Part shown: one piece after another, positions 1 through 51,306 of the stretch
How positions within the stretch are numbered: the first letter of the stretch is position 1
How the letters are laid out: every line of letters begins with the position of its first letter
Notes under the pieces: model-generated
What the model was told of the DNA's origin: nothing
The model's input: the letters and a program-made list of their open reading frames with translations, nothing else
Database searches by the model: none
Made by a program: the position numbers and the translations under genes
Source of the DNA: Fusobacterium mortiferum ATCC 9817
GTDB lineage: Bacteria; Fusobacteriota; Fusobacteriia; Fusobacteriales; Fusobacteriaceae
Reading direction: 5' to 3'
DNA length: 51,306 bases
Assembly (NCBI RefSeq): GCF_000158195.2
Contig: NZ_GL987988.1
Coordinates: 496,226-547,531, forward strand

Positions 1-179
1 TTATGAGCGCTACCGCACAGAGGGCATTGATAAACAATGAAAGCTTTATCAATTGAACAAGCAAGAAATTTTTGAATAGTCTCTTCAATGTAAAGAAAAT
101 GATTATAGTAAAAATATTTTTTGACATGAGTTAAAAGATTTGATATATTAATATCGGAGAATATGTGTTTTAAAAGCAT
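1..179 (-). CDS. IS91-type transposase, N-terminal part (cut by window edge)
   Basis: The minus-strand frame opens at ATG 179 with an AGGAG ribosome site at 186-190 and runs off the window edge after 59 codons. The translated start (MLLKHIFSDINISNLLTHV...) ends in a C-P-L-C-G-S-A-H cluster, which matches the zinc-binding N-terminus of IS91-family (Y2 HUH) transposases. The catalytic part lies outside the window. It was too short to be found as a long ORF. The family call rests on the zinc motif and on resemblance to transposases common in fusobacteria, so the family is likely but the exact element is unknown. Confidence 0.7.
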   Translation of the reverse strand, partial: MLLKHIFSDINISNLLTHVKKYFYYNHFLYIEETIQKFLACSIDKAFIVYQCPLCGSAH

Positions 180-215
180 GTATATCTCCTTTTGTATATT
201 TTGTTTGGCGACTAT

Positions 216-243
216 ATTATACAAAAAAAGAGAGCTGAGTAAA
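216..243 (-). promoter_or_regulatory. Transposase promoter
   Basis: On the minus strand, TTTACT (243-238) and TATAAT (221-216) are separated by 16 bp, about 30 bp upstream of the AGGAG site of the transposase. The -35 box lies inside the arm of the end hairpin. Confidence 0.5.
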
Positions 244-273
244 GCATTTTTTTAATGCTACTCAGCTTTTTTT
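233..273. terminator. Bidirectional hairpin at the insertion-element end
   Basis: Arms AGCTGAGTAAAGCATT (233-248) and AATGCTACTCAGCT (254-267) pair with a two-base bulge. T-runs follow on both strands. It can stop transcription entering the element from either side and may also be the element's terminal hairpin. Confidence 0.65.
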
Positions 274-774
274 ATTTATGCACTACTAGCTGCACAATTT
301 GAAAACTTCCTATTACCATTTATCATAATAGGATCAATACCTTTGTCATTAATAGGAATAATAGTAGGATTATTATTATTTGATCAACCAATAGATGTAA
401 TGGTAATGGTTGGGCTTATCTTACTAGCTGGAGTAGTTGTTAATAACGCTATTGTACTTATTGACTTTATTCAGTTGACTATTGAAAGAGGAAGTAGCAG
501 AATAGAAGCAGTAGTAGAATCTTGTAGAACAAGACTTAGACCAATACTAATGACAACAATGACAACAGTATTAGGAATGTTACCACTATCTTTAGGAATA
601 GGGGAAGGTTCTGAGATTTATAGAGGAATGGCTATAACAGTAATGTTTGGATTAAGTTTCTCAACTATACTAACTCTAGTAATTATCCCAATACTATTTA
701 CATTGGTAGAGGATTTTATAGAGAAATTAGCAAAGGTATTAAAAAAGCTTTTTAATAAAAAATCTGCTGAATAG
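274..774 (+). pseudogene. RND efflux transporter, C-terminal fragment
   Basis: The open frame from about 274 reads YALLAAQFENFLLPF, then GLILLAGVVVNNAIVLIDF and RLRPILMTTMTTVLGMLPL. These are the conserved blocks of the last third of AcrB/MexB-type (HAE1) RND pumps, covering roughly TM8 to TM12. A full pump has over 1000 residues; only about 166 remain here. The first in-frame ATG at 343 has no good ribosome site and lies inside a conserved block, so it is not a real start. The 5' part was removed or separated by the insertion element at 1-273. Membrane protein of the inner membrane; the fragment cannot function alone. Confidence 0.85.
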
Positions 775-790
775 TAAGGGGGATTAGCAT

Positions 791-1177
791 ATGAATAAAT
801 TTGACAACTATAAATTGATAATGATTTATATTAATGAATCACATAAAACTATGCTTGAAGATTTCTTTGATGATATACATTTTCATATGTATACAGTACA
901 AAGGAAGGCTGAAAGTGTATGGAGTGAAAAATTAAAACATAAGAATACTCAAATATGGCCAGGAACAGATTGTATATTTTTATTATCATTGCCAGGAGAT
1001 AAAGTAGACAATATGTTAAAGATGTTAAAGACTTTTAGAGCTTCATTACCATATGAGATAGTGATGGCAATAGGAGTAATTCCTATGGAGAGAACTATTC
1101 CAGATATATCTAGAGAAGATAGTGTAGGAATAGATGAGGTACTACTTAAAAAGTTAAAAAGTAAAAAGAAAAAATAG
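791..1177 (+). CDS. PG0541-like transporter-associated protein
   Basis: A 128-residue soluble protein with a clear ribosome site (AAGGGGG, 776-782). It lies 16 bp after the RND pump gene, as is usual for the PG0541 family of small proteins found beside RND pumps. Internal blocks such as DCIFLLSLPGDKV and MAIGVIPMERTIPD fit a small ferredoxin-like fold similar to P-II proteins, but I see no nucleotide-binding motif. The tail is very lysine-rich (KLKSKKKK). Its molecular role is unknown. Having lost an intact pump partner it may now be an orphan. Confidence 0.6.
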   Translation: MNKFDNYKLIMIYINESHKTMLEDFFDDIHFHMYTVQRKAESVWSEKLKHKNTQIWPGTDCIFLLSLPGDKVDNMLKMLKTFRASLPYEIVMAIGVIPMERTIPDISREDSVGIDEVLLKKLKSKKKK

Positions 1178-1207
1178 TATTAATTTTTATTTCTTAGATA
1201 AAATTTA

Positions 1208-1239
1208 AGAGGAGGTTATAATAATTTATAACCTCCTCT
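1208..1239. terminator. Hairpin between convergent genes
   Basis: Perfect 13-bp stem (1208-1220 with 1227-1239) with a 6-base loop, between the converging ends of 791-1177 and 1253-5488. T-runs are weak on both sides, so it may act mainly as a 3' end stabiliser. Confidence 0.55.
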
Positions 1240-1252
1240 AATCAGTTCCTAG

Positions 1253-4200
1253 TTATGAAATTTTCTGATTCATATTTTTCTTAGCTACTGATAGCATAAG
1301 TTTAATTCTGTTAAGTTGATTTACCTCTGAGTAAGCAGGGTCATAGTCAATAGGAGTAATATTTACATTTTCATACTCCTCTCTAAGTCTTTTAATCATT
1401 CCTTTACCAGTAATATGGTTAGGTAGACAACCAAATGGTTGAACACAAACTATATTAGGTACCCCGTGTTCAATAAAATCTATCATCTCTCCCATTAAGA
1501 ACCAACCTTCTCCAGATTGATGTCCTATTGAGATAAATTCAGAAGTTTTCTTAGCTGTTTCTTGAATAGAGATCTCTCTCATAAATCTAGCGTGGGTTGA
1601 AATAGCATCATTAAGTACAGCAGTATATCTATCTAATACCCATAATGCTCCTCTTTGTTTTAATCCAGCCATCTTTCCTTTGAATTTTTCAGCTAGGAAA
1701 ATATCACTATAGATACAGTATTTTATGAAGTTCATAAGGGATGAAGTATAAACCTCTCCTCCCTCTTGCTCTATAAAGTTAGCTAAGTCATTGTTAGCAA
1801 AAGGACTAAACTTAACTAAAATCTCTCCTACAATACCAACTTTTATTTTTTTCTCATCACTTACTTCTATTTTAGCAAATTCATCAACTATAAGTTTACA
1901 GTTTCTTTTAAACTCTCCAAAGTTACCATTATGAATATTTTTAATAACTTGTTGATTCCATTTTTTATATAGAGCATCACTTTCTCCCTTATTTAGTTCA
2001 TAAGGTCTAGTATGGTATAGAAGTTTCATAAGTAAATCTCCATATGAAACAGCAATTAGAGCTTTGTGTATAAGAGGTAGTGAAAGTGAGAATCCCTCTT
2101 GTTTTTCAAATCCATTAGCATTCAATGAGAGTATAGGGACTTTTTCAAATCCAGCATCTTTGATAGCTTTCTTTAAAAATCCTAGATAGTTAGTAGCTCT
2201 ACAACTTCCACCAGTTTGAGATATAATAACAGCAGTTCTATCTAGATCATATTTTCCAGATTGAAGAGCTGATATAAGTTCTCCAATTACTAATATAGAT
2301 GGATAACAAGCATCATTATTTACATATTTTAATCCACAATCAAGGGCTTCTTGTGTTTCAGGTAATATTACAAGATTATATCCTTGAGCTTTAAAAGCAT
2401 GTTTGATTAAATCAAAGTGCATAGGAGCCATTTGTGGAGCAAGTATTGTATATTCTTTTTTCATAGCCTTAGTAAATTCAGCTTTTTTATACTCTATTTT
2501 ATGTTTGATAACATTTGCTACAGAGTTTTTCTTATATTCAAGAGCTGCAAGTAAACTTCTTATTCTAATTTTGACAGCCCCAAGATTACTGATCTCATCT
2601 ATTTTTAATAAAGTATGAACTTTACCATGATTAGTTAAAATTTCATTAACTTGGTCAGTAGTAACAGCATCAATACCACAACTAAAACTATTTAATTCAA
2701 TCAATTCAAGGTTAGGATTTTTTCCTACTACTGTTGCTGCTCTATAAAGTCTAGAATGGTAAGTCCATTGATCAATAACTCTTAATTCATCATCTAATGA
2801 ACCAAGGCTAGCTACAGCATCCCCAGTTAATACAGCTATACCAAAAGAGTTGATAATATTTGGAATACCATGATGTATCTCTTTGTCACAGTGATATGGT
2901 CTACCACAAAGTACTACTCCAATTTTTCCAGTTCTTTCTAGCTCGCTAATAATCTCTTTAGCTCTATTTTGCATATCTTTTCTAAAGTTATACTTTTCTT
3001 CAAGAGCTTTATCTACAGCCAGTTTAACTTCAGGTTTAGTTACACCAAATTTTGTAAACTCTTCCATAACTGTTTTATAGAGAACCTCTTTATTTTCAAA
3101 AGAGAATACTGGTATCATCATATCAATATTTTTTTCCTTTATAATATCCATATTATTTTTAATAACCTCAGGATAAGACATAACAATTGGACAGTTAAAT
3201 TGATTTTGAGATTTTTTATCCTCTTTCTCTTCAAAAATTACACATGGATAAAATATTCTATTGACACCTTTACTAATTAAATTCATAATATGCCCATGAA
3301 CTAATTTAGCTGGATAACAGATAGAATCTGAAGTGATAGTATCTATTCCACTTTCATAAAGTTTTTTAGATGAGTCATCAGAAAGTACAACTCTAAATCC
3401 TAGCTCAGTAAGAAGAGTAAACCAGAATGGATAAGAATCATAGAAATTTAAAACTCTAGGTATTCCAATTTCTCCTCTAGTAGCCTTAGATAGTTCTAAT
3501 GGAGTGTAACTAAATAATCTGTTGTATTTGTATTCAAACATATTTGGAGCTTGGTTTTTTTTCATCTTTGCAACAGGATTATCACATCTATTTCCAGAGA
3601 TAAAATTCTCTCCACTTTCAAATTTATGAATAGTTAAAAGACATCTATTAGTACACATACCACAACGAGTAAGATTAGTTGTGTAGTGGAAATTTTCTAA
3701 CTCTTCTAAAGTCATAAGAGTAGAGTTTTCTTTAGCTTCCTCTTGAGCAATAAGAGCAGCACCAAAAGCTCCCATAATTCCTGCAATATTAGGTCTTATA
3801 ACCTCTCTTTCAGATACCTTTTCAAAGGCTCTTAAAACACAATCATTTAGGAAAGTTCCACCTTGTACTACTATATATTTTCCAAGTTCCTCTTTATTTT
3901 TAATTTTTATAACTTTGAATAAAGTGTTTTTTACAACAGAGTAAGAGAGTCCAGCAGAGATATCAGCCACCTCTACACCATCTTTTTGAGCTTGTTTTAC
4001 CTTTGAGTTCATAAATACTGTACATCTAGTTCCAAGATCTGCTGGAGACTTAGAAGTAAGTCCAAGTTTTGCAAACTCTTTTATATCCATACCAAGAGAG
4101 TTTGCAAAAGTTTCTAAGAATGAACCACAACCAGATGAGCAAGCTTCATTTAAAAGAATAGATGTAATTACTCCATCTTGTATTTTTAAACACTTCATAT

Positions 4201-5488
4201 CTTGTCCACCAATATCTAAGATAAAATCTACTTGGGGTTGGAAAAATTTAGCTCCCTTGTAGTGAGCAATAGTTTCTACTACTCCTTTATCTACTTTTAG
4301 AGCAGATTTTATAAGATTTTCTCCATATCCAGTTACACAAGAACCTTTTATTTTTATTTTATCATGTAATTTAGAATAAAGAAGCTTTAGATTATCTATT
4401 ATATTATCTAAAGGGTTTCCTTTGTTATGAGAATAGTATGAGTAAAGTATCTCTTTCTTTTCAGAGATAAGAACCACCTTTATAGTAGTAGAACCAGAAT
4501 CTATTCCAAGATATGCATTACCAGAATAATTTTCAATAGCTTTGTTCTCTATTTTTTCTTTTTCATGTCTTGATTTAAACTCTTCAAACTCTTCATCATT
4601 TGTAAATAATGGTTGAAGTCTTGAAGTTTCAGATGTATCTTTTTCATTTAATTTTAAGAATTTTTTTTGTAATTCCTCTAATGAGTAAGTATTATTATTT
4701 TCTTCTGAAAGAAAACCAGCTCCTTGAGCTACAAAAATTTGTGAATTTTTAGGGAAGATTACATCTTCAGGTGCAAGATTTAAAGTTTCAATAAATCTTT
4801 TTCTAAGCTCACTTAAAAAGAAAAGAGGTCCTCCTAAAAAAGCTACTTTACCAGTTATCTTTTTACCACAAGCAAGTCCAGTGATAGTTTGATTTACTAC
4901 TGCTTGGAAAACAGATACAGCAATATTCCCTTTTTTTACTCCCTCATTTACAAGAGGTTGTATATCAGTTTTGGCAAATACTCCACATCTAGCAGCAATA
5001 GGATAGATAGTGTCATATTCCTTAGCTAATTCGTTTAATCCTGTAGCATCAGTATTAAGTAGAGCAGCAATCTGGTCAATAAAAGCTCCAGTTCCACCAG
5101 CACAGCTACCATTCATTCTTTGGTCCATATCATTTTTAAGGAAAGTAATTTTAGCATCTTCTCCCCCTAATTCTATGGCAACGTCAGTTTCAGGGATAAT
5201 TACCTCGATAGCTTTTATACAAGCGATTACTTCTTGTACAAACTCTATTCCTATCCAACTTGCAATACCCATACCACTTGAACCTGTGATATTTATCTTA
5301 AAGCTGATATCTTCTCCATATTTTTCTTTCATAAATTTAAAGAAATCATCAAACATAGATTTTGTAGTCTCTCTTACATTTGATAGATGTCTTTGATAGA
5401 TAGAATAAACAATATTTTTTTCCTCATCTAAGCAGACGATTTTAACTGTTGTTGAACCAACATCTGTTCCAATAAAAAATTCTTTCAT
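1253..5488 (-). CDS. Acyl-CoA dehydratase activase / 2-hydroxyacyl-CoA dehydratase-related fusion
   Basis: This 1411-residue cytoplasmic protein contains two BadF/BcrA-type ATPase (activase) domains followed by a dehydratase-related region. Domain 1 (about 4-262) has GTDVGSTTVK, ELGGEDAKI and SCAGGTGAF. Domain 2 (about 326-580) has GIDSGSTTIK, DIGGQDMK and NEACSSGCGSF. The ASKHA phosphate loops are intact, and the domain 2 cysteines resemble those that bridge a [4Fe-4S] cluster in HgdC. Next comes a cysteine cluster (CGMCTNRC near 609-616), then a DUF2229-like part with GVVLCGRPYHCDKEIHHGIPN and an HgdB-like end. The family is widespread in anaerobes; most members have no known substrate. Start chosen from AGGAG seven bases before ATG 5488. 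It is not a standard two-subunit hydroxyglutaryl-CoA dehydratase, so its substrate should be left open. Confidence 0.85.
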   Translation of the reverse strand: MKEFFIGTDVGSTTVKIVCLDEEKNIVYSIYQRHLSNVRETTKSMFDDFFKFMKEKYGEDISFKINITGSSGMGIASWIGIEFVQEVIACIKAIEVIIPETDVAIELGGEDAKITFLKNDMDQRMNGSCAGGTGAFIDQIAALLNTDATGLNELAKEYDTIYPIAARCGVFAKTDIQPLVNEGVKKGNIAVSVFQAVVNQTITGLACGKKITGKVAFLGGPLFFLSELRKRFIETLNLAPEDVIFPKNSQIFVAQGAGFLSEENNNTYSLEELQKKFLKLNEKDTSETSRLQPLFTNDEEFEEFKSRHEKEKIENKAIENYSGNAYLGIDSGSTTIKVVLISEKKEILYSYYSHNKGNPLDNIIDNLKLLYSKLHDKIKIKGSCVTGYGENLIKSALKVDKGVVETIAHYKGAKFFQPQVDFILDIGGQDMKCLKIQDGVITSILLNEACSSGCGSFLETFANSLGMDIKEFAKLGLTSKSPADLGTRCTVFMNSKVKQAQKDGVEVADISAGLSYSVVKNTLFKVIKIKNKEELGKYIVVQGGTFLNDCVLRAFEKVSEREVIRPNIAGIMGAFGAALIAQEEAKENSTLMTLEELENFHYTTNLTRCGMCTNRCLLTIHKFESGENFISGNRCDNPVAKMKKNQAPNMFEYKYNRLFSYTPLELSKATRGEIGIPRVLNFYDSYPFWFTLLTELGFRVVLSDDSSKKLYESGIDTITSDSICYPAKLVHGHIMNLISKGVNRIFYPCVIFEEKEDKKSQNQFNCPIVMSYPEVIKNNMDIIKEKNIDMMIPVFSFENKEVLYKTVMEEFTKFGVTKPEVKLAVDKALEEKYNFRKDMQNRAKEIISELERTGKIGVVLCGRPYHCDKEIHHGIPNIINSFGIAVLTGDAVASLGSLDDELRVIDQWTYHSRLYRAATVVGKNPNLELIELNSFSCGIDAVTTDQVNEILTNHGKVHTLLKIDEISNLGAVKIRIRSLLAALEYKKNSVANVIKHKIEYKKAEFTKAMKKEYTILAPQMAPMHFDLIKHAFKAQGYNLVILPETQEALDCGLKYVNNDACYPSILVIGELISALQSGKYDLDRTAVIISQTGGSCRATNYLGFLKKAIKDAGFEKVPILSLNANGFEKQEGFSLSLPLIHKALIAVSYGDLLMKLLYHTRPYELNKGESDALYKKWNQQVIKNIHNGNFGEFKRNCKLIVDEFAKIEVSDEKKIKVGIVGEILVKFSPFANNDLANFIEQEGGEVYTSSLMNFIKYCIYSDIFLAEKFKGKMAGLKQRGALWVLDRYTAVLNDAISTHARFMREISIQETAKKTSEFISIGHQSGEGWFLMGEMIDFIEHGVPNIVCVQPFGCLPNHITGKGMIKRLREEYENVNITPIDYDPAYSEVNQLNRIKLMLSVAKKNMNQKIS

Positions 5489-5545
5489 AGTATTACTCCT
5501 TAAAATTTACTTTTTAAAATATTTTGATAAAAATTAAAGAGTTTT

Positions 5546-5884
5546 TTAAATTCGTAGTATGCGGGACTCATAACGAGTCAAAATGGTGTAATATCCTCCC
5601 TCATAAAGAATAGGAGAATACTCTTCATATTCAATAAATCTTTCAATTATAGGTTTTATCTCAACAGAATTTTTAGGTGTTCCAGCTCTAATAATATTTC
5701 TAGCAAAAATTTGTACCTTATTAAGTTCGATAAAACTATAACTTTCTGTTTCATCGTTACTATGTATCATATAGATAGCTTGATTTTTGTCGTAAAAGCC
5801 ATCAAACTCCATTTTAGGATTGATACTTGAACTAAAAAACAGAAGTAAACATGAAATGATAAAGTAAAATACTCTTTTTATCAT
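5546..5884 (-). CDS. Small exported protein of unknown function
   Basis: A 112-residue product with a hydrophobic N-terminal signal segment (RVFYFIISCLLLFFSSS) and a soluble remainder rich in Glu, Tyr and Ile. There is no lipobox cysteine at a convincing site. A strong AGGAGG site precedes the ATG. It sits between the HAD phosphatase and the activase fusion on the same strand (41 bp and 57 bp gaps) and may be co-transcribed with them. I do not recognise a family. Confidence 0.6.
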   Translation of the reverse strand: MIKRVFYFIISCLLLFFSSSINPKMEFDGFYDKNQAIYMIHSNDETESYSFIELNKVQIFARNIIRAGTPKNSVEIKPIIERFIEYEEYSPILYEGGYYTILTRYESRILRI

Positions 5885-5925
5885 TTCTCTTTCCTCCTCA
5901 ATCTATATAAAAATTTTTACAAACT

Positions 5926-6657
5926 TTAGAAAGTAGAGTCTATAGTTTTTACATTAGCATCAACAGAGTAAATTACATCTTTTCTCTCTACAATTATCTC
6001 AGTTTTGCTTGCTAACTCCTCATCACTTTTAATGCTATTTAATAACTCTAAGCTAGGATTTATTGCTTTAGGATTTCCCACTAATTGTAGCATAGTAATA
6101 TCTCCATGAGTATCTCCATAAGCATAACTTTTATCCAAATCAATTTGATATTTTTCACAAAATTTATGTATTGATTTTAATTTATTTTTAGAATCCCACA
6201 TAGGAGAAATCTCCCCAGTTAAAATTCCACTCTTATCAGTGTGATAAGTAGAACCACAAAAATCATCAGCATTCCATTTTTTAGCCATTCTTGAAACTAA
6301 AAAGTCTGGACTACCAGATATAAAAATAACAAGATGCCCTTGAGCTTTATGCCACTTTATCATCTTTCTAGTGTAAGCATATACTTTGTTTCCCTTTAAC
6401 TCAACTACTTTATCAGCAACAAAATCATTGTATTTAGTAGGTAGGCCTTTTATAGCATCTACATATGTTCCTGTCAAATCCCCTAAGTAGTTATCATAAT
6501 TTCCAACTCTCTCGTCCCAAAGCTTAAATGCCTCTTTGACTCTTCTATCATATTCGCTAAAATCTAATAAATCATATTTTATTAATTTTTTAAAATGCTC
6601 AGTCAAAAGAGAGTTTCTAAAAATAGTACCATCAATATCAAAAAACGCTGCAATCAT
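5926..6657 (-). CDS. HAD-IB family phosphatase (SerB-like)
   Basis: The protein has all HAD motifs: FDIDGTIF near the start (nucleophile Asp), FISGSP (motif II Ser), a Lys in the SKNKLKS region (motif III) and AYGDTHGDITML (motif IV acidic pair). A helical cap follows motif I, as in the HAD-IB subclass of phosphoserine phosphatase-like enzymes. Substrate unknown; a small phosphomonoester is likely. I chose ATG 6657 (MIAAFFDIDG): GGAGGG lies at the right distance, while the upstream TTG at 6675 overlaps that ribosome site. Confidence 0.85.
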   Translation of the reverse strand: MIAAFFDIDGTIFRNSLLTEHFKKLIKYDLLDFSEYDRRVKEAFKLWDERVGNYDNYLGDLTGTYVDAIKGLPTKYNDFVADKVVELKGNKVYAYTRKMIKWHKAQGHLVIFISGSPDFLVSRMAKKWNADDFCGSTYHTDKSGILTGEISPMWDSKNKLKSIHKFCEKYQIDLDKSYAYGDTHGDITMLQLVGNPKAINPSLELLNSIKSDEELASKTEIIVERKDVIYSVDANVKTIDSTF

Positions 6658-6697
6658 AATTATACCCTCCTTCAAAAAATATATCTATATTAGAAAA

Positions 6698-6726
6698 ATT
6701 ATAGTTGAAAAATCAAAAAAAGTCAA
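6698..6726 (-). promoter_or_regulatory. Promoter of the HAD phosphatase gene
   Basis: TTGACT (6726-6721), 17 bp, TATAAT (6703-6698), about 40 bp upstream of ATG 6657. A near-consensus housekeeping promoter, probably serving 6657 to 5546 and perhaps further. Confidence 0.7.
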
Positions 6727-6800
6727 ATATTATCTTGATTTCTTATTATACTAAAACAGTTTAAAAAGATAACTTTATAAAATTAATTGAGATATCTATA

Positions 6801-6821
6801 TAAAAAATACCCCGCAGGGTT
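6801..6821 (-). terminator. Possible terminator after the small peptide gene
   Basis: On the minus strand, ACCC-TGCG-GGGT is followed by ATTTTTTATA, 11 bases after the stop codon of the 29-residue peptide. The stem is only 4 bp, so this is a tentative call. Confidence 0.4.
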
Positions 6822-6831
6822 GGAGGTAATG

Positions 6832-6921
6832 CTACTTTCTGTATATCATTACAATGATGATAACTACTAGTAAAAGAACTAGTCCACTATCAAAGTGGAT
6901 GTTTTGAATAAAAATATTCAT
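6832..6921 (-). CDS. 29-residue single-pass membrane peptide, toxin-like
   Basis: The frame from ATG 6921 to TAG 6832 encodes 29 residues: a short polar start (MNIFIQNIHFDSG), one hydrophobic segment of about 13 residues (LVLLLVVIIIVMI) and a basic end (YRK). AGGAGG lies at 6935-6930, 8 bases before the ATG, which is an ideal ribosome site. It has its own near-consensus promoter (7093-7065) and a long structured leader. Size, topology and leader match known type I toxin mRNAs, but I see no homologue by memory and no clear antisense promoter. It could instead be a small membrane regulator or a leader-controlled stress peptide. That it is a translated gene is likely; the toxin role is inference. 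Confidence 0.6.
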   Translation of the reverse strand: MNIFIQNIHFDSGLVLLLVVIIIVMIYRK

Positions 6922-6940
6922 AGAGCATTCCTCCTAAGTC

Positions 6941-7058
6941 AAGTTGTGTTTTCTGTCTCGGTCAAAGACAGAATAAAAGCCCCAATAAAAAATTATTAGG
7001 GCTGATATTCTGACCTTGATTAAACACAACTTAACTACCCATTGGGGTACTATAGTAC
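6941..7058 (-). promoter_or_regulatory. Structured 5' leader with nested and competing hairpins
   Basis: The RNA starting near 7058 has about 137 nt before the small peptide's ATG. An 11-bp inverted repeat (AAGTTGTGTTT at 6941-6951, AAACACAACTT at 7022-7032) closes a domain ending just before the ribosome site. Inside, 6978-6987 pairs with 6994-7003 and is followed on the minus strand by a short T-run. The segment at 6967-6972 can pair either with 6952-6957 or with part of 7008-7013. These alternatives cannot all form, so the leader may switch states or be processed. Confidence 0.55.
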
Positions 7059-7064
7059 GATTGA

Positions 7065-7093
7065 ATTATATCAAATTATAGGCAAAAAGTCAA
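7065..7093 (-). promoter_or_regulatory. Promoter of the small peptide transcript
   Basis: TTGACT (7093-7088), 17 bp, TATAAT (7070-7065). A second TATAAT lies at 7080-7075. Expected start near 7058. Confidence 0.7.
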
Positions 7094-7099
7094 ATTTAA

Positions 7100-7440
7100 T
7101 AGGGAAAAGTTGAAGCTATAAAATCGATTTTAACACCTGTTATTTTATTCTTTTGATTAAAAGTATGACTAAAAAATATACCTCTATAAGCTTATAAAAA
7201 CCTCTTTAAGAAGAGATGCTTGGAAGGAGCTATTTTAGATACTTTGAGAGAGTACAAAAATTATATTTTTTCATTTTTATGAACAAAATAAGATAAAAAA
7301 GTATAAAAAATGAAAAAACAGTATAAGAATATATATAAAAAGTAAAAAAGTACTATTCTAATAAAAGAGTTTATAATACTTTTTATTTTTTGAAAAAATA
7401 AAGTTATAGCTTAATAATCTGATAGAGAATTTTTACAATT
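7100..7440. other. Intergenic stretch with no supported gene
   Basis: This very AT-rich stretch between the small peptide promoter and the nuclease gene holds no ORF with a ribosome site and no strong hairpin. A weak promoter for the nuclease operon (TATAAT near 7447, poor -35) lies just beyond it. Confidence 0.5.
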
Positions 7441-7478
7441 AATGATATAATATGTAAAGAATAAAAAGAGGTGGAAAG

Positions 7479-8303
7479 ATGAGAAAATTAAAAATTTTGA
7501 TTTTATATATTTTAATGACTTTGACTCTTTTAGCTCAAGAGGGATATATAGCTTCTTTTAATACCTTAAGAATAGGAAAAGCTCAAAAGGATTTTAAACT
7601 TATGAGTAAAGTTTTAGAAGGTTTTGATGTAGTTGGACTTATAGAAGTAATGAATCCAATAGGAGTAGAAAGGCTAATAAAGGAGCTGGAAAAAGAGAGT
7701 GGAGTGAGATGGGAGTACCATATTTCTCCATATCCAGTAGGAAGTACAAGTTATAAAGAGTATTTTGCATATATTTGGAAAAGTGAAAGAGCAGAATTTT
7801 TAGGAGATAGAGGATTTTATCCTGATGATGAGAAAAAATTTGAAAGAGCTCCCTATGGAGCAGATTTTAAAATAGGAAATTTTGATTTTACCTTTGTATT
7901 AGTACACTCTATCTTTGGAAAGAGAGAATCTGAAAGAAGGGCTGAAGCTTTTACTATGGATAGAGTCTATGATTATTTTCAAAACTTAGATAGTGAAGAG
8001 AATGATATAATTATAGCTGGAGATTTTAATCTCAGTGCTGATGATGAAGCATTTGAAAATCTATTGAATCACAGTGATGAGGTAGTACATGTACTCAATC
8101 CAAGAATAAAAACAACTATTGGGAAGGATAAATTAGCTAGTTCCTATGATAATATGTTTCTATCAAAAATTTATACTCAGGAATTTGAAGGAAAGAGTGG
8201 AGCGATAGATTTTACAAAGAAACAGTACAGAATGATGAAAGATAAAATATCAGACCATCTACCAATATTTATTATAGTAGATACAGAATTTGATGATGAT
8301 TAG
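7479..8303 (+). CDS. Secreted DNase I-like nuclease (endonuclease/exonuclease/phosphatase family)
   Basis: This 274-residue protein starts with a signal peptide (KLKILILYILMTLTLLAQ). The rest carries the DNase I fold motifs in order: IASFNTLR, GLIEV (metal-binding Glu), VHSIFGK, IAGDFNLS (catalytic Asp-x-Asn), SYDNMFLS and a terminal SDHLPIF. These are the residues that bind the divalent metal and hydrolyse phosphodiesters in this superfamily. Export suggests nucleic-acid scavenging in the periplasm or outside. GAGGTGG lies just before the ATG. It is the first gene of a tight plus-strand run to 12582; the next gene begins 8 bp later. The substrate could also be another phosphoester, but DNA is most likely. 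Confidence 0.85.
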   Translation: MRKLKILILYILMTLTLLAQEGYIASFNTLRIGKAQKDFKLMSKVLEGFDVVGLIEVMNPIGVERLIKELEKESGVRWEYHISPYPVGSTSYKEYFAYIWKSERAEFLGDRGFYPDDEKKFERAPYGADFKIGNFDFTFVLVHSIFGKRESERRAEAFTMDRVYDYFQNLDSEENDIIIAGDFNLSADDEAFENLLNHSDEVVHVLNPRIKTTIGKDKLASSYDNMFLSKIYTQEFEGKSGAIDFTKKQYRMMKDKISDHLPIFIIVDTEFDDD

Positions 8304-8311
8304 AGGGAAAA

Positions 8312-8941
8312 ATGAGAGTAGCGTATGTTTTTTTTAATGGAGAACTTTTAGGAAGTAAAGAGTATTATTTAAACCTTATGAAAAAAAATAAGGGGGATAT
8401 CTATTGTGCTGATGGTGGTGCAAATCTTTTGGAAAAATTGGGAGTAGTTCCAATGGAGATATGGGGAGATTTTGACTCTGTACCTGAAAATATTTTAGAA
8501 AAATATGAAAAGTCAGGAGTAATTATAAAGAGATTTCCTAAAGATAAGGATTTTACAGATGGAGAGTTGATTTTAAAATATATAAGTGAAAAAAAATATG
8601 ATAAGATTATTGTAATTGGTGGGTTAGGTGGTAGAAAAGATCATGAATTAACAAACCTTAATCTGATGTTTAAATTTAAAAATCTAATTTTTGTAAGTGA
8701 AACAGAGGATATTTTTGCAATAGAAAACTACAGAGAGTTTGTAGGAGAGAAAGGAAAAACTATATCCTTTGTTCCATTTTCTGAGAAGGTAGAAAACTTG
8801 ACATTAAAAGGATTTAAATACCCACTTACTAATTATACTCTTCATCAAGGGGAGAGCATTTGTATGAGTAATATAGCACAGGAGGATATCTGTGTTGTAT
8901 CCTTTGATAAGGGGAAATTAATAGGTATTGTTATAAAATAA
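8312..8941 (+). CDS. thiN: Thiamine pyrophosphokinase
   Basis: A cytosolic enzyme that transfers pyrophosphate from ATP to thiamine to make thiamine diphosphate. The 209-residue length is normal for the family. Visible motifs are CADGGANLL, WGDFDSV, KDKDFTDGELIL and GGLGGRKDHELTN, which hold the Asp residues for Mg-ATP and thiamine. The C-terminal beta domain ends in VVSFDKGKLIGIVIK. It starts 8 bp after the nuclease stop codon, with AGAGGG before the ATG. No TPP riboswitch precedes it, so it is not obviously controlled by thiamine here. Confidence 0.92.
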   Translation: MRVAYVFFNGELLGSKEYYLNLMKKNKGDIYCADGGANLLEKLGVVPMEIWGDFDSVPENILEKYEKSGVIIKRFPKDKDFTDGELILKYISEKKYDKIIVIGGLGGRKDHELTNLNLMFKFKNLIFVSETEDIFAIENYREFVGEKGKTISFVPFSEKVENLTLKGFKYPLTNYTLHQGESICMSNIAQEDICVVSFDKGKLIGIVIK

Positions 8942-8960
8942 TTTATATAGGAGGAATATT

Positions 8961-9338
8961 ATGTTAAAAGAAGGTATGAATTTTACACAAAGCAAAGTAG
9001 TTAAAGGGAGTGAAACAGCAGCTAAAGTGGCATCAGGAGCTTTAGAAGTTTTCTCTACACCTATGCTTATAGCTTTTATGGAGAGTACAGCTTTTACTTT
9101 AGCTCAAAAAGAGTTAGGAGAAGGGGATACAACAGTAGGAATCTCTGTAAATATTAAACATTTAAAAGCTAATCTTATAGGAGATGAATTAACTTGTACA
9201 GCTACTTTAGATAAAATAGATGGGAAAAAATTAGATTTCTCTGTTAAGGTTTTCCATGGAGAAACTTTAGTAGGAGAGGGAGAACATAGTAGATTTATAG
9301 TTAATGAAGAGAAATTTTTAGCAAAATTAAAAAAATAA
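8961..9338 (+). CDS. Hotdog-fold thioesterase (FlK-like)
   Basis: This 125-residue protein matches the small thioesterase group that includes fluoroacetyl-CoA thioesterase FlK. The conserved run is VFSTPMLIAFMESTA, then GEGDTTVGISVNIKHLKAN, with Glu, Thr and His at positions used for catalysis in that group, followed by GETLVGEGEHSRFIV. The usual role in anaerobes is acyl-CoA hydrolysis, substrate unknown. It acts in the cytosol, probably as a dimer. A good AGGAGG site precedes it and the spacing fits an operon with thiN and the permease. Confidence 0.8.
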   Translation: MLKEGMNFTQSKVVKGSETAAKVASGALEVFSTPMLIAFMESTAFTLAQKELGEGDTTVGISVNIKHLKANLIGDELTCTATLDKIDGKKLDFSVKVFHGETLVGEGEHSRFIVNEEKFLAKLKK

Positions 9339-9366
9339 GATAATATATTTGGAGGAAGTTTAAAAA

Positions 9367-10623
9367 ATGAAAAATACTGAAAAGGTAGTAGGAAATGCTA
9401 AATTTATACTGGGAATACAGCATGTACTTGCAATGTTTGGAGCTACTGTTTTAGTTCCTTTCTTAACAGGATTAAATCCATCAATAGCTTTAATATCTGC
9501 TGGGGTAGGAACATTGATATTTCATCTTTGTACAAAAAGAATTGTACCAGTTTTCTTAGGTTCATCTTTTGCTTTTATAGGAGCATTGACATTAGTTTTA
9601 AAAAATGAAGGAATAGGAGCTATAAAAGGTGGAGTAATAGCTGCAGGGCTTATATATGTAATAATGTCTTTCTTGGTAAAAACTTTTGGAGTGGAGAAAA
9701 TAAAATCATTTTTCCCACCAATAGTAACAGGACCTATTATTATGCTTATAGGACTTAGAATGAGTCCAACAGCTTTAAATATGGCTGGATATGCTAATGG
9801 AAAATTTGATACTAAAAGTTTAATAGTAGCTTTTTCTGTAATTTTAACAATGGTATCTATCACAATGATGAAGAAATCATTCTTAAGACTTATACCAATA
9901 TTAGCTGCTGTAATAGTAGGATATATTGTAGCTACTATTTTAGGAATGGTAGATTTTAGTGTAGTATCTCAAGCTAAGTGGATAGGACTTTCTACTGAAG
10001 CAGCGAGTGATCTGTTTACAATACCATCTATGTCTTTGACAGGAATAATAGCCATAGCTCCAATAGCTTTAGTAGTATTTATTGAGCATATAGGAGATAT
10101 TACAACTAATGGTGCTGTTGTAGGAAAAGATTTCTTCAAAGATCCTGGAATCCACAGAACACTTTTAGGAGATGGACTTGCTACAATAGCAGCAGGATTT
10201 TTAGGAGGACCAGCTAATACAACTTATGGAGAGAATACAGGAGTGTTAGCAGTAACAGGAGTATATGACCCAGCTATTTTAAGGATAGCAGCTTGTTATG
10301 CTATTATATTAGGATTTATAGGAAAATTTGGAATACTTTTACAAACTATTCCATTACCAGTAATGGGAGGAGTTTCTGTAATTCTATTTGGAATGATAGC
10401 TTCAGTAGGAGTAAGAACTGTTGTAGATGCACAACTTGATTTTGGTAATTCAAGAAATCTAATAATCTCTTCTATAATATTTGTTCTTGGAATAGCAGTA
10501 GATAATATAAGTATATGGCAAACAGTTTCTGTATCAGGATTAGCTTTAGCAGCTTTTTCAGGTGTTGTTTTAAATAAGATTCTTCCAAAAGATAGAGAGA
10601 TAAAACTAAAAAAATTGGACTAG
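9367..10623 (+). CDS. uraA: Uracil permease (NCS2 / UraA family)
   Basis: An integral inner-membrane transporter of 418 residues, the normal length for NCS2 proteins, with about 14 hydrophobic segments. Signature blocks are GIQHVLAMFGATVLVPFLTG near the start, VPVFLGSSFAFIGA, VFIEHIGDITTNGAVVGKDF (contains the substrate-site Glu of UraA) and GGPANTTYGENTGVLAVTG. These match UraA rather than the xanthine branch. It imports uracil with protons. It is the fourth gene of the 7479-12582 run. Confidence 0.88.
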   Translation: MKNTEKVVGNAKFILGIQHVLAMFGATVLVPFLTGLNPSIALISAGVGTLIFHLCTKRIVPVFLGSSFAFIGALTLVLKNEGIGAIKGGVIAAGLIYVIMSFLVKTFGVEKIKSFFPPIVTGPIIMLIGLRMSPTALNMAGYANGKFDTKSLIVAFSVILTMVSITMMKKSFLRLIPILAAVIVGYIVATILGMVDFSVVSQAKWIGLSTEAASDLFTIPSMSLTGIIAIAPIALVVFIEHIGDITTNGAVVGKDFFKDPGIHRTLLGDGLATIAAGFLGGPANTTYGENTGVLAVTGVYDPAILRIAACYAIILGFIGKFGILLQTIPLPVMGGVSVILFGMIASVGVRTVVDAQLDFGNSRNLIISSIIFVLGIAVDNISIWQTVSVSGLALAAFSGVVLNKILPKDREIKLKKLD

Positions 10624-10635
10624 AGAGGTGGTAAT

Positions 10636-12582
10636 ATGAAAAATCTCATAATTGTAGGCTTTATTGCAGCATTAGCTGGGCTTTATTTAACTAATGAAAA
10701 GAAGGAGAAAAGTGAAGTTGTAAAGAGTGAGATTGTAAAACCACAAAAGGAGGAAACAAAATTGTTAAAAAGAAGTGAGATTGATAATAAGTATAAGTGG
10801 AATATGACAGATTTTTATCCTGACTGGGCAGAGTGGGATAAAGACTTAGAAACTTTAAAATCCATGATGAAAGAGATTCCACAATACAAAGGGCAAATAA
10901 AAGATGACTCCAAAAAATTTGTAGAGCTTATCAAATTAGAAGAAAAAATGGGAAGATTACTAGATAAGCTTTATGTATATGTATATATGTTAAAAGATTT
11001 AGATTCTAAAGATGAGGTATCTTCTGTAAAACTTCAAGAGATTCAAGCTATATATACAGAGTATTCAGTAAGTGCAGCTTGGATAACACCAGAGATTTTG
11101 CAAATTCCCAAAGAGACTATGGAAAGATGGATAGATGAAAATCCAGAACTAAAAGATAATAGATTTGGACTTATGGAAATATATAGATTGCAAGGGCATG
11201 TACTAGATGAAGGAAAAGAAAAATTACTTTCTTACTATGGGCAATATATGGGAGCTCCTCATGATATATATGCAGAATTATCTATCTCTGATATGAAATG
11301 GAATGAGGTAAAACTTTCTGATGGATATGAAGGACCTGTTACAAATGGAGTATATTCAAAAGTTTTAGCAACTAATAGAAATCAAGAGGATAGAAAAAAA
11401 GCTTTTGAAGCACTATATGGAGCTTTTGATAATAATAAAAATACCTATGGAGCAATATATAGAGCACTTCTTCAAAGAGATGTGGCTTCATCTAAAGGAA
11501 GAAACTATAACTCTAGTTTAGAAAAAGCACTTGAGCCTAAAAATGTTCCAACTGAAGTTTATACAACTTTATTAAAATCAGCAATAGATAATAATGCTCC
11601 GCTACAAAGATATGTAAATTTAAGAAAAAAAGCTTTAGGTTTAAAAGAGTATCACTACTATGATAATAGTATAAATATAGTAGAATATGATAAAACTTTT
11701 GATTATGATGTGGCAAAAGAGATGGTATATAATTCTGTAGCACCTCTTGGAGAAGATTATTCTGCTAAGATGAATAGAGCTATAAGTGAAGGTTGGATAG
11801 ATGTATTTGAAACTGAAAACAAAAGAAGTGGAGCTTATTCAATAGGAATTTATGATGTACATCCATATATGTTATTAAACTATCAATCAACTTTGGATGA
11901 TGTGTTTACATTAGCCCATGAATTGGGACATACACTACATACAATGTTATCAAATGAAAACCAACCATATGCTACACATGATTATACAATATTTGTAGCT
12001 GAAGTAGCTTCTACTTTTAATGAGAGATTACTACTAGATTATATGATTAAAAATTCAAATGACCCTATTGAGAAGATAGCATTGATAGAGCAAGCTCTTG
12101 GAAATATTGTAGGAACTTTCTATATCCAAACTCTATTTGCTAACTATGAGTATCAAGCTCATAAGTTAATAGAGGAGGGAAAAGCTGTAACTCCTGATGT
12201 TCTTAGCGGAATAATGAATAATCTATTTAAAGAGTATTTTGGAGATAGCATCACTATGGATGAGTTACAAAAAATAATCTGGGCAAGAATACCACACTTC
12301 TTTAACTCTCCTTATTATGTATATCAATATGCTACTAGCTTTGCTTCATCAGCAAATCTATATGATAGAATAACTAATACTAAGTATAGCGAAGAGGAAA
12401 GAGCCAAAGCTAAAGAAGATTACTTAACACTTTTAAAATCTGGTGGAAATGACCATCCTATGAATCAACTTAAAAAGGCAGGAGTGGATTTAGAAAAATT
12501 TGAAAGCTTCCATGCTGTAGCTGTAGAGTTTGATAGATTACTTGATATTTTAGAAGAGGAATTGAATAAATTAGAAAAATAA
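10636..12582 (+). CDS. pepF: Oligoendopeptidase F-type metallopeptidase (M3), membrane anchored
   Basis: A zinc peptidase of 648 residues. HELGHTLHT places the zinc ligands at about His428 and His432 and the catalytic Glu at 429; the third ligand is the Glu near 456 in FVAEVASTFNE. An N-terminal helical cap domain (about 100-330) narrows access so only short peptides fit. Most PepF proteins are about 600 residues and cytosolic. This one has an extra hydrophobic N-terminus (LIIVGFIAALAGLYLT) followed by a charged linker, so it is probably anchored with the enzyme in the periplasm. No lipobox Cys is present. GAGGTGG precedes the ATG. Confidence 0.88.
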   Translation: MKNLIIVGFIAALAGLYLTNEKKEKSEVVKSEIVKPQKEETKLLKRSEIDNKYKWNMTDFYPDWAEWDKDLETLKSMMKEIPQYKGQIKDDSKKFVELIKLEEKMGRLLDKLYVYVYMLKDLDSKDEVSSVKLQEIQAIYTEYSVSAAWITPEILQIPKETMERWIDENPELKDNRFGLMEIYRLQGHVLDEGKEKLLSYYGQYMGAPHDIYAELSISDMKWNEVKLSDGYEGPVTNGVYSKVLATNRNQEDRKKAFEALYGAFDNNKNTYGAIYRALLQRDVASSKGRNYNSSLEKALEPKNVPTEVYTTLLKSAIDNNAPLQRYVNLRKKALGLKEYHYYDNSINIVEYDKTFDYDVAKEMVYNSVAPLGEDYSAKMNRAISEGWIDVFETENKRSGAYSIGIYDVHPYMLLNYQSTLDDVFTLAHELGHTLHTMLSNENQPYATHDYTIFVAEVASTFNERLLLDYMIKNSNDPIEKIALIEQALGNIVGTFYIQTLFANYEYQAHKLIEEGKAVTPDVLSGIMNNLFKEYFGDSITMDELQKIIWARIPHFFNSPYYVYQYATSFASSANLYDRITNTKYSEEERAKAKEDYLTLLKSGGNDHPMNQLKKAGVDLEKFESFHAVAVEFDRLLDILEEELNKLEK

Positions 12583-12588
12583 AATAGG

Positions 12589-12657
12589 AAGAGGAATATT
12601 TTACTAAAAAATTCTTTAGAAGAGTAGATAATAATGAGTAAAATATTCTTCTTTTTT
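12589..12657 (+). terminator. Terminator of the 7479-12582 operon
   Basis: A long stem, 12589-12605 pairing with 12637-12653 (one G-T pair), ends in CTTTTTT. It begins 6 bp after the pepF stop codon. Confidence 0.75.
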
Positions 12658-12727
12658 ATTTAAAATATTTTGTTATTTTATGTTAATATGAAAAAAATAT
12701 AATATTCTCAAATTCAAACAAAAAAGT

Positions 12728-12756
12728 TTGACAAAAATCACATTTTCTAATAAAAT
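12728..12756 (+). promoter_or_regulatory. Promoter of the purine permease operon
   Basis: TTGACA (12728-12733), 17 bp, TAAAAT (12751-12756). Because this -35 lies at the apparent upstream TTG start, translation must begin further down, at about 12788. Confidence 0.75.
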
Positions 12757-12787
12757 GGAAGTAGACTTTTATAATAGGAGGGAAATG

Positions 12788-14089
12788 ATGACTAACACTT
12801 TGTTAGAAAAAGTATTTAAAATTGAAGAGAGAAAAAGTAGTGTAAAAACAGAGGTAATTGGAGGAGTTACAACATTTTTAGCAATAGCATATATAATATT
12901 TGTAAATCCTGCAATTTTATCTTTAGCTGGAATGGATAAAGGAGCTTTAATTACAGTAACTTGTCTAGCTACAGCAATAGGAACATTTTTAGCTGCTTTT
13001 ATAGGAAATGTGCCTATAGCAATGGCACCTGGAATGGGACTTAATGCCTTTTTTACTTTTACACTTGTTATAGGAAAAGGTGTACCTTGGCAAGATGCTT
13101 TAGGAGTAGTTTTTATATCAGGAGTTTTCTTTTTTATATTAGCAGCTTCAGGGCTTAGAGAAAAGTTAGCTTCAGCTATACCTACACCGATTACTATTGC
13201 TTCTACAGCAGGGATAGGTTTATTTATAGCTTTTATAGGTTTAAAAAATATGGGAATAATAGTAGCAGATCCAGCTACATTAGTAGCATTAGGAAAATTT
13301 GACTTACCTGTTACACTATCTATACTCGGTTTAGTTTTAATGGCAATTTTTGAATTAAAAAAAGTTAGAGGTGGAATACTGATAAGTATTGTAATTATAA
13401 CAGTACTAGGAATGATATTAGGATTAGTAGAATTACCTAAAGCTATAATATCTATGCCACCAAGTATAGAACCAATAGCTTTTAAATTAAATATTTTTGG
13501 AGCCTTTAAAATCTCATTATTTGGTTCAATATTCTCTTTTATGTTTATAGACTTATTTGATTCATTAGGATTTTTAATAGCTTGTTTTAGAGAGATAGGT
13601 CTAGTAGATGAAAAAGGAAAATATAAAGGTTTAGGAAGAATGATGTTTGCTGACGTTTCATCTACGATAATAGGAGCTTGTTTAGGTACTAGTACAGTTA
13701 CTACATTTGGAGAATCTGCAGCAGGAATAGCAGCAGGAGCAAAAACAGGATTAGCTTCATTTGTTACAGCTATTTTATTTTTATTAGCTTTACTTGTTAC
13801 TCCATTAGTTGGAATAGTACCAATGTTTGCTGCTGCTCCATCACTTGTAATGGTAGGAGTATTTATGTTTAAAAGTGTAAGAGACTTAGATTTATCTGAT
13901 ATAAAGATAGCAGTTCCAGCTTTTGTTACAATAATATTTATGCCACTTACTTATAGTATCAGTATTGGATTAAGTTTTGGATTTGTTAGCTATATTATAA
14001 TGCATGCTGTAGCTAAAGAGTGGAATAAAATAAATACAGTTTTATGGATAATAGGAGCTCTTTCATTAGTAAACTTAATTTGGAGATAG
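12788..14089 (+). CDS. Purine permease, AzgA/PbuG-like NCS2 family
   Basis: A 433-residue inner-membrane transporter. It has the AzgA-type blocks TEVIGGVTTFLAIAYIIFVNP near the start, APGMGLNAFFTF, FMFIDLFDSLGFLIA and GTSTVTTFGESAAGIAAGAKTG. Known members take up adenine, guanine or hypoxanthine. I chose ATG 12788: AGGAGG at 12776-12781 is 6 bases away, while ATG 12785 is too close and TTG 12728 lies in the promoter. No purine riboswitch is visible in the short leader. The amidohydrolase gene follows after 9 bp. Confidence 0.88.
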   Translation: MTNTLLEKVFKIEERKSSVKTEVIGGVTTFLAIAYIIFVNPAILSLAGMDKGALITVTCLATAIGTFLAAFIGNVPIAMAPGMGLNAFFTFTLVIGKGVPWQDALGVVFISGVFFFILAASGLREKLASAIPTPITIASTAGIGLFIAFIGLKNMGIIVADPATLVALGKFDLPVTLSILGLVLMAIFELKKVRGGILISIVIITVLGMILGLVELPKAIISMPPSIEPIAFKLNIFGAFKISLFGSIFSFMFIDLFDSLGFLIACFREIGLVDEKGKYKGLGRMMFADVSSTIIGACLGTSTVTTFGESAAGIAAGAKTGLASFVTAILFLLALLVTPLVGIVPMFAAAPSLVMVGVFMFKSVRDLDLSDIKIAVPAFVTIIFMPLTYSISIGLSFGFVSYIIMHAVAKEWNKINTVLWIIGALSLVNLIWR

Positions 14090-14098
14090 GAGGAAATA

Positions 14099-15469
14099 AT
14101 GGGAAAACTTTTAATTAAAAATGGATATATAGTTTCAATGAATGAAAAAAGAGAGGTTTTTAATGGAGGTTCTATTCTTATTGAAGATGATAGAATAAAA
14201 GCCATTGGAAAAATAGATGAAAAACTATTAGATAGCGATGTAGAGATTTATGATGCACAAGGAAAAATTATTCTTCCTGGACTTGTAAATACTCATGTAC
14301 ATCTTTCACAGCAATTAGGAAGAGGAATAGCAGATGATGTAGTGTTACTTACTTGGTTAAGAGAGAGAATTTGGCCATATGAGAGTAGCTTTGATTATGA
14401 GGATTCCTTAATTTCATCAATAGCTTGTTGTGTAGAGATGATAAAATCAGGTACTACAACTTTCTTAGAAGCTGGGGGACAATATGTAGATGCTATGGTA
14501 GAGGCAGTAGAAAAATGTGGACTTAGAGCTTGCCTTTGTAAGTCTACTATGGACGATGGAGAGGGACTTCCAAAACCTTGGCAAAAAACTACTGAAGAGG
14601 AGTTAAGAGAGCAAGAGGAGTTATTTAAAAAATATAATAACGCAGCTGATGGAAGAATAAAAATTTGGTTTGGACTAAGAACTATATTTAATAACTCAGA
14701 TGATTTAATAGTAGGAACAAAAAAATTAGCAGATAAGTATAATACTGGAATACATATGCATGTGTTGGAAGTAAAAGAGGAGATGGATTATACAAGAGCT
14801 ACTAGAGGAGAAACAACAGTGGAGCACCTATATAGACTAGGAGCTTTAGGACCTAATTTAGTAGCTGCCCATGTAGTATGGTTAACTGAAAGAGAGATAG
14901 ATTTATTTAGACTTTATGATGTAAAAGCATCTCATAATCCAGCAGCTGCTATGAAAGTAGTTTTAGGTTTTGCTAGAATTCCTGAGATGATGGAGAAAGG
15001 TATTACTGTTGGAATAGGAACAGATGGAGCACCGTCTAATAATAGGATGGATATGATGAGAGATATGTATTTAACATCATTATTACATAAAGGAAGAACA
15101 TTAGACCCTAAGAGTGTTTCTGCTGAAGAGGTTTTAGAGATGGCAACAATAAATGGAGCTAAATGTGCTTTACAAGAGAAGGAGATAGGAAGTTTAGAAG
15201 TTGGTAAAAAAGCTGATTTAATAGTTTTAAATCCTGATACTATTCATGCTCTACCATTAGTAGACCCAATAGCTAATATAGTATATGCTATGAGCAGTGA
15301 AAATGTAGAATCTACAATGTGTAATGGAAAATGGTTAATGAAAGAGAAGAAAATTTTATTCTTAGATGAGAAAGAACTTTTAGAAAAAGTTAAAAAACAA
15401 AGTAAAAAAGTTTTAGATAGAGCTGGAGTAAAGTTACCAAATAGATTTCCAGTAGTAGATATTAAATAA
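14099..15469 (+). CDS. Amidohydrolase, MtaD/TrzA-like (probable purine or purine-nucleoside deaminase)
   Basis: This 456-residue metal-dependent hydrolase belongs to the amidohydrolase superfamily. Metal ligands are visible in LPGLVNTHVHL (two His), GIHMHVLE (His), AAHVVWL (His) and GIGTDGAPSNNRMDM (Asp). The last block is typical of the 5-methylthioadenosine/S-adenosylhomocysteine deaminase and chlorohydrolase branch. Pairing with a purine permease (9-bp gap, AGGAGG site) suggests deamination of an imported purine or nucleoside. Guanine deaminase is an alternative, but the motif set fits MtaD better. Cytosolic. Confidence 0.8.
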   Translation: MGKLLIKNGYIVSMNEKREVFNGGSILIEDDRIKAIGKIDEKLLDSDVEIYDAQGKIILPGLVNTHVHLSQQLGRGIADDVVLLTWLRERIWPYESSFDYEDSLISSIACCVEMIKSGTTTFLEAGGQYVDAMVEAVEKCGLRACLCKSTMDDGEGLPKPWQKTTEEELREQEELFKKYNNAADGRIKIWFGLRTIFNNSDDLIVGTKKLADKYNTGIHMHVLEVKEEMDYTRATRGETTVEHLYRLGALGPNLVAAHVVWLTEREIDLFRLYDVKASHNPAAAMKVVLGFARIPEMMEKGITVGIGTDGAPSNNRMDMMRDMYLTSLLHKGRTLDPKSVSAEEVLEMATINGAKCALQEKEIGSLEVGKKADLIVLNPDTIHALPLVDPIANIVYAMSSENVESTMCNGKWLMKEKKILFLDEKELLEKVKKQSKKVLDRAGVKLPNRFPVVDIK

Positions 15470-15510
15470 AAAAATATTATATTATTCTTTAGAATAATAT
15501 AATAAAATTA

Positions 15511-15547
15511 AGAGTATTGTAATTAAAAGTTATAATACTCTTTTTTA
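15511..15547 (+). terminator. Terminator after the amidohydrolase gene
   Basis: Stem 15511-15522 with 15530-15541 (one G-T pair), then TTTTTT. A second AT-only hairpin precedes it at about 15475-15505. Confidence 0.75.
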
Positions 15548-15571
15548 TTATTTTCAATATGAGAGATAATA

Positions 15572-15600
15572 TTGACAAAAATTTTAAATTATAATATAAT
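15572..15600 (+). promoter_or_regulatory. Promoter of the hutX-like gene
   Basis: TTGACA (15572-15577), 17 bp, TATAAT (15595-15600). An AT-only palindrome AAATTATAATATAATTT spans the -10 box and could be part of an operator, but its composition makes chance likely. Confidence 0.7.
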
Positions 15601-15665
15601 TTGAATATAAAATTAAATTAAGAACAAAATATTTTAAAAAATAAGAAGATAAAAGGAGTAAAGAG

Positions 15666-16139
15666 ATGAAAAATAGAATTGTGAAATTATTAAAAGAAAA
15701 TGAGAAAATATCTTTAGAAAAAATAGCTAAAGAGTTAGGAATATCTCTTATAGAGGTATTAAGAGAAGCTCCAACAGTAAGAAAATATCCTCTTGAGAAA
15801 AGAGAAGAACTTTTTGAAATATTAAGAGGATGGGAAAAAGTTTTTCTATTAGTAGTAACTCCTAACTTTGTTTTAGAAATAAAAGATAAGTTTCCAAAGG
15901 GATTTTATGCTCATGGATATTTAAATTTCCATGACCCAGAATCTTCAATAGGAGGACATTTAAGTGTTGATAAAATAAAAGAGATTTTCTTAGTAGAGGA
16001 TAATATGTTTGGAAGAAAAAGTTGTTCAATAAGATTCTATGGGGAAGATGAGAAAGAGATATTTGCTATATATGTTCCAAGAGATGATAAGAAAGAATTA
16101 ATTAAAGAGTATTTAGATTGTTTTTACTCTTTGATATAA
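15666..16139 (+). CDS. hutX: HutX-like cytosolic haem carrier protein
   Basis: A 157-residue protein matching the HutX/HuvX (ChuX-like) haem utilisation carrier family. It begins with a small helix-turn-helix-like segment (ISLEKIAKELGISLIEVLREAP). Then follow the family blocks LRGWEKVFLLVVTPNFVLEIKD, FPKGFYAHGYLNFHDPES and GGHLSVDKIKEIFLVEDNMFGRKSCSIRFYG. Known members bind haem in the cytosol and pass it to a degrading enzyme. It has its own promoter and terminator. The HutW-like radical SAM genes at 29.7 and 35 kb, usually paired with hutX, support the assignment. Confidence 0.88.
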   Translation: MKNRIVKLLKENEKISLEKIAKELGISLIEVLREAPTVRKYPLEKREELFEILRGWEKVFLLVVTPNFVLEIKDKFPKGFYAHGYLNFHDPESSIGGHLSVDKIKEIFLVEDNMFGRKSCSIRFYGEDEKEIFAIYVPRDDKKELIKEYLDCFYSLI

Positions 16140-16152
16140 AAGTGTTAATAAA

Positions 16153-16187
16153 AAAAAGAAGCTGTTATGTTATTACAGCTTCTTTTT
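16153..16187. terminator. Bidirectional terminator between hutX and the autotransporter gene
   Basis: A 13-bp stem (16153-16165 with 16175-16187) flanked by A- and T-runs. It lies between two converging genes. Confidence 0.85.
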
Positions 16188-16194
16188 AATTAGA

Positions 16195-19100
16195 TTAAAA
16201 ACGATATCCAGCTTTTAGCCCAAAGGTAATATTATTATATTCATCATTTGTAGTATAAGTTCCTTCTAATCCATAGTTGATTCCTGAATTTAAAGAAACA
16301 TCATAGTTTAAAACTAATTTTATAGAATTTTTTTCAAATTTGTTTCCTTGGATTTCCATTGAACTAGTAGAATCATTAAATTTACCATTTAGATTTTTAT
16401 TGTCATATCCCAATATACCAAATTTTCCAAAAATACCTCCAGATAGAGTATTTTTAGAGTTAGGGTTAAAGATAGTTTTATTTAAGCTTACTCCTAATTC
16501 ACTATCTAAATAATTATAATTTTGAGCTTTAATATTTAAGGCTAAAGGAGCATTTTTTTCTTTAATATCTTCTTGTGAGATAAATGAATAAGATACTAGC
16601 CCTCTAAAATTAAGTGCTAAGTCATCTTTTAAAGAATATTGATAATTTAATCCTGAGTATAAATTTATTCCATATACATTTGTATTGGAAGTGAAATTGT
16701 TTTCTTGATAATTATTTTTAAACTCTCTATTTACTTCATACTCTCCATACTGTAATCCAAATCCATTTAGCCATTGTAATTTAGGAGTTAAGAAGTTTCT
16801 ATTATATCCACCTAAATACGCACTAACACCTTTAATTTTAGATTCTGTAGTAACCTCTTTAAGGGTATCATTTTTTATTTCATTATGATTAGAAGTAGCT
16901 CCTCCTACAATAAATCCAAAGTTCATATTATTAATTTCAGTCTCATATATACCATAACCACTATAGATATTTCCTTTAAAAGAATCATAAGAGTTTTTAG
17001 TTAAAATACTTCCACCATGTACATAATTTTTGTTAACTGAAAAGTCGTTATTTATATCAAATGGGATAGAAGTAAAAGTAGAGATTTCATCTTTTGCTAC
17101 TTTATTTAGTCTAGAATAAATATTTTTATTTTGAACTTGATTTATAAGAGTTTGTAATTCTTTTAGTACTTCTTCCTGTCTTTGAGTATAGTAAAGAATA
17201 GAGTGTAATTCTTTATAATCAAATATATCTTCTTTATTTTCAAGAGCTTTTAAATCTTTTAAAAGTGCTTTATCTAATGATTCTTCATTTTCAAGTAGAA
17301 CTTTAGAAATAAGTTGTGGAATTTCAAGAGCATATCTCATAATCTCTTTTAAATTATTTTTTTTATCTCCATACTTATCAAACCATCTAATAGCACTATC
17401 TAAAGAAGATAATTTACTGTTTAAACTTTTAACACTATCTATCTTTTGATTTTCTTCATCTAAATGAGATTTTAAAGTTTCAAGTGCATTACTATAAAAC
17501 TTTTTTAAGTTATTATATTTTTCAGTTATTTCATTTTCTGTTAGATTGTCTAAATTATTTATATCATTTTGTAAATTTAAATCAGATATTTTTTGCGATG
17601 TTTCAGATAGATTTAATTCTTTAACTTTAGCTAATTGTTCATGTCTTTTTTGTCCAATAGTAATAACAGTATTATTTTTAAGATTACTAATATTTTCTTT
17701 TATTTTGTCTTCTTCAAGTTTAGAAAAATTAAATTGACCTAAATCTTTTATAATCTCTTCAGCATTTTTTTCTCTAAGATATTTAGCAAGTGTAATATCT
17801 TTTTTTAGTTCTTTTTCATCTTCTTCAGCTGTAAAGTTAGTTCTTTTATTTGTAGTTGTCAAAGTAGCAAAAAGAGATGATAGATGTCCTGAATTTTTAA
17901 TACTTGCATAAACTTCATTTTCTTTATCATTTAACATTTTTAAAGAATCTTTGATATTAACTTTTAAAAGAGTATTTCCCTCAAAATCAGTTTTTTCTAA
18001 CTTATCTAAGGTATGTGCAATTGAATCTGAAATCATAGATATTTTATAATCTAATATTTCTCCACTTTCTCTATCAAAAGCTTCATATTCTAATTTTCTA
18101 CCCATGTTAATAACAGAGTCTTCGCTAATTCTACTAACCATTAATTCAATAGCAAAATCATTCCTATACTTATTATTTAAAATAGAGTGTAAACTTTTAA
18201 AAATAATATCTTTATCTGAATCTTTAAAAGCATGTTGTATTAGATGTCCTTCTTTATTTTTTACTGTAGGGTCAATATCCATTGAAAGAGAAGTTCTTCC
18301 AGAAAGAGAGGCAGAAGAATCAGTTCCAATTTGTCCCCCAACTTTAACCACATCTATATTTTTTAATTGAGAATAAGCTCCTAAAATAACATTAGTACCA
18401 TATTTTCCTGTGAATTGTTCAGTGATAGTAAGTTGATTGTTACCTTCTCCTAAATCTATAATTCCATCTATTCTCCCTTTTCCTCTAAGTTCGATATTTT
18501 TACCTAGGATACCATCAACAAGGTCTTTAGCACCTATAACAAAACTTGTCCACTTACTTTCATCTTCTGTTCCCCACTTATAGAAACCATACTTTTTAGG
18601 AATTTCCATTTGTATATCTAATTCTATTTTTAATATTTTATCATCAGTTTCATCTTTAATTTTGTTATATTTAACATAATTATCAAGTAATTCTTGAACT
18701 TCTTTAGTTTGTTTATCATAATATTTTTTAGCCTCTTCTTTTGAATACCAGCCTCCAGTGAATATATAATGGTCATCAGGTAATCTAGAATCATTTTTTA
18801 TTTTTTCTAATTCTTTTTTTGCTGTTGAATTTTGTTCTTTAAGAGGAGTTAAATCCTTTCTTTTTTGGGCTATTTCACTTTTCATGTTATTTAGAGCTGT
18901 ATCAAATTCTCCACCCTTTTCAAATGGTTTTATCCATTTTTTTTCAAACTCTTCATTTGAAAGTTCATTTTTATCTTTAAAATATTGATTTAAAATTTTA
19001 TTATTGGAATTTTGATTGTTTTTAGCTTCTTCAATAATTTTTTCTAAAGATTTTGTGGAGTTATACCCAGATGATATTTGAGTATATGCTTTGTCATAAT

Positions 19101-20013
19101 TGAATTTATCTTCAATAACTATACTACCATCAGTCTTATATAAGACTTTTCCAGAACTATCATTTGTTCTATTAAAAGAGTCATAGATATAGATTTTTGT
19201 AAAAACTTCATCTTTAAATTGTTTATTTTCATCAGTTTCACCAGGTTGATGCACAGATACTGCTTCTAATTCCCAAAGAACTTTCCATTCTTTTCCATTA
19301 CAAACTGTATATAGCTCTCCGTTTTTATATACAGTTTCAATATCTTTAACTTCTTTTAATTTTTTTTGTAGATATTTTACTACTTCTTCTTTACTTTTTC
19401 CTTGAATTTTAGAATAATAATCATCCATAGAAATATTTAATTGATTTCTTACTCCGGATTCGATACTTTTATATGTCCCTTCTAATAGGTATTTGGTATT
19501 ACTATTTTTATTACTATTTTCTACTTCATTTTCAAAATCTGAAGAATTGACAATTTTTAAATCTTTTACAATATTACCATTTCCAAGATAAACTCTCTTT
19601 TGATTCCCTATTCTTTTATATTGTAACTTATCTAATTCATTTTTAGATAAATTGTTATTAATTAAATCTGAAACATTAAAATATGAATCTGATGTATTTA
19701 TTCCTTTTATTGAAGTAAACTCTTCAATAAATTCATTGTTAGTTGTAAATTGAGCTATTGGAACAATATCAACATCATTATATCCCTCTCCAACAGTAGT
19801 TCCTTTATCTAGATAATCAGAATTTATTCCATTTTGTCTATTTATTTCATCTACCATTCTTAATAAGTCTTCATATGATCCTTTTTCAAAAGTTGTTATA
19901 AATTCAGAATCAACTGAGATTCTAAAATTTCCATCTTTACTGTAGATATCAGTCTCAGAATAACTGTTTTGAGCAGCAATAATTAACATTAACATAATTA
20001 GTTGTTTTTTCAT
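16195..20013 (-). CDS. Autotransporter (type V) with a long helical region
   Basis: This 1272-residue protein has a signal peptide (KKQLIMLMLIIAAQNSYS). Its C-terminal third to quarter is a beta-barrel ending in FGLKAGYRF, with a terminal Phe as in outer-membrane barrels. A short beta-solenoid-like part lies mid-protein (IDLGEGNNQLTITEQFTG, VILGAYSQLKNIDVVKVGG). Most of the remainder, especially about 640-980, is Lys/Glu/Asn-rich and predicted helical. That is unusual, since classical passengers are mostly beta-helix. It is the last gene of a minus-strand run after a TonB receptor (22 bp gap), which hints at a role in haem or metal capture at the surface. Its ligand is unknown. Confidence 0.78.
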   Translation of the reverse strand: MKKQLIMLMLIIAAQNSYSETDIYSKDGNFRISVDSEFITTFEKGSYEDLLRMVDEINRQNGINSDYLDKGTTVGEGYNDVDIVPIAQFTTNNEFIEEFTSIKGINTSDSYFNVSDLINNNLSKNELDKLQYKRIGNQKRVYLGNGNIVKDLKIVNSSDFENEVENSNKNSNTKYLLEGTYKSIESGVRNQLNISMDDYYSKIQGKSKEEVVKYLQKKLKEVKDIETVYKNGELYTVCNGKEWKVLWELEAVSVHQPGETDENKQFKDEVFTKIYIYDSFNRTNDSSGKVLYKTDGSIVIEDKFNYDKAYTQISSGYNSTKSLEKIIEEAKNNQNSNNKILNQYFKDKNELSNEEFEKKWIKPFEKGGEFDTALNNMKSEIAQKRKDLTPLKEQNSTAKKELEKIKNDSRLPDDHYIFTGGWYSKEEAKKYYDKQTKEVQELLDNYVKYNKIKDETDDKILKIELDIQMEIPKKYGFYKWGTEDESKWTSFVIGAKDLVDGILGKNIELRGKGRIDGIIDLGEGNNQLTITEQFTGKYGTNVILGAYSQLKNIDVVKVGGQIGTDSSASLSGRTSLSMDIDPTVKNKEGHLIQHAFKDSDKDIIFKSLHSILNNKYRNDFAIELMVSRISEDSVINMGRKLEYEAFDRESGEILDYKISMISDSIAHTLDKLEKTDFEGNTLLKVNIKDSLKMLNDKENEVYASIKNSGHLSSLFATLTTTNKRTNFTAEEDEKELKKDITLAKYLREKNAEEIIKDLGQFNFSKLEEDKIKENISNLKNNTVITIGQKRHEQLAKVKELNLSETSQKISDLNLQNDINNLDNLTENEITEKYNNLKKFYSNALETLKSHLDEENQKIDSVKSLNSKLSSLDSAIRWFDKYGDKKNNLKEIMRYALEIPQLISKVLLENEESLDKALLKDLKALENKEDIFDYKELHSILYYTQRQEEVLKELQTLINQVQNKNIYSRLNKVAKDEISTFTSIPFDINNDFSVNKNYVHGGSILTKNSYDSFKGNIYSGYGIYETEINNMNFGFIVGGATSNHNEIKNDTLKEVTTESKIKGVSAYLGGYNRNFLTPKLQWLNGFGLQYGEYEVNREFKNNYQENNFTSNTNVYGINLYSGLNYQYSLKDDLALNFRGLVSYSFISQEDIKEKNAPLALNIKAQNYNYLDSELGVSLNKTIFNPNSKNTLSGGIFGKFGILGYDNKNLNGKFNDSTSSMEIQGNKFEKNSIKLVLNYDVSLNSGINYGLEGTYTTNDEYNNITFGLKAGYRF

Positions 20014-20035
20014 AGTTGGTCTCCTTTTAATATTT

Positions 20036-22249
20036 TTAGAATTTTACATTTAATTCAATAAAATAATTTCTTTCAGGTGCTGGAAAAGCTTCAATACTTG
20101 TTTCTCTAAGATTATACTTAGTAGAAGTTAAGTTTTTTACTCCAAGTTTTAAATTAGAATATTCATCTATTTGGTATAGAGTACTTAAGTCAACTGTTCC
20201 ATAGCTATCAATAGTAAATTTTTTAATATTATCTTTATCATCTAATTCTCTAACCTCTTTTTCACTAATATAAGTGTAATTAGCTAATAGAGATAATCTA
20301 TCAGTTAGACTGTATTTCGCTCCTAAAGTTATTTTCATTTCAGGAACCATTGGAATTTTATCATTCTTATTGATATTGATATCACTATCTCCTTTTAAAA
20401 CTTTAGCATTAACTAAAGAAAGAGATTGGTTAAGACTAAGTTTATCAAAATATTGTTCTGTTTGCAATTCAAGTCCCATTCTTCTAGTTTTTCCAATATT
20501 TCTATATTTCCATCTCTTAATAGCTGGATTAGTAACTCCAGATTCAATTAAAGTAATTTCATCTTCTGTATCTGTTACAAAGAATGAAAGAGAAAATAAA
20601 GAATTAAATATATAATCGTTGATACCTAATTCAATAGTATCAGTTATTTCAGAATTTAAATTATTAGCTACATATATAGAAGCAACATTAACAATAGGAG
20701 GAGTTATAATTCCTGTATCAGGATTTTTTAACTGATTATCATGAACTTTATCTGTTAATTGAGTAGCAAAAGGAGTGACAAATCCTCTTTCATATCTTAA
20801 GAAAATATTACCAGTATCTCTATATTTATAAAGAGCTCCTATTTCTCCAGCATAGTTAGTTAAATTTCTATCTGTTTCTATTTCTTGTGTTTTTGCGGCT
20901 AGAAAAGGCATAGAGTTAGGACCATTTTTTCTACTTCCATTGTAACTTGTATATTCTCCACGTATTCCACTAGTAATATCTATATTATCAGTGAGTTCAT
21001 ATTTATTAAAAGCGTAAAGTCCATGTGATTCTTTAGTTAAATCAATATCTACACTATTAATTACAGGTTTTCTATCTTTAGGGTTAAGATTTATATATGA
21101 ATTTCCATCACTATATGTTTTTAAAGTTTCAGATTTAACAAAAGAGTTTCTTTTATTATTTGAACTATAGAAATCATAACCTAAGATAAGGTTTCCATGG
21201 TCATATTCATAATTACTTTTTAATTTTATTCCATATTTTTTTTCAGAAAATTTTGCATTCATAATAGATTTTACATCATAGAAATTATAATGATTTTGTA
21301 CATGGGTATGATTTCTATCACTTGCAATAATTATAATATCATCAATACTTTCAGTAGTGATGTCTCTTTCTTGTTCTTGATAATAGAAGGTAGAAGAGAA
21401 AGTCAAACTGTCATTAAATCTATTTTCATAATCAAAAGTATAGCTACTATTTTCAGTATCTAAATCTAAATTTAATCCTGGAGCAGTTCTATCTTGCTCT
21501 AAAATTTTCTTTGAAACTTGGTTAGTTCCATTCTGATTCTCTCTTGAATTTCTTACTTGAAAACGAATTTTATTTCTATCATTAAATTTATAATCAAATC
21601 CTCCTAAGAATATAATGTTTTCATTTTCTTCAGCTTTACGATATCCTTCACTATTAACATAGTTAAAACCATAGTTAAGATAGAGCTTTTCATTTATATT
21701 TTTTCCACCAGCAAATCCAAAATTTCTAGAATCAAAAGAAGCGTATTTTAGATCCATAAAAAAGTTATCTTTAGTGACATTTGAATTAGTAACAATATTA
21801 ATTACCCCTCCAACAGAACCACTTCCATATAAAGTAGCTCCCCCTCCAGGAATAACCTCAATTTTTTTAATGGTTTCTATGGGTATTGAATTTATAGGAA
21901 GGCTAGCCATAGTTTCTTCAGTAGGGTTGATACTTACCCCATCAACTAGAATTTTAACTCTACTAAGAGATTTTTCTCCACTACCTCTCATATCTACTCT
22001 TGGTCCAAAAGCAGTATTATTAACTACAACTCCAGGTGAGTCTCTAAGAACATCCTCAACATTTTTATAGTTTTTTTCCTGAATTTGTTCTTGAGTAACA
22101 ACATAGGTGTTTTTAATCTCTCTTGGAGCAACAAAAAATTCCCGTTCTGAATAGTTTTTCCTGATAACAGAATCCCCTAAATCAATGTTAACATCGTCAG
22201 CTATACTTAAAGCACTGACAATGAGATAAAATAAAATAATTTTTTTCAT
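20036..22249 (-). CDS. TonB-dependent outer-membrane receptor (second of three)
   Basis: A 737-residue receptor with a signal peptide, then a plug domain (about 45-155) containing VLRDSPGVVVNN, VDMRGSGEKSLSRVKILVDG and KKIEVIPGGGATLYGSGSVGGVINIV. The 22-strand barrel follows and ends in RNYFIELNVKF. A 'TonB box' is not obvious but may lie before residue 45. It is 17 bp downstream of znuB, so it probably belongs to the zinc transporter operon. Zinc or another metal complex is a reasonable guess for the ligand. The Cys-free sequence gives no further clue. Confidence 0.85.
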   Translation of the reverse strand: MKKIILFYLIVSALSIADDVNIDLGDSVIRKNYSEREFFVAPREIKNTYVVTQEQIQEKNYKNVEDVLRDSPGVVVNNTAFGPRVDMRGSGEKSLSRVKILVDGVSINPTEETMASLPINSIPIETIKKIEVIPGGGATLYGSGSVGGVINIVTNSNVTKDNFFMDLKYASFDSRNFGFAGGKNINEKLYLNYGFNYVNSEGYRKAEENENIIFLGGFDYKFNDRNKIRFQVRNSRENQNGTNQVSKKILEQDRTAPGLNLDLDTENSSYTFDYENRFNDSLTFSSTFYYQEQERDITTESIDDIIIIASDRNHTHVQNHYNFYDVKSIMNAKFSEKKYGIKLKSNYEYDHGNLILGYDFYSSNNKRNSFVKSETLKTYSDGNSYINLNPKDRKPVINSVDIDLTKESHGLYAFNKYELTDNIDITSGIRGEYTSYNGSRKNGPNSMPFLAAKTQEIETDRNLTNYAGEIGALYKYRDTGNIFLRYERGFVTPFATQLTDKVHDNQLKNPDTGIITPPIVNVASIYVANNLNSEITDTIELGINDYIFNSLFSLSFFVTDTEDEITLIESGVTNPAIKRWKYRNIGKTRRMGLELQTEQYFDKLSLNQSLSLVNAKVLKGDSDININKNDKIPMVPEMKITLGAKYSLTDRLSLLANYTYISEKEVRELDDKDNIKKFTIDSYGTVDLSTLYQIDEYSNLKLGVKNLTSTKYNLRETSIEAFPAPERNYFIELNVKF

Positions 22250-22266
22250 AAAATTCCTCCTTTATA

Positions 22267-23097
22267 TTATACGTTAAAATTAAATTTCTTAATAATTATA
22301 CTTATTATAAAAATAATTGTAGAAGATAGAATTACAGCTGCCCCTGAAGGAATTGAAAGAGTAAGATAAGCAGGAAGAATTATTCCTAATATGCAGCTGA
22401 GGGTTGAGAATAAAATACTATATCCAATAAAGGCTCTCATTGAATGAGATATATTTTTAGCTGAAGCAGTTGGAATTAAAAGTAATGCTTCACCTAAAAT
22501 AGAACCAACTATTTTTATAGCTCCTATTGTAGTGATACTTAGCAGAATGATAAAAAGATACTCATAAAATTTTATATTTATTTTTCTAGCTAAGGCAATA
22601 CTAGGGTTTATACTGATTAATAAAAATTTATTGTAACAAGGATATAAAATAATAAAAACTAAAACAGTTATAGTTATTAGGATATATATATCTACTTTCT
22701 CAATAGTTAGTATTGAGCCAAAAAGAATATTTTCAATTATATGTGGATTAATTGTTCCAGCTGTATAAGTTAAAAGAGAAGCCCCAATGGAAATAGAGAC
22801 TGCTAAAAAAATTCCAATTAGAGTATCTGAGGCTATATCAGTTTTAGTTTTTGTATATATAATCAAAATTCCAAATAAGATAGAATAACCAAAGGTAGAG
22901 AAGTAAGGAGTCGAATAATTTTCTCCTAATATTATTCCTATAGCTATTCCTGTCATTGCAGCGTGCCCTATGGCTTCAGAATAGAAAGCCATTTTTTTGC
23001 TTACAACAAGTGTTCCAATAATTCCTAACAGTGGTCCTATAAATAAAGCTGAAATAAGAGCATTTGTGATAAAAGAATAATTAAGTATTTCCAACAT
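22267..23097 (-). CDS. znuB: Zinc-type ABC transporter permease
   Basis: An inner-membrane permease of 276 residues in the ABC-3 (ZnuB/MntB/TroC) family, with about eight membrane segments. Family blocks are NALISALFIGPLLGIIGTLVVSKK, EAIGHAAMTGIAIG and LGEALLLIPTASA. Start set at ATG 23097, which follows AGGTGA and begins 5 bp after the ATPase stop; an upstream TTG would overlap the ATPase gene. It forms the channel with the ATPase and the binding protein next to it. Confidence 0.85.
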   Translation of the reverse strand: MLEILNYSFITNALISALFIGPLLGIIGTLVVSKKMAFYSEAIGHAAMTGIAIGIILGENYSTPYFSTFGYSILFGILIIYTKTKTDIASDTLIGIFLAVSISIGASLLTYTAGTINPHIIENILFGSILTIEKVDIYILITITVLVFIILYPCYNKFLLISINPSIALARKINIKFYEYLFIILLSITTIGAIKIVGSILGEALLLIPTASAKNISHSMRAFIGYSILFSTLSCILGIILPAYLTLSIPSGAAVILSSTIIFIISIIIKKFNFNV

Positions 23098-23101
23098 AAA
23101 A

Positions 23102-23794
23102 TCACCTACAAAAAATATTTGAGATTTCTTTTTCAAAAAAATTACTATCTAAAAGATTACAAGCTATATTTGTTTTATTTATACAAGTAACAGTATCAGC
23201 AAATTTTTTTACTTTATATAAATTATGTTCTATCCATAGTATTGTAATTCCTTGTTCTTTAAGTTCTTTTATAAGTGAAATAAAGAAATCTTCTCCATAT
23301 TTATCCATACCAGTTAAAGGTTCATCTAAAATTAAAAAATTTGGTGTAGGGAGAAGAGATTGTAATAATAATACTCTTTGCCTTTCTCCACCAGATAAAG
23401 TTGTAAAAATTGAATTTCTTTTATCATATAGTTTAAATTTTTTTAAAAGATTATCAACCTGCCTTTGCTTTTTAAAATCAAAACCTAAAAAGCAGGGGGA
23501 CGTTTGAGAATTAATAGATATAAATTCATTAACAGTCAAGGGGATAGAATTATTAAGATTGATATGTTGAGGGAGATATCCAATGATATTTTTATGATTA
23601 TTTTGGAAGGTAATATCCCCTTGAAAGTTAAGTTCTTTTAAAATACATTTTATAAGAGAACTTTTACCCCCGCCATTAGGTCCAATTAAGCAATGAATTT
23701 CCCCTTTCTTAATCTTGAGATTAATATTTTCTAAGATAGAATTATTACCAATAGAAAGGTTTAAATTTTTAATTTCTAGTTCATATTTTTCCAT
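23102..23794 (-). CDS. znuC: Zinc-type ABC transporter ATP-binding protein
   Basis: A 230-residue ABC ATPase with Walker A GPNGGGKSS, Q-loop YLPQHIN, signature LSGGERQRV, Walker B FLILDEPLTGMD and the switch His in WIEHN. It powers the adjacent permease in the cytosol. Gene order binding protein, ATPase, permease is that of znuACB loci. The gap to the binding-protein gene is 11 bp. Confidence 0.85.
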   Translation of the reverse strand: MEKYELEIKNLNLSIGNNSILENINLKIKKGEIHCLIGPNGGGKSSLIKCILKELNFQGDITFQNNHKNIIGYLPQHINLNNSIPLTVNEFISINSQTSPCFLGFDFKKQRQVDNLLKKFKLYDKRNSIFTTLSGGERQRVLLLQSLLPTPNFLILDEPLTGMDKYGEDFFISLIKELKEQGITILWIEHNLYKVKKFADTVTCINKTNIACNLLDSNFFEKEISNIFCR

Positions 23795-23805
23795 TTTTTA
23801 TCCTT

Positions 23806-24738
23806 TTATTTTTCTTTTTTTAGAGCAGAGACAATTTCATTTAAGTCTTGAGAAATCATCTCTTCAAAACTTTCAGCAGAATAGGAACCACCAGTCATAT
23901 GATAAAGTTCTTTGATGTCTGCTCTAGTTTCTCTTTTTAAAATTTCCATATATTTATTTTTTAATTGTTTTTCACCAAAAATAACTTTAATATTTTCAGC
24001 TTTTAATTTTTTTATAATATGTTGTAAATGTACTATGCTAGGTTCTACTCCATGTGCTGGCTCAATAACTATATCGACTTTTTTTCCAAATTCTTTAAAA
24101 AGATAGTCATAACCTGCATAAAAAGTAACAACTTTAAAGTTAGAGATATCTATATCTTTGATTTCATTAAGAGCATCTTTTTTTAGTTTAGCTAAACGAT
24201 CAGTATATTCCTTTGCATTCTTTAAGTAGAATTCTCTGTTTTTAGGATCTAATTTTCCTAATTGATCTGCAATATACTCTATTTGCTCAATAGACTCAGT
24301 TATAGAGATATAGGTATGGGAATTTACTTCCTCATTATGTGAATGTTCAAGATGATGTTCTTCTTCATGCACATCATGATTATGTTCGTGGGTACATATT
24401 CCTTCTGTATACATTAATTTTATATTTTTGTTAGCTTCAATAATTGGGATATTTTTTCCACTCATTTTAAGCAGCTTATAGATAAAACTATCATGACCCA
24501 ATCCATTTATAACTATAGTATCAAGGGAAGATATTTTTTTCATATCTTCAACTGTAGGACTGTAGTTATGTGAATTATAAATATCTAATCTAACAGGCGT
24601 GATAATCTCTGCTCTGTCTTTAACAATATTAGCTACAAAACTATAGTAAGGTTGTAGAGTAACTCCAATTTTTATTTTTTCTTCAGCAAAAGAGAAAAAA
24701 GAAAGTATAGTAAAAAGTAAAATTGTAATTTTTTTCAT
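23806..24738 (-). CDS. znuA: Zinc-type ABC transporter substrate-binding protein
   Basis: A periplasmic cluster A-I binding protein. Signal peptide KITILLFTILSFFSFA, metal-site His in SHNYSPTVEDM, a His-rich loop between about 128 and 158 (THEHNHDVHEEEHH, LEHSHNEE), and EPAHGVEPS followed by FGEKQLKNK. The His-rich loop is a mark of zinc, as opposed to manganese, proteins. I chose ATG 24738 because a signal peptide begins there and AAGGTT lies upstream; the earlier ATG at 24780 would add a polar tail. A perfect palindrome at 24768-24782 lies in its leader. Confidence 0.85.
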   Translation of the reverse strand: MKKITILLFTILSFFSFAEEKIKIGVTLQPYYSFVANIVKDRAEIITPVRLDIYNSHNYSPTVEDMKKISSLDTIVINGLGHDSFIYKLLKMSGKNIPIIEANKNIKLMYTEGICTHEHNHDVHEEEHHLEHSHNEEVNSHTYISITESIEQIEYIADQLGKLDPKNREFYLKNAKEYTDRLAKLKKDALNEIKDIDISNFKVVTFYAGYDYLFKEFGKKVDIVIEPAHGVEPSIVHLQHIIKKLKAENIKVIFGEKQLKNKYMEILKRETRADIKELYHMTGGSYSAESFEEMISQDLNEIVSALKKEK

Positions 24739-24767
24739 AGTATTATAACCTTTCTGAAAAACTAAAT

Positions 24768-24782
24768 TTTTGATTATCAAAA
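24768..24782. promoter_or_regulatory. Candidate metal-repressor operator before znuA
   Basis: TTTTGATTATCAAAA is a perfect 7-1-7 palindrome, the geometry used by Fur-family repressors (Fur, Zur, PerR). It begins 4 bp after a TATAAA (24792-24787), so a bound repressor would block the start site. The actual repressor is not identified. Confidence 0.5.
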
Positions 24783-24787
24783 TAATT

Positions 24788-24816
24788 TTATAAAGAAATA
24801 GGAACTGTAAAGTTCC
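24788..24816 (-). terminator. Short hairpin between the FecB-like gene and znuA
   Basis: GGAACT-TTAC-AGTTCC (minus strand, 24816-24801) is followed by a T-rich run. It may end the FecBCD-type operon in part. It also overlaps the likely -35 of znuA. Confidence 0.45.
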
Positions 24817-24822
24817 ATCTCT

Positions 24823-25713
24823 TTAATTATTTTTTAAATTTTCTAACTCTTTATATAATTCTTCAACTGCCTCAAAAATTCTTGGAGAACCTCTAAGAAT
24901 TTTTGTAGAATCTACAATAAAAAGATTATTGTTTTTTCCAGCAGTTGTTTCCTTAACTATTATATTACTATTTAAAATATCTTCAGGTTTAGAAATACTC
25001 ATTGCTCCAGCTAAAAAATCTGGGTTTTGTTGTAATAAAAACTCAGGGGATATAATAGGTTTATCTCCAACTAAATTATCTGCTAGATTTTCAATTCCTA
25101 GAAGAGATAATATCTGTCCAGGAAGAGATTTAGAGTTAAAAGCCATCATAGGAGAAGTTGAATATAGCACTGTTCCTTTCATATTAAGTGGCTGAGCAGT
25201 AATTTTAGATTTTATATTATTTAATTTTTCAATAGATTTATTGTAAAGCAAATCAGCATTTTCTTCATTTCCAGTAAGCTTACCATAAAGTTTTATATTA
25301 TTTAAAATATCATTAAAACTATTAGCTTCAACAACTATATAAGGAATGTTGAAAGGTTTTAATGTATCACCTAGTTTTGGAGACATAGCATTTATTAAAA
25401 CTAAGTCAGGAGAGAAAGAAAGTATTTTTTCAACACTACTATTATTAATATGTCCTACATTTGGTAGTAATTTTACCTTCTCTTCAGGATAAATTTTACT
25501 TCTTGCTATAGTTCCAATAGCAGCAATATGGTTTTCAGCCCCAATTAAATATAGAGTTTCTATTACTGCAGGATCTAAAACAACTATTTTTTTATACTCT
25601 TTAAGTTCAATCTTATTATTATAACTATCTATAACTTGATTATTTTCTACTTTTAGAGCAGAAAAAGATAGAGAGTATAGTATAAACATAAAAGAAAAAA
25701 TTATTTTTTTCAA
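24823..25713 (-). CDS. FecB/HmuT-type ABC substrate-binding protein
   Basis: A 296-residue periplasmic binding protein with signal peptide KKIIFSFMFILYSLSFSA. The two-lobed cluster A-II fold shows as KKIVVLDPAVIETLYLIGAENHIAAIG, FSPDLVLINA, PYIVVEANSFNDILNN and a C-terminal IFEAVEELYKEL. This family carries haem, cobalamin or siderophores. It starts with TTG at 25713 behind GGAGG, 1 bp after the ATPase stop. The haem-rich neighbourhood and lack of a cobalamin riboswitch favour haem. Confidence 0.82.
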   Translation of the reverse strand: MKKIIFSFMFILYSLSFSALKVENNQVIDSYNNKIELKEYKKIVVLDPAVIETLYLIGAENHIAAIGTIARSKIYPEEKVKLLPNVGHINNSSVEKILSFSPDLVLINAMSPKLGDTLKPFNIPYIVVEANSFNDILNNIKLYGKLTGNEENADLLYNKSIEKLNNIKSKITAQPLNMKGTVLYSTSPMMAFNSKSLPGQILSLLGIENLADNLVGDKPIISPEFLLQQNPDFLAGAMSISKPEDILNSNIIVKETTAGKNNNLFIVDSTKILRGSPRIFEAVEELYKELENLKNN

Positions 25714-25714
25714 T

Positions 25715-26503
25715 TTATTTTCCTCCTTTTAATTTAGGAATGATATAAGGAATTCCCTCTTCTGTATAACAAACTTGAGATTCTAAATCGTAGACAGCTT
25801 TTAAATTCTCTTTAGTTAAAGTTTCCTTAGGAGTTCCTTGGCAAAATACCTTTCCATCTTTTAACATGACAATTTCATCACAAAACATGGCAGCAAGATT
25901 CAGATCGTGGAGTACTGCTACTGCAGTAAGCTCTTTATCAATGATACTATCCTTTACTTTTTTCATTAAATCCAAAGCATGATTTAAGTCTAAAGCAGAT
26001 GTAGGCTCATCTAATAAAATAATTTTTGTTTCTTGAGTGAGAGCTCTTGCTAAAAGAACTCTTTGAAACTCTCCACCAGAAAGACTAACAGCTTTTCTAT
26101 GTAAAAATTTTTCTAAGTCTAGCTCTTTAATATGATGTTGAGCAATTTCAACATCTTTCTTTGAATACCCATCCCAACTATTTTTTAAATGGGGAAGTCT
26201 TCCCATAAGTACAAACTCTTCTACATCCATAGCAGATACAAGTTGAGATTTTTGGGGAACCAGAGAAAGAAGTTTAGCTTTCTCTTTTTGAGATATATTT
26301 TTACTTAGAATCTTATCTATATAAATATTCCCACTTTCACTTTTTAAATATCCTAAAATATTTTTTAAAAGAGTTGATTTTCCACAACCATTTGGACCTA
26401 AAATTCCTGTTAATTTATTTCTTTTTAATTCTAAATTAATACCTTGAAGTATTTTTCTATTCCCGTAGGAGAAATTTAAGTTTTCAATTTTTATAGCTTC
26501 CAT
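25715..26503 (-). CDS. FecE/HmuV-type ABC transporter ATP-binding protein
   Basis: A 262-residue ABC ATPase: Walker A GPNGCGKST, Q-loop LVPQKSQ, signature LSGGEFQRV, Walker B IILLDEPTSALD, switch His in VLHDLNLAAMFCD. The last blocks are typical of the iron/haem/cobalamin importer group. Its ATG overlaps the stop codon of the permease gene by one base (TAATG), so the two are translationally coupled. Confidence 0.87.
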   Translation of the reverse strand: MEAIKIENLNFSYGNRKILQGINLELKRNKLTGILGPNGCGKSTLLKNILGYLKSESGNIYIDKILSKNISQKEKAKLLSLVPQKSQLVSAMDVEEFVLMGRLPHLKNSWDGYSKKDVEIAQHHIKELDLEKFLHRKAVSLSGGEFQRVLLARALTQETKIILLDEPTSALDLNHALDLMKKVKDSIIDKELTAVAVLHDLNLAAMFCDEIVMLKDGKVFCQGTPKETLTKENLKAVYDLESQVCYTEEGIPYIIPKLKGGK

Positions 26504-27474
26504 TAGAAATCTCTCCTTTTATTTTTTAATGCTAAGTATAGGAAGAATGGAGCTCCAAAAAATGCAGTAATTACACCAATAGGAATCTCTACTGGAGCAA
26601 GAACAATTCTTCCAAAGGTATCACATATGAGTAGAAAAAATCCACCAGCTAAAATTGTGCTAGGTAGCATCTTAGTATTAGATGGACCCACAATCATTCT
26701 AATAGTATGTGGTACAATGAGCCCTACAAAACCAATCATTCCAGAAAAAGCCACTGAAAAAGCTACAATAAGAGCAGACACAGTAAGTGTTCTCACTTTT
26801 AATCTATTTACATCAACTCCTAATGAGTGGGCTTCTTCATCACCAGATAATAGAGCATCTAACTCATGTCTTTTGGAATAGAAATATATCAGTGATAGAA
26901 CAAGTGGAATTAAGATAAAGATAACTCTTTTCCAAGTAGCATTTCCAAGATACCCCATCATCCACATTGTTATTTTAAAGGAATCTTCTCCAATTAGATA
27001 CATAGCAAAAGATGTAAATGCTCCTAAGAAAGATGAAACGGCAATTCCAACTATTAAAAGAGTGGCAACATTTACTTTGTTTCCCTTTTTAGCCATTTTA
27101 AAAATAAGAAGAGTACTAGCTAAACAAGTTATAAAAGCTAAGACACCATACATAAAATCTGGAAGATTTAGCACAAAGGCAATTACAGCTCCAAAAGTAG
27201 CACTTGCTGCAATTCCAATAATATAAGGATCGGCAAGAGGATTTTGAAATACTGTTTGTACCACTGCTCCACTAGATGCTAACATCATTCCAATTAATAG
27301 TGACATAATTATTCTAGGTAATCTTAGGTTAAAAATTATTGTTCTTATATAATCAGGTGCTTTTCCTGGAGAAAATATATACTCCAGAGGAATAGGGACA
27401 CTCCCCATAGGTATGGCAAGTATCCCTGTTATGATAATTCCTATTGTAAGCACGATAGGTAAAATTTTCTTCAT
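26503..27474 (-). CDS. FecCD/BtuC-type ABC transporter permease
   Basis: An inner-membrane permease of 323 residues with about ten membrane segments. Blocks NLRLPRIIMSLLIGMMLASSGAV, NPLADPYIIGIAASATFGAV, GFVGLIVPHTIRMIVG and PVEIPIGVITAFFGAPFFLYL are diagnostic. I chose ATG 27474 because TGAGGA sits at ribosome-site distance; the upstream GTG at 27486 overlaps that site. It follows the TonB receptor gene by about 31 bp. Confidence 0.88.
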   Translation of the reverse strand: MKKILPIVLTIGIIITGILAIPMGSVPIPLEYIFSPGKAPDYIRTIIFNLRLPRIIMSLLIGMMLASSGAVVQTVFQNPLADPYIIGIAASATFGAVIAFVLNLPDFMYGVLAFITCLASTLLIFKMAKKGNKVNVATLLIVGIAVSSFLGAFTSFAMYLIGEDSFKITMWMMGYLGNATWKRVIFILIPLVLSLIYFYSKRHELDALLSGDEEAHSLGVDVNRLKVRTLTVSALIVAFSVAFSGMIGFVGLIVPHTIRMIVGPSNTKMLPSTILAGGFFLLICDTFGRIVLAPVEIPIGVITAFFGAPFFLYLALKNKRRDF

Positions 27475-27505
27475 ATAATTCCTCACATTTTAATTTCTTC
27501 TTATC

Positions 27506-29632
27506 TTATAAACTATATCTAAATCCTACATAGTAGTTTCTTTCAGCTGCTGGGTCATAAGTGTAACCTTCTGATTGACTATATGATACAGAAGTACAGT
27601 ACTCTTCATCAAATAGATTATTGATTCCAGCAAATAGTGATAATCCATTATCCATATTGTAGTTTGCTCTAATATTTGTTACAACGTAGTTATCTTGCTT
27701 TCCATATTTATTGTTATTGTTGATATAAGAGTTACCATTATAAACTACTTCTCCATTAATATTGAAGTTATTTGTGAAGTCATATTTAGCCCCTAAAGTA
27801 AATCTATGTTCTGGAACACCGGCAATTTTGTTACCAGAAAGATTTTCTCCAGTAATTACATTACCGTTACCATCAAATAACTTTTCTTTTCCTTTTTTAA
27901 TTTCAGCATTAATATATTGGTAAGTTTGACTTAAAGTTAATTTATCAATATATTGTTCTAATTTAATTTCAAAGCCATATCTTTCAGTTTTATCAAGATT
28001 ATAGTTTAAAATATTACTATTAGTCATTCCAGAACTCATATAAGTATAGATTTCTTTATCAGTTAATGAGTAGAAAAGGGATAAATTAATAGCAGTAAAT
28101 CCTTTATAATCACTCATACCAATTTCAAAACTATTATATGTTTGTGAATCAAGATTATTTAAGTAATAACTACCACCATATTTATTAGTTAATAATGATG
28201 GACCAGGAGAAGTAAATCCTCTTTCATATCTTAAATAAGTTCTACCAGTATCAGAATAGTTATAGCTTCCTGATAATTCCCAAGCATAATTATCCTCATC
28301 TTTTTCAAATGATTGATATGATGAAGTAGGTTTACCCATTGGTGGAGTTACATTTTGGGCTCTAGTAACTTCATAATCAGACTTTTCATATCTGATTCCT
28401 TGAGTAAATTCAAAATCATTATACTTATATGCATTCATAATAAAAGTAGCTATAGTATCTTTATTTAAATCCATATCAGTTTTAACATTCATAGGTTTTT
28501 TTCCCATCATTCCCATATCAAGAGTATTGTTTATTTTTCCATATCTTCCACCATCATTATTAATGTAATCAATACCCCAAATTAATGAACTATCATTTCC
28601 ATAGCTATATTTTAATTTAGTTTTAACTCCTTTTTTCTCATCTCTAAAGTTCCATTTTACATCTGAAGTATATGGAATTTGTATTCCCATCATATTTTCT
28701 ACTCCAGCACCAGGCATATCCATTAACATATCTGTTTTACTATAAAAAGCAATAGTATTAATATCTAAATTAGAAGATAGTTTTCCGTTATAAGTTAAAG
28801 TATAGTCATCTTTATCAGTATCCATCTTAGTGATAAAGCCATCAGTATCTCCCATTTTTCTATCTTGTTCTAATTGCTCCTTAGTAAGAGAATCCAATAT
28901 ATTCGCACCAGCATTATAATTATTATATTTAAATTCAACATTGTGATTATCATTGATATCATATCTTACTTTACCTTGGAAGTATTCAGAATCATCTTTA
29001 GAATCATCTCTATATCCCTTAGCTTCATTATTACTATATGATAAATCAATATCAAATTTTCCTATTGTGTGTCCAGCAGATACATCATATTTCTTACCAT
29101 TGAAACTTGTATAACTATAACCAGCATTTGCTCTAGTTCCTGTTCCTTTTTTAGTAATGATATTGATTACTCCACCAGAAGTACCACTTCCATAGATAAC
29201 ACTTCCCCCACCAGGAATAACTTCTATTCTCTCTACATTATCTATTGAGATAGTATTGATAGGTGAACTAACCATTGAAGTTTCAAGAGAATTTATAGCT
29301 ACTCCATCTAAAAGAATTTGTACATTAGCTTTAGCTCCAGCAGAATTTCCATCTAATCCTCCTTGTCCTCTAAGGTCAATCATAGAACCAAAAGTATTAT
29401 TTATAATATTTACAGATGGTATATCTTGTAAAGCTTCTTTTACAGATTTATAATTTTTTTCTTTAATTTCCTCAGCTGTTACAATTGTAGGACTTGCACT
29501 TATCTTTCTAGTTTCAGTAGCAAATCCTGTAGTAGAGTAAATAACACTCTTTCCTAAGTCAATACTATTTGTTTCTCCATAGGCACATACAGCAAGTAGA
29601 GCCCAAAGCAATGTAGCTTTTTTCTTATTCAT
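27506..29632 (-). CDS. TonB-dependent outer-membrane receptor with Met-rich loops
   Basis: A 708-residue receptor with a signal peptide (ATLLWALLAVCAYG), plug domain (ALQDIPSVNIINN, IDLRGQGG, VQILLDGVAINSL, VERIEVIPGGGSVIYGSG) and a barrel ending AERNYYVGFRYSL. Two extracellular-loop regions are unusually rich in Met: MLMDMPGAGVENMMGIQIP and LDMGMMGKKPMNVKTDMD. It leads the FecBCD-type operon, so it very likely delivers the ligand imported by that transporter, with haem the best guess. A 7-1-7 palindrome lies at 29662-29676 just upstream. Confidence 0.87.
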   Translation of the reverse strand: MNKKKATLLWALLAVCAYGETNSIDLGKSVIYSTTGFATETRKISASPTIVTAEEIKEKNYKSVKEALQDIPSVNIINNTFGSMIDLRGQGGLDGNSAGAKANVQILLDGVAINSLETSMVSSPINTISIDNVERIEVIPGGGSVIYGSGTSGGVINIITKKGTGTRANAGYSYTSFNGKKYDVSAGHTIGKFDIDLSYSNNEAKGYRDDSKDDSEYFQGKVRYDINDNHNVEFKYNNYNAGANILDSLTKEQLEQDRKMGDTDGFITKMDTDKDDYTLTYNGKLSSNLDINTIAFYSKTDMLMDMPGAGVENMMGIQIPYTSDVKWNFRDEKKGVKTKLKYSYGNDSSLIWGIDYINNDGGRYGKINNTLDMGMMGKKPMNVKTDMDLNKDTIATFIMNAYKYNDFEFTQGIRYEKSDYEVTRAQNVTPPMGKPTSSYQSFEKDEDNYAWELSGSYNYSDTGRTYLRYERGFTSPGPSLLTNKYGGSYYLNNLDSQTYNSFEIGMSDYKGFTAINLSLFYSLTDKEIYTYMSSGMTNSNILNYNLDKTERYGFEIKLEQYIDKLTLSQTYQYINAEIKKGKEKLFDGNGNVITGENLSGNKIAGVPEHRFTLGAKYDFTNNFNINGEVVYNGNSYINNNNKYGKQDNYVVTNIRANYNMDNGLSLFAGINNLFDEEYCTSVSYSQSEGYTYDPAAERNYYVGFRYSL

Positions 29633-29661
29633 ATGTATATCTCTCCTTTACATTAAATTAA

Positions 29662-29676
29662 TTATTAGACTAATAA
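29662..29676. promoter_or_regulatory. Candidate repressor operator before the TonB/FecBCD operon
   Basis: TTATTAGACTAATAA is a perfect 7-1-7 palindrome. It lies 6 bp downstream of TATAAT (29688-29683) on the minus strand, hence at the start site, and 30 bp upstream of the TonB receptor ATG. Confidence 0.5.
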
Positions 29677-29693
29677 AATAAAATTATATAAAT

Positions 29694-30962
29694 TTATTTA
29701 TTAAAAACTTTATCTAAAATATATCCGATAATATCTATTGAAAGATTATTTCCCCAGAAAACTCCATCTTTAGTGAAATTAAAGGAATTTTCTTTTTCAA
29801 TAACAAGTTTTTCTTCTTCATAACTCTTCATTTTCTCACAGAAGTACTTATACTCTTCCTCGTTTAAAATAGCTTTAATACTCTCCTTAGAGATGATAGG
29901 GAACTGCATTATTCCAGAAAGCTTAGCAAATTTGGCATGGTATTCAGTCTGCTTAGAGTAAAAGCTCATCTCTTTATTCATCCTAAATACTCCAATTCCT
30001 TGAACACTACCTCCAGCACCTACTCCAATAGGGAAAGTATCGCCACCACTATTTCTAACTTGAATGTATTGGTAAGTATCCCCACCATTTTTAGCTATCT
30101 TAGTAAGTTCTAAAATGTAGTATTTATCCTCTCTTAACATTTCATCAATAAAATGAGAGTAAAGAAGATAATCTTTTTTCATATCCTCTTCCATTATCAC
30201 TTTCTCAGCTTCAATATCTTTAGAAAGCTTAGATCCTTCATGAACCATAAGAGAATAGAAACTAGCACTTCCAAGTTCTAATTCTTTCACAATTCTAGCA
30301 TCTTCTATAACCTCTTCAATAGTTTGGTCAGGGAAATTATAGATAATGTCTATACATATCTCTCCTTTGAAGAAGTTTTTTAGTTTTTTAAGTCTTTCAA
30401 TAACTTCATTTTTACTATAAGTTCTATTGTAGAAAATTCTTCCTCTTTCTGAGAAAGTTTGAATCCCTACACTGAGTCTATTTACTCCATATTTCATCAT
30501 TACTTCTAATTTTTCTTCAGTAAGATTATGAAGAGTTGTTTCAAAAGTAAACTCATAGTTCTCTCCGAGTTTTACATTTCTTTGAATGCTTTGAAGTATG
30601 ATTTCAAGTTGTTTAGGTTTATAAACAGTAGGAGTTCCTCCACCAAAGAAAATAACATCAAAAGTGCTTTCTTTAAAATATGTTGTTTGACCATATTTAT
30701 CAAATTCACTAGCTATATATTCAGCGTAGGAATCTAGGCTACCATCTAGTTGTTTTCTATTTAAATTACAAAATGAACATATTTTATCACAATATGGTGT
30801 ATGTACATAGATAGCTTTTTTTCTATCATCTGGTTTTATCTCAAGCATAGCTTCAAAACTTGATTTATCAGCTTTTTCACTAGGAACATATTTGCTAATA
30901 AGTCCAGTACTATCATGATGAGATTTATACCTCTTATCAAATAATAATAAATTGTTAATCAT
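29694..30962 (-). CDS. hutW: HutW/ChuW-like radical SAM enzyme (anaerobic haem degradation), copy 1
   Basis: A 422-residue radical SAM protein related to HemN. The [4Fe-4S]/SAM motif is CDKICSFC (C-x3-C-x2-C), preceded by IYVHTPY and followed by FFGGGTPTVY, FETTLHNL, RLSVGIQTF and IDIIYNFPDQT. The insert around residues 300-350 with GVGAGGSVQGIG and the C-terminal FTKDGVFWGNNLS are as in HutW/ChuW. ChuW opens haem without oxygen to give anaerobilin; this is inferred here from family and context. AGGAGG before ATG 30962. It sits 61 bp upstream of the TonB receptor gene and may be co-transcribed with it. Confidence 0.8.
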   Translation of the reverse strand: MINNLLLFDKRYKSHHDSTGLISKYVPSEKADKSSFEAMLEIKPDDRKKAIYVHTPYCDKICSFCNLNRKQLDGSLDSYAEYIASEFDKYGQTTYFKESTFDVIFFGGGTPTVYKPKQLEIILQSIQRNVKLGENYEFTFETTLHNLTEEKLEVMMKYGVNRLSVGIQTFSERGRIFYNRTYSKNEVIERLKKLKNFFKGEICIDIIYNFPDQTIEEVIEDARIVKELELGSASFYSLMVHEGSKLSKDIEAEKVIMEEDMKKDYLLYSHFIDEMLREDKYYILELTKIAKNGGDTYQYIQVRNSGGDTFPIGVGAGGSVQGIGVFRMNKEMSFYSKQTEYHAKFAKLSGIMQFPIISKESIKAILNEEEYKYFCEKMKSYEEEKLVIEKENSFNFTKDGVFWGNNLSIDIIGYILDKVFNK

Positions 30963-31101
30963 CTAAATCCTCCTCTAAAGTATACATATTTAATCTATTA
31001 TTAATATTTACTTATATTTTTATATTCAAAATAATTTTAACATAAATATAATAATATTTTTTTGATTTAAAGTCAATAAAAAATAAATATTTTACAATAA
31101 T

Positions 31102-31145
31102 TTGACATTATAATTAAAATATGATATAAATTTTAGTAACTAAAA
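31102..31145 (+). promoter_or_regulatory. Flavodoxin promoter with palindromic operator
   Basis: TTGACA (31102-31107), 17 bp, TATAAA (31125-31130). Directly after it lies TTTTAGTAACTAAAA (31131-31145), a perfect 7-1-7 palindrome covering the start site. A Fur-family repressor would block this promoter; which one is not known. Confidence 0.6.
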
Positions 31146-31159
31146 CTAGGAGGGATATG

Positions 31160-31666
31160 ATGAGAACATTAATTGCTTATTCAACACTAACAGGGAATAC
31201 TAAAAAAGTTTGTGAAGCAGCGGCAAAAGCTTTTACAGAGATAGAAGTAAAAGATATCAGTGAAGTAACAACTTTAGATTATGATTTAATAGTTGTAGGG
31301 ACTTGGATAGATAAAGGGACTGCTGATACAAAGGCTCTTAAATTTATCGAAACAATAAAGAAAAAGAAAACAGCTTTCATATTTACATTAGGAGCTTATC
31401 CAGATTCACAACATGCTATGGATTGTATAGAGAGAATAAAAAAATTATTTGAAGGTAATGAAAATGAAGTAGTAGGACACTATCATTGTCAAGGAGCTAT
31501 TGATCCAAAACTTATAGAGATGATGAAAACAAAATTTGGACCAGATCATCCTCATGGACCAAACCCTGAAAGAATAAAAAGATGGAAAGATGCAAGTAAG
31601 CATCCAGATGAAAATGATTTAGAAAATGCATATAATTATTTTAAGAATTTAATTATAAATTTATAG
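31160..31666 (+). CDS. Flavodoxin-family protein
   Basis: A 168-residue flavodoxin. The FMN phosphate loop is YSTLTGNTKK at the N-terminus, followed by DYDLIVVGTWIDKGTADTKA and FIFTLGAYPDSQHA. The C-terminal part contains GHYHCQGAIDPKLIE, found in flavodoxin-like proteins near haem and radical SAM genes. It probably supplies electrons to the HutW-like enzyme transcribed divergently from the same 200-bp region. Two ATGs are possible (31157 and 31160); AGGAGG at 31148-31153 is better spaced for 31160. Confidence 0.83.
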   Translation: MRTLIAYSTLTGNTKKVCEAAAKAFTEIEVKDISEVTTLDYDLIVVGTWIDKGTADTKALKFIETIKKKKTAFIFTLGAYPDSQHAMDCIERIKKLFEGNENEVVGHYHCQGAIDPKLIEMMKTKFGPDHPHGPNPERIKRWKDASKHPDENDLENAYNYFKNLIINL

Positions 31667-31676
31667 TTTCATAGAG

Positions 31677-31707
31677 AGAGAGGCAAAAATTGCTTCTCTT
31701 TTTTTTA
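31677..31707 (+). terminator. Flavodoxin terminator
   Basis: Stem 31677-31686 with 31690-31699 (one G-T pair), followed by eight T residues. Confidence 0.8.
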
Positions 31708-31741
31708 TAAAAATAAAGTTAGATATAAAATATTTTTCAAA

Positions 31742-31832
31742 AAATATAAAAGCTGTCAGATTTTTATATGCACTGACAGCTTTTATATTAGTTGTTAATT
31801 AAGTAAATTAAAATACTTTAAAAGAAAGGATT
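31742..31832 (-). ncRNA. Small RNA, copy 1 of a twin pair
   Basis: A minus-strand transcript of about 90 nt is predicted from a near-consensus promoter (31867-31839) to a 15-bp terminator hairpin (31773-31787 with 31745-31759, then TTTT). It has no ORF. Its first 36 bases or so (31834-31799) are identical to copy 2 at 34819-34784 and begin near AATCCTTTCTTTTAAAG. This C/U-rich, unpaired 5' end could base-pair with GAAAGGA-type ribosome sites. It lies between the flavodoxin and DUF454 genes in the haem island. Expression is inferred from promoter, terminator and duplication. Confidence 0.7.
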
Positions 31833-31838
31833 AATTGA

Positions 31839-31867
31839 ATTATATAGTATAGTTAGATAAAAGTCAA
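31839..31867 (-). promoter_or_regulatory. Promoter of small RNA copy 1
   Basis: TTGACT (31867-31862), 17 bp, TATAAT (31844-31839). The spacing and both boxes are the same as in copy 2, while most spacer bases differ. Confidence 0.7.
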
Positions 31868-31909
31868 GTAAAAAATTAAAAAATAAAATATTTTTAATAT
31901 CAAATTAAA

Positions 31910-32269
31910 TTACTTTAGAGTTTTTAGTCTTAAAATATGGCAAGAAACTCCAAATAAAACTAAGATTAGAAATAATTTTAAATGAAAGCTTGAGATTTTA
32001 GTAAGAGAAAAAGTTATGCTAATTACAAGAATACTAATAGCAATAATTTTATTCTTTAAAGTAACTCCTTTTTTCTCTTGATAATCTCTTATATATTGTC
32101 CAAAAATTTTATTTTCTAAAAGAGCTTTATGAAATTTTTCAGAAGATTTACTGAAGCAAAAAGCACTTAAAAGTAAAAATGGCGTGGTAGGAAGTAGTGG
32201 AAGAAAAATTCCAAGACACCCTAGAACTAAAGAGATAGTTCCTAAAGATAGCAAAAAAATTTTTTTCAT
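31910..32269 (-). CDS. DUF454 (YbaN-like) membrane protein
   Basis: A 119-residue inner-membrane protein with three hydrophobic segments. The family block LGTISLVLGCLGIFLPLLPTTPFLLLSAFCFSKSSEKFH is clear, followed by NKIFGQYIRDYQEKKG. Function is unknown; some members lie near haem genes, as here. I chose ATG 32269, 6 bases after GAGGTG. An in-frame GTG at 32278 lies within that ribosome site. Confidence 0.82.
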   Translation of the reverse strand: MKKIFLLSLGTISLVLGCLGIFLPLLPTTPFLLLSAFCFSKSSEKFHKALLENKIFGQYIRDYQEKKGVTLKNKIIAISILVISITFSLTKISSFHLKLFLILVLFGVSCHILRLKTLK

Positions 32270-32284
32270 TAATATCACCTCATT

Positions 32285-32373
32285 ATTTTAGTAAAATGAT
32301 ATATCAAAAAATTAAAAAAGTCAAATTAATTCAATATAAAAATATTGACATTCAAAATATTTTGATATAGAAT
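32285..32373. promoter_or_regulatory. Divergent promoters for DUF454 and the third TonB receptor
   Basis: Minus strand: TTGACT (32324-32319), 17 bp, TATCAT (32301-32296), overlapping a palindrome ATTTTAGTAAAAT (32285-32297). Plus strand: TTGACA (32345-32350), 17 bp, TAGAAT (32368-32373), with palindrome TCAAAATATTTTGA (32352-32365) filling the spacer. Both palindromes are placed to block RNA polymerase. Confidence 0.6.
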
Positions 32374-32407
32374 TAATATTATTAAAAATAGAGGGGAGAA
32401 TATTTAA

Positions 32408-34564
32408 ATGAAAAAAGAAAAATTATTACTATTACTATTAGCAATCGTTCAAGTTAAGAATTTAGCCTTTTCAGAAGATATTAAATTGGGAGCTACTTTT
32501 ATTAATCCTGATTATATTGAAATTGAAAAATTAAAATCAACTAAAAATGTAATTGTGATTGATAAAAATCAAATTGATGAAAAGGGGTACACATCAGTTT
32601 CCCAAGTTTTAAATGATGTCCCAGGAATAACAGTAGGAACTACACAATGGGGAGAGATTGATATTAGAGGACAAGGAGATCAAGCTTCTAGAAATATTCA
32701 AGTTATGATAGATGGAGCTCCTATTACTACTTTAGTAAGTCATCCTTATGGAACAAACTATGATGTTGTTCCTGTGGAACAGATTGAAAAGATAGAAGTA
32801 ATCCCTGGAGGTGGTAGTGTTTTATATGGAAATGGTACTGTAGGAGGAGTAATTAATATTACTACTAATTTAAAAGCTATGAGTAAACCAATTAATAAAG
32901 TTGGATATGAGTATTCTCAAGATAAAGAAAAAAAATATTATGTGAATGCAGGAACAAAAATTAATGATGATTTAACAGTTCAACTTAATTATTCTAAAAG
33001 TGATAAAGATTGGTATTTTGTAGATACTTATAATAATTCTCAATATTTTTCAGGAGGATTTAATTATAGAATTTCAGATAGACAAAGTTTTTCTTTTAAG
33101 TATAGTCATTTAGAGGAAGAGGGGCAATTTATAAAAGCAATAACTAAAAGTAATTTAGAAAAATATGGTAAAGATTATAGACCTAAATATCAAAATGTAA
33201 CAGTTGGTGTAGATAAAAATGGTCTAAAAATAGTAGAAAAGAAAAGAAGTTATTTAAGCAGTGATAGAGAAGATGATAGTTTTAAACTGAGTTATAACTA
33301 TGCAGTAAATGAATCAATAACTGCTTCAGTAGATGCTTTTAAAAGTGATGGGTATTTTACCAATAACGATGATGATGATACTAAAATGTATCAAGAGACC
33401 ATAGGAACAAAAGCAAAATTAAATATTGAATATGGGGAAAAAAGTAGTATTTTATTTGGAATAGATTATTTTAAACAAAATGCTAGCCTACATTACAGTG
33501 ATTATAAGATGAGGAAAATATCAAATGGAGATAAAGTTATGCCTGGTCAAACTGTAGATGGAAATTATATAAAATATGATGGAAAATATACTTATAAAGA
33601 AGTTCCACTTAAATTTGACTATGAAAGATTTGTAAAAGCTATATATTTTATGAATATATATGAAAGAGGAAAATTTGAGTTTACTCAAGGAATGAGATAT
33701 GATATTACAGATTGGAGTTTTGATAAAAAAGCTTCAGATGGACCTGGAAATGATACTAGTGTGAGAAAAAATCAAAACTATGAATTGTCAATTGGATATA
33801 ATTACAGAGATACTGGTAAAGTATATGCAAGATATGAAAGAGGTTTTACTGGACCTGATGGGCAACAAATTTCTGATAGAGTTTTAGATTCTGAAGGAAA
33901 CAAAATATATGTAAAAACAGAAGCTGAAGATGAAATATTTGATATATATGAAATAGGATGGAGAGATTATATTTGGGGTTCAGCTTTTAATCTAACTCTT
34001 TTCTATAATACTACAGATAATCAGATGAATAGAGTATATGTAAATGGAATAAGTGAATCTAGAACAGTAAACTATTTAGCAACAGATAGATATGGAATTG
34101 AATTTAGTGCAAATCAAAGTTTAGGAAAGTTTTCTTTTGAAGAAAGTTATTCGTATTTAAAGGGAAAGAGTAAGTATAATGATAAAGGAAATCAAGCTAT
34201 AGAAGATGGAAATAAGATTGATTGGTCAAATAGTGGATTACAAAAAGTTCCTAAACATATGTTGACACTAAAAGTTGATTATGAAATGACAGATAATCTA
34301 AGTACTGGAATTGCTTGGAAATATACAGGAAAATATAATAATTTTTATAATGAAGCTGACAAAGATGAAGATAGTCTAGTTAAATCGAATACTGTTGTAG
34401 ATTTATCATTAAAATATAATCATCCAAATGGATTAAGTATTTATGGTGGAATTAATAATATTTTTAATGAGAAGTATTATTCGTATTCTACTCCAGGAAG
34501 TTATGCAGTTGTAATACCAGCAGATAGTAGAACTTTTTATACAGGAATAAGTTATACTTTCTAA
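32408..34564 (+). CDS. TonB-dependent outer-membrane receptor (third of three)
   Basis: A 718-residue receptor. Signal peptide KLLLLLLAIVQVKNLAFS; plug domain with VLNDVPGITVGT, IDIRGQGDQASRNIQVMIDGAP and IEKIEVIPGGGSVLYGNGTVGGVINI; barrel ending SRTFYTGISYTF with a terminal Phe. Unlike the other two receptors it stands alone with its own promoter and terminator. It is near a HutW-like gene on each side, so a haem-type ligand is plausible. No HRAM/NPNL haem motif is visible, so the ligand is open. Confidence 0.87.
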   Translation: MKKEKLLLLLLAIVQVKNLAFSEDIKLGATFINPDYIEIEKLKSTKNVIVIDKNQIDEKGYTSVSQVLNDVPGITVGTTQWGEIDIRGQGDQASRNIQVMIDGAPITTLVSHPYGTNYDVVPVEQIEKIEVIPGGGSVLYGNGTVGGVINITTNLKAMSKPINKVGYEYSQDKEKKYYVNAGTKINDDLTVQLNYSKSDKDWYFVDTYNNSQYFSGGFNYRISDRQSFSFKYSHLEEEGQFIKAITKSNLEKYGKDYRPKYQNVTVGVDKNGLKIVEKKRSYLSSDREDDSFKLSYNYAVNESITASVDAFKSDGYFTNNDDDDTKMYQETIGTKAKLNIEYGEKSSILFGIDYFKQNASLHYSDYKMRKISNGDKVMPGQTVDGNYIKYDGKYTYKEVPLKFDYERFVKAIYFMNIYERGKFEFTQGMRYDITDWSFDKKASDGPGNDTSVRKNQNYELSIGYNYRDTGKVYARYERGFTGPDGQQISDRVLDSEGNKIYVKTEAEDEIFDIYEIGWRDYIWGSAFNLTLFYNTTDNQMNRVYVNGISESRTVNYLATDRYGIEFSANQSLGKFSFEESYSYLKGKSKYNDKGNQAIEDGNKIDWSNSGLQKVPKHMLTLKVDYEMTDNLSTGIAWKYTGKYNNFYNEADKDEDSLVKSNTVVDLSLKYNHPNGLSIYGGINNIFNEKYYSYSTPGSYAVVIPADSRTFYTGISYTF

Positions 34565-34579
34565 TGATAAGATAGGAAT

Positions 34580-34613
34580 AAAAAGTTGAGTAAATCCAGT
34601 ACTCAACTTTTTT
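34580..34613 (+). terminator. Terminator of the third TonB receptor gene
   Basis: AAAAAGTTGAGTA (34580-34592) pairs with TACTCAACTTTTT (34600-34612), followed by T. It starts 16 bp after the stop codon. Confidence 0.85.
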
Positions 34614-34726
34614 AGTAACAATCGTATAAATGAAAAAATTCATTTTTTAAATTTTTGAGCTTAGAATGAGATTTTCCTTTGATGGTTAAAAGATTTTTTA
34701 GAATTTGGAAATAAAGTTTTTAATAA

Positions 34727-34817
34727 AAATATAAAAGCTGTCAGATTTTTATAACACTGACAGCTTTTATATTAATTGTTAGTTTAAGTAAATTAAAATA
34801 CTTTAAAAGAAAGGATT
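34727..34817 (-). ncRNA. Small RNA, copy 2 of a twin pair
   Basis: Second copy of the 31742-31832 RNA, with the same architecture: promoter 34852-34824, identical 36-base 5' block (34819-34784), then the same 15-bp terminator stem (34757-34771 with 34730-34744) and T-run. Differences are in the short linker, the loop and the promoter spacer. This fills most of the 395-bp gap between the third TonB gene and the second HutW-like gene; I see no protein gene there. Confidence 0.7.
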
Positions 34818-34823
34818 AAATGA

Positions 34824-34852
34824 ATTATATATTATATTTAATCAAAAGTCAA
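34824..34852 (-). promoter_or_regulatory. Promoter of small RNA copy 2
   Basis: TTGACT (34852-34847), 17 bp, TATAAT (34829-34824). Confidence 0.7.
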
Positions 34853-34959
34853 GTATTTATTTTATAAAATATTTTAAAATTCAAAATAAAAAGTTTTAAA
34901 GAAATTTTTATGTAAATTATTACTGTTATTTTTAAAATATATTTTTAATGAAGTAAAAA

Positions 34960-36195
34960 TTATTCTAACTCTATCATTTTTTCAATTAAAACTGCAACAA
35001 TACTATTACCCCAAAATATACCATCTAGTGTATATTTAAATGAATCTTCAAAAAATTCTATGTATTTACTTTTTTGAAACTCTTGTAAGAGTCTTAATAT
35101 TTCAGGATATATTTTATCTCCTGTTAATTCTCTAATATTGCTTAATTTTACTTCAGGATATTGTAAAATTCCAGAAAGTTTTTTTACTTTGTATTTAAAA
35201 TTAGAATCTTTAGCATAGAAAGTAATAAACTTATTCAAATTAAAATATTCAATATTTTTAACTCTTCCACCAGCTCCAACTCCAATAGCAAATAAATCAG
35301 AGAAAGAGTTTATATTTTTTATATATCTATATTCATCTTTTCCATTTGTAATTTTAGTGTGCTCTAATAATTTATATCCATTATTTAGTGTTTTTTCTAA
35401 AAAAGTATGATGTAATTCCTTATCTCTATAAATTTGGTAATTAAAATTTAATTTATTTTCATTTAAAGCTTTAGAAAGATTTGAACCTTCATGTATCATT
35501 AAAGAATAAAAACTAATACTATCAACTTCTAATTCAGTGGCAATTTTAGCATCATTTTCGATTTCTTCTAAGCTTTCATCTAAGTAATTATAAATAATAT
35601 CAATACAAATAAGCCCTTTAAAATTTTTTTTAAGTTCTTTTATTCTTTTAATAATTTCTTTTTGTTCATAAGTTCTATTTAACAGTTTTCTTCCTCTATC
35701 AGAAAAAGTTTGTATTCCAATACTTAATCTATTGACTCCATATTTTTCCATAATAGCTAATTTTTTTAATGTTAAATTATGAAGAGTAGTTTCAAATGTA
35801 AATTCGCAATTAGAAGAAATATTAAAACTGTTAGTAAGAGTGGATAATATTTTTTCAAGTTGATACTCTTTGTATATAGTAGGAGTTCCTCCACCAAAAA
35901 ATATAGTAGTAATTTCCTTTCCTTGAACATATTTTTTACTCCCATATTTTTCAAATTCTTTACATAAATATTCAACATAGTCATCTAAATTGTTGGATAC
36001 TTGCTTTCTATTCATATTACAGAATGAGCAAATTTTATCACAATAGGGAGTATGAACATAGATTCCAGCTTCTTTGTTTTCTGGTTCTTCATTGAGTAAC
36101 TTATTGAATGTAAAAGGAGTTACTATACTTTTTTTAGTTAACTTATTAATAACATCTTTTACATCATGATGGGATTTATATCTTTTTTCAAACAT
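34960..36195 (-). CDS. HutW/ChuW-like radical SAM enzyme, copy 2
   Basis: A 411-residue paralogue of the 29694-30962 protein. The cluster motif CDKICSFC is intact, as are IYVHTPY, FFGGGTPTIY, FETTLHNL, RLSIGIQTF, GVGAGGRVKNIE and the C-terminal YTLDGIFWGNSIV. The start at ATG 36195 (MFEKRYKSHHD) follows AAGGAG and aligns with copy 1; the upstream frame lies in the promoter. It may act on haem or on a related porphyrin, since the two copies have diverged in the central region. It is monocistronic. Confidence 0.78.
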   Translation of the reverse strand: MFEKRYKSHHDVKDVINKLTKKSIVTPFTFNKLLNEEPENKEAGIYVHTPYCDKICSFCNMNRKQVSNNLDDYVEYLCKEFEKYGSKKYVQGKEITTIFFGGGTPTIYKEYQLEKILSTLTNSFNISSNCEFTFETTLHNLTLKKLAIMEKYGVNRLSIGIQTFSDRGRKLLNRTYEQKEIIKRIKELKKNFKGLICIDIIYNYLDESLEEIENDAKIATELEVDSISFYSLMIHEGSNLSKALNENKLNFNYQIYRDKELHHTFLEKTLNNGYKLLEHTKITNGKDEYRYIKNINSFSDLFAIGVGAGGRVKNIEYFNLNKFITFYAKDSNFKYKVKKLSGILQYPEVKLSNIRELTGDKIYPEILRLLQEFQKSKYIEFFEDSFKYTLDGIFWGNSIVAVLIEKMIELE

Positions 36196-36221
36196 CTTTT
36201 TCTCCTTAAAATAAAAATATT

Positions 36222-36258
36222 GTAATAGAATATTACTCTTAAATATAAAAAAAGTCAA
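36222..36258 (-). promoter_or_regulatory. Promoter and imperfect palindrome of HutW copy 2
   Basis: TTGACT (36258-36253), 17 bp, TAATAT (36235-36230). GTAATAGAATATTAC (36222-36236) covers the -10 box and is a 7-1-7 palindrome with one mismatch. Confidence 0.55.
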
Positions 36259-36259
36259 G

Positions 36260-36610
36260 TTTTTCTAAAATAAAAAAATATAATATAAAAATTGTTTTAT
36301 ATACAAAATAAATGTAGAAGAATAACTTTATAATAATTTATTGATAGTGTGATTATATGTTTTCACAAGATTATGTTTTAGATGAGGATAAAAATAGATT
36401 AATTTTCTTATAAAAATAATAAGAAAGTAATAAAAGCTAAAAAATAATCTATTGACTTTTTATAGGATATAAAATATTATATATGTACTAGGTATAAATT
36501 ATATAATTTGACATAAATTTAATAAAAAACAAATGGAGTATGATTATGATTTAGGAAATTTTATTTTTAATCCAAAGTCTTAATTCATACTTCTTTCTTT
36601 TTATAGAATA
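36260..36610. other. Long AT-rich gap before the regulator gene
   Basis: No gene with a ribosome site and no stable hairpin was found. Isolated promoter-like hexamers (for example TTGACT near 36454 and TTGACA near 36509) occur without a clear transcript. The stretch ends at the box array that starts at 36621. Confidence 0.5.
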
Positions 36611-36620
36611 TAAAATAATT

Positions 36621-36729
36621 TAAAATGTAAAATATTTCAACTTAAATGTACAAATTTGTATATATTAATGCTGAATATTTAAAATTTGGTGTGTTTAAAA
36701 ATTTAAATATAGTAAAATAGACTTATAAT
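36621..36729 (+). promoter_or_regulatory. Box array A and promoter of the LytTR regulator gene
   Basis: Four related 8-mers start at 36621 (TAAAATGT), 36642 (TTAAATGT), 36664 (ATTAATGC) and 36685 (TTTGGTGT), spaced 21, 22 and 21 bp, i.e. two helical turns. A TATAAT (36724-36729) follows the last box by 31 bp, with a poor -35, as for an activated promoter. The same arrangement recurs at 37640-37747. Confidence 0.65.
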
Positions 36730-36842
36730 ATTAATGTTTAAATTTCTAGTATTAATTTTACTTTATTATTATATTTTACTTTTATAAGAAAATCTTTATA
36801 AAAATAAAAAGTAATTTATGAAAAATTAAAAGGAGGGGTTTA

Positions 36843-37637
36843 ATGGAACAAATAGGAGAAAGAATATTAAAAACATTTTTTTTTAATTACTTAATACTAA
36901 ATGATGTTCATTTAATTGAAAGTTTAGTCTCTGAAAATTTTGTAGGAATTGGAACTAGTAAGTTAGAAATTGCTAAAAATAAGGATGAATTTTTAGAGAG
37001 CTTAAAGAATAGAATAAAAAATATAGGTGGAAAAGTTAGTTTTTATATAAATAATTATATTGAAAGAAACTTAGGAAGTATAATATCTTCATATTGTGAT
37101 CTAACAATTATATATTTTCATAAGGAAAAAAGAAGCTTGGAAACAAGGCTAACAACAATATTTTTTTATGAAGATGGAGATTGGAAGATAATAAGTATGC
37201 ATAATTCTATTCCTGAACTAAAACAGAATAAGGATGAGGTTTTTCCAAGAGAGTGGATATTGGAAGCTGAAAATTTAGCCAATATAGAGATATATTTACT
37301 TGGAAAATTTAAAAGAGGATTTTTTAAAACAAAAGATATAAACTATATAACTTATTCAAGTGTTACAAGGAGATCTACTTTCTTTTTAAGAAACTCAAGT
37401 AGTTTTGAAATTAAAAGAAATTTTTCAGAGGTTGAAGAGAGATTGGAAACAATAAAGTCCTTTTATAAATTAGATAGAGGAACTATTGTTAATATAGAGG
37501 CAGTAGAGATTTTAGATTTAAAAGAGGAAAGAATTATTTTTAAAAATAAACAAACATTATATGTAAGTAAGGTTAAATTAAAAGAATTAGAATCTAAATG
37601 GATAAGTATTAAAAATAAAAAAAATATAGAATTTTAA
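36843..37637 (+). CDS. SnoaL-like/LytTR one-component transcription regulator
   Basis: A 264-residue protein without a signal peptide. Residues about 1-130 form a SnoaL/NTF2-like domain (LVSENFVGIGTS, LETRLTTIFFYEDGDWKIISMHNSIP), which may bind a small ligand. Residues about 145-260 are a LytTR DNA-binding domain (IEIYLLGKFKRGFFKTKDINYITY, FYKLDRGTIVNIEAVEIL, SKVKLKELESKW). LytTR proteins bind paired direct repeats. Such repeats lie on both sides of this gene, so it probably controls itself and the pilus operon that starts 269 bp downstream. AGGAGGGG precedes the ATG. Confidence 0.82.
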   Translation: MEQIGERILKTFFFNYLILNDVHLIESLVSENFVGIGTSKLEIAKNKDEFLESLKNRIKNIGGKVSFYINNYIERNLGSIISSYCDLTIIYFHKEKRSLETRLTTIFFYEDGDWKIISMHNSIPELKQNKDEVFPREWILEAENLANIEIYLLGKFKRGFFKTKDINYITYSSVTRRSTFFLRNSSSFEIKRNFSEVEERLETIKSFYKLDRGTIVNIEAVEILDLKEERIIFKNKQTLYVSKVKLKELESKWISIKNKKNIEF

Positions 37638-37639
37638 AA

Positions 37640-37747
37640 TTAAATGTAAAAAATAATGACTAAAATGTTTAGGTATTAATATTTTAATGTGAAATATTTA
37701 TAAATTAATGTATCTAAAGTTAAAAATGTTAAAATAAAGTTTATACT
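37640..37747 (+). promoter_or_regulatory. Box array B and promoter of the pilus-like operon
   Basis: Boxes start at 37640 (TTAAATGT), 37661 (TAAAATGT), 37683 (TTTAATGT) and 37704 (ATTAATGT), spaced 21, 22 and 21 bp as in array A. TATACT (37742-37747) follows the last box by 30 bp. A fifth, off-phase ATGT lies at 37726. The array starts 3 bp after the regulator's stop codon. Confidence 0.7.
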
Positions 37748-37750
37748 AGA

Positions 37751-37785
37751 AGTACTAGGATGTTTGTAACGCTCTAGTACTTTTT
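37751..37785 (+). terminator. Terminator overlapping the pilus promoter
   Basis: AGTACTAG (37751-37758) pairs with CTAGTACT (37774-37781), followed by TTTT. It begins 3 bp after the predicted -10 box of the pilus promoter, so it would end read-through from the regulator gene while transcripts started here would lack part of the left arm. Confidence 0.65.
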
Positions 37786-37906
37786 ACATTAAATTATAAA
37801 TTTTTAAGTTAGATTAGGAAAAAAGAAATAAATTATAAAAAATTTTAAAATATAAAAGTAAACTGTATTAGAATAGTTTTAAAACGAAAGGAGTAAGGGA
37901 TATACA

Positions 37907-38620
37907 TTGAGATATATTTTGATATTTTTATTTTTATTAAAAACAATTAGTTTTTCATTTTTAATAGATAGTATTGATTTTGATGAAGAGGTAGGTGGAA
38001 ATGGATATAGAGAGTATAAAATTTATAACCAGTCAATGCATAGAGCAATATATAAAGTGAAGATAAGTGGAGTTGGCGATATTGATATAACAAAAGATAT
38101 GTCAATATACCCTAATATATTGAGTCTAGACCCAAATACATATGGCGTATTAAAAATTTATGGTGGAAGTAGTACTAATTTACCTACAGGAGAATATTCT
38201 TTCAAATTAACTTTTACACCAATAGTTGTTCCAGAACTAAAAAAGGGAAAGGAAGATAAAATAACAGGTGGTTCTACAATTGGATTAGTTCCTGAGATTA
38301 TTATGACAGCCCACGTAGGAAATCCTAAAAGAGAAGAGACCTTAGATGTAGAAAACATACAATTTTATACAAAGGAAAATAAAAAGCTAGTATGTAAGAT
38401 GGATGTTATAAATAATTCACATGCAAGTATAACCTTGGGAGCCCAGTTTAAAGATAGAGAGAGAAATAAGGCTGATTCCAAAAGGTTAGGAAGAGTTAGT
38501 GGAAATAGCAGAGAAACTTTTGAAGTTGAAATTAATAACTTTAATGCTGGAGATGACATAGTCTATATAGAGCTATATAATACTCAGAAGGGTGTTTTTA
38601 TAAATAAAAAAATAAAATAA
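37907..38620 (+). CDS. PapD-like periplasmic pilus chaperone
   Basis: A 237-residue exported protein with signal peptide RYILIFLFLLKTISFSF. The mature part resembles the two Ig-like domains of fimbrial chaperones: IYNQSMHRAIYKVKISG, SIYPNILSLDPNTYGVLKIYG, then a second domain from about 140 (NIQFYTKENKKLVCKMDVINNS). Its expected role is to hold pilus subunits in the periplasm and bring them to the usher. Start is TTG 37907, with AAGGG and AAAGGAG upstream; no later start keeps the signal peptide. First gene of a nine-gene run ending at 48490. Confidence 0.72.
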   Translation: MRYILIFLFLLKTISFSFLIDSIDFDEEVGGNGYREYKIYNQSMHRAIYKVKISGVGDIDITKDMSIYPNILSLDPNTYGVLKIYGGSSTNLPTGEYSFKLTFTPIVVPELKKGKEDKITGGSTIGLVPEIIMTAHVGNPKREETLDVENIQFYTKENKKLVCKMDVINNSHASITLGAQFKDRERNKADSKRLGRVSGNSRETFEVEINNFNAGDDIVYIELYNTQKGVFINKKIK

Positions 38621-38641
38621 AAAATAAGGAGAGGAAGCAAG

Positions 38642-39229
38642 ATGAAAAAATTATTTTTAGCAGCAATGTTAGTTGTGGGAGCAACATCGTTTGGAGCAGT
38701 TGTAAAACCAGTTAATCAAGCACAAGGAACTACAGATGCACTATTACCACTAGTAGTTACAGGAAATGTAATAGAACCAACAGATTTAATGTTAGAGGTT
38801 ACACCAGTATTAAATGCTGGTCCAGATGGAAAATCATTAGCTCTTGATTTTGGAGATTTAATAAAAGGAAAATCTAAGCAAACATTAAATGGAACATTTA
38901 TAGCAAGATTATTGACTAGTGCTGGAAAAGAATCATATTTTGCAAATGAACCAACATATAAAATAGTTAAAGCTGATGGAACTGAAGTAAGTGATAACAA
39001 GCAAACTAATACATTAAATGGTGTTAAAATTGACTATAGTTTAGCACAACCTAAAGGGGAGGCAGGAGTAAAAACAAATAGAGGAACTGTAGTAGTTTCA
39101 GCAGATGCTACAGATGTAGGTGTTACGACTGGATTATTTACAGATACTGGATTATCAGTAAAAATATCAGTACCTAACCAAAAACCAGCAGAAAATACAT
39201 CTGATATTGAAGGAGCTAAAACATTTTAA
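38642..39229 (+). CDS. Major pilus subunit (predicted)
   Basis: A 195-residue exported protein: signal peptide KKLFLAAMLVVGATSFGA, then a beta-rich Ala/Thr/Gly-containing sequence with few aromatic residues, as in pilins. It has no Cys. The block EPTDLMLEVTPVLN, FGDLIKGKSKQTLNGTFIARL recurs in the last gene of the operon, identifying a subunit family. The strong AAGGAGAGG site and a stable hairpin pair after the stop codon would favour higher expression than the genes downstream. The N-terminal extension VVKPVNQAQGTTDALLPLVV could be the donor strand. Confidence 0.7.
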   Translation: MKKLFLAAMLVVGATSFGAVVKPVNQAQGTTDALLPLVVTGNVIEPTDLMLEVTPVLNAGPDGKSLALDFGDLIKGKSKQTLNGTFIARLLTSAGKESYFANEPTYKIVKADGTEVSDNKQTNTLNGVKIDYSLAQPKGEAGVKTNRGTVVVSADATDVGVTTGLFTDTGLSVKISVPNQKPAENTSDIEGAKTF

Positions 39230-39236
39230 TTATTAG

Positions 39237-39288
39237 AGAACCCTAAATGGGTTCTTCTGCTATATAGACAATATCTATATAGCAGAAG
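39237..39288 (+). promoter_or_regulatory. Double hairpin after the major subunit gene
   Basis: AGAACCC (39237-39243) pairs with GGGTTCT (39249-39255). A perfect 15-bp stem (39254-39268 with 39274-39288, loop CAATA) follows at once; the two share 2 bases. There is no T-run. It probably protects the subunit mRNA end or gives partial attenuation before the usher gene. Confidence 0.65.
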
Positions 39289-39322
39289 GACTCATTAATA
39301 CTAATTTGGAGAAGATTTTAAG

Positions 39323-41977
39323 ATGAAGAAAATAATGTTTTTATATGCATATCTTATTCTATCTTTACACTCATTTAGTATAGAGTATAGTTTGGAAGAG
39401 TTAACAGAGATGTATAATCAAAATATACTAACAAAAGAAGACTATGAAATATTAAAAAGTCAAATGGAAAAAATAGAGGAAAAAGAGGGGTTATATTTAT
39501 TAAAGCTAAATAATAGATATGTTTCAAATAATTTTATTGTAAGAGAGAGAGAAAATCTTAATTACTTAGACTTAACAAAGTTTATTGAGATAATTGGATT
39601 AAAGAATGTTGAGCAAACAGAAAAAGAGTTGACTTTATACATAGGAGAAGAGTTAGAAAAGATTGATATTGATTTATTGAAAAATAGAATATATTTTCAA
39701 AATAGGGTAATAGAAAACTCTTTTTTTCAAGAAAATGATAGTATTTTTCTAAAAGAAGAAACATTTAAAGAGCTATTCTTAAATCATTTAGATATAGATA
39801 AACAAAACTTAAAAATAACAATGTCCTTGAACTTCACAGAACCAAAAGATATTTTAAGATTGCTTGAGTTTAAAAAAGAGAGCCTAGAAAAGAAAGAGAT
39901 AGAAAAAAATAATGAAAAAGTTATAAAAGGGACAAGAGAACTTTTTGCACCTGGATATTTAAGAATTAAAGGAGAGCAAGAATTTGATAAGGGTTCAACT
40001 GAAAAAAGCTATAAAAAAGACTGGAATGGAGAGATAAGTTATCAAGGAGCACTTTTATATGGAGAGTTTACAGGAAAATATGATTTAAGAAATAGCTATT
40101 TGGGAACTCTAAACCTAAACTACAAAGATATTTGGAAAGAACATACCTTTACTATTGAGAATAGAAGGGTAAAAAAGGAAGATAATAGTACTAGTAGAGA
40201 GTGGGGATTTTCATTTTATAAAGATAAGGGATACTTTAATCTAGGAGAAAAAGTAATAATAAGAGAGAGTGTTCCTATTGGAAGTAGGGTAGAGTTACTA
40301 TATATGGGAACTCCCATAGAGATAAAAGATGATGATAATGGGGTTGTAATTTTTGACAATGAATTAATAAAAACAGATAAAACTTATGAATTAAAAATTT
40401 ATACGAACGACAACCAGATATATACAAAGGAGATTAAACCAACTCAAGATTACAATAGGCAAGCTAAGAATGAAGTAAAATACTCTTTATATCTAAACGA
40501 AGATAAGTATAGAGGAGGTAAATATAGAGGAATAGCAAATGCTTATTATGGAGTAACTAATAGGTTGACAATTGGAGCAGGTGTTCGTAGAGAGATTGAA
40601 TTATTCAACGATTATAGTGAAGCAAAACCTAAAAATTTTTATATAAACTATGGGAGTTTAGAAACAATATATGGTGGAGTATATAATAGCATTGGTTATA
40701 CTTTAAAATTAAATGGAGAAAAAGCTTTTTCCAAATTGAGTAACAATGAAAAGAACTATGAGGATAATTATACATATACAGGACTTGGAGAAATTAGATA
40801 TAAAAAGTATAGTGCAACTTTTAGTAAGACTCAATATGGTAAATATTATTCTCAAAAAGAGATGAATAATTTTAGATTCAAATATGATGTAAATGAAAGC
40901 CTAAGGTTAGAATATAATTATGACACTCAGAAAGATTATCGAGGGAAAATAGAAAAAAATTCTAAGATTGGATTATCTGCAGATAAAAAATATAAAAATA
41001 TTTTGTTTATGGCAAATACACAAGTTGATTTAATTGATTCTGATAAAAATATTTATAGTTTAGGAGCTTATTATGCAGGCTTTCAACATATGACTATAAA
41101 ATTAGAAAATAGGTGGAAAGATTCAGGAAGAAATTATGAGAGCATTTTGACTCTTTATAATAATAATTTTAAAGGTCTTTTTGATGTTTCAACAGAATTG
41201 AAATATGAGAAAGAAAAGAAAGATATGATAAGTTTGAGAGTTACTATGAAGTTAGATGATTTATTTACAATAGGAAGTAGTTTAGCTAGTAACGGGGAGA
41301 GAAATTATAAAATTGGAGTTGATAAAGTTGTTGACTTAAAAAATCCTAAGCTTAAACTTGATAATACTGATGTATCAAGAGCTGATATTGTCACTTTTAT
41401 TGATGAGAATGGAAATGATAAATATGATAAAGGAGAAAAATTTCTAAAAGGAGTTGAGATAACTGTAGGAAAACAAATAGCTGTTACAAATGAAGTAGGG
41501 AAAGCAACTCTTTTTGCATTATCCAATGGAATGGAACATGAATTAAATATAGTTATAAAAAATCCTAACTATACATTAAATAATGAAAAAATAAGAATAT
41601 TGAGTAATTACAGCTCAAATGTAAAAGTATATATTCCAGTAAAGCCACTTATTAATATAGGAGGAAAGATAGAATTTGATAAAGATATTGAAGGAGTAGA
41701 ATTTGAAAAGCAAGATTTTTATTCTAATCTTTTAATTGAAGTTATGGATAAAACAGGGAAAATATTGGAATTAGTCGCTCCAGATAATACTGGATATTTC
41801 GACATAAGTGGACTTATCCCTGAAGAGTATCAATTATCAGTAAAATATACTGGGATAAAGTACAATTTACCTCCTCTTATAAGAGAGTTTTGTTTAAATT
41901 GTAAAAATGTAGAGTCTAGAAAAGAGATTACATTAAAAATATCTAAAAAAGATATTGAATTATATGGTGAATTATAG
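39323..41977 (+). CDS. Usher-like outer-membrane protein
   Basis: An 884-residue protein in the size range of pilus ushers. Signal peptide KKIMFLYAYLILSLHSFS; N-terminal domain to about 200; then a barrel with the usher-type plug region (VIIRESVPIGSRVELLYMGTPIEI, TYELKIYTNDNQIYTKEIKPTQDY) and ANAYYGVTNRLTIGAGVRREIE. The end carries a Ca-binding SdrD-B/Cna-B-like domain (FIDENGNDKYDKGEKFLKGVEITV) and a further beta domain with two Cys (FCLNCKN). It would secrete and polymerise the subunits through the outer membrane. Divergence from classical FimD is large, so the assignment rests on both motifs and gene order. Confidence 0.7.
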   Translation: MKKIMFLYAYLILSLHSFSIEYSLEELTEMYNQNILTKEDYEILKSQMEKIEEKEGLYLLKLNNRYVSNNFIVRERENLNYLDLTKFIEIIGLKNVEQTEKELTLYIGEELEKIDIDLLKNRIYFQNRVIENSFFQENDSIFLKEETFKELFLNHLDIDKQNLKITMSLNFTEPKDILRLLEFKKESLEKKEIEKNNEKVIKGTRELFAPGYLRIKGEQEFDKGSTEKSYKKDWNGEISYQGALLYGEFTGKYDLRNSYLGTLNLNYKDIWKEHTFTIENRRVKKEDNSTSREWGFSFYKDKGYFNLGEKVIIRESVPIGSRVELLYMGTPIEIKDDDNGVVIFDNELIKTDKTYELKIYTNDNQIYTKEIKPTQDYNRQAKNEVKYSLYLNEDKYRGGKYRGIANAYYGVTNRLTIGAGVRREIELFNDYSEAKPKNFYINYGSLETIYGGVYNSIGYTLKLNGEKAFSKLSNNEKNYEDNYTYTGLGEIRYKKYSATFSKTQYGKYYSQKEMNNFRFKYDVNESLRLEYNYDTQKDYRGKIEKNSKIGLSADKKYKNILFMANTQVDLIDSDKNIYSLGAYYAGFQHMTIKLENRWKDSGRNYESILTLYNNNFKGLFDVSTELKYEKEKKDMISLRVTMKLDDLFTIGSSLASNGERNYKIGVDKVVDLKNPKLKLDNTDVSRADIVTFIDENGNDKYDKGEKFLKGVEITVGKQIAVTNEVGKATLFALSNGMEHELNIVIKNPNYTLNNEKIRILSNYSSNVKVYIPVKPLINIGGKIEFDKDIEGVEFEKQDFYSNLLIEVMDKTGKILELVAPDNTGYFDISGLIPEEYQLSVKYTGIKYNLPPLIREFCLNCKNVESRKEITLKISKKDIELYGEL

Positions 41978-41985
41978 GAGAAAAA

Positions 41986-42543
41986 ATGATAAAAAATAAT
42001 TTAAGTTTATTTATACTTTTTTTAGCTTTATCTCAAATAATTTTTTCCAATGATGAAGAATTAGAAAAGTTTATTGAAGTAGATAAGGAGTTATATAATA
42101 AGGAAAAATTAGATAAAATAAAAGAATTAAATTTACCAGAAGTCAATAAAGAAAAAAGATACATAACAAAAGAGGGGGTAAGAGAACTTGAAAAGGTATA
42201 TAATGTATATTTAGATATGAAAGTGAATGTCTATGTTCCTCTAGAAATAGTTTCTGATATTAATATTTATGCTACTGTTTTAGGAAATGAGATTTTAGAA
42301 ATTCCTTTTGATTTAGAATTGAATAGAAGACCTGAAAAGAATAATTATTATTCTATAAAATATAGTGATATGGTATTTGATATCGATAATGATGGCGAGG
42401 AAGATACTTATATTTATTCACCTAAGTATATAAATGAAAGGATAGAAACGAATAACTATGTCAAAATATACGGGGAAAGGATATCAAATGAGGGAAGCTA
42501 TAAAAAACGTATCTATATGACAGTGGAAATAGGAGAGGAATAG
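41986..42543 (+). CDS. Exported pilus-locus protein with a Ca-binding-like loop
   Basis: A 185-residue exported protein with signal peptide LSLFILFLALSQIIFS. An acidic helical stretch follows (NDEELEKFIEVDKELYNKEKL). The second half is beta-rich and has DIDNDGEEDTYIYSP, a calcium-loop-like motif. It ends in alternating polar and hydrophobic residues (YKKRIYMTVEIGEE), as subunits often do. It is 8 bp after the usher gene. Minor subunit or assembly factor; not recognised as a named family. Confidence 0.55.
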   Translation: MIKNNLSLFILFLALSQIIFSNDEELEKFIEVDKELYNKEKLDKIKELNLPEVNKEKRYITKEGVRELEKVYNVYLDMKVNVYVPLEIVSDINIYATVLGNEILEIPFDLELNRRPEKNNYYSIKYSDMVFDIDNDGEEDTYIYSPKYINERIETNNYVKIYGERISNEGSYKKRIYMTVEIGEE

Positions 42544-42561
42544 TTAGAACGGAGGACAAAA

Positions 42562-43029
42562 ATGTTCAAAAAATTAGTAATTTTAATATTAATTTTATCA
42601 ACTACAACCTTTGCAAAAATAATGGTAAAAGTTTATGAACCTATAAGGTTTAAAGATATAAATAGTAGTGAAATTGGAAATATAGTAACAGGTGAAGGAA
42701 TAATAGAGATTTTTACTGATAATTTCGAGGAGGATTTTGGTAAAAAAGTAATTTTAAAATTTCCATCAGATGGGTTAATGACAAATTCAAAAAAATGGTT
42801 AAATGTTGATAAATATATGATAGATGAAGGGAATAGAGAGATAGATATTATACAAGAGAGAAGAAGAGTAAAAGTATATGCTATCTTAAAAAAGACACAA
42901 ATAGATGACAAAACATATACAGCTGAGCAATTAGAAGGAGAATATGTAGGATATGCTCCAGTTATAGTTGAAGTATATGGACGGTTGATTAAAAATCTAG
43001 AAAGTGATAATAAAAATAGCGAGGAATAG
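42562..43029 (+). CDS. Exported pilus-locus protein, possible minor subunit
   Basis: A 155-residue exported protein (signal FKKLVILILILSTTTFA) that is beta-rich throughout: KIMVKVYEPIRFKDI, GEGIIEIFTDNFEEDFGKKVILKFP, RRRVKVYAILKKTQ, YVGYAPVIVEVYGRL. CGGAGG precedes the ATG. The pattern fits a small pilin or adaptor. No family recognised. Confidence 0.55.
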   Translation: MFKKLVILILILSTTTFAKIMVKVYEPIRFKDINSSEIGNIVTGEGIIEIFTDNFEEDFGKKVILKFPSDGLMTNSKKWLNVDKYMIDEGNREIDIIQERRRVKVYAILKKTQIDDKTYTAEQLEGEYVGYAPVIVEVYGRLIKNLESDNKNSEE

Positions 43030-43031
43030 AG

Positions 43032-44507
43032 ATGAAGATATTATTAGTTTTATTTTTATTAATATCTAAATTAAGTTTTTCATATATTAATATTTATCCA
43101 GTAAAATTTGTAGAAAGAATTGATAATGAGGGAGCTTATAAAAAATTTGTGCTTTATAATAAAAGTGAAGATAGAGTAAGATATAGGTTTTATTTTGAAA
43201 AAACTAATAAGAAAATGGATATGAGTGATTGGTGTAGTCTATCTTTAACTTCATTAGAATTAGAACCTCTAGAGAGAAAAGAAATAGTAATTTTGTGTAA
43301 AGCTCCAGAAAATGTTTTAAGTGGAAGATATACAGCCAAATTAGCAATAAAAGAAGTAGATGTAGTTTTAAAGGATAGGAAGTTACAGCATAAAAGATAT
43401 TTAACAAAATTAATTTTGAATATGGTTGGATATGTAGGGGAGAGAGGAGTAGCTATGTTAAAAAGTGAAGAGCTCAATCTCGAAGGTATAAAATTTATAG
43501 ATATTAATGATAGTAATTTAATATTTACTAGGCAAGGTAGAACTTACATATATAATCTTGAACAGAAAAAAATTCAAAATAATTATGATGGGGAAATTTT
43601 AGAGAGAGTAAATGATAGATATATATTGAAAATAAAAAATAGATATGAACTTAGAAATCTGGATTTTTATGATAAAAGTTTAAGCTTTGAAGAGGTCTTA
43701 GAGAGTGGAAATATAGGAACCTTTATTGTTAAAAAAGATAATAAATATGGAGTTATAAATAAAGATGGTAAGATTTTGATTGATTTTAAATATAAAATTT
43801 TAGAGAAATTTAAAGGAGAGTTTTCTATTTATCAAAACTTTGATAATCATAAAAAAGGGATAATTGATTCAAAAGGAAAGATTTTATTAAACCCTATTTT
43901 TGATGAACTTTATATAACGAAGAATGGAAATTGGTTAGGAAAGAAAAAAGGACTCTATTTTACTTCTAATATGAAAGTTTTAAAAATAGATAGAATTATT
44001 CCAAATAAAAAAGATATTTTAGTTTATGAAAAAGACAATAAATATGGACTTATAAATTTATTTAATTTGAAATTTACTGAAAATATTTATGAAAATATAA
44101 GTCAAGAGGTAGATACTGGGTTCATTATAGAAAATGAAGGGAAATATAGTTTAATAAAGAGTGGAGAATTTTTTGAAAATAAAATTGAAAATGATGTAGA
44201 TACTCAACATGATTATATTATAAAAATTGATGATGATATATATGGATTAGGTAATTTTAAAAGAAAAAGTTTGAAATACTATAACCTTTATACTGGAGTT
44301 AAGTTAGAACAAGAATTTAAAAATTTAAAAAAGGGAAGTTCAGAGGTAGTAGTTGGAGAAGTAAAAGATGAATACTACTTTATAAGAAGCAGTGATAGTA
44401 AAATAATAGCTAAAACAAAGAAAGATAATTTAATATATATCAATAAAAAATATATTCTTCTAAAGGAAAAAATAGACTACAAATTAATAAATATACAGGA
44501 GATTTAA
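43032..44507 (+). CDS. Chaperone-like domain fused to WG-type repeats
   Basis: A 491-residue exported protein. Residues about 20-135 resemble the first Ig domain of pilus chaperones (KFVLYNKSEDRVRYRFYFEKT, LELEPLERKEIVILCKAPENVLSGRYTAKLAI). From about 150 it carries WG-like beta repeats: KKDNKYGVINKDGKILIDFKYK, then NHKKGIIDSKGKILLNPIF and EKDNKYGLINLFNLKFTE. The combination is unusual. The repeats could form a propeller-like docking surface in the periplasm. It begins 2 bp after the previous stop codon, so it is tightly coupled. Confidence 0.6.
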   Translation: MKILLVLFLLISKLSFSYINIYPVKFVERIDNEGAYKKFVLYNKSEDRVRYRFYFEKTNKKMDMSDWCSLSLTSLELEPLERKEIVILCKAPENVLSGRYTAKLAIKEVDVVLKDRKLQHKRYLTKLILNMVGYVGERGVAMLKSEELNLEGIKFIDINDSNLIFTRQGRTYIYNLEQKKIQNNYDGEILERVNDRYILKIKNRYELRNLDFYDKSLSFEEVLESGNIGTFIVKKDNKYGVINKDGKILIDFKYKILEKFKGEFSIYQNFDNHKKGIIDSKGKILLNPIFDELYITKNGNWLGKKKGLYFTSNMKVLKIDRIIPNKKDILVYEKDNKYGLINLFNLKFTENIYENISQEVDTGFIIENEGKYSLIKSGEFFENKIENDVDTQHDYIIKIDDDIYGLGNFKRKSLKYYNLYTGVKLEQEFKNLKKGSSEVVVGEVKDEYYFIRSSDSKIIAKTKKDNLIYINKKYILLKEKIDYKLINIQEI

Positions 44508-44509
44508 AA

Positions 44510-44899
44510 ATGAAATATTTCAAATTTATATACTTTGTTTTAATATTATTTTTAATAAGAGATAATATCTTTGCAATTTCTATCGATTCTCTTGATTTTA
44601 ATCAAAAGTTAAAAAAAGGGGAAAAAGTTGAAAAAATAATGACGATTGCAAATAATAGTAATGAAACTTTAGAATATATTTTAGCAATTGATGGAACTAA
44701 AAACATAGGAATTGATCATAAAAAATTTAGTTTAAAGTCTAAAGAAACTAAAAGAATCAGTTTTAAGATAGTAGCAGAGAGAGAAGTAGGAGATAAAGAT
44801 TTTTTTATAATAATAACAGAGAGAAAATTGGAAAAAATAGATGGAATTACTACAAACTTTAGGTATAGAATAAAACAAAAATATACAGTTGTAGAATAA
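44510..44899 (+). CDS. Single-domain chaperone-like exported protein
   Basis: A 129-residue exported protein. After its signal peptide (KFIYFVLILFLIRDNIFA) comes one Ig-like domain like the first domain of PapD chaperones: IDSLDFNQKLKKGEKVEKIMTIANNS, IDHKKFSLKSKETKRISFKI. The second domain is missing. It starts 2 bp after the WG-repeat gene. It may serve the large adhesin gene that follows. Confidence 0.6.
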   Translation: MKYFKFIYFVLILFLIRDNIFAISIDSLDFNQKLKKGEKVEKIMTIANNSNETLEYILAIDGTKNIGIDHKKFSLKSKETKRISFKIVAEREVGDKDFFIIITERKLEKIDGITTNFRYRIKQKYTVVE

Positions 44900-44928
44900 A
44901 ATGAATATAGTTTCGTAAGGGGATAAAA

Positions 44929-47900
44929 ATGAAAAAAATTATACTTATATTTTTATTGTTATCAAGTTATTTAGTATCTTTTTCAGAAATAGAACAGGAA
45001 GATGTAACTAAAAATCCATTGAGAGAGGTAACAACATATACTACAGCTCGTATAAGAGAGAAAGCAATACTTGATTTAACAGTAGAAAAACTTAATATTA
45101 GGGGGATAACATATTCTAAGTTAGAGGATGGAAATATGGTATTTGAAATAAATAAAACAGAGGGAATAATACCTAAGTATCTTGTAACTACTTCAACAGA
45201 TTTAATTCCTAGGGATATTAAAGTAAATGGTAAAAATATTAATAGAGATACAAAAGGTAAAAAGTTAGAGTTTACTTATAAAGAAGATATAGAAAACCTA
45301 AGGGATAACATTTACATAGAAATAGCTCAAAATTTTACCCCACCTTTGTATATTTCAAAACTTGATAGCAAAACAGGAAAATTATTAGAAGTATATGAAT
45401 ATAAAGAAATACCAAAGACCAGAAGAGCAAGAAGTACAGGAACAGTTAATCCTGGAAATACTACTTTAAATAGTTTTTATTTAGGAAAGATGATACCAGG
45501 TGAAATTCTAGAAAAAGGTGGTTTTTCTATGGATGGAGGAAAGGAGTATACAGAGTGGTTTAATGGCATAGAGGGAGGATTTGAAAATAAATCTATGACT
45601 TTTAATAAGAGAGACACTTCACAAAATATACCAATTAATGCTACAGTATCAGTTTGGTGGGATATAGAATTACTAAAAGGGTATACAATAAATGATGTTT
45701 GGGAATTTGATAAAACAAAGCAACTTACTGGAGTAAGTGATTCTACATCTTCAAAAATAGCTCATAAAGTTATTTATGCAGCTGATTGGAGAGGAACATG
45801 GTGGACATCAGTTCCACAAGTAAAATTGTATCATGGTTTTACAATAAATATTCCATCTAGTTATAAAAATAAAGCATTTGGACTTTATGGGATAAGAGAA
45901 TATGAAATTCCAGGAAGAGTTTTACGTACAAGTGATAAAAAGGGAAATATTTATGATATTACCACTCCAGAACTTATTGAATTTTTAGTTCAAAGAGATC
46001 CAAGAACTATAAATGTAAGAGTAGTTAGAGAATCAAATCCAATTATTACAATGGGTGGACAAGTATATTCTAAATTCAGTTTAAATAATTTTTCACAGCA
46101 TGGCTATAGTTTTAGGTTTAGCTATAATACAGCTGGAAAAGATGCTGGGAAAGGAATAAGCATAGGTCCTTATGATGGATTACTGATTCCAACAAATTTA
46201 CCCTCAGGAACTTATGAAATAGATGTAGTAGCACAATTGTCAGGGATTAATGATAATTTACAAATTGGAGGACAACCAGATAAAATTATCATAGAATATG
46301 AAAGACAACCTGATATTTTAACTCTTAAGGAGTTAGATTTAAGAAGTTTTCTAAGTAATACTTGGGGACGTTGGAAAGATATTTTTGCAGAGTTAAAAGC
46401 TTATGATGGGGACTCAAATAGCTCAGGAGAAAAATATAGTTTTAAAGAGCAAATACTTTCTGGTCTAAAATTTGATTTGAAAAAAACCAAGAAGATAAAA
46501 CTTTTTAAAGAGGGAATAGAAGTAGCTAATAGTATCTCTCATAGTAATGGAAGAGTTGATGTAAATTATGAAGACTTGGGTTTTGGGATAGATGGTGGAG
46601 AACTTTTAGGAGAGTTTTTTATAGATAAGAAAGGTTATTATTACTTTGGAGATGCTGAATATAGACTTGATTTTTATGATGAAGAGGATAGATTATTTGG
46701 ACGAATGAATATCTCTGTAATAAAAGATAGGGGAATAGATATTGGAAGTGTTAGTTATGAGGTTGATAATCTATTAATAGATTATATGAAAGCTACAGGA
46801 ACAGGACAGTTTTTTATTGGAATGTCTGATAATATTGGAGCTTTCCAACAAAATAAGTATAAGGATTTAATAATTAAAGGAAGTGGAAGTTATATTAACA
46901 GTGAGATTACTTCCATTATTCCTAAAGAAGTAGTAAATGTTACTGAAAATGGAACTGCTAATTTAGGGTTTAAAGTAAAATCTAATAGTAGACAAATAGA
47001 TAGAGGGGCAGGAGGAGGACAAATTAGAATTTCATATAATAGAGATAATTCATCAAGAGAGGTAATTTATTATAATTTGATAAATACTGCAGTTACTTTA
47101 TCAGATCTTCAAGATAAAATTATATTTAATCTTAAAACTTTGAATGAAAGTAATTCTTATAGTGATAGTTTCTATACTGGATTTCAAATAGATGATGGAA
47201 GAGTTTATGAGATGAAATATGAGTTTGTTAAATCTACTAAAACTTCATATAAAGAGGCTAGTTATACAATAGATACAACAGATTTTCAAGTTGGGAAAGA
47301 GTATACTTTTGATTTATCAACAGGTGATGAGATAGTAGCTAATGGAAATACAACTAAAAAGAAATTAACAAAATCGGGAGAAGTATTTGAATATTCTCTT
47401 TTAGGAAATTCTAATCCTGATATGGCAGCCTTTACAGTAGAAGATTTAGCATCTAAACTTTCAACAGCAGGTTTAGATAATTACACTATAAAACTTGAAA
47501 AAGATAGTACTAATAGAAAAACACTATTAAAAATTAAAAAGAATTCTAGTGTAAAATTAGAAAATAAAAAGCTAGAAGGAAAGATTAATTTTTACGATAT
47601 AACTGTAGGAAAGATTACATTAAATATCTCAGATAAAGGGCCATCTTTTGAGTTAATAGATGATGGAGAGTTAGATTTTGGAATTTTAACATACGATTCA
47701 TACAATACTTATGTAAAAGGAGAAAAGATATTTTCGGTAAAAAATCCGAACTCATATCCTATTACTTTCACACTACAAAAAAATTCTGGAATATTGACAA
47801 GTGTTTCTAGCTCTACTAGTACAATTCCTGTAGAAAATCTTAAAATAACCCAAAGTAAAAAAACTCCAATAAATGGAGTTAATACATTTTTACTAGAAGG

Positions 47901-47991
47901 GTATGCTAAGCCATATCCAAATATGGCCTCAGGAGAGTATACAGGAGAGATAATGATAGATATTACAATTGATACAACTAGTTCCAATTAA
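44929..47991 (+). CDS. Large exported adhesin-like protein (predicted pilus tip)
   Basis: A 1020-residue exported protein with signal peptide KKIILIFLLLSSYLVSFS. It is beta-rich with many aromatic and charged residues, and has no membrane segments after the signal. A run of basic residues (KTRRARS) near 163 is a possible cleavage or linker site. The C-terminal ~100 residues (FELIDDGELDFGILTYDSYNTYVKGEKIFSVKN, MASGEYTGEIMIDITID) look like a pilin domain that could dock into the fibre. Large adhesin plus pilin domain is the layout of two-domain tip adhesins. Receptor unknown. Confidence 0.6.
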   Translation: MKKIILIFLLLSSYLVSFSEIEQEDVTKNPLREVTTYTTARIREKAILDLTVEKLNIRGITYSKLEDGNMVFEINKTEGIIPKYLVTTSTDLIPRDIKVNGKNINRDTKGKKLEFTYKEDIENLRDNIYIEIAQNFTPPLYISKLDSKTGKLLEVYEYKEIPKTRRARSTGTVNPGNTTLNSFYLGKMIPGEILEKGGFSMDGGKEYTEWFNGIEGGFENKSMTFNKRDTSQNIPINATVSVWWDIELLKGYTINDVWEFDKTKQLTGVSDSTSSKIAHKVIYAADWRGTWWTSVPQVKLYHGFTINIPSSYKNKAFGLYGIREYEIPGRVLRTSDKKGNIYDITTPELIEFLVQRDPRTINVRVVRESNPIITMGGQVYSKFSLNNFSQHGYSFRFSYNTAGKDAGKGISIGPYDGLLIPTNLPSGTYEIDVVAQLSGINDNLQIGGQPDKIIIEYERQPDILTLKELDLRSFLSNTWGRWKDIFAELKAYDGDSNSSGEKYSFKEQILSGLKFDLKKTKKIKLFKEGIEVANSISHSNGRVDVNYEDLGFGIDGGELLGEFFIDKKGYYYFGDAEYRLDFYDEEDRLFGRMNISVIKDRGIDIGSVSYEVDNLLIDYMKATGTGQFFIGMSDNIGAFQQNKYKDLIIKGSGSYINSEITSIIPKEVVNVTENGTANLGFKVKSNSRQIDRGAGGGQIRISYNRDNSSREVIYYNLINTAVTLSDLQDKIIFNLKTLNESNSYSDSFYTGFQIDDGRVYEMKYEFVKSTKTSYKEASYTIDTTDFQVGKEYTFDLSTGDEIVANGNTTKKKLTKSGEVFEYSLLGNSNPDMAAFTVEDLASKLSTAGLDNYTIKLEKDSTNRKTLLKIKKNSSVKLENKKLEGKINFYDITVGKITLNISDKGPSFELIDDGELDFGILTYDSYNTYVKGEKIFSVKNPNSYPITFTLQKNSGILTSVSSSTSTIPVENLKITQSKKTPINGVNTFLLEGYAKPYPNMASGEYTGEIMIDITIDTTSSN

Positions 47992-48001
47992 AGGAGAGCA
48001 G

Positions 48002-48490
48002 ATGAAAGGAAGATATTTGTTAATATATTTATTTATAATTTTTTCTAGCTTATTTGGATCAGATGGGAATATTACTGTAAAAATGAAAGCAAAGGTTTTA
48101 GATCCTACAGATCTTTATTTAGAGGTTATTCCAATCACCAATGCTATAGATGATGGAAGTAAGATGTATTTTGATTTTGGAGAATTAGTAAAAGGAAGTA
48201 AACAAGAGTTAGTTGGAAAGTTTCAAGCTAGGTTAATGAGGGGAGGAGTTGCACAAAATATTGAAAACGTTAAAGCTAGTTTAATTAAAGAAAGTTCCTC
48301 CCAAGAAGAGAAGAAAATAGTTTCATTGTTAGATCAAACTGACTTGACATATATATTAAGTGGAGAAACAGAAAAGAAAAAATATAATGGAAGTATTAGA
48401 ATAATAGCTGATACTTCTAAAGGTAATAGTACTGGGAGATTTATAGATAATAGTGTAAAAATAAAGGTGTTAGTAACAAATAATAATTAG
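48002..48490 (+). CDS. Second pilus subunit, paralogue of the major subunit
   Basis: A 162-residue exported protein (signal RYLLIYLFIIFSSLFGS). It shares with the 38642 subunit the block DPTDLYLEVIPITN, FDFGELVKGSKQELVGKFQARL, and a similar end (GSIRIIADTSKGNSTGRF, VKIKVLVTN). ATG 48002 follows AAGGAGAG and precedes the signal peptide; the upstream ATG 47969 overlaps the adhesin gene. Its distal place suggests a minor subunit such as an anchor or adaptor. Confidence 0.72.
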   Translation: MKGRYLLIYLFIIFSSLFGSDGNITVKMKAKVLDPTDLYLEVIPITNAIDDGSKMYFDFGELVKGSKQELVGKFQARLMRGGVAQNIENVKASLIKESSSQEEKKIVSLLDQTDLTYILSGETEKKKYNGSIRIIADTSKGNSTGRFIDNSVKIKVLVTNNN

Positions 48491-48493
48491 AAT

Positions 48494-48530
48494 AAAAAGC
48501 TAAAGAGAGTCTTTACTTCTTTAGCTTTTT
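48494..48530. terminator. Bidirectional terminator at the end of the pilus operon
   Basis: AAAAAGCTAAAGA (48494-48506) pairs with TCTTTAGCTTTTT (48518-48530), 13 bp. It separates the pilus operon from the converging dehydrogenase gene. Confidence 0.85.
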
Positions 48531-48563
48531 ATATTATATTTTTATTTTTAATATATAATTATT

Positions 48564-49337
48564 TTAATCTAACTCTTGAGTTCCTCCACCATTGACATAG
48601 ATTACTTGCCCACTTGTCCAAGCAGATGCAGGACTAGCAAAATATAGTACAGCCATAGAAATATCTTCTACATCTCCAAGTCTTTTTAAAGGAGTTTTAG
48701 CAAGCATCTTAGCTTCTATCTCTGGAGTAAGAACAGTTCCTAGAGCATGAGTTTTGATAGCTCCTGGACCAATAGCATTAACTCTAATTTCTGGACCTAA
48801 ATCATAGGCAGCATATTTAGTAGCTTGATTAACAGCTGCCTTAGAACTTCCATAGATAATCATATTGTGGCTAACCATATTAGCTGACATAGAGCTGATA
48901 TTGATAATTGAGCCATAACTATCAGCTTTCATATGAGGAGCACAAAGTTTTGTTAAGATAAGTCCACTGAAAAGATTTAAAGTATATGTTTTAGTAATAT
49001 ACTCTAAAGTAAGAGATTCTATAGACTCACGTCCAGCACCTCCTCCACCAGCATTGTTAACTAAAATATTAACTTTTCCAAAAGTTTTTACAGTAGTATC
49101 TACAAGATAGTTTAAATCCTCTTCCTGTAAGACATTACATTTTACTCCAATAGCTTCTACACCAAATTTTTTAGCCTCTTCAGCTGTAAGATTAGCCTTC
49201 TCTTCATTTAAATCACTACAAACTACATAAGCTCCAGCTTCAGCAAGTTTTAATGCACTAGCTTTACCAATTCCATCTCCAGCTCCAGTAATAATAGCTA
49301 CTTTTCCACTTAAATCATATTTTTCTTTTATTGACAT
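48564..49337 (-). CDS. hdhA: Short-chain dehydrogenase, 7-alpha-hydroxysteroid dehydrogenase-like
   Basis: A 257-residue classical SDR. NAD(P) loop TGAGDGIGK, NNAG motif (VNNAGGGG), catalytic Ser148/149, Tyr162 and Lys166 (YGSSK), and PGAIKTHAL. Many blocks match E. coli HdhA from memory: GKVAIITGAGDGIGK, KVNILVNNAGGGG, VLTPEIEAKMLAKTPLKRLGD, and a SGQVIYVNGGGTQELD end. HdhA oxidises the 7-alpha-hydroxyl of bile acids. That activity suits a gut fusobacterium but is an inference; a related alcohol or sugar substrate is possible. GGAG precedes ATG 49337. Confidence 0.72.
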   Translation of the reverse strand: MSIKEKYDLSGKVAIITGAGDGIGKASALKLAEAGAYVVCSDLNEEKANLTAEEAKKFGVEAIGVKCNVLQEEDLNYLVDTTVKTFGKVNILVNNAGGGGAGRESIESLTLEYITKTYTLNLFSGLILTKLCAPHMKADSYGSIINISSMSANMVSHNMIIYGSSKAAVNQATKYAAYDLGPEIRVNAIGPGAIKTHALGTVLTPEIEAKMLAKTPLKRLGDVEDISMAVLYFASPASAWTSGQVIYVNGGGTQELD

Positions 49338-49419
49338 AATATCAACTCCTTTTATTATCTCTTTCTCCCTAAGATAATAATATCTGATTCTATTATACTA
49401 CATTAAAGTAAAATATCCT

Positions 49420-50778
49420 TTATTTTAAAATTCTTCTTTTTAAATGTTTGTGGAAAACAAAATAAAAAGTTACAGTTGAGGCAATAGAACCTATTAAATC
49501 AGCAACTGGCTGAGCAAAAAAAGCAAATCTAGCTGTAAAAAATAGTGGTAATAAATATGTACTAACCATATATATAAATTTTCTAAATACCGATAAAGAG
49601 AAAGCTGTTTTTATTCTTCCAACTGCTGTAAAACCATCTACGAAACAGTATTGGAAAGATAGAGGAATTACAGCTAGGACACTTACCTTTATTCCCCAAA
49701 GAGAAACTTCAGAAAGAAGTACATTATCAGTAAAAAATCTAATAAACTGTGGAGCTAAAAATCTTGTAGAAAAAAACATAATTGATGTAAGGCAAAGAGC
49801 AAATATTACAATATATTTTTCAGCTTTTCTAACCCTATGAATTTTTCTTGCTCCATAGTTATAGCTTAAAATAGGTTGTGTTCCTCCAGTTAAACCTATA
49901 AGTGGTCCTGTTATAAGTAAAAGATAACTCTGAATAATAGTAGCAGAAGAGATAAGTAAATCTCCTTCAGCTATACCTCCATATTTTTGTAACATCATAT
50001 TTAAAATAATCAGTATAAAACTATCAGTAGCTAGTATAAAAAATGGAGAAAATCCAAAAGTTATAATCTTTATCATAATTTTTTTTGAATAATTTCCAAA
50101 GGTAATGGGGATAGGTATTTTATTTCCTCTTAAAAATAAGAAGGCAAATAAAAATGAAAGAAATTGAGCAATAACAGTTGCCCAAGCAGCTCCAGCAACT
50201 CCCATATTAAATCCAAAGATAAAGACTGTATCTAGAATAATATTTGTAATAGCTCCTATGATAACAGTTAACATTCCTATAGTAGCAAAACCTTGGCAAG
50301 TTATAAAAAAGTTTAAACCGATAGCCATAATAGCAAAGAAACTTCCTAATGTATAGATAGTAAGATAGGTATTAGCATATGGAAATGTAATCTCACTAGC
50401 TCCAAATAACATAATTAAGCTATCTTTTACAAGTAAGAAAATAATAGTAAGAGCTATACTAACAACAGAAAGAGCTAAAAAACTGTTAGATAAAATCTGT
50501 TTAGCTTTTTCATTTTCCTTTGCTCCCATCTGTATAGACATATTGATAGATCCTCCTAGTCCTATCAGAGTACCAAAAGAGGCTAAAAAAGTAACAATAG
50601 GTCCACATACTCCAACTCCGGCTAAAGCAATAGGACCTATCTCTGGAATATTTCCAATATACATTCTATCCACTATGCTATAAAGAAGATTAACTAACTG
50701 AGATAGCATAGCAGGTATAGCTAATTTGAAAACTAAGCTTAAGATAGAATCTTTTCCTAAATCATTTGATAATTTCAT
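49420..50778 (-). CDS. MATE family multidrug/metabolite exporter
   Basis: A 452-residue inner-membrane transporter with 12 hydrophobic segments in two similar halves. Typical blocks are LAIPAMLSQLVNLLYSIVDRMYIGNI near the start, IALAGVGVCGPI and GLTGGTQPILSYNYGARK at the start of the second half. It probably exchanges Na+ or H+ for organic cations; the substrate is unknown. GGGGAG precedes the ATG. It lies 82 bp upstream of the SDR gene. Confidence 0.88.
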   Translation of the reverse strand: MKLSNDLGKDSILSLVFKLAIPAMLSQLVNLLYSIVDRMYIGNIPEIGPIALAGVGVCGPIVTFLASFGTLIGLGGSINMSIQMGAKENEKAKQILSNSFLALSVVSIALTIIFLLVKDSLIMLFGASEITFPYANTYLTIYTLGSFFAIMAIGLNFFITCQGFATIGMLTVIIGAITNIILDTVFIFGFNMGVAGAAWATVIAQFLSFLFAFLFLRGNKIPIPITFGNYSKKIMIKIITFGFSPFFILATDSFILIILNMMLQKYGGIAEGDLLISSATIIQSYLLLITGPLIGLTGGTQPILSYNYGARKIHRVRKAEKYIVIFALCLTSIMFFSTRFLAPQFIRFFTDNVLLSEVSLWGIKVSVLAVIPLSFQYCFVDGFTAVGRIKTAFSLSVFRKFIYMVSTYLLPLFFTARFAFFAQPVADLIGSIASTVTFYFVFHKHLKRRILK

Positions 50779-50810
50779 CTTTTCACTCCCCTATAAATAT
50801 CGTACTCTGT

Positions 50811-50839
50811 ATTATATCATAAAATTTAAAGAGAGTGAA
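50811..50839 (-). promoter_or_regulatory. MATE gene promoter
   Basis: TTCACT (50839-50834), 17 bp, TATAAT (50816-50811), on the minus strand. Confidence 0.65.
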
Positions 50840-50874
50840 TTTTTTATTAAAATAATTGATTGTATGTTGCTTGA

Positions 50875-50961
50875 TTAAAAATTATTTTTGATAAACTTTA
50901 AAAGGTCTTCATTTCTATTTTTGATTTTTTCTCTTCCCCAGAATGTACCATCTTTTTTAAC
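50875..50961 (-). pseudogene. 3' remnant of a gene cut by the IS200/IS605 element
   Basis: A minus-strand frame enters from the insertion element and ends at TAA 50877-50875. It reads VKKDGTFWGREKIKN..., then NEDLLKFIKNNF. It has no start. KDGTFWG resembles the C-terminal KDGVFWG of the HutW-like proteins in this window, but the stretch is too short to assign. The 5' part is presumably beyond the element. Confidence 0.5.
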
Positions 50962-51306
50962 CTAACGGGCAAGAAGTCGCCCACCTCTATAGGTGGTGCG
51001 ATGAATTGCCCTATTGTTTTTTAGAAGACAAAGTGATATAATACAATCAGTAGATATATAAAAATATGAGTAAAAACAATGGAATTAGATAGTAATTGTC
51101 ATTCAGTATTTTTGCTGTATTATCACTTAGTTCTTGTAGTAAAATATAGAAGAAATGTATTTGATGACACAATTTCTGAATTTGCTAAAGATATGTTTGT
51201 AAGAATTGGAGTTCCGTATCATATAACTTTAGTACAATGGAATCACGATAAAGACCACGTACATATAATGTTCAAAGCTCATCCTAAAACAGAATTGACT
51301 AAATTC
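50962..51306 (+). mobile_element. IS200/IS605-type element, left end
   Basis: TTTAAC (50956-50961) is followed by a foldable left end: GGGCAA (50967-50972) pairs with TTGCCC (51006-51011), with an inner stem CCACCT/AGGTGG (50981-50996). This and the tnpA gene define an IS200/IS605 element that inserts 3' of a short target and makes no duplication. The right end is outside the window. Confidence 0.8.
51079..51306 (+). CDS. tnpA: IS200/IS605 transposase TnpA (cut by window edge)
   Basis: The first 76 residues of a Y1 HUH transposase: SVFLLYYHLVLVVKYRR near the start and NHDKDHVHIMFKAHP, in which HVH is the metal-binding HUH motif. The catalytic Tyr lies beyond the window. The usual length is about 130-150 residues. 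It makes and rejoins single-strand DNA at hairpin ends. TATAAT lies at 51036-51041. Confidence 0.88.
   Translation, partial: MELDSNCHSVFLLYYHLVLVVKYRRNVFDDTISEFAKDMFVRIGVPYHITLVQWNHDKDHVHIMFKAHPKTELTKF

What the first reader, a model, noticed from the sequence alone, without database searches (positions are those of the whole stretch)
31742..34852. Twin small RNA genes inside the haem island
Two minus-strand loci, 31867-31742 and 34852-34727, share TTGACT-17-TATAAT promoters, an identical 36-base 5' block, and the same 15-bp terminator stem, while promoter spacers and loops differ. Keeping promoter, 5' end and terminator while other bases drift is the mark of duplicated functional small RNAs. 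The unpaired 5' end contains CCTTTC, complementary to GAAAGG ribosome sites. The leader of the pilus chaperone gene (GAAAGGA near 37886-37892) is one possible match, though that is close to any strong ribosome site.
Basis: partly seen in the sequence, partly recalled or inferred. Interest (0 to 1): 0.75.

Follow-up and report, generated by a model that had tools for sequence, protein, structure and literature searches.

The report
Duplicated anti-Shine-Dalgarno sRNA family in Fusobacterium
Two near-identical genes for a short regulatory RNA sit beside haem-uptake genes in a Fusobacterium genome; they belong to an undescribed RNA family found only in this one genus, whose untouched 5' end looks built to cover ribosome-binding sites, but the link to haem is a neighbourhood, not a demonstrated function.

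Summary
The two loci have TTGACT-17-TATAAT promoters, an identical 36-base 5' block and the same terminator stem. They are not just a local pair. A third copy lies elsewhere in the genome. Homologues occur in 11 of the 12 genomes searched from the genus (the twelfth is 71% complete) and in no other genus; two sub-0.001 hits in another genus are bare terminator hairpins. Rfam has no match. The third copy is the ancestral one, in conserved synteny (ruvC, nitroreductase, sRNA, converging with an acetyltransferase). The window's twins are later duplicates. AUCCUUUC is invariant in every copy, and no gene follows any mapped copy on the same strand, so a stand-alone trans-acting sRNA is by far the best reading. 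Nucleotides 2-9 (UCCUUUCU) equal the anti-Shine-Dalgarno tail of this genome's own 16S rRNA. The likeliest action is blocking ribosome binding at GAAAGGA(U)-type leaders. A haem or iron role is weakly supported: two genomes lack HmuW yet kept the sRNA at the island's scar, others have HmuW but no sRNA beside it, and a shared operator-like motif is post hoc. The pilus-chaperone target does not stand out. No transcript has been measured.

The parts
31739..31832 (-). sRNA copy a, predicted transcript of about 93 nt (predicted 5' end AAUCCUUUC at 31832/31831)
   Evidence: Position 7-8 nt after the -10 box; homologues aligned; fold; covariance model match 93 nt, 95.7 bits
31839..31867 (-). promoter of copy a, TTGACT-17-TATAAT
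31743..31789 (-). terminator hairpin of copy a (17-bp stem), followed by T run
31820..31831 (-). 5' seed ATCCTTTCTTTT of copy a, invariant in all but one homologue (there ATCCTTTC remains)
31886..31906 (-). operator-like box AATTTGATATTAAAAATATTT upstream of the -35 of copy a; shared by 'a-type' copies only
   Evidence: function inferred, weak
34724..34817 (-). sRNA copy b, predicted transcript of about 93 nt
34824..34852 (-). promoter of copy b, TTGACT-17-TATAAT
34728..34773 (-). terminator hairpin of copy b
34805..34816 (-). 5' seed ATCCTTTCTTTT of copy b
34871..34887 (-). operator-like box ATTTTGAATTTTAAAAT upstream of copy b
   Evidence: weak
31157..31666 (+). flavodoxin-family gene (hmuF-like by position and family), converges on copy a; has its own terminator-like hairpin after the stop
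   Evidence: hmuF opposite to hmuW is described for F. ulcerans/varium in PMC10404700
29694..30962 (-). radical SAM protein, ChuW/HutW/HmuW-like (216.8 bits to TIGR04107, under its cut-off of 400)
31910..32278 (-). DUF454 (YbaN-like) gene upstream of copy a
32408..34564 (+). TonB-dependent receptor, converges on copy b; own terminator-like hairpin after the stop
34960..36258 (-). second HutW-like radical SAM protein (49% identical to the first), upstream of copy b

Best explanation
Both loci encode stand-alone small RNAs of about 93 nt from their own sigma-70-type promoters, ended by an intrinsic terminator. They are sibling copies of one genus-specific family whose ancestral gene lies between a nitroreductase gene and a converging acetyltransferase gene. 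The RNA most likely acts in trans: its single-stranded 5' end (AUCCUUUCUUUU) pairs with GAAAGGA(U)-type Shine-Dalgarno regions of mRNAs and blocks ribosome binding. Nucleotides 2-9 are the same letters as the anti-Shine-Dalgarno tail of 16S rRNA. Shown by sequence: the gene family, its unit structure, conservation, covariation of the terminator stem, identity with the 16S tail, and relocation with the sequence kept. Inferred: that it is transcribed, that the 5' end is the seed, and that pairing represses. Not established: which mRNAs are targets, and whether haem or iron controls it.
For: Three copies in the genome. Homologues in 11 of 12 genus genomes, the exception being 71% complete, and no true homologue elsewhere in 98 genomes of the phylum. 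a-type versus c-type homology runs from the -35 box to the end of the terminator, about -37 to +100. Mean pairwise identity by region: -35 1.00, -10 0.94, 5' 12-mer 0.96, against spacer 0.75, discriminator 0.63, upstream 0.69, downstream 0.65. Spacer is 17 nt in all 16 copies. Both-sided compensatory changes in two terminator pairs. Folds leave the 5' 13 nt open, z -5.7 to -7.1. No co-oriented gene directly downstream of copies a, b and c or of the other mapped copies at the same loci. No start codon before the terminator hairpin. G022's a and c copies have the same 93-nt transcript under different promoters. 16S tail TGGATCACCTCCTTTCT found twice in this genome.
Against: No transcription data. 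The seed is nearly the general anti-SD, so target prediction does not discriminate: 217 start regions average -7.9 kcal/mol, and none in the island is an outlier once its SD strength is considered. Exact 11-mer complements are rare in this genome (3 outside the sRNA genes). The one leader with a strong match in four species (flavoredoxin-like gene, 11 bp) is not matched in this genome's clade.
Confidence: 0.72

Rival explanations
1. Iron- or haem-responsive sibling sRNAs working like PrrF, RyhB or IsrR: repressed when iron or haem is plentiful, switched on in starvation, sparing iron by repressing non-essential iron proteins.
For: Copies a and b lie between haem-island genes. In three species (G000, G018, G022) copy a is next to the flavodoxin and DUF454 genes. 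a-type copies alone keep a box about 20-40 nt upstream of the -35 even at unrelated sites (homology to -76). A related motif (ATTTTGANNTTCAAAAT, up to 1 mismatch) has 10 places in 2.67 Mb, three of them in this island, one before another TonB receptor on C8.
Against: The motif was drawn up after looking at these promoters, and its stricter form is no commoner in the genus than its reversed control. G019 and G020 have no HmuW orthologue (best hit 30%) but keep copy a. G024-G028 have HmuW but only the c-type sRNA, not beside it. Copy c has no such box.
Confidence: 0.25
2. Not an RNA gene but a DNA element: a bidirectional terminator between convergent genes, or a small mobile repeat, with the promoter-like parts along for the ride.
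For: The stem is flanked by A and T runs and could stop transcription from both sides; in the c locus it directly follows the converging acetyltransferase gene. An outgroup genus has only a similar hairpin after the nitroreductase gene.
Against: -35, -10, a 17-nt spacer and the 5' 12-mer are the best conserved parts, which a terminator does not need. The flavodoxin and TonB genes have hairpins of their own. 1-3 copies per genome, no hit in plasmids or viral contigs, no inverted ends.
Confidence: 0.07
3. A cis-acting leader (riboswitch or attenuator) for a downstream gene.
For: Promoter plus hairpin plus T run is also the plan of an attenuator.
Against: At the island and ancestral loci the gene after the terminator faces the other way. 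No Rfam riboswitch.
Confidence: 0.02
4. A global translation-tuning RNA: an anti-SD mimic that competes with 16S rRNA at many SD sites, without specific targets.
For: Exact 8-nt identity with the 16S tail; broad weak pairing with many start regions.
Against: The conserved part goes beyond the mimic (leading A, UUUU or AAAAG afterwards), which suggests specific partners; sRNA levels would have to approach mRNA levels.
Confidence: 0.1

Closest known systems
FoxI and FoxJ sRNAs of Fusobacterium nucleatum (PMC11005410)
   Same: Small trans-acting RNAs in Fusobacteriota, which lack Hfq and ProQ in F. nucleatum; C-containing seed; FoxI's C stretch lies in a long single-stranded stretch.
   Different: Those depend on sigma-E and use poly-C stretches against fomA; FoxJ is about 156 nt. 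This family has TTGACT/TATAAT promoters, a CCUUUCU seed and was found here in another genus-level group only.
PrrF1/PrrF2 (Pseudomonas) and other sibling sRNAs (review PMC4211561)
   Same: Near-identical sRNA pair; here beside haem or iron genes; duplicated then dispersed; tandem in some species (here G021).
   Different: Iron control and iron-sparing targets are shown there, not here; no sequence relation (Rfam has no match).
IsrR of Staphylococcus aureus (PMC11448259)
   Same: C-rich single-stranded segments that pair with Shine-Dalgarno sequences in a low-GC bacterium.
   Different: IsrR has three C-rich regions and is Fur-repressed; here there is one 5' seed and no proven regulator.

Membership tests
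Any Rfam 15 family | Match at or above gathering score | tested here: not met
   No match in the window; with a permissive threshold only chance-level eukaryotic models
Intrinsically terminated stand-alone sRNA genes (broad kind) | Own promoter | tested here: met
   TTGACT-17-TATAAT, -35 invariant in 16 copies
Intrinsically terminated stand-alone sRNA genes (broad kind) | Rho-independent terminator with conserved pairing | tested here: met
   17-bp stem, two pairs with compensatory change
Intrinsically terminated stand-alone sRNA genes (broad kind) | A discrete transcript | not testable with these tools
   No expression data
Sibling sRNAs | Two or more near-identical sRNA genes in one genome, from duplication | tested here: met
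   Three copies in G000, two in G018-G022
FoxI/FoxJ | sigma-E-dependent promoter and poly-C seed | tested here: not met
   Promoter is sigma-70 type and the seed is AUCCUUUC; FoxI/FoxJ features from PMC11005410
RyhB/PrrF-type iron-sparing sRNAs | Transcription repressed by Fur | tested here: inconclusive
   Operator-like box in a-type copies only; motif evidence post hoc
RyhB/PrrF-type iron-sparing sRNAs | Targets are mRNAs of iron proteins | tested here: inconclusive
   Pairing predictions could not separate targets from ordinary SD sequences

The most novel reading that the evidence does not exclude
A new sRNA gene was born in the ancestor of this genus when a promoter and a 5' seed arose between a nitroreductase gene's stop codon and its existing terminator, giving an RNA whose 5' end copies the 16S anti-Shine-Dalgarno tail; it was then duplicated, given a second type of promoter in the haem island, kept uniform by gene conversion in one species, and outlived the deletion of that island in another.
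Probability: 0.3. Interest if true: 0.55.

Novelty: new member of a known kind. Interest (0 to 1): 0.42.

Why it matters
Very few Fusobacterium sRNAs are described, and those found in the held literature come from F. nucleatum. This is a clearly bounded, undescribed family in the F. mortiferum-type group and its genus relatives, with a precise seed, an identifiable ancestral locus and natural experiments (copy number 1 to 3, identical transcript under two promoters in G022, island loss in G019/G020, loss of the nitroreductase gene in G028). It gives a testable case for how sRNAs arise from a gene's 3' region and how anti-SD seeds work where Hfq is missing (Hfq absence is reported for F. nucleatum; not checked in this genome).

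Tried and rejected
1) Seed-complement search: the 11-mer AAAGAAAGGAT has only three sites outside the sRNA genes in the genome, one inside the coding sequence of the window's autotransporter; no convincing target. 2) AGAAAGGA-N3-10-ATG: 60 sites, 50 of them forward against 29 forward in the reversed control, and 9 of them one repeated element partly masked with N; not selective. 3) Longer pattern across the genus: a flavoredoxin-like gene has an 11-bp match in G024-G027, but its orthologues in G000 and its close relatives do not; an XRE-type regulator in three of those genomes was not followed up. 4) Duplex energies over 217 start regions: the pilus leader ranks 9, the LytTR-domain gene at 36843 ranks 2; both explained by strong SD sequences. 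5) Operator motif: clustering at the island is striking in this genome, but the strict genus-wide search is at control level. 6) Nitroreductase loci outside the genus: no seed or promoter downstream (the first script, stopped with an error). 7) Cyanophage blastn hits: 46 AT-rich bases in a coding gene, taken as chance.

Full report
WHAT IS THERE. The window lies in a 2.67 Mb genome of Fusobacteriaceae. Copy a is at 31867-31739 and copy b at 34852-34724, both on the minus strand, with exact TTGACT-17-TATAAT promoters, a 36-base identical block and a 17-bp terminator stem. The two differ in spacer, the segment after the 36-mer and the loop. Similarity is far beyond chance (E = 1.7e-47).

A THIRD COPY AND A FAMILY. 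A whole-genome search found a third copy on contig C8. A DNA search of the family found full-length homologues only in the same genus. A covariance model built from 14 copies, run on 98 genomes of the phylum, hit 11 of 12 genus genomes; the miss, G023, is 71% complete. The only other hits below E 0.001, two in G053 at about E 9e-4, are bare terminator hairpins without seed or promoter. Rfam has no match. Plasmids and viral contigs have none.

THE ANCESTRAL LOCUS. In most species one copy lies right after a nitroreductase gene next to ruvC and converges with a GNAT acetyltransferase gene. The nitroreductase stop codon is only a few nucleotides upstream of the -35 region. G028 has lost the nitroreductase gene there but keeps what looks like its last codons and the sRNA. 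In other genera the orthologous nitroreductase gene is followed by no such promoter or seed. In one genus (g14) it is followed directly by a hairpin whose 3' arm, TCTGCCGGCTTTTTT, differs by one base from that of G024-G027, TCTGCCAGCTTTTTT in G026. This suggests, but does not prove, that the sRNA arose by gaining a promoter and 5' end in front of an existing terminator.

THE DUPLICATES. a-type copies sit in the haem island in G000, G018 and G022, in tandem with the c-type copy in G021, and at a scar in G019/G020. There the flanking DNA still shows what I read as the tail of the DUF454 gene (nucleotide homology to -155; tblastn did not detect it), while no HmuW orthologue is left in the genome. 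b exists only in G000 among the genomes examined. a- and c-type homology spans only -37 to about +100. a-type copies share a further 38 nt upstream, even in unrelated surroundings. In G022 the a and c transcripts are identical over 93 nt although the promoters differ; gene conversion is the simplest reading.

WHY AN RNA GENE. The most conserved parts are the -35 box (100% mean identity), the -10 box (94%) and the first 12 transcribed bases (96%); the flanks and spacer are at 63-75%. The spacer is 17 nt in every copy. Two terminator pairs show compensatory change. The 5' end is unpaired in the folds. No start codon precedes the hairpin, and at the island and ancestral loci no co-oriented gene follows, so neither a small protein nor a leader or attenuator fits.

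HOW IT MAY WORK. Nucleotides 2-9 (UCCUUUCU) are identical to part of the 16S 3' tail of this genome, TGGATCACCTCCTTTCT. An RNA with this open 5' end should cover GAAAGGA-type ribosome sites, as C-rich seeds do in FoxI (PMC11005410) and IsrR (PMC11448259). In G028 only AUCCUUUC is kept, so GAAAGGAU is the minimal predicted site. I could not name a target with confidence. Predicted pairing follows SD strength, exact long complements are rare in this genome, and the best cross-species candidate, a flavoredoxin-like leader in G024-G027, fails in the window's clade.

HAEM? The neighbours are HutW/HmuW-like radical SAM proteins, a flavodoxin, TonB receptors and iron/haem-type and zinc-type ABC transporters. 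The anaerobic haem system with hmuF opposite hmuW is described in F. ulcerans and F. varium (PMC10404700). A motif, ATTTTGANNTTCAAAAT, occurs near the HmuW/flavodoxin, DUF454/TonB and copy b promoters and before another TonB receptor. But it was drawn up after the fact, and its strict form is not enriched in the genus. Retention of the sRNA without the island, and species with HmuW whose only sRNA copy lies at the ancestral locus, argue that its core role is not haem uptake. A newly recruited haem- or iron-controlled copy remains possible.

VERDICT. It is a new member of a known kind (sibling sRNAs with an anti-SD seed), in a bacterial group where few are known.

Noticed in passing
G020: end of contig C218 (L185) and end of contig C206 (L042): The c-type sRNA promoter is split between -35 and -10 by an insertion with 12-bp inverted ends (GTAACTACTCAG/CTGAGTAGTTAC) and an 8-bp target duplication GGTTAATG: an insertion sequence seems to have interrupted one copy in F. 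mortiferum An814.
   Followed up: partly
window 29694-30962 and 34960-36258: Two HutW/HmuW-like radical SAM proteins only 49% identical in one haem region, both under the TIGR04107 cut-off; the second may have another substrate.
   Followed up: no
   Followed up: partly
G000, e.g. C1:128484, C2:13079, C2:69957: A repeated element with AGAAAGGATTTATTCCAAATG occurs nine times; its other side is masked with N in the record.
   Followed up: no
window 31016-31032, 32342-32358, 34871-34887; G000:C8:594220: AT-rich palindrome-like motif shared by haem-island promoters and a TonB receptor promoter elsewhere; possible operator of an unidentified iron or haem regulator.
   Followed up: partly
L045 7979-8334 (G021): Two sRNA copies in direct tandem about 215 bp apart near the ancestral locus, which may be the stage before dispersal of the a-type copy.
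   Followed up: partly

Follow-up and report, generated by a model that had tools for sequence, protein, structure and literature searches.

LytTR proteins typically bind paired repeats of 9-11 bp separated by gaps of 11-13 bp (PMC4847170), and the direct repeats bound by known LytTR activators lie immediately upstream of the -35 element (PMC6193735, PMC2838878). At the AgrA promoters P2/P3, the VirR boxes and the YpdB target yhjX, receiver-LytTR proteins, which work with a kinase, bind pairs of imperfect direct repeats that lie on the same face of the DNA upstream of the promoter (PMC4227749, PMC2838878, PMC4847170). In the HdrRM and BrsRM systems, the LytTR protein activates its own operon, in positive feedback, together with other operons, through two 9-bp repeats placed 11-13 bp apart upstream of the -35, and is itself controlled by a membrane inhibitor protein (PMC6193735). 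In RcoM (heme-PAS-LytTR) and CoxC (MHYT-LytTR), a sensor domain is fused to LytTR instead of a receiver; their operators consist of three evenly spaced 8-bp direct repeats with gaps of 12-13 bp (TTCNNGCA / TTNNNGCN) and their targets are genes of CO metabolism, CoxC being a repressor (PMC11347149).

Here, we analysed a stretch of 51,306 nucleotides from Fusobacterium mortiferum ATCC 9817 (hereafter, the window), in which two arrays of short direct repeats, A and B, lie before and after a LytTR gene, array B preceding a putative surface-fibre operon (Table 1). Like RcoM and CoxC, the window regulator is a fusion of LytTR with a sensor-like domain, and the arrays are built of evenly spaced 8-bp direct repeats; however, the fused domain is SnoaL rather than PAS or MHYT, the box sequence is different, the boxes number four as opposed to the three of the RcoM triplet, and the neighbouring operon is predicted to encode a surface fibre rather than CO metabolism. 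The proposed positive feedback recalls HdrRM/BrsRM, but those regulators have two repeats, not four boxes, and no SnoaL, and the open reading frame list places no transmembrane inhibitor gene of the LRS type next to the window regulator. The same-face repeats upstream of a promoter are likewise reminiscent of AgrA, VirR and YpdB, which differ in using repeat pairs rather than arrays of four and in having a receiver domain and a kinase; a domain search found no receiver in the window regulator, and no kinase-like gene immediately flanks it in the open reading frame list. The original prediction had likened the spacing to known LytTR direct repeats about two turns apart, and the 8-bp boxes with gaps of 13-14 bp bear this out (PMC4847170, PMC11347149). 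In both arrays, at least two direct repeats ~21-22 bp apart stand directly upstream of a promoter, and the arrays extend the known LytTR direct-repeat promoters with a four-box form.

Table 1. Features of the locus (positions are those of the window)
Feature	Position	Strand	Details
Box A1	36621..36628	+	TAAAATGT
Box A2	36642..36649	+	TTAAATGT
Box A3	36664..36671	+	ATTAATGC
Box A4	36685..36692	+	TTTGGTGT; weakest against the consensus
-10 of regulator promoter	36724..36729	+	TATAAT; 39 bp from A4 start; poor -35
Regulator gene	36843..37637	+	264 aa; SnoaL_3 20-124 and LytTR 162-252; no receiver domain
T9 tract	36876..36884	+	Regulator codons 12-14; T8 in the paralogue, frame interrupted
Box B1	37640..37647	+	TTAAATGT; begins 3 bp past the regulator stop codon
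Box B2	37661..37668	+	TAAAATGT
Box B3	37683..37690	+	TTTAATGT
Box B4	37704..37711	+	ATTAATGT
-10 of operon promoter	37742..37747	+	TATACT; 38 bp from B4 start
Intrinsic-terminator-like hairpin and U tract	37749..37786	+	-13.9 kcal/mol, z -4.1
First operon gene, periplasmic-chaperone-like	37907..38620	+	237 aa, TTG start
Putative fibre subunit	38642..39229	+	195 aa, signal-peptide-like start; assigned from position and size
Usher-like outer-membrane protein	39323..41977	+	884 aa; no Pfam usher match
Rest of operon	41986..48490	+	Putative roles
Two small secreted-looking proteins	within 41986..48490	+	Putative role
Chaperone-like protein fused to WG repeats	43032..44507	+	491 aa; putative role
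Chaperone-like protein	44510..44899	+	Putative role
Tip-like protein	44929..47991	+	1020 aa; putative role
Second subunit-like protein	47969..48490	+	Putative role

Two four-box arrays, the regulator between them and the operon beyond

Re-reading of the sequence reproduced the positions previously claimed for arrays A and B, the spacing of 21-22-21 bp in both, and the -10 elements 31 bp past box A4 and 30 bp past box B4. Box A4, which had been singled out as the weakest, indeed accounts for two of the four mismatches to WTWAATGT among the 32 letters of array A, array B having a single one. The two arrays are far beyond chance: an order-1 AT-rich null produces one match with at most four mismatches at the 21-22-21 spacing per 4 Mb, and, save for shifted registers of A and B, no further site matching as well was found on either strand of the 51-kb window. 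When the scoring matrix was built without the array under test, A and B were each the top match in their own intergenic region, with 0 of 2000 shuffles reaching A and 0 of 2000 reaching B. The G of the box is in register in all eight boxes of A and B, in local DNA with ~11% G; once the paralogous array C, described below, is included, all 12 boxes align on a G with T or C as the next letter. A search for a fifth box 20-23 bp outside either array end returned nothing save a weak candidate 20 bp upstream of B1. The boxes of A and B fit the classical LytTR consensus only loosely. The spacers of the two arrays are partly alike as well (25 of 40 letters), so that some of the resemblance between A and B may stem from duplication.

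The gene between the arrays, as had been claimed, encodes a LytTR protein (PF04397, residues 162-252; E-value 1.2e-11; 45.1 bits, the cut-off being 22.6), and its N-terminal region matches SnoaL_3 (PF13474, E-value 1.6e-10). Its closest relatives of solved structure are AgrA and ComE, with weak E-values (0.025 and 0.3, respectively); a single-sequence structure prediction of the regulator reached a pLDDT of 31 and was left unused. The gene is followed by the chaperone-like gene of the operon and preceded by a gene on the opposite strand. The same genome carries two more LytTR genes, one for a SnoaL-LytTR paralogue (54-55% identity, 54% over the length of the two proteins) and the other for a 226-aa protein with a different N-terminus. 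The two SnoaL-LytTR proteins form one clade among the LytTR proteins of the family (99/97 support), and no SnoaL-LytTR orthologue was found among 98 genomes of the phylum, where the other LytTR proteins share the LytTR half only; scans of genome contigs likewise yielded no SnoaL-LytTR relatives, and a literature search retrieved no paper joining SnoaL and LytTR. In two related genomes (G033 and G030; L122 from 1358 and L123 from 1063), hybrid sensor histidine kinases also carry SnoaL-like N-termini, which fits an input role and suggests that SnoaL is an input domain.

It is plausible that the operon downstream of array B is a pilus operon, judging from gene order, gene sizes and a PapD_N match, the latter obtained for the chaperone of one relative only. 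The 884-aa protein did not match the usher models, and searches with Pfam, NCBIfam and PDB sequences yielded nothing decisive for naming the operon. A literature search combining Fusobacterium with chaperone-usher or LytTR brought up no evident study of the control of surface-fibre operons in this group of bacteria.

A paralogous array and related boxes in other genera

Searching both strands of 16 kb at the paralogous locus with a matrix derived solely from A and B gave array C as the top match, which sits exactly between the paralogous SnoaL-LytTR gene and a chaperone/usher-like fibre operon of its own. Array C comprises four boxes with a spacing of 22-22-22 and a TATAAT 38 bp from the start of box 4, and its score was reached by 2 of 2000 shuffles. 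In pattern searches over the genome (2.67 Mb), three ATGT motifs at the array spacing occurred in four places, three of them falling in B and C and the other being a chance site, and the pattern of box 3, box 4 and -10 had three matches, namely B, C and one site within a coding sequence. No array was found before the paralogous regulator gene, which has a consensus sigma-70 promoter (TTGACA-18-TATAAT); accordingly, autoregulation appears to be specific to the window copy.

The third LytTR protein, of 226 aa, has a LytTR domain 55% identical to that of the window regulator, and its gene, unlike that of the SnoaL-LytTR protein, has orthologues in other genera. A membrane-protein gene lies in front of it and a divergent gene beyond, which in several genomes encodes a large autotransporter-like protein. 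The best solution in 10 of the 12 divergent promoters at these loci was a triplet of boxes at 21-21 bp, with the last box starting 37 or 38 bp before the -10; each of the ten triplets had p ≤ 0.07 and six had p ≤ 0.005, and the Fisher p across all 12 promoters was ~5e-11, a value that ignores kinship. The box positions hardly vary: of 21 representative triplet boxes, 20 have the G, 18 the T that follows it and 19 an A at +8. Arrays A, B and C share this core, and the boxes thus look like sites of this LytTR clade. The 226-aa system shares with the window the LytTR clade, the box core and the distance to the -10, but differs in having three boxes at 21-21 bp, another N-terminal region, a membrane-protein partner and a divergent target. 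The three-box arrays at divergent promoters are found at L036 6850-6934 and in L154-L162.

As SnoaL-LytTR orthologues were found in no other genome searched, the conservation of spacing on which the original prediction had been made to depend was assessed through the paralogue and the sister LytTR genes: at the paralogous locus a four-box array recurs, but with a spacing of 22-22-22 and not before the regulator gene, whereas at the sister LytTR loci the boxes and their distance to the -10 recur, but as three boxes at 21-21. The same model applied to pilus-like operons of relatives reached p ≤ 0.01 in 1 of 28 cases, indicating that it does not fire everywhere. Arrays before the pilus-like operons of relatives were rejected as a candidate feature, as this sole case fails after correction.

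Promoters, hairpins and the proposed regulation

The distance from the start of box 4 to the start of the -10 is 39, 38 and 38 bp in A, B and C, respectively, and box 4 ends ~43 bp before the predicted transcription start. All three arrays are followed by a good -10 but have a poor -35, as expected for activation. The 5' arm of the terminator-like hairpin at the operon promoter overlaps the predicted transcription start (~37754), and a counterpart follows the -10 of the array C operon (L035 5835-5877, z -5.1); both hairpins begin 1-2 nt past the -10, and none follows the -10 at array A (z +0.35). The RNA from the predicted operon start folds weakly. A consensus terminator scan did not include the hairpins of B and C among its matches, probably because mismatches near the loop interrupt their stems. 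Given that B and C lie downstream of a co-directional regulator gene, whereas A has no co-directional gene upstream, the hairpin may serve to end the regulator transcript, with the operon transcript escaping it.

The arrays, their geometry, the paralogous copy, the clade-wide boxes and the hairpin are features of the sequence itself, from which we infer binding by the SnoaL-LytTR protein, activation, its stoichiometry, an input signal and the role of the terminator. Arrays A and B are likely to serve as operators for the SnoaL-LytTR protein whose gene they flank, and through both this regulator probably activates its own gene and the fibre operon. This agrees in part with the original prediction, which had autoregulation and activation of the pilus operon by the same regulator, possibly with two dimers per promoter; the SnoaL_3 fusion lacking a receiver and the second copy of regulator, array and operon go beyond that prediction. 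LytTR domains would occupy all four boxes from the same face of the helix, over six turns and from about -115 to -43 relative to the predicted start, and would recruit RNA polymerase to the two promoters that combine a good -10 with a poor -35. Binding at array A would activate the regulator's own gene, creating positive feedback, and binding at array B would activate the chaperone-usher-like surface-fibre operon. SnoaL, a domain of the NTF2 fold standing in the place of the receiver, would act as an input or dimer-forming module, yielding a one-component regulator. The hairpin just past the operon -10 would stop read-through from the regulator gene, and transcripts from the operon promoter, beginning inside its 5' arm, would escape, leaving the operon dependent on its own array. 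Points that weigh against this reading are that the genomes searched yielded no SnoaL-LytTR orthologue, that the spacers of A and B are partly alike, that other chaperone-usher-like operons of the family lack arrays (1 of 28 at p ≤ 0.01), that the paralogous regulator gene has none, that the similar LytTR domain of the 226-aa protein could recognise the boxes, and that these fit the classical consensus only loosely.

The identity between the LytTR domains and the presence of the same kind of box at the promoter neighbouring its own gene raise the question of whether the 226-aa protein could be the main binder of the arrays, or could share them with the SnoaL-LytTR protein. This appears unlikely, given that four-box arrays are found solely beside the two SnoaL-LytTR genes, that most pilus-like operons lack arrays in relatives having the 226-aa protein, and that the array of the 226-aa system itself has three boxes, flanked differently (A at +8). 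We give slightly less credence still to repression, in which the SnoaL-LytTR protein would silence its own gene or both promoters and would be released, for example, by a SnoaL ligand. The sensor-LytTR fusion CoxC does repress through three direct repeats (PMC11347149), but the CoxC repeats overlap the -35, whereas box 4 here ends ~43 bp upstream of the predicted start; moreover, it is the promoters with arrays A, B and C that have a poor -35, whereas the array-less paralogous regulator gene has TTGACA-18-TATAAT.

The repeats might also be nothing but phased A/T-rich DNA, acting through curvature or as UP-like elements and appearing box-like in a window of 72% A+T. Although both boxes and spacers are AT-rich and some spacer letters are common to A and B, we regard such an origin as very improbable, because G followed by T or C keeps its register in 12 of 12 boxes, dinucleotide-preserving nulls do not reproduce the arrays, and the likeness to C and to other genera does not lie in A-tracts. 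The clade-wide box definition and the fixed distance between box and -10 would allow prediction of targets in many genomes, and the occurrence of two, three or four boxes offers a simple test of how box number relates to LytTR output.

The regulator genes differ in a T tract close to their start: at the position matching the T9 of the window regulator, the paralogue has T8 (L035 4962-4969), and its frame breaks after 15 codons. The idea that the T9 tract is unusual in itself was rejected: the genome contains 61 such tracts, and 12 of 30 sampled ones lie within open reading frames of at least 120 aa. With T9 this common, the T9/T8 difference may stem from slippage, from decay of one of the copies or from a sequencing error, and could possibly represent a phase-variable switch, a pseudogene or such an error. 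A far more elaborate scheme would unite a SnoaL/NTF2-headed one-component LytTR regulator bound as a cooperative tetramer to exactly four in-phase boxes, self-feedback, a fibre-operon start inside the regulator terminator and a slippable T8/T9 on/off switch. We hold this combination to be improbable; if true, the two copies would provide mix-and-match on/off control of two fibre types.

Two further observations concern pilus-like operons of relatives. In another genus (G029, L075 ~2466-2570), such an operon is preceded by a possible 22-22-21 array (p = 0.0025, uncorrected). Inspection by eye also revealed small Rrf2-like or winged-helix-like genes, in place of LytTR genes, before the pilus-like operons of relatives at L071 4015-4656 and L104 4050-4451.

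Follow-up and report, generated by a model that had tools for sequence, protein, structure and literature searches.

The window analysed here is a stretch of 51,306 nucleotides from Fusobacterium mortiferum ATCC 9817 (contig NZ_GL987988.1, positions 496,226 to 547,531). Between positions 37907 and 48490 it carries nine consecutive open reading frames on the + strand, coding for proteins of 237, 195, 884, 185, 155, 491, 129, 1020 and 173 amino acids (Table 1), all of which begin with a short basic and then hydrophobic stretch that by eye resembles a Sec signal. An earlier note, made from the DNA letters, had described them as the exported proteins of a divergent chaperone-usher-like pilus system, and the row of nine genes with Sec-like starts was found as described. 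For the last gene, ATG 48002 (162 amino acids) is a more likely start than TTG 47969, which overlaps the adhesin gene.

The gene in front of the nine codes for a SnoaL/LytTR regulator and is part of the operon's locus. A relative of this regulator stands at the same position in a paralogous locus of the same genome (L003), as does a hairpin like the one between regulator and operon, which is probably a terminator of the regulator gene or an attenuator. A promoter scan came out near the shuffle level (104 against a mean of 88.3, sd 9.5), a search of the A+T-rich region for repeats gave nothing of note, and scanning the window for Rfam families and tRNAs returned 0 hits. Among the ten proteins of the locus (the regulator and the nine), the Pfam cut-off was passed by the regulator domains and the WG repeats only; no usher, PapD or fimbrial family appeared at E up to 5, nor did NCBIfam give a relevant family.

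Table 1. Features of the locus, in positions of the window.
Feature	Position	Strand	Basis
Regulator, SnoaL_3 and LytTR DNA-binding domain	36843..37637	+	Pfam LytTR 1.2e-11, SnoaL_3 1.6e-10
Hairpin between regulator and operon, short T run	37748..37784	+	Fold z -3.26
Two-domain periplasmic chaperone, first chaperone (P237)	37907..38620	+	Profile family with PapD_N-passing relatives
Probable major pilus subunit (P195)	38642..39229	+	Family of 40 proteins by profile without signal peptides
Outer-membrane usher, 884 aa	39323..41977	+	AF2 model, FimD/PapC structure matches
Usher barrel, residues 208-671, 24 strands	39944..41335	+	AF2 strand list
Usher plug, residues 304-371, between barrel strands 6 and 7	40232..40435	+	AF2 model
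Two usher C-terminal beta domains, residues 684-881	41372..41965	+	AF2 model, VIA-align
p185, conserved core gene	41986..42543	+	Profile A6 in 21 of 98 genomes
DxDxDGxxD loop of p185, calcium-binding-like	42379..42405	+	Invariant columns of A6
p155, conserved core gene, weakly subunit-like	42562..43029	+	A7; ends in EGEYVGYxPV
P491, fusion of one-domain chaperone (about residues 1-140) and WG-repeat domain (about 160-481)	43032..44507	+	Pfam WG_beta_rep 1.6e-6
One-domain chaperone (P129)	44510..44899	+	Profile family, alignment
Large adhesin, 1020 aa, probably at the tip	44929..47991	+	Conserved start and end
Pilin-like domain of the adhesin, residues 913-1012	47665..47964	+	Profile coordinates
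Second subunit (P173; 162 aa from the likely ATG)	48002..48490	+	30 per cent identical to P195
Probable operon terminator, strong hairpin 3' of the last gene	48492..48532	+	Fold z -3.86, U-rich tail

The usher and its relatives

The usher-like barrel that had been suspected from the reading frame was recovered by structure prediction, and the usher thereby withstood the refuting condition that the earlier note had set for it. The AF2 model of the 884-residue protein (15 rows; pLDDT 78.4, pTM 0.55) contains 24 long strands, counted by hand from its strand list, and a strand-rich, plug-like insert between strands 6 and 7, which is where the plug of FimD and PapC is also placed. In a Foldseek search of the PDB with this model, ranks 1-16 were all FimD or PapC (best E 1.3e-21), with sequence identities near 10 per cent in the alignments. 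In VIA-align the FimD and PapC structures took ranks 1-12 among the matches listed (Z 14.3 to 16.6), led by FimD 9fw9_D with a Z of 16.6 and an rmsd of 6.6 over 454 residues (model 201-775); residues 1-200 and the C-terminal end were barely covered. The first 200 residues are predicted as a helix pair followed by a beta domain and a long helix, with no Pfam PapC_N match, and the helix pair has a weak SHOCT likeness in Pfam (0.045).

LptD and TonB-type barrels stand below the ushers in the structure lists, LptD reaching a VIA-align Z of 14.3, which equals that of the weakest among the 12 leading usher matches. It could thus be asked whether an LptD- or TonB-receptor-like barrel with Ig-type partners exports or displays the big protein in a way other than the chaperone-usher one. 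This we regard as scarcely credible, given the position of the plug, the C-terminal domains, the PapD-type chaperones in the same operon and the gap in Foldseek, where the first LptD came at 1.5e-6 against 1e-21 for the ushers; it was on the Foldseek result that an LptD or TonB-type identity of the barrel was rejected. On the predicted model the usher fold is FimD/PapC-like, and this is the firm part of the case.

Relatives of the usher were found in 29 of the 98 Fusobacteriota genomes, all belonging to one family (f1), with none in the other Fusobacteriota families sampled; 22 of these genomes have close ushers (E below 1e-50) and seven have distant ones only. Comparison of profiles by hhalign gave 100 between the close and the distant fusobacterial ushers and 75.8 between the distant ones and E. 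coli FimD/SfmD/YehB/YraJ, for which 20 column shuffles stayed at or below 0.2. The close-usher profile itself gave 2.7 with the classical set of four and 0.7 with the EcpC set of four. A sequence search of the PDB with the window usher returned 0 matches and the A1 profile a single irrelevant one, while four of the eight matches of the A4 profile were PapC (E 0.009 to 0.15). The sequence link to the classical ushers is an indirect one that runs via the distant fusobacterial ushers. The Pfam usher family PF00577 passed its cut-off in 3/98 Fusobacteriota genomes and reached E 1e-3 in eight. At L103, where the cut-off was passed, the usher is adjoined by a chaperone of the window operon's family (3.5e-24), and a subunit-profile match lies beside it (2.3e-10, with a profile that includes signal peptides); once stripped of its signal peptide, the L103 subunit retrieved as a seed no protein but itself.

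Of 19 usher loci in a second collection, 15 came from Cetobacterium, uncultured Fusobacteriaceae and one Fusobacterium MAG. The remaining four, from Bacteroidia, Shewanellaceae and two further bacteria, match mainly at usher residues 657-840, and three of them (L083, L084, L085) have a chaperone of the window operon's family nearby.

Conservation of the operon

Among the close relatives the operon is conserved, being present in 22 of the 98 Fusobacteriota genomes, which all belong to one family. Gene neighbourhoods were tallied for 35 distinct close ushers from 20 genomes with flanks in hand, and the counts are lower bounds owing to contig ends and partial flanks. A two-domain chaperone lies upstream in all 35 loci and a subunit upstream in 33; p185 directly follows the usher in 32, two of the remaining three having no downstream gene on the contig, and p155 lies within four genes in 31. 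A downstream protein of at least 380 amino acids, unlabelled or adhesin-like, was present in 25 loci, a downstream one-domain chaperone in 11 and a WG protein in nine. Together with the spread of the usher, this recurrence goes beyond chance. Of the 22 genomes that hold close ushers, 21 also have p185, and the one that does not, G024, is truncated there by the end of a contig. None of the seven with distant ushers only has p185, so p185 marks the close-usher lineage.

The genome of the window has four usher places, namely the window itself, the paralogue L003 with 37 per cent identity and nearly the same gene order, a locus of the distant type, and an usher relative with internal stops (G000:C1:171254-173778). 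With several such loci in one genome, one of them with a broken usher, the window operon might be a decaying or silent copy that is unused. We consider this very unlikely, as all nine genes are open and both the usher and p185 of the window keep their conserved residues.

Chaperones and the WG fusion

The chaperone reading in the earlier note is supported through relatives, P237 having no PapD_N match of its own in Pfam. One chaperone profile family spans two-domain and one-domain members (hhalign 99.9, with 99.9 also to distant ones). PapD_N passes its cut-off in 19 of the 98 Fusobacteriota genomes; in one of them it does so only barely, on the first chaperone of an operon of the same type as that in the window (G030, L040). 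It gives E 1.8e-4 to 5.3e-4 on the first chaperones of the G020, G014 and G007 operons. Set against E. coli sequences by hhalign, the chaperone profile gave 92.5 with EcpE over 182 columns, 30.0 with EcpB and 11.5 with FimC-type chaperones, and the one-domain chaperones gave 85.8 with EcpE over 104 columns. A PDB search with the chaperone profile A5 returned six matches, none of which was a pilus chaperone. The basic clamp of PapD consists of Arg8 and Lys112; the invariant or near-invariant columns of A5, an alignment that is not anchored on PapD, hold no Arg or Lys.

P129, previously read as a single-domain chaperone, does fall in the one-domain group of this family. The one-domain chaperones end after the region aligned with the end of domain 1, so the strand that holds the subunit could have been kept. 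The proposed fusion of a chaperone with WG repeats in P491 is likewise upheld: its first 158 residues are most like the second chaperone of the paralogous locus (43.6 per cent identity) and the one-domain chaperones, and homologues of its WG part occur in the paralogous locus and at nine further loci of those compared. Relatives encode the WG protein separately, often adjoining a one-domain chaperone, as in the pairs of 142+297, 139+417, 142+401, 136+179 and 152+408 amino acids at L036-L040, while in the window the two share one frame of 491 codons. This gene fusion points to a joint action of chaperone and WG domain in the periplasm.

A chaperone lies directly upstream of the usher in 26 of the 35 close-usher loci and a subunit in the other nine; a downstream one-domain chaperone was found in eight of nine subunit-before-usher loci (seven in the 35-locus tally, the eighth being L067), with L034 as the exception. 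Since the loci with a subunit before the usher have one-domain chaperones and the start of P491 resembles the second chaperone of the paralogous locus, the second domain of that chaperone seems to have been lost in the branch of the window. The chaperone part of P491 would be a cut-down form of the second chaperone of the relatives.

Subunits and the large adhesin

The two subunits called paralogous in the earlier note are indeed related, as P173 is 30 per cent identical to P195, but they are not neighbours: their genes are the second and the ninth of the operon. The P195 alignment (A8) shows DFGxLxxG and GxFxD motifs, and the AF2 model built from its nine rows failed, reaching a pLDDT of 39. 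Seeded with P173 and freed of signal peptides, profiles picked up proteins of the P195 type as well as the end regions of two adhesins (4.2e-6 and 5.7e-4); hhalign gave 69.8 between P195 and the adhesin end.

The 1020-residue protein resembles other large operon proteins in BLAST at residues 1-197 and 870-1017 only. Its pilin-like end, seen already in the first reading, held in profiles stripped of signal peptides: the last ~100 residues match DUF4402-type subunits of the distant usher loci at 96.7 per cent (hhalign), with controls at or below 0.3, and the adhesin of the paralogous locus has a Pfam DUF4402 match at its end, at 0.002 and below the cut-off. A profile seeded with adhC, again without signal peptides, collected 69 proteins, with chaperones entering at E about 3e-4, and its weakest members were not used. 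A link between P195 and the DUF4402-type subunits fell from 96.5 to 18.3 in hhalign once the signal peptides had been stripped and is not counted. On the profiles, the end of the adhesin is probably pilin-like and the P195/P173 family probably consists of subunits.

Comparison of the subunit profiles with FimA- or EcpA-type sets by hhalign gave no match. When the PDB was searched with profiles of the DUF4402-type and other subunits of the distant loci, CS1 CooA and CsuA/B made up the top four of eight matches in one search, and FimG, CsuA/B and the F1 antigen five of seven in another. At E 0.02 to 0.7 these matches are all weak singly, but they are mostly of the right kind.

The match to the F1 capsule antigen bears on the form of the product. 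With two shaft-type subunit genes only in the window, and with large proteins of up to 2129 amino acids in relatives that could work without a long shaft, the same machinery might produce a thin or afimbrial coat or display the large adhesin at the surface, comparable to F1 capsule or Afa-type systems. We find this unlikely, however, as a tip-type adhesin of its own, ending in a pilin-like domain, fits a built fibre, and so do the several subunit genes at some loci (four in L040).

p185 and p155

In the 16 rows of alignment A6, residues D132, D134, D136, G137, D140 and T141 of p185 are invariant, and they lie in or next to a DxDxDGxxD stretch, which we take to resemble a calcium loop; binding of calcium by p185 is what this would suggest. 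No hhalign link of p185 to any subunit family extended beyond the signal peptide. For p155, a first link to DUF4402-type subunits at 94.2 dropped to 29.7 per cent over 109 columns without signal peptides and is not counted. PDB searches with profiles A6, A7 and A3 gave nothing useful.

Discussion

There is very little doubt that the machinery encoded at this locus is of the chaperone-usher kind: the usher model, the homology of the chaperones and the conserved operon agree with the resemblance to chaperone-usher pili that was noticed in the sequence at the outset. We put at roughly 0.85 the probability that the product of the operon is a pilus-like fibre carrying an adhesin at its tip, judging from sequence comparison and the predicted usher.

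The nearest known arrangement is that of ECP (ecpA-E), in which a subunit, chaperone, usher, adhesin and chaperone follow each other with a regulator in front, an order shared by most of the window operon's relatives; the chaperones of the window family are also nearest to EcpE. Compared with ECP, the window-type operon has in addition a chaperone in first place, p185 and p155 behind the usher, the one-domain chaperones and the WG domain; in the window no two-domain chaperone stands between subunit and usher. In addition, neither the usher profile nor the subunits match their counterparts EcpC and EcpA. The earlier view that the system is far from classical types is therefore right for the sequences, with no Pfam usher, chaperone or fimbrial match, and less so for the plan of the operon, which is less exotic than its sequences because its genes follow the ECP order with some added. 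Of the two marks of the alternate (alpha) clade that we considered, the chaperone is related to the ECP chaperones, whereas the usher is not nearer to the EcpC/CooC type (0.7 against 2.7 for the classical set). We do not file the window usher in this clade, because it is not measurably nearer to EcpC than to FimD.

With type 1 and P pili (FimD, PapC) the usher model shares the 24-strand barrel, the plug and the C-terminal domains; the system differs from them in the low identity of the structural alignments, in the missing Pfam usher match and in the distance of its chaperones from the FimC type. Subunits of CS1/CFA-type (alternate, alpha) and Csu (archaic) pili, CooA and CsuA/B, are weakly matched by the subunits of the DUF4402-type relatives, the link running by way of these and not of the window's own subunits. 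The DUF4402-type usher loci of Fusobacteriaceae and Shewanellaceae (L025, L033, L085) have ushers and chaperones homologous to those of the window, but they carry many subunits each, and no p185, p155 or WG protein was labelled beside their ushers. What is new in the operon are the one-domain chaperones, the WG fusion and two lineage-specific core proteins, p185 and p155.

In a fibre with a tip adhesin, Sec would carry the subunits into the periplasm, where PapD-like chaperones would hold them and pass them to the FimD/PapC-like usher for export as a fibre on the cell surface, its subunits presumably joined by donor-strand exchange. P195 and P173 would be the shaft subunits, and the 1020-residue protein the tip adhesin, attached through its pilin-like last domain and binding its target with the variable middle. 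P155, and perhaps p185, may be minor subunits or partners of the usher. P129 and the chaperone part of P491 would act as one-domain chaperones, the latter replacing the second two-domain chaperone of the relatives, with the WG domain sitting where the C-terminal domain was. A further proposal goes beyond this, namely that Fusobacteriaceae have a separate chaperone-usher lineage with an altered hand-over, in which some chaperones have been reduced to one strand-keeping domain (one of them coupled to WG) and the usher or fibre cannot do without two additional proteins, of which one bears an invariant loop of the calcium type; this we offer as tentative and, taken whole, rather doubtful.

A literature search on Fusobacterium/Fusobacteria, F. 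mortiferum, F. varium and Cetobacterium found no fusobacterial chaperone-usher pilus, most subscription papers being outside its coverage, so that absence is unproven. The consulted section of one paper (PMC4827864) lists the fimbrial usher family for Proteobacteria, Spirochaetae, Cyanobacteria and Deinococcus/Thermus, and not for Fusobacteria.

If the reading as a pilus is true, standard profile libraries overlook a whole lineage of ushers. The one-domain chaperones, if they are such, would make the purpose of the second chaperone domain directly testable, and p185, p155 and the WG domain are defined targets in the search for new assembly factors. For the biology of the group, fusobacteria and the related Cetobacterium would gain a class of adhesive pili that lies outside their usual list of adhesins.

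Usher loci and their surroundings

Besides the operon and its paralogous locus L003, the genome of F. mortiferum ATCC 9817 carries two further usher loci (L100 and L101), and their coordinates are given together with those of the other features in the table. The usher of L101, a locus separate from the window, is split over two frames with internal stops, and its chaperone is likewise split, into two pieces. The third usher locus, L100, is open and of a distant type; it also holds a chaperone gene, genes that look subunit-like and one for a partner protein of 293 aa. In L003, the place expected for p155, the conserved core gene found shortly after the usher in relatives, is taken by a LysM-type protein (7.6e-23).

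In the relative genome G048, two operons of the window type lie back to back, and the 192-aa gene between them, judged by eye, may be a regulator. In the Shewanellaceae locus L085, which is rich in DUF4402-type subunits, the usher is neighboured by a 2097-aa protein with a CotH kinase domain (Pfam, 2.7e-36). At the end of the window, an ORF begins that continues past it and resembles a transposase of the IS200/IS605 type.

Coordinates of the features discussed
Feature	Locus	Position in locus	Position in genome G000 (the window's own)
Regulator gene	window	36843-37637	
T run in regulator gene	window	36880-36900	
ORF continuing past the end	window	51079-51306	
Regulator, region of lost frame	L003	5431-5620	
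Regulator, profile match	L003	5620-6222	
LysM-type protein	L003	12090-12560	
Open distant-type usher	L100	8251-10791	C2:720265-722784
Split usher	L101	7228-9854	C1:171254-173778
Back-to-back operons (G048)	L036	5908-19208	
CotH protein	L085	10798-17091	

Regulator

The SnoaL/LytTR regulator profile matched only the window gene and its L003 paralogue (2 of the 639 ORFs in the loci examined). Read by eye, the window gene stays open across its T run, and the frame of the L003 paralogue is lost at the same T run. Slipped-strand phase variation of the SnoaL/LytTR regulator is possible.
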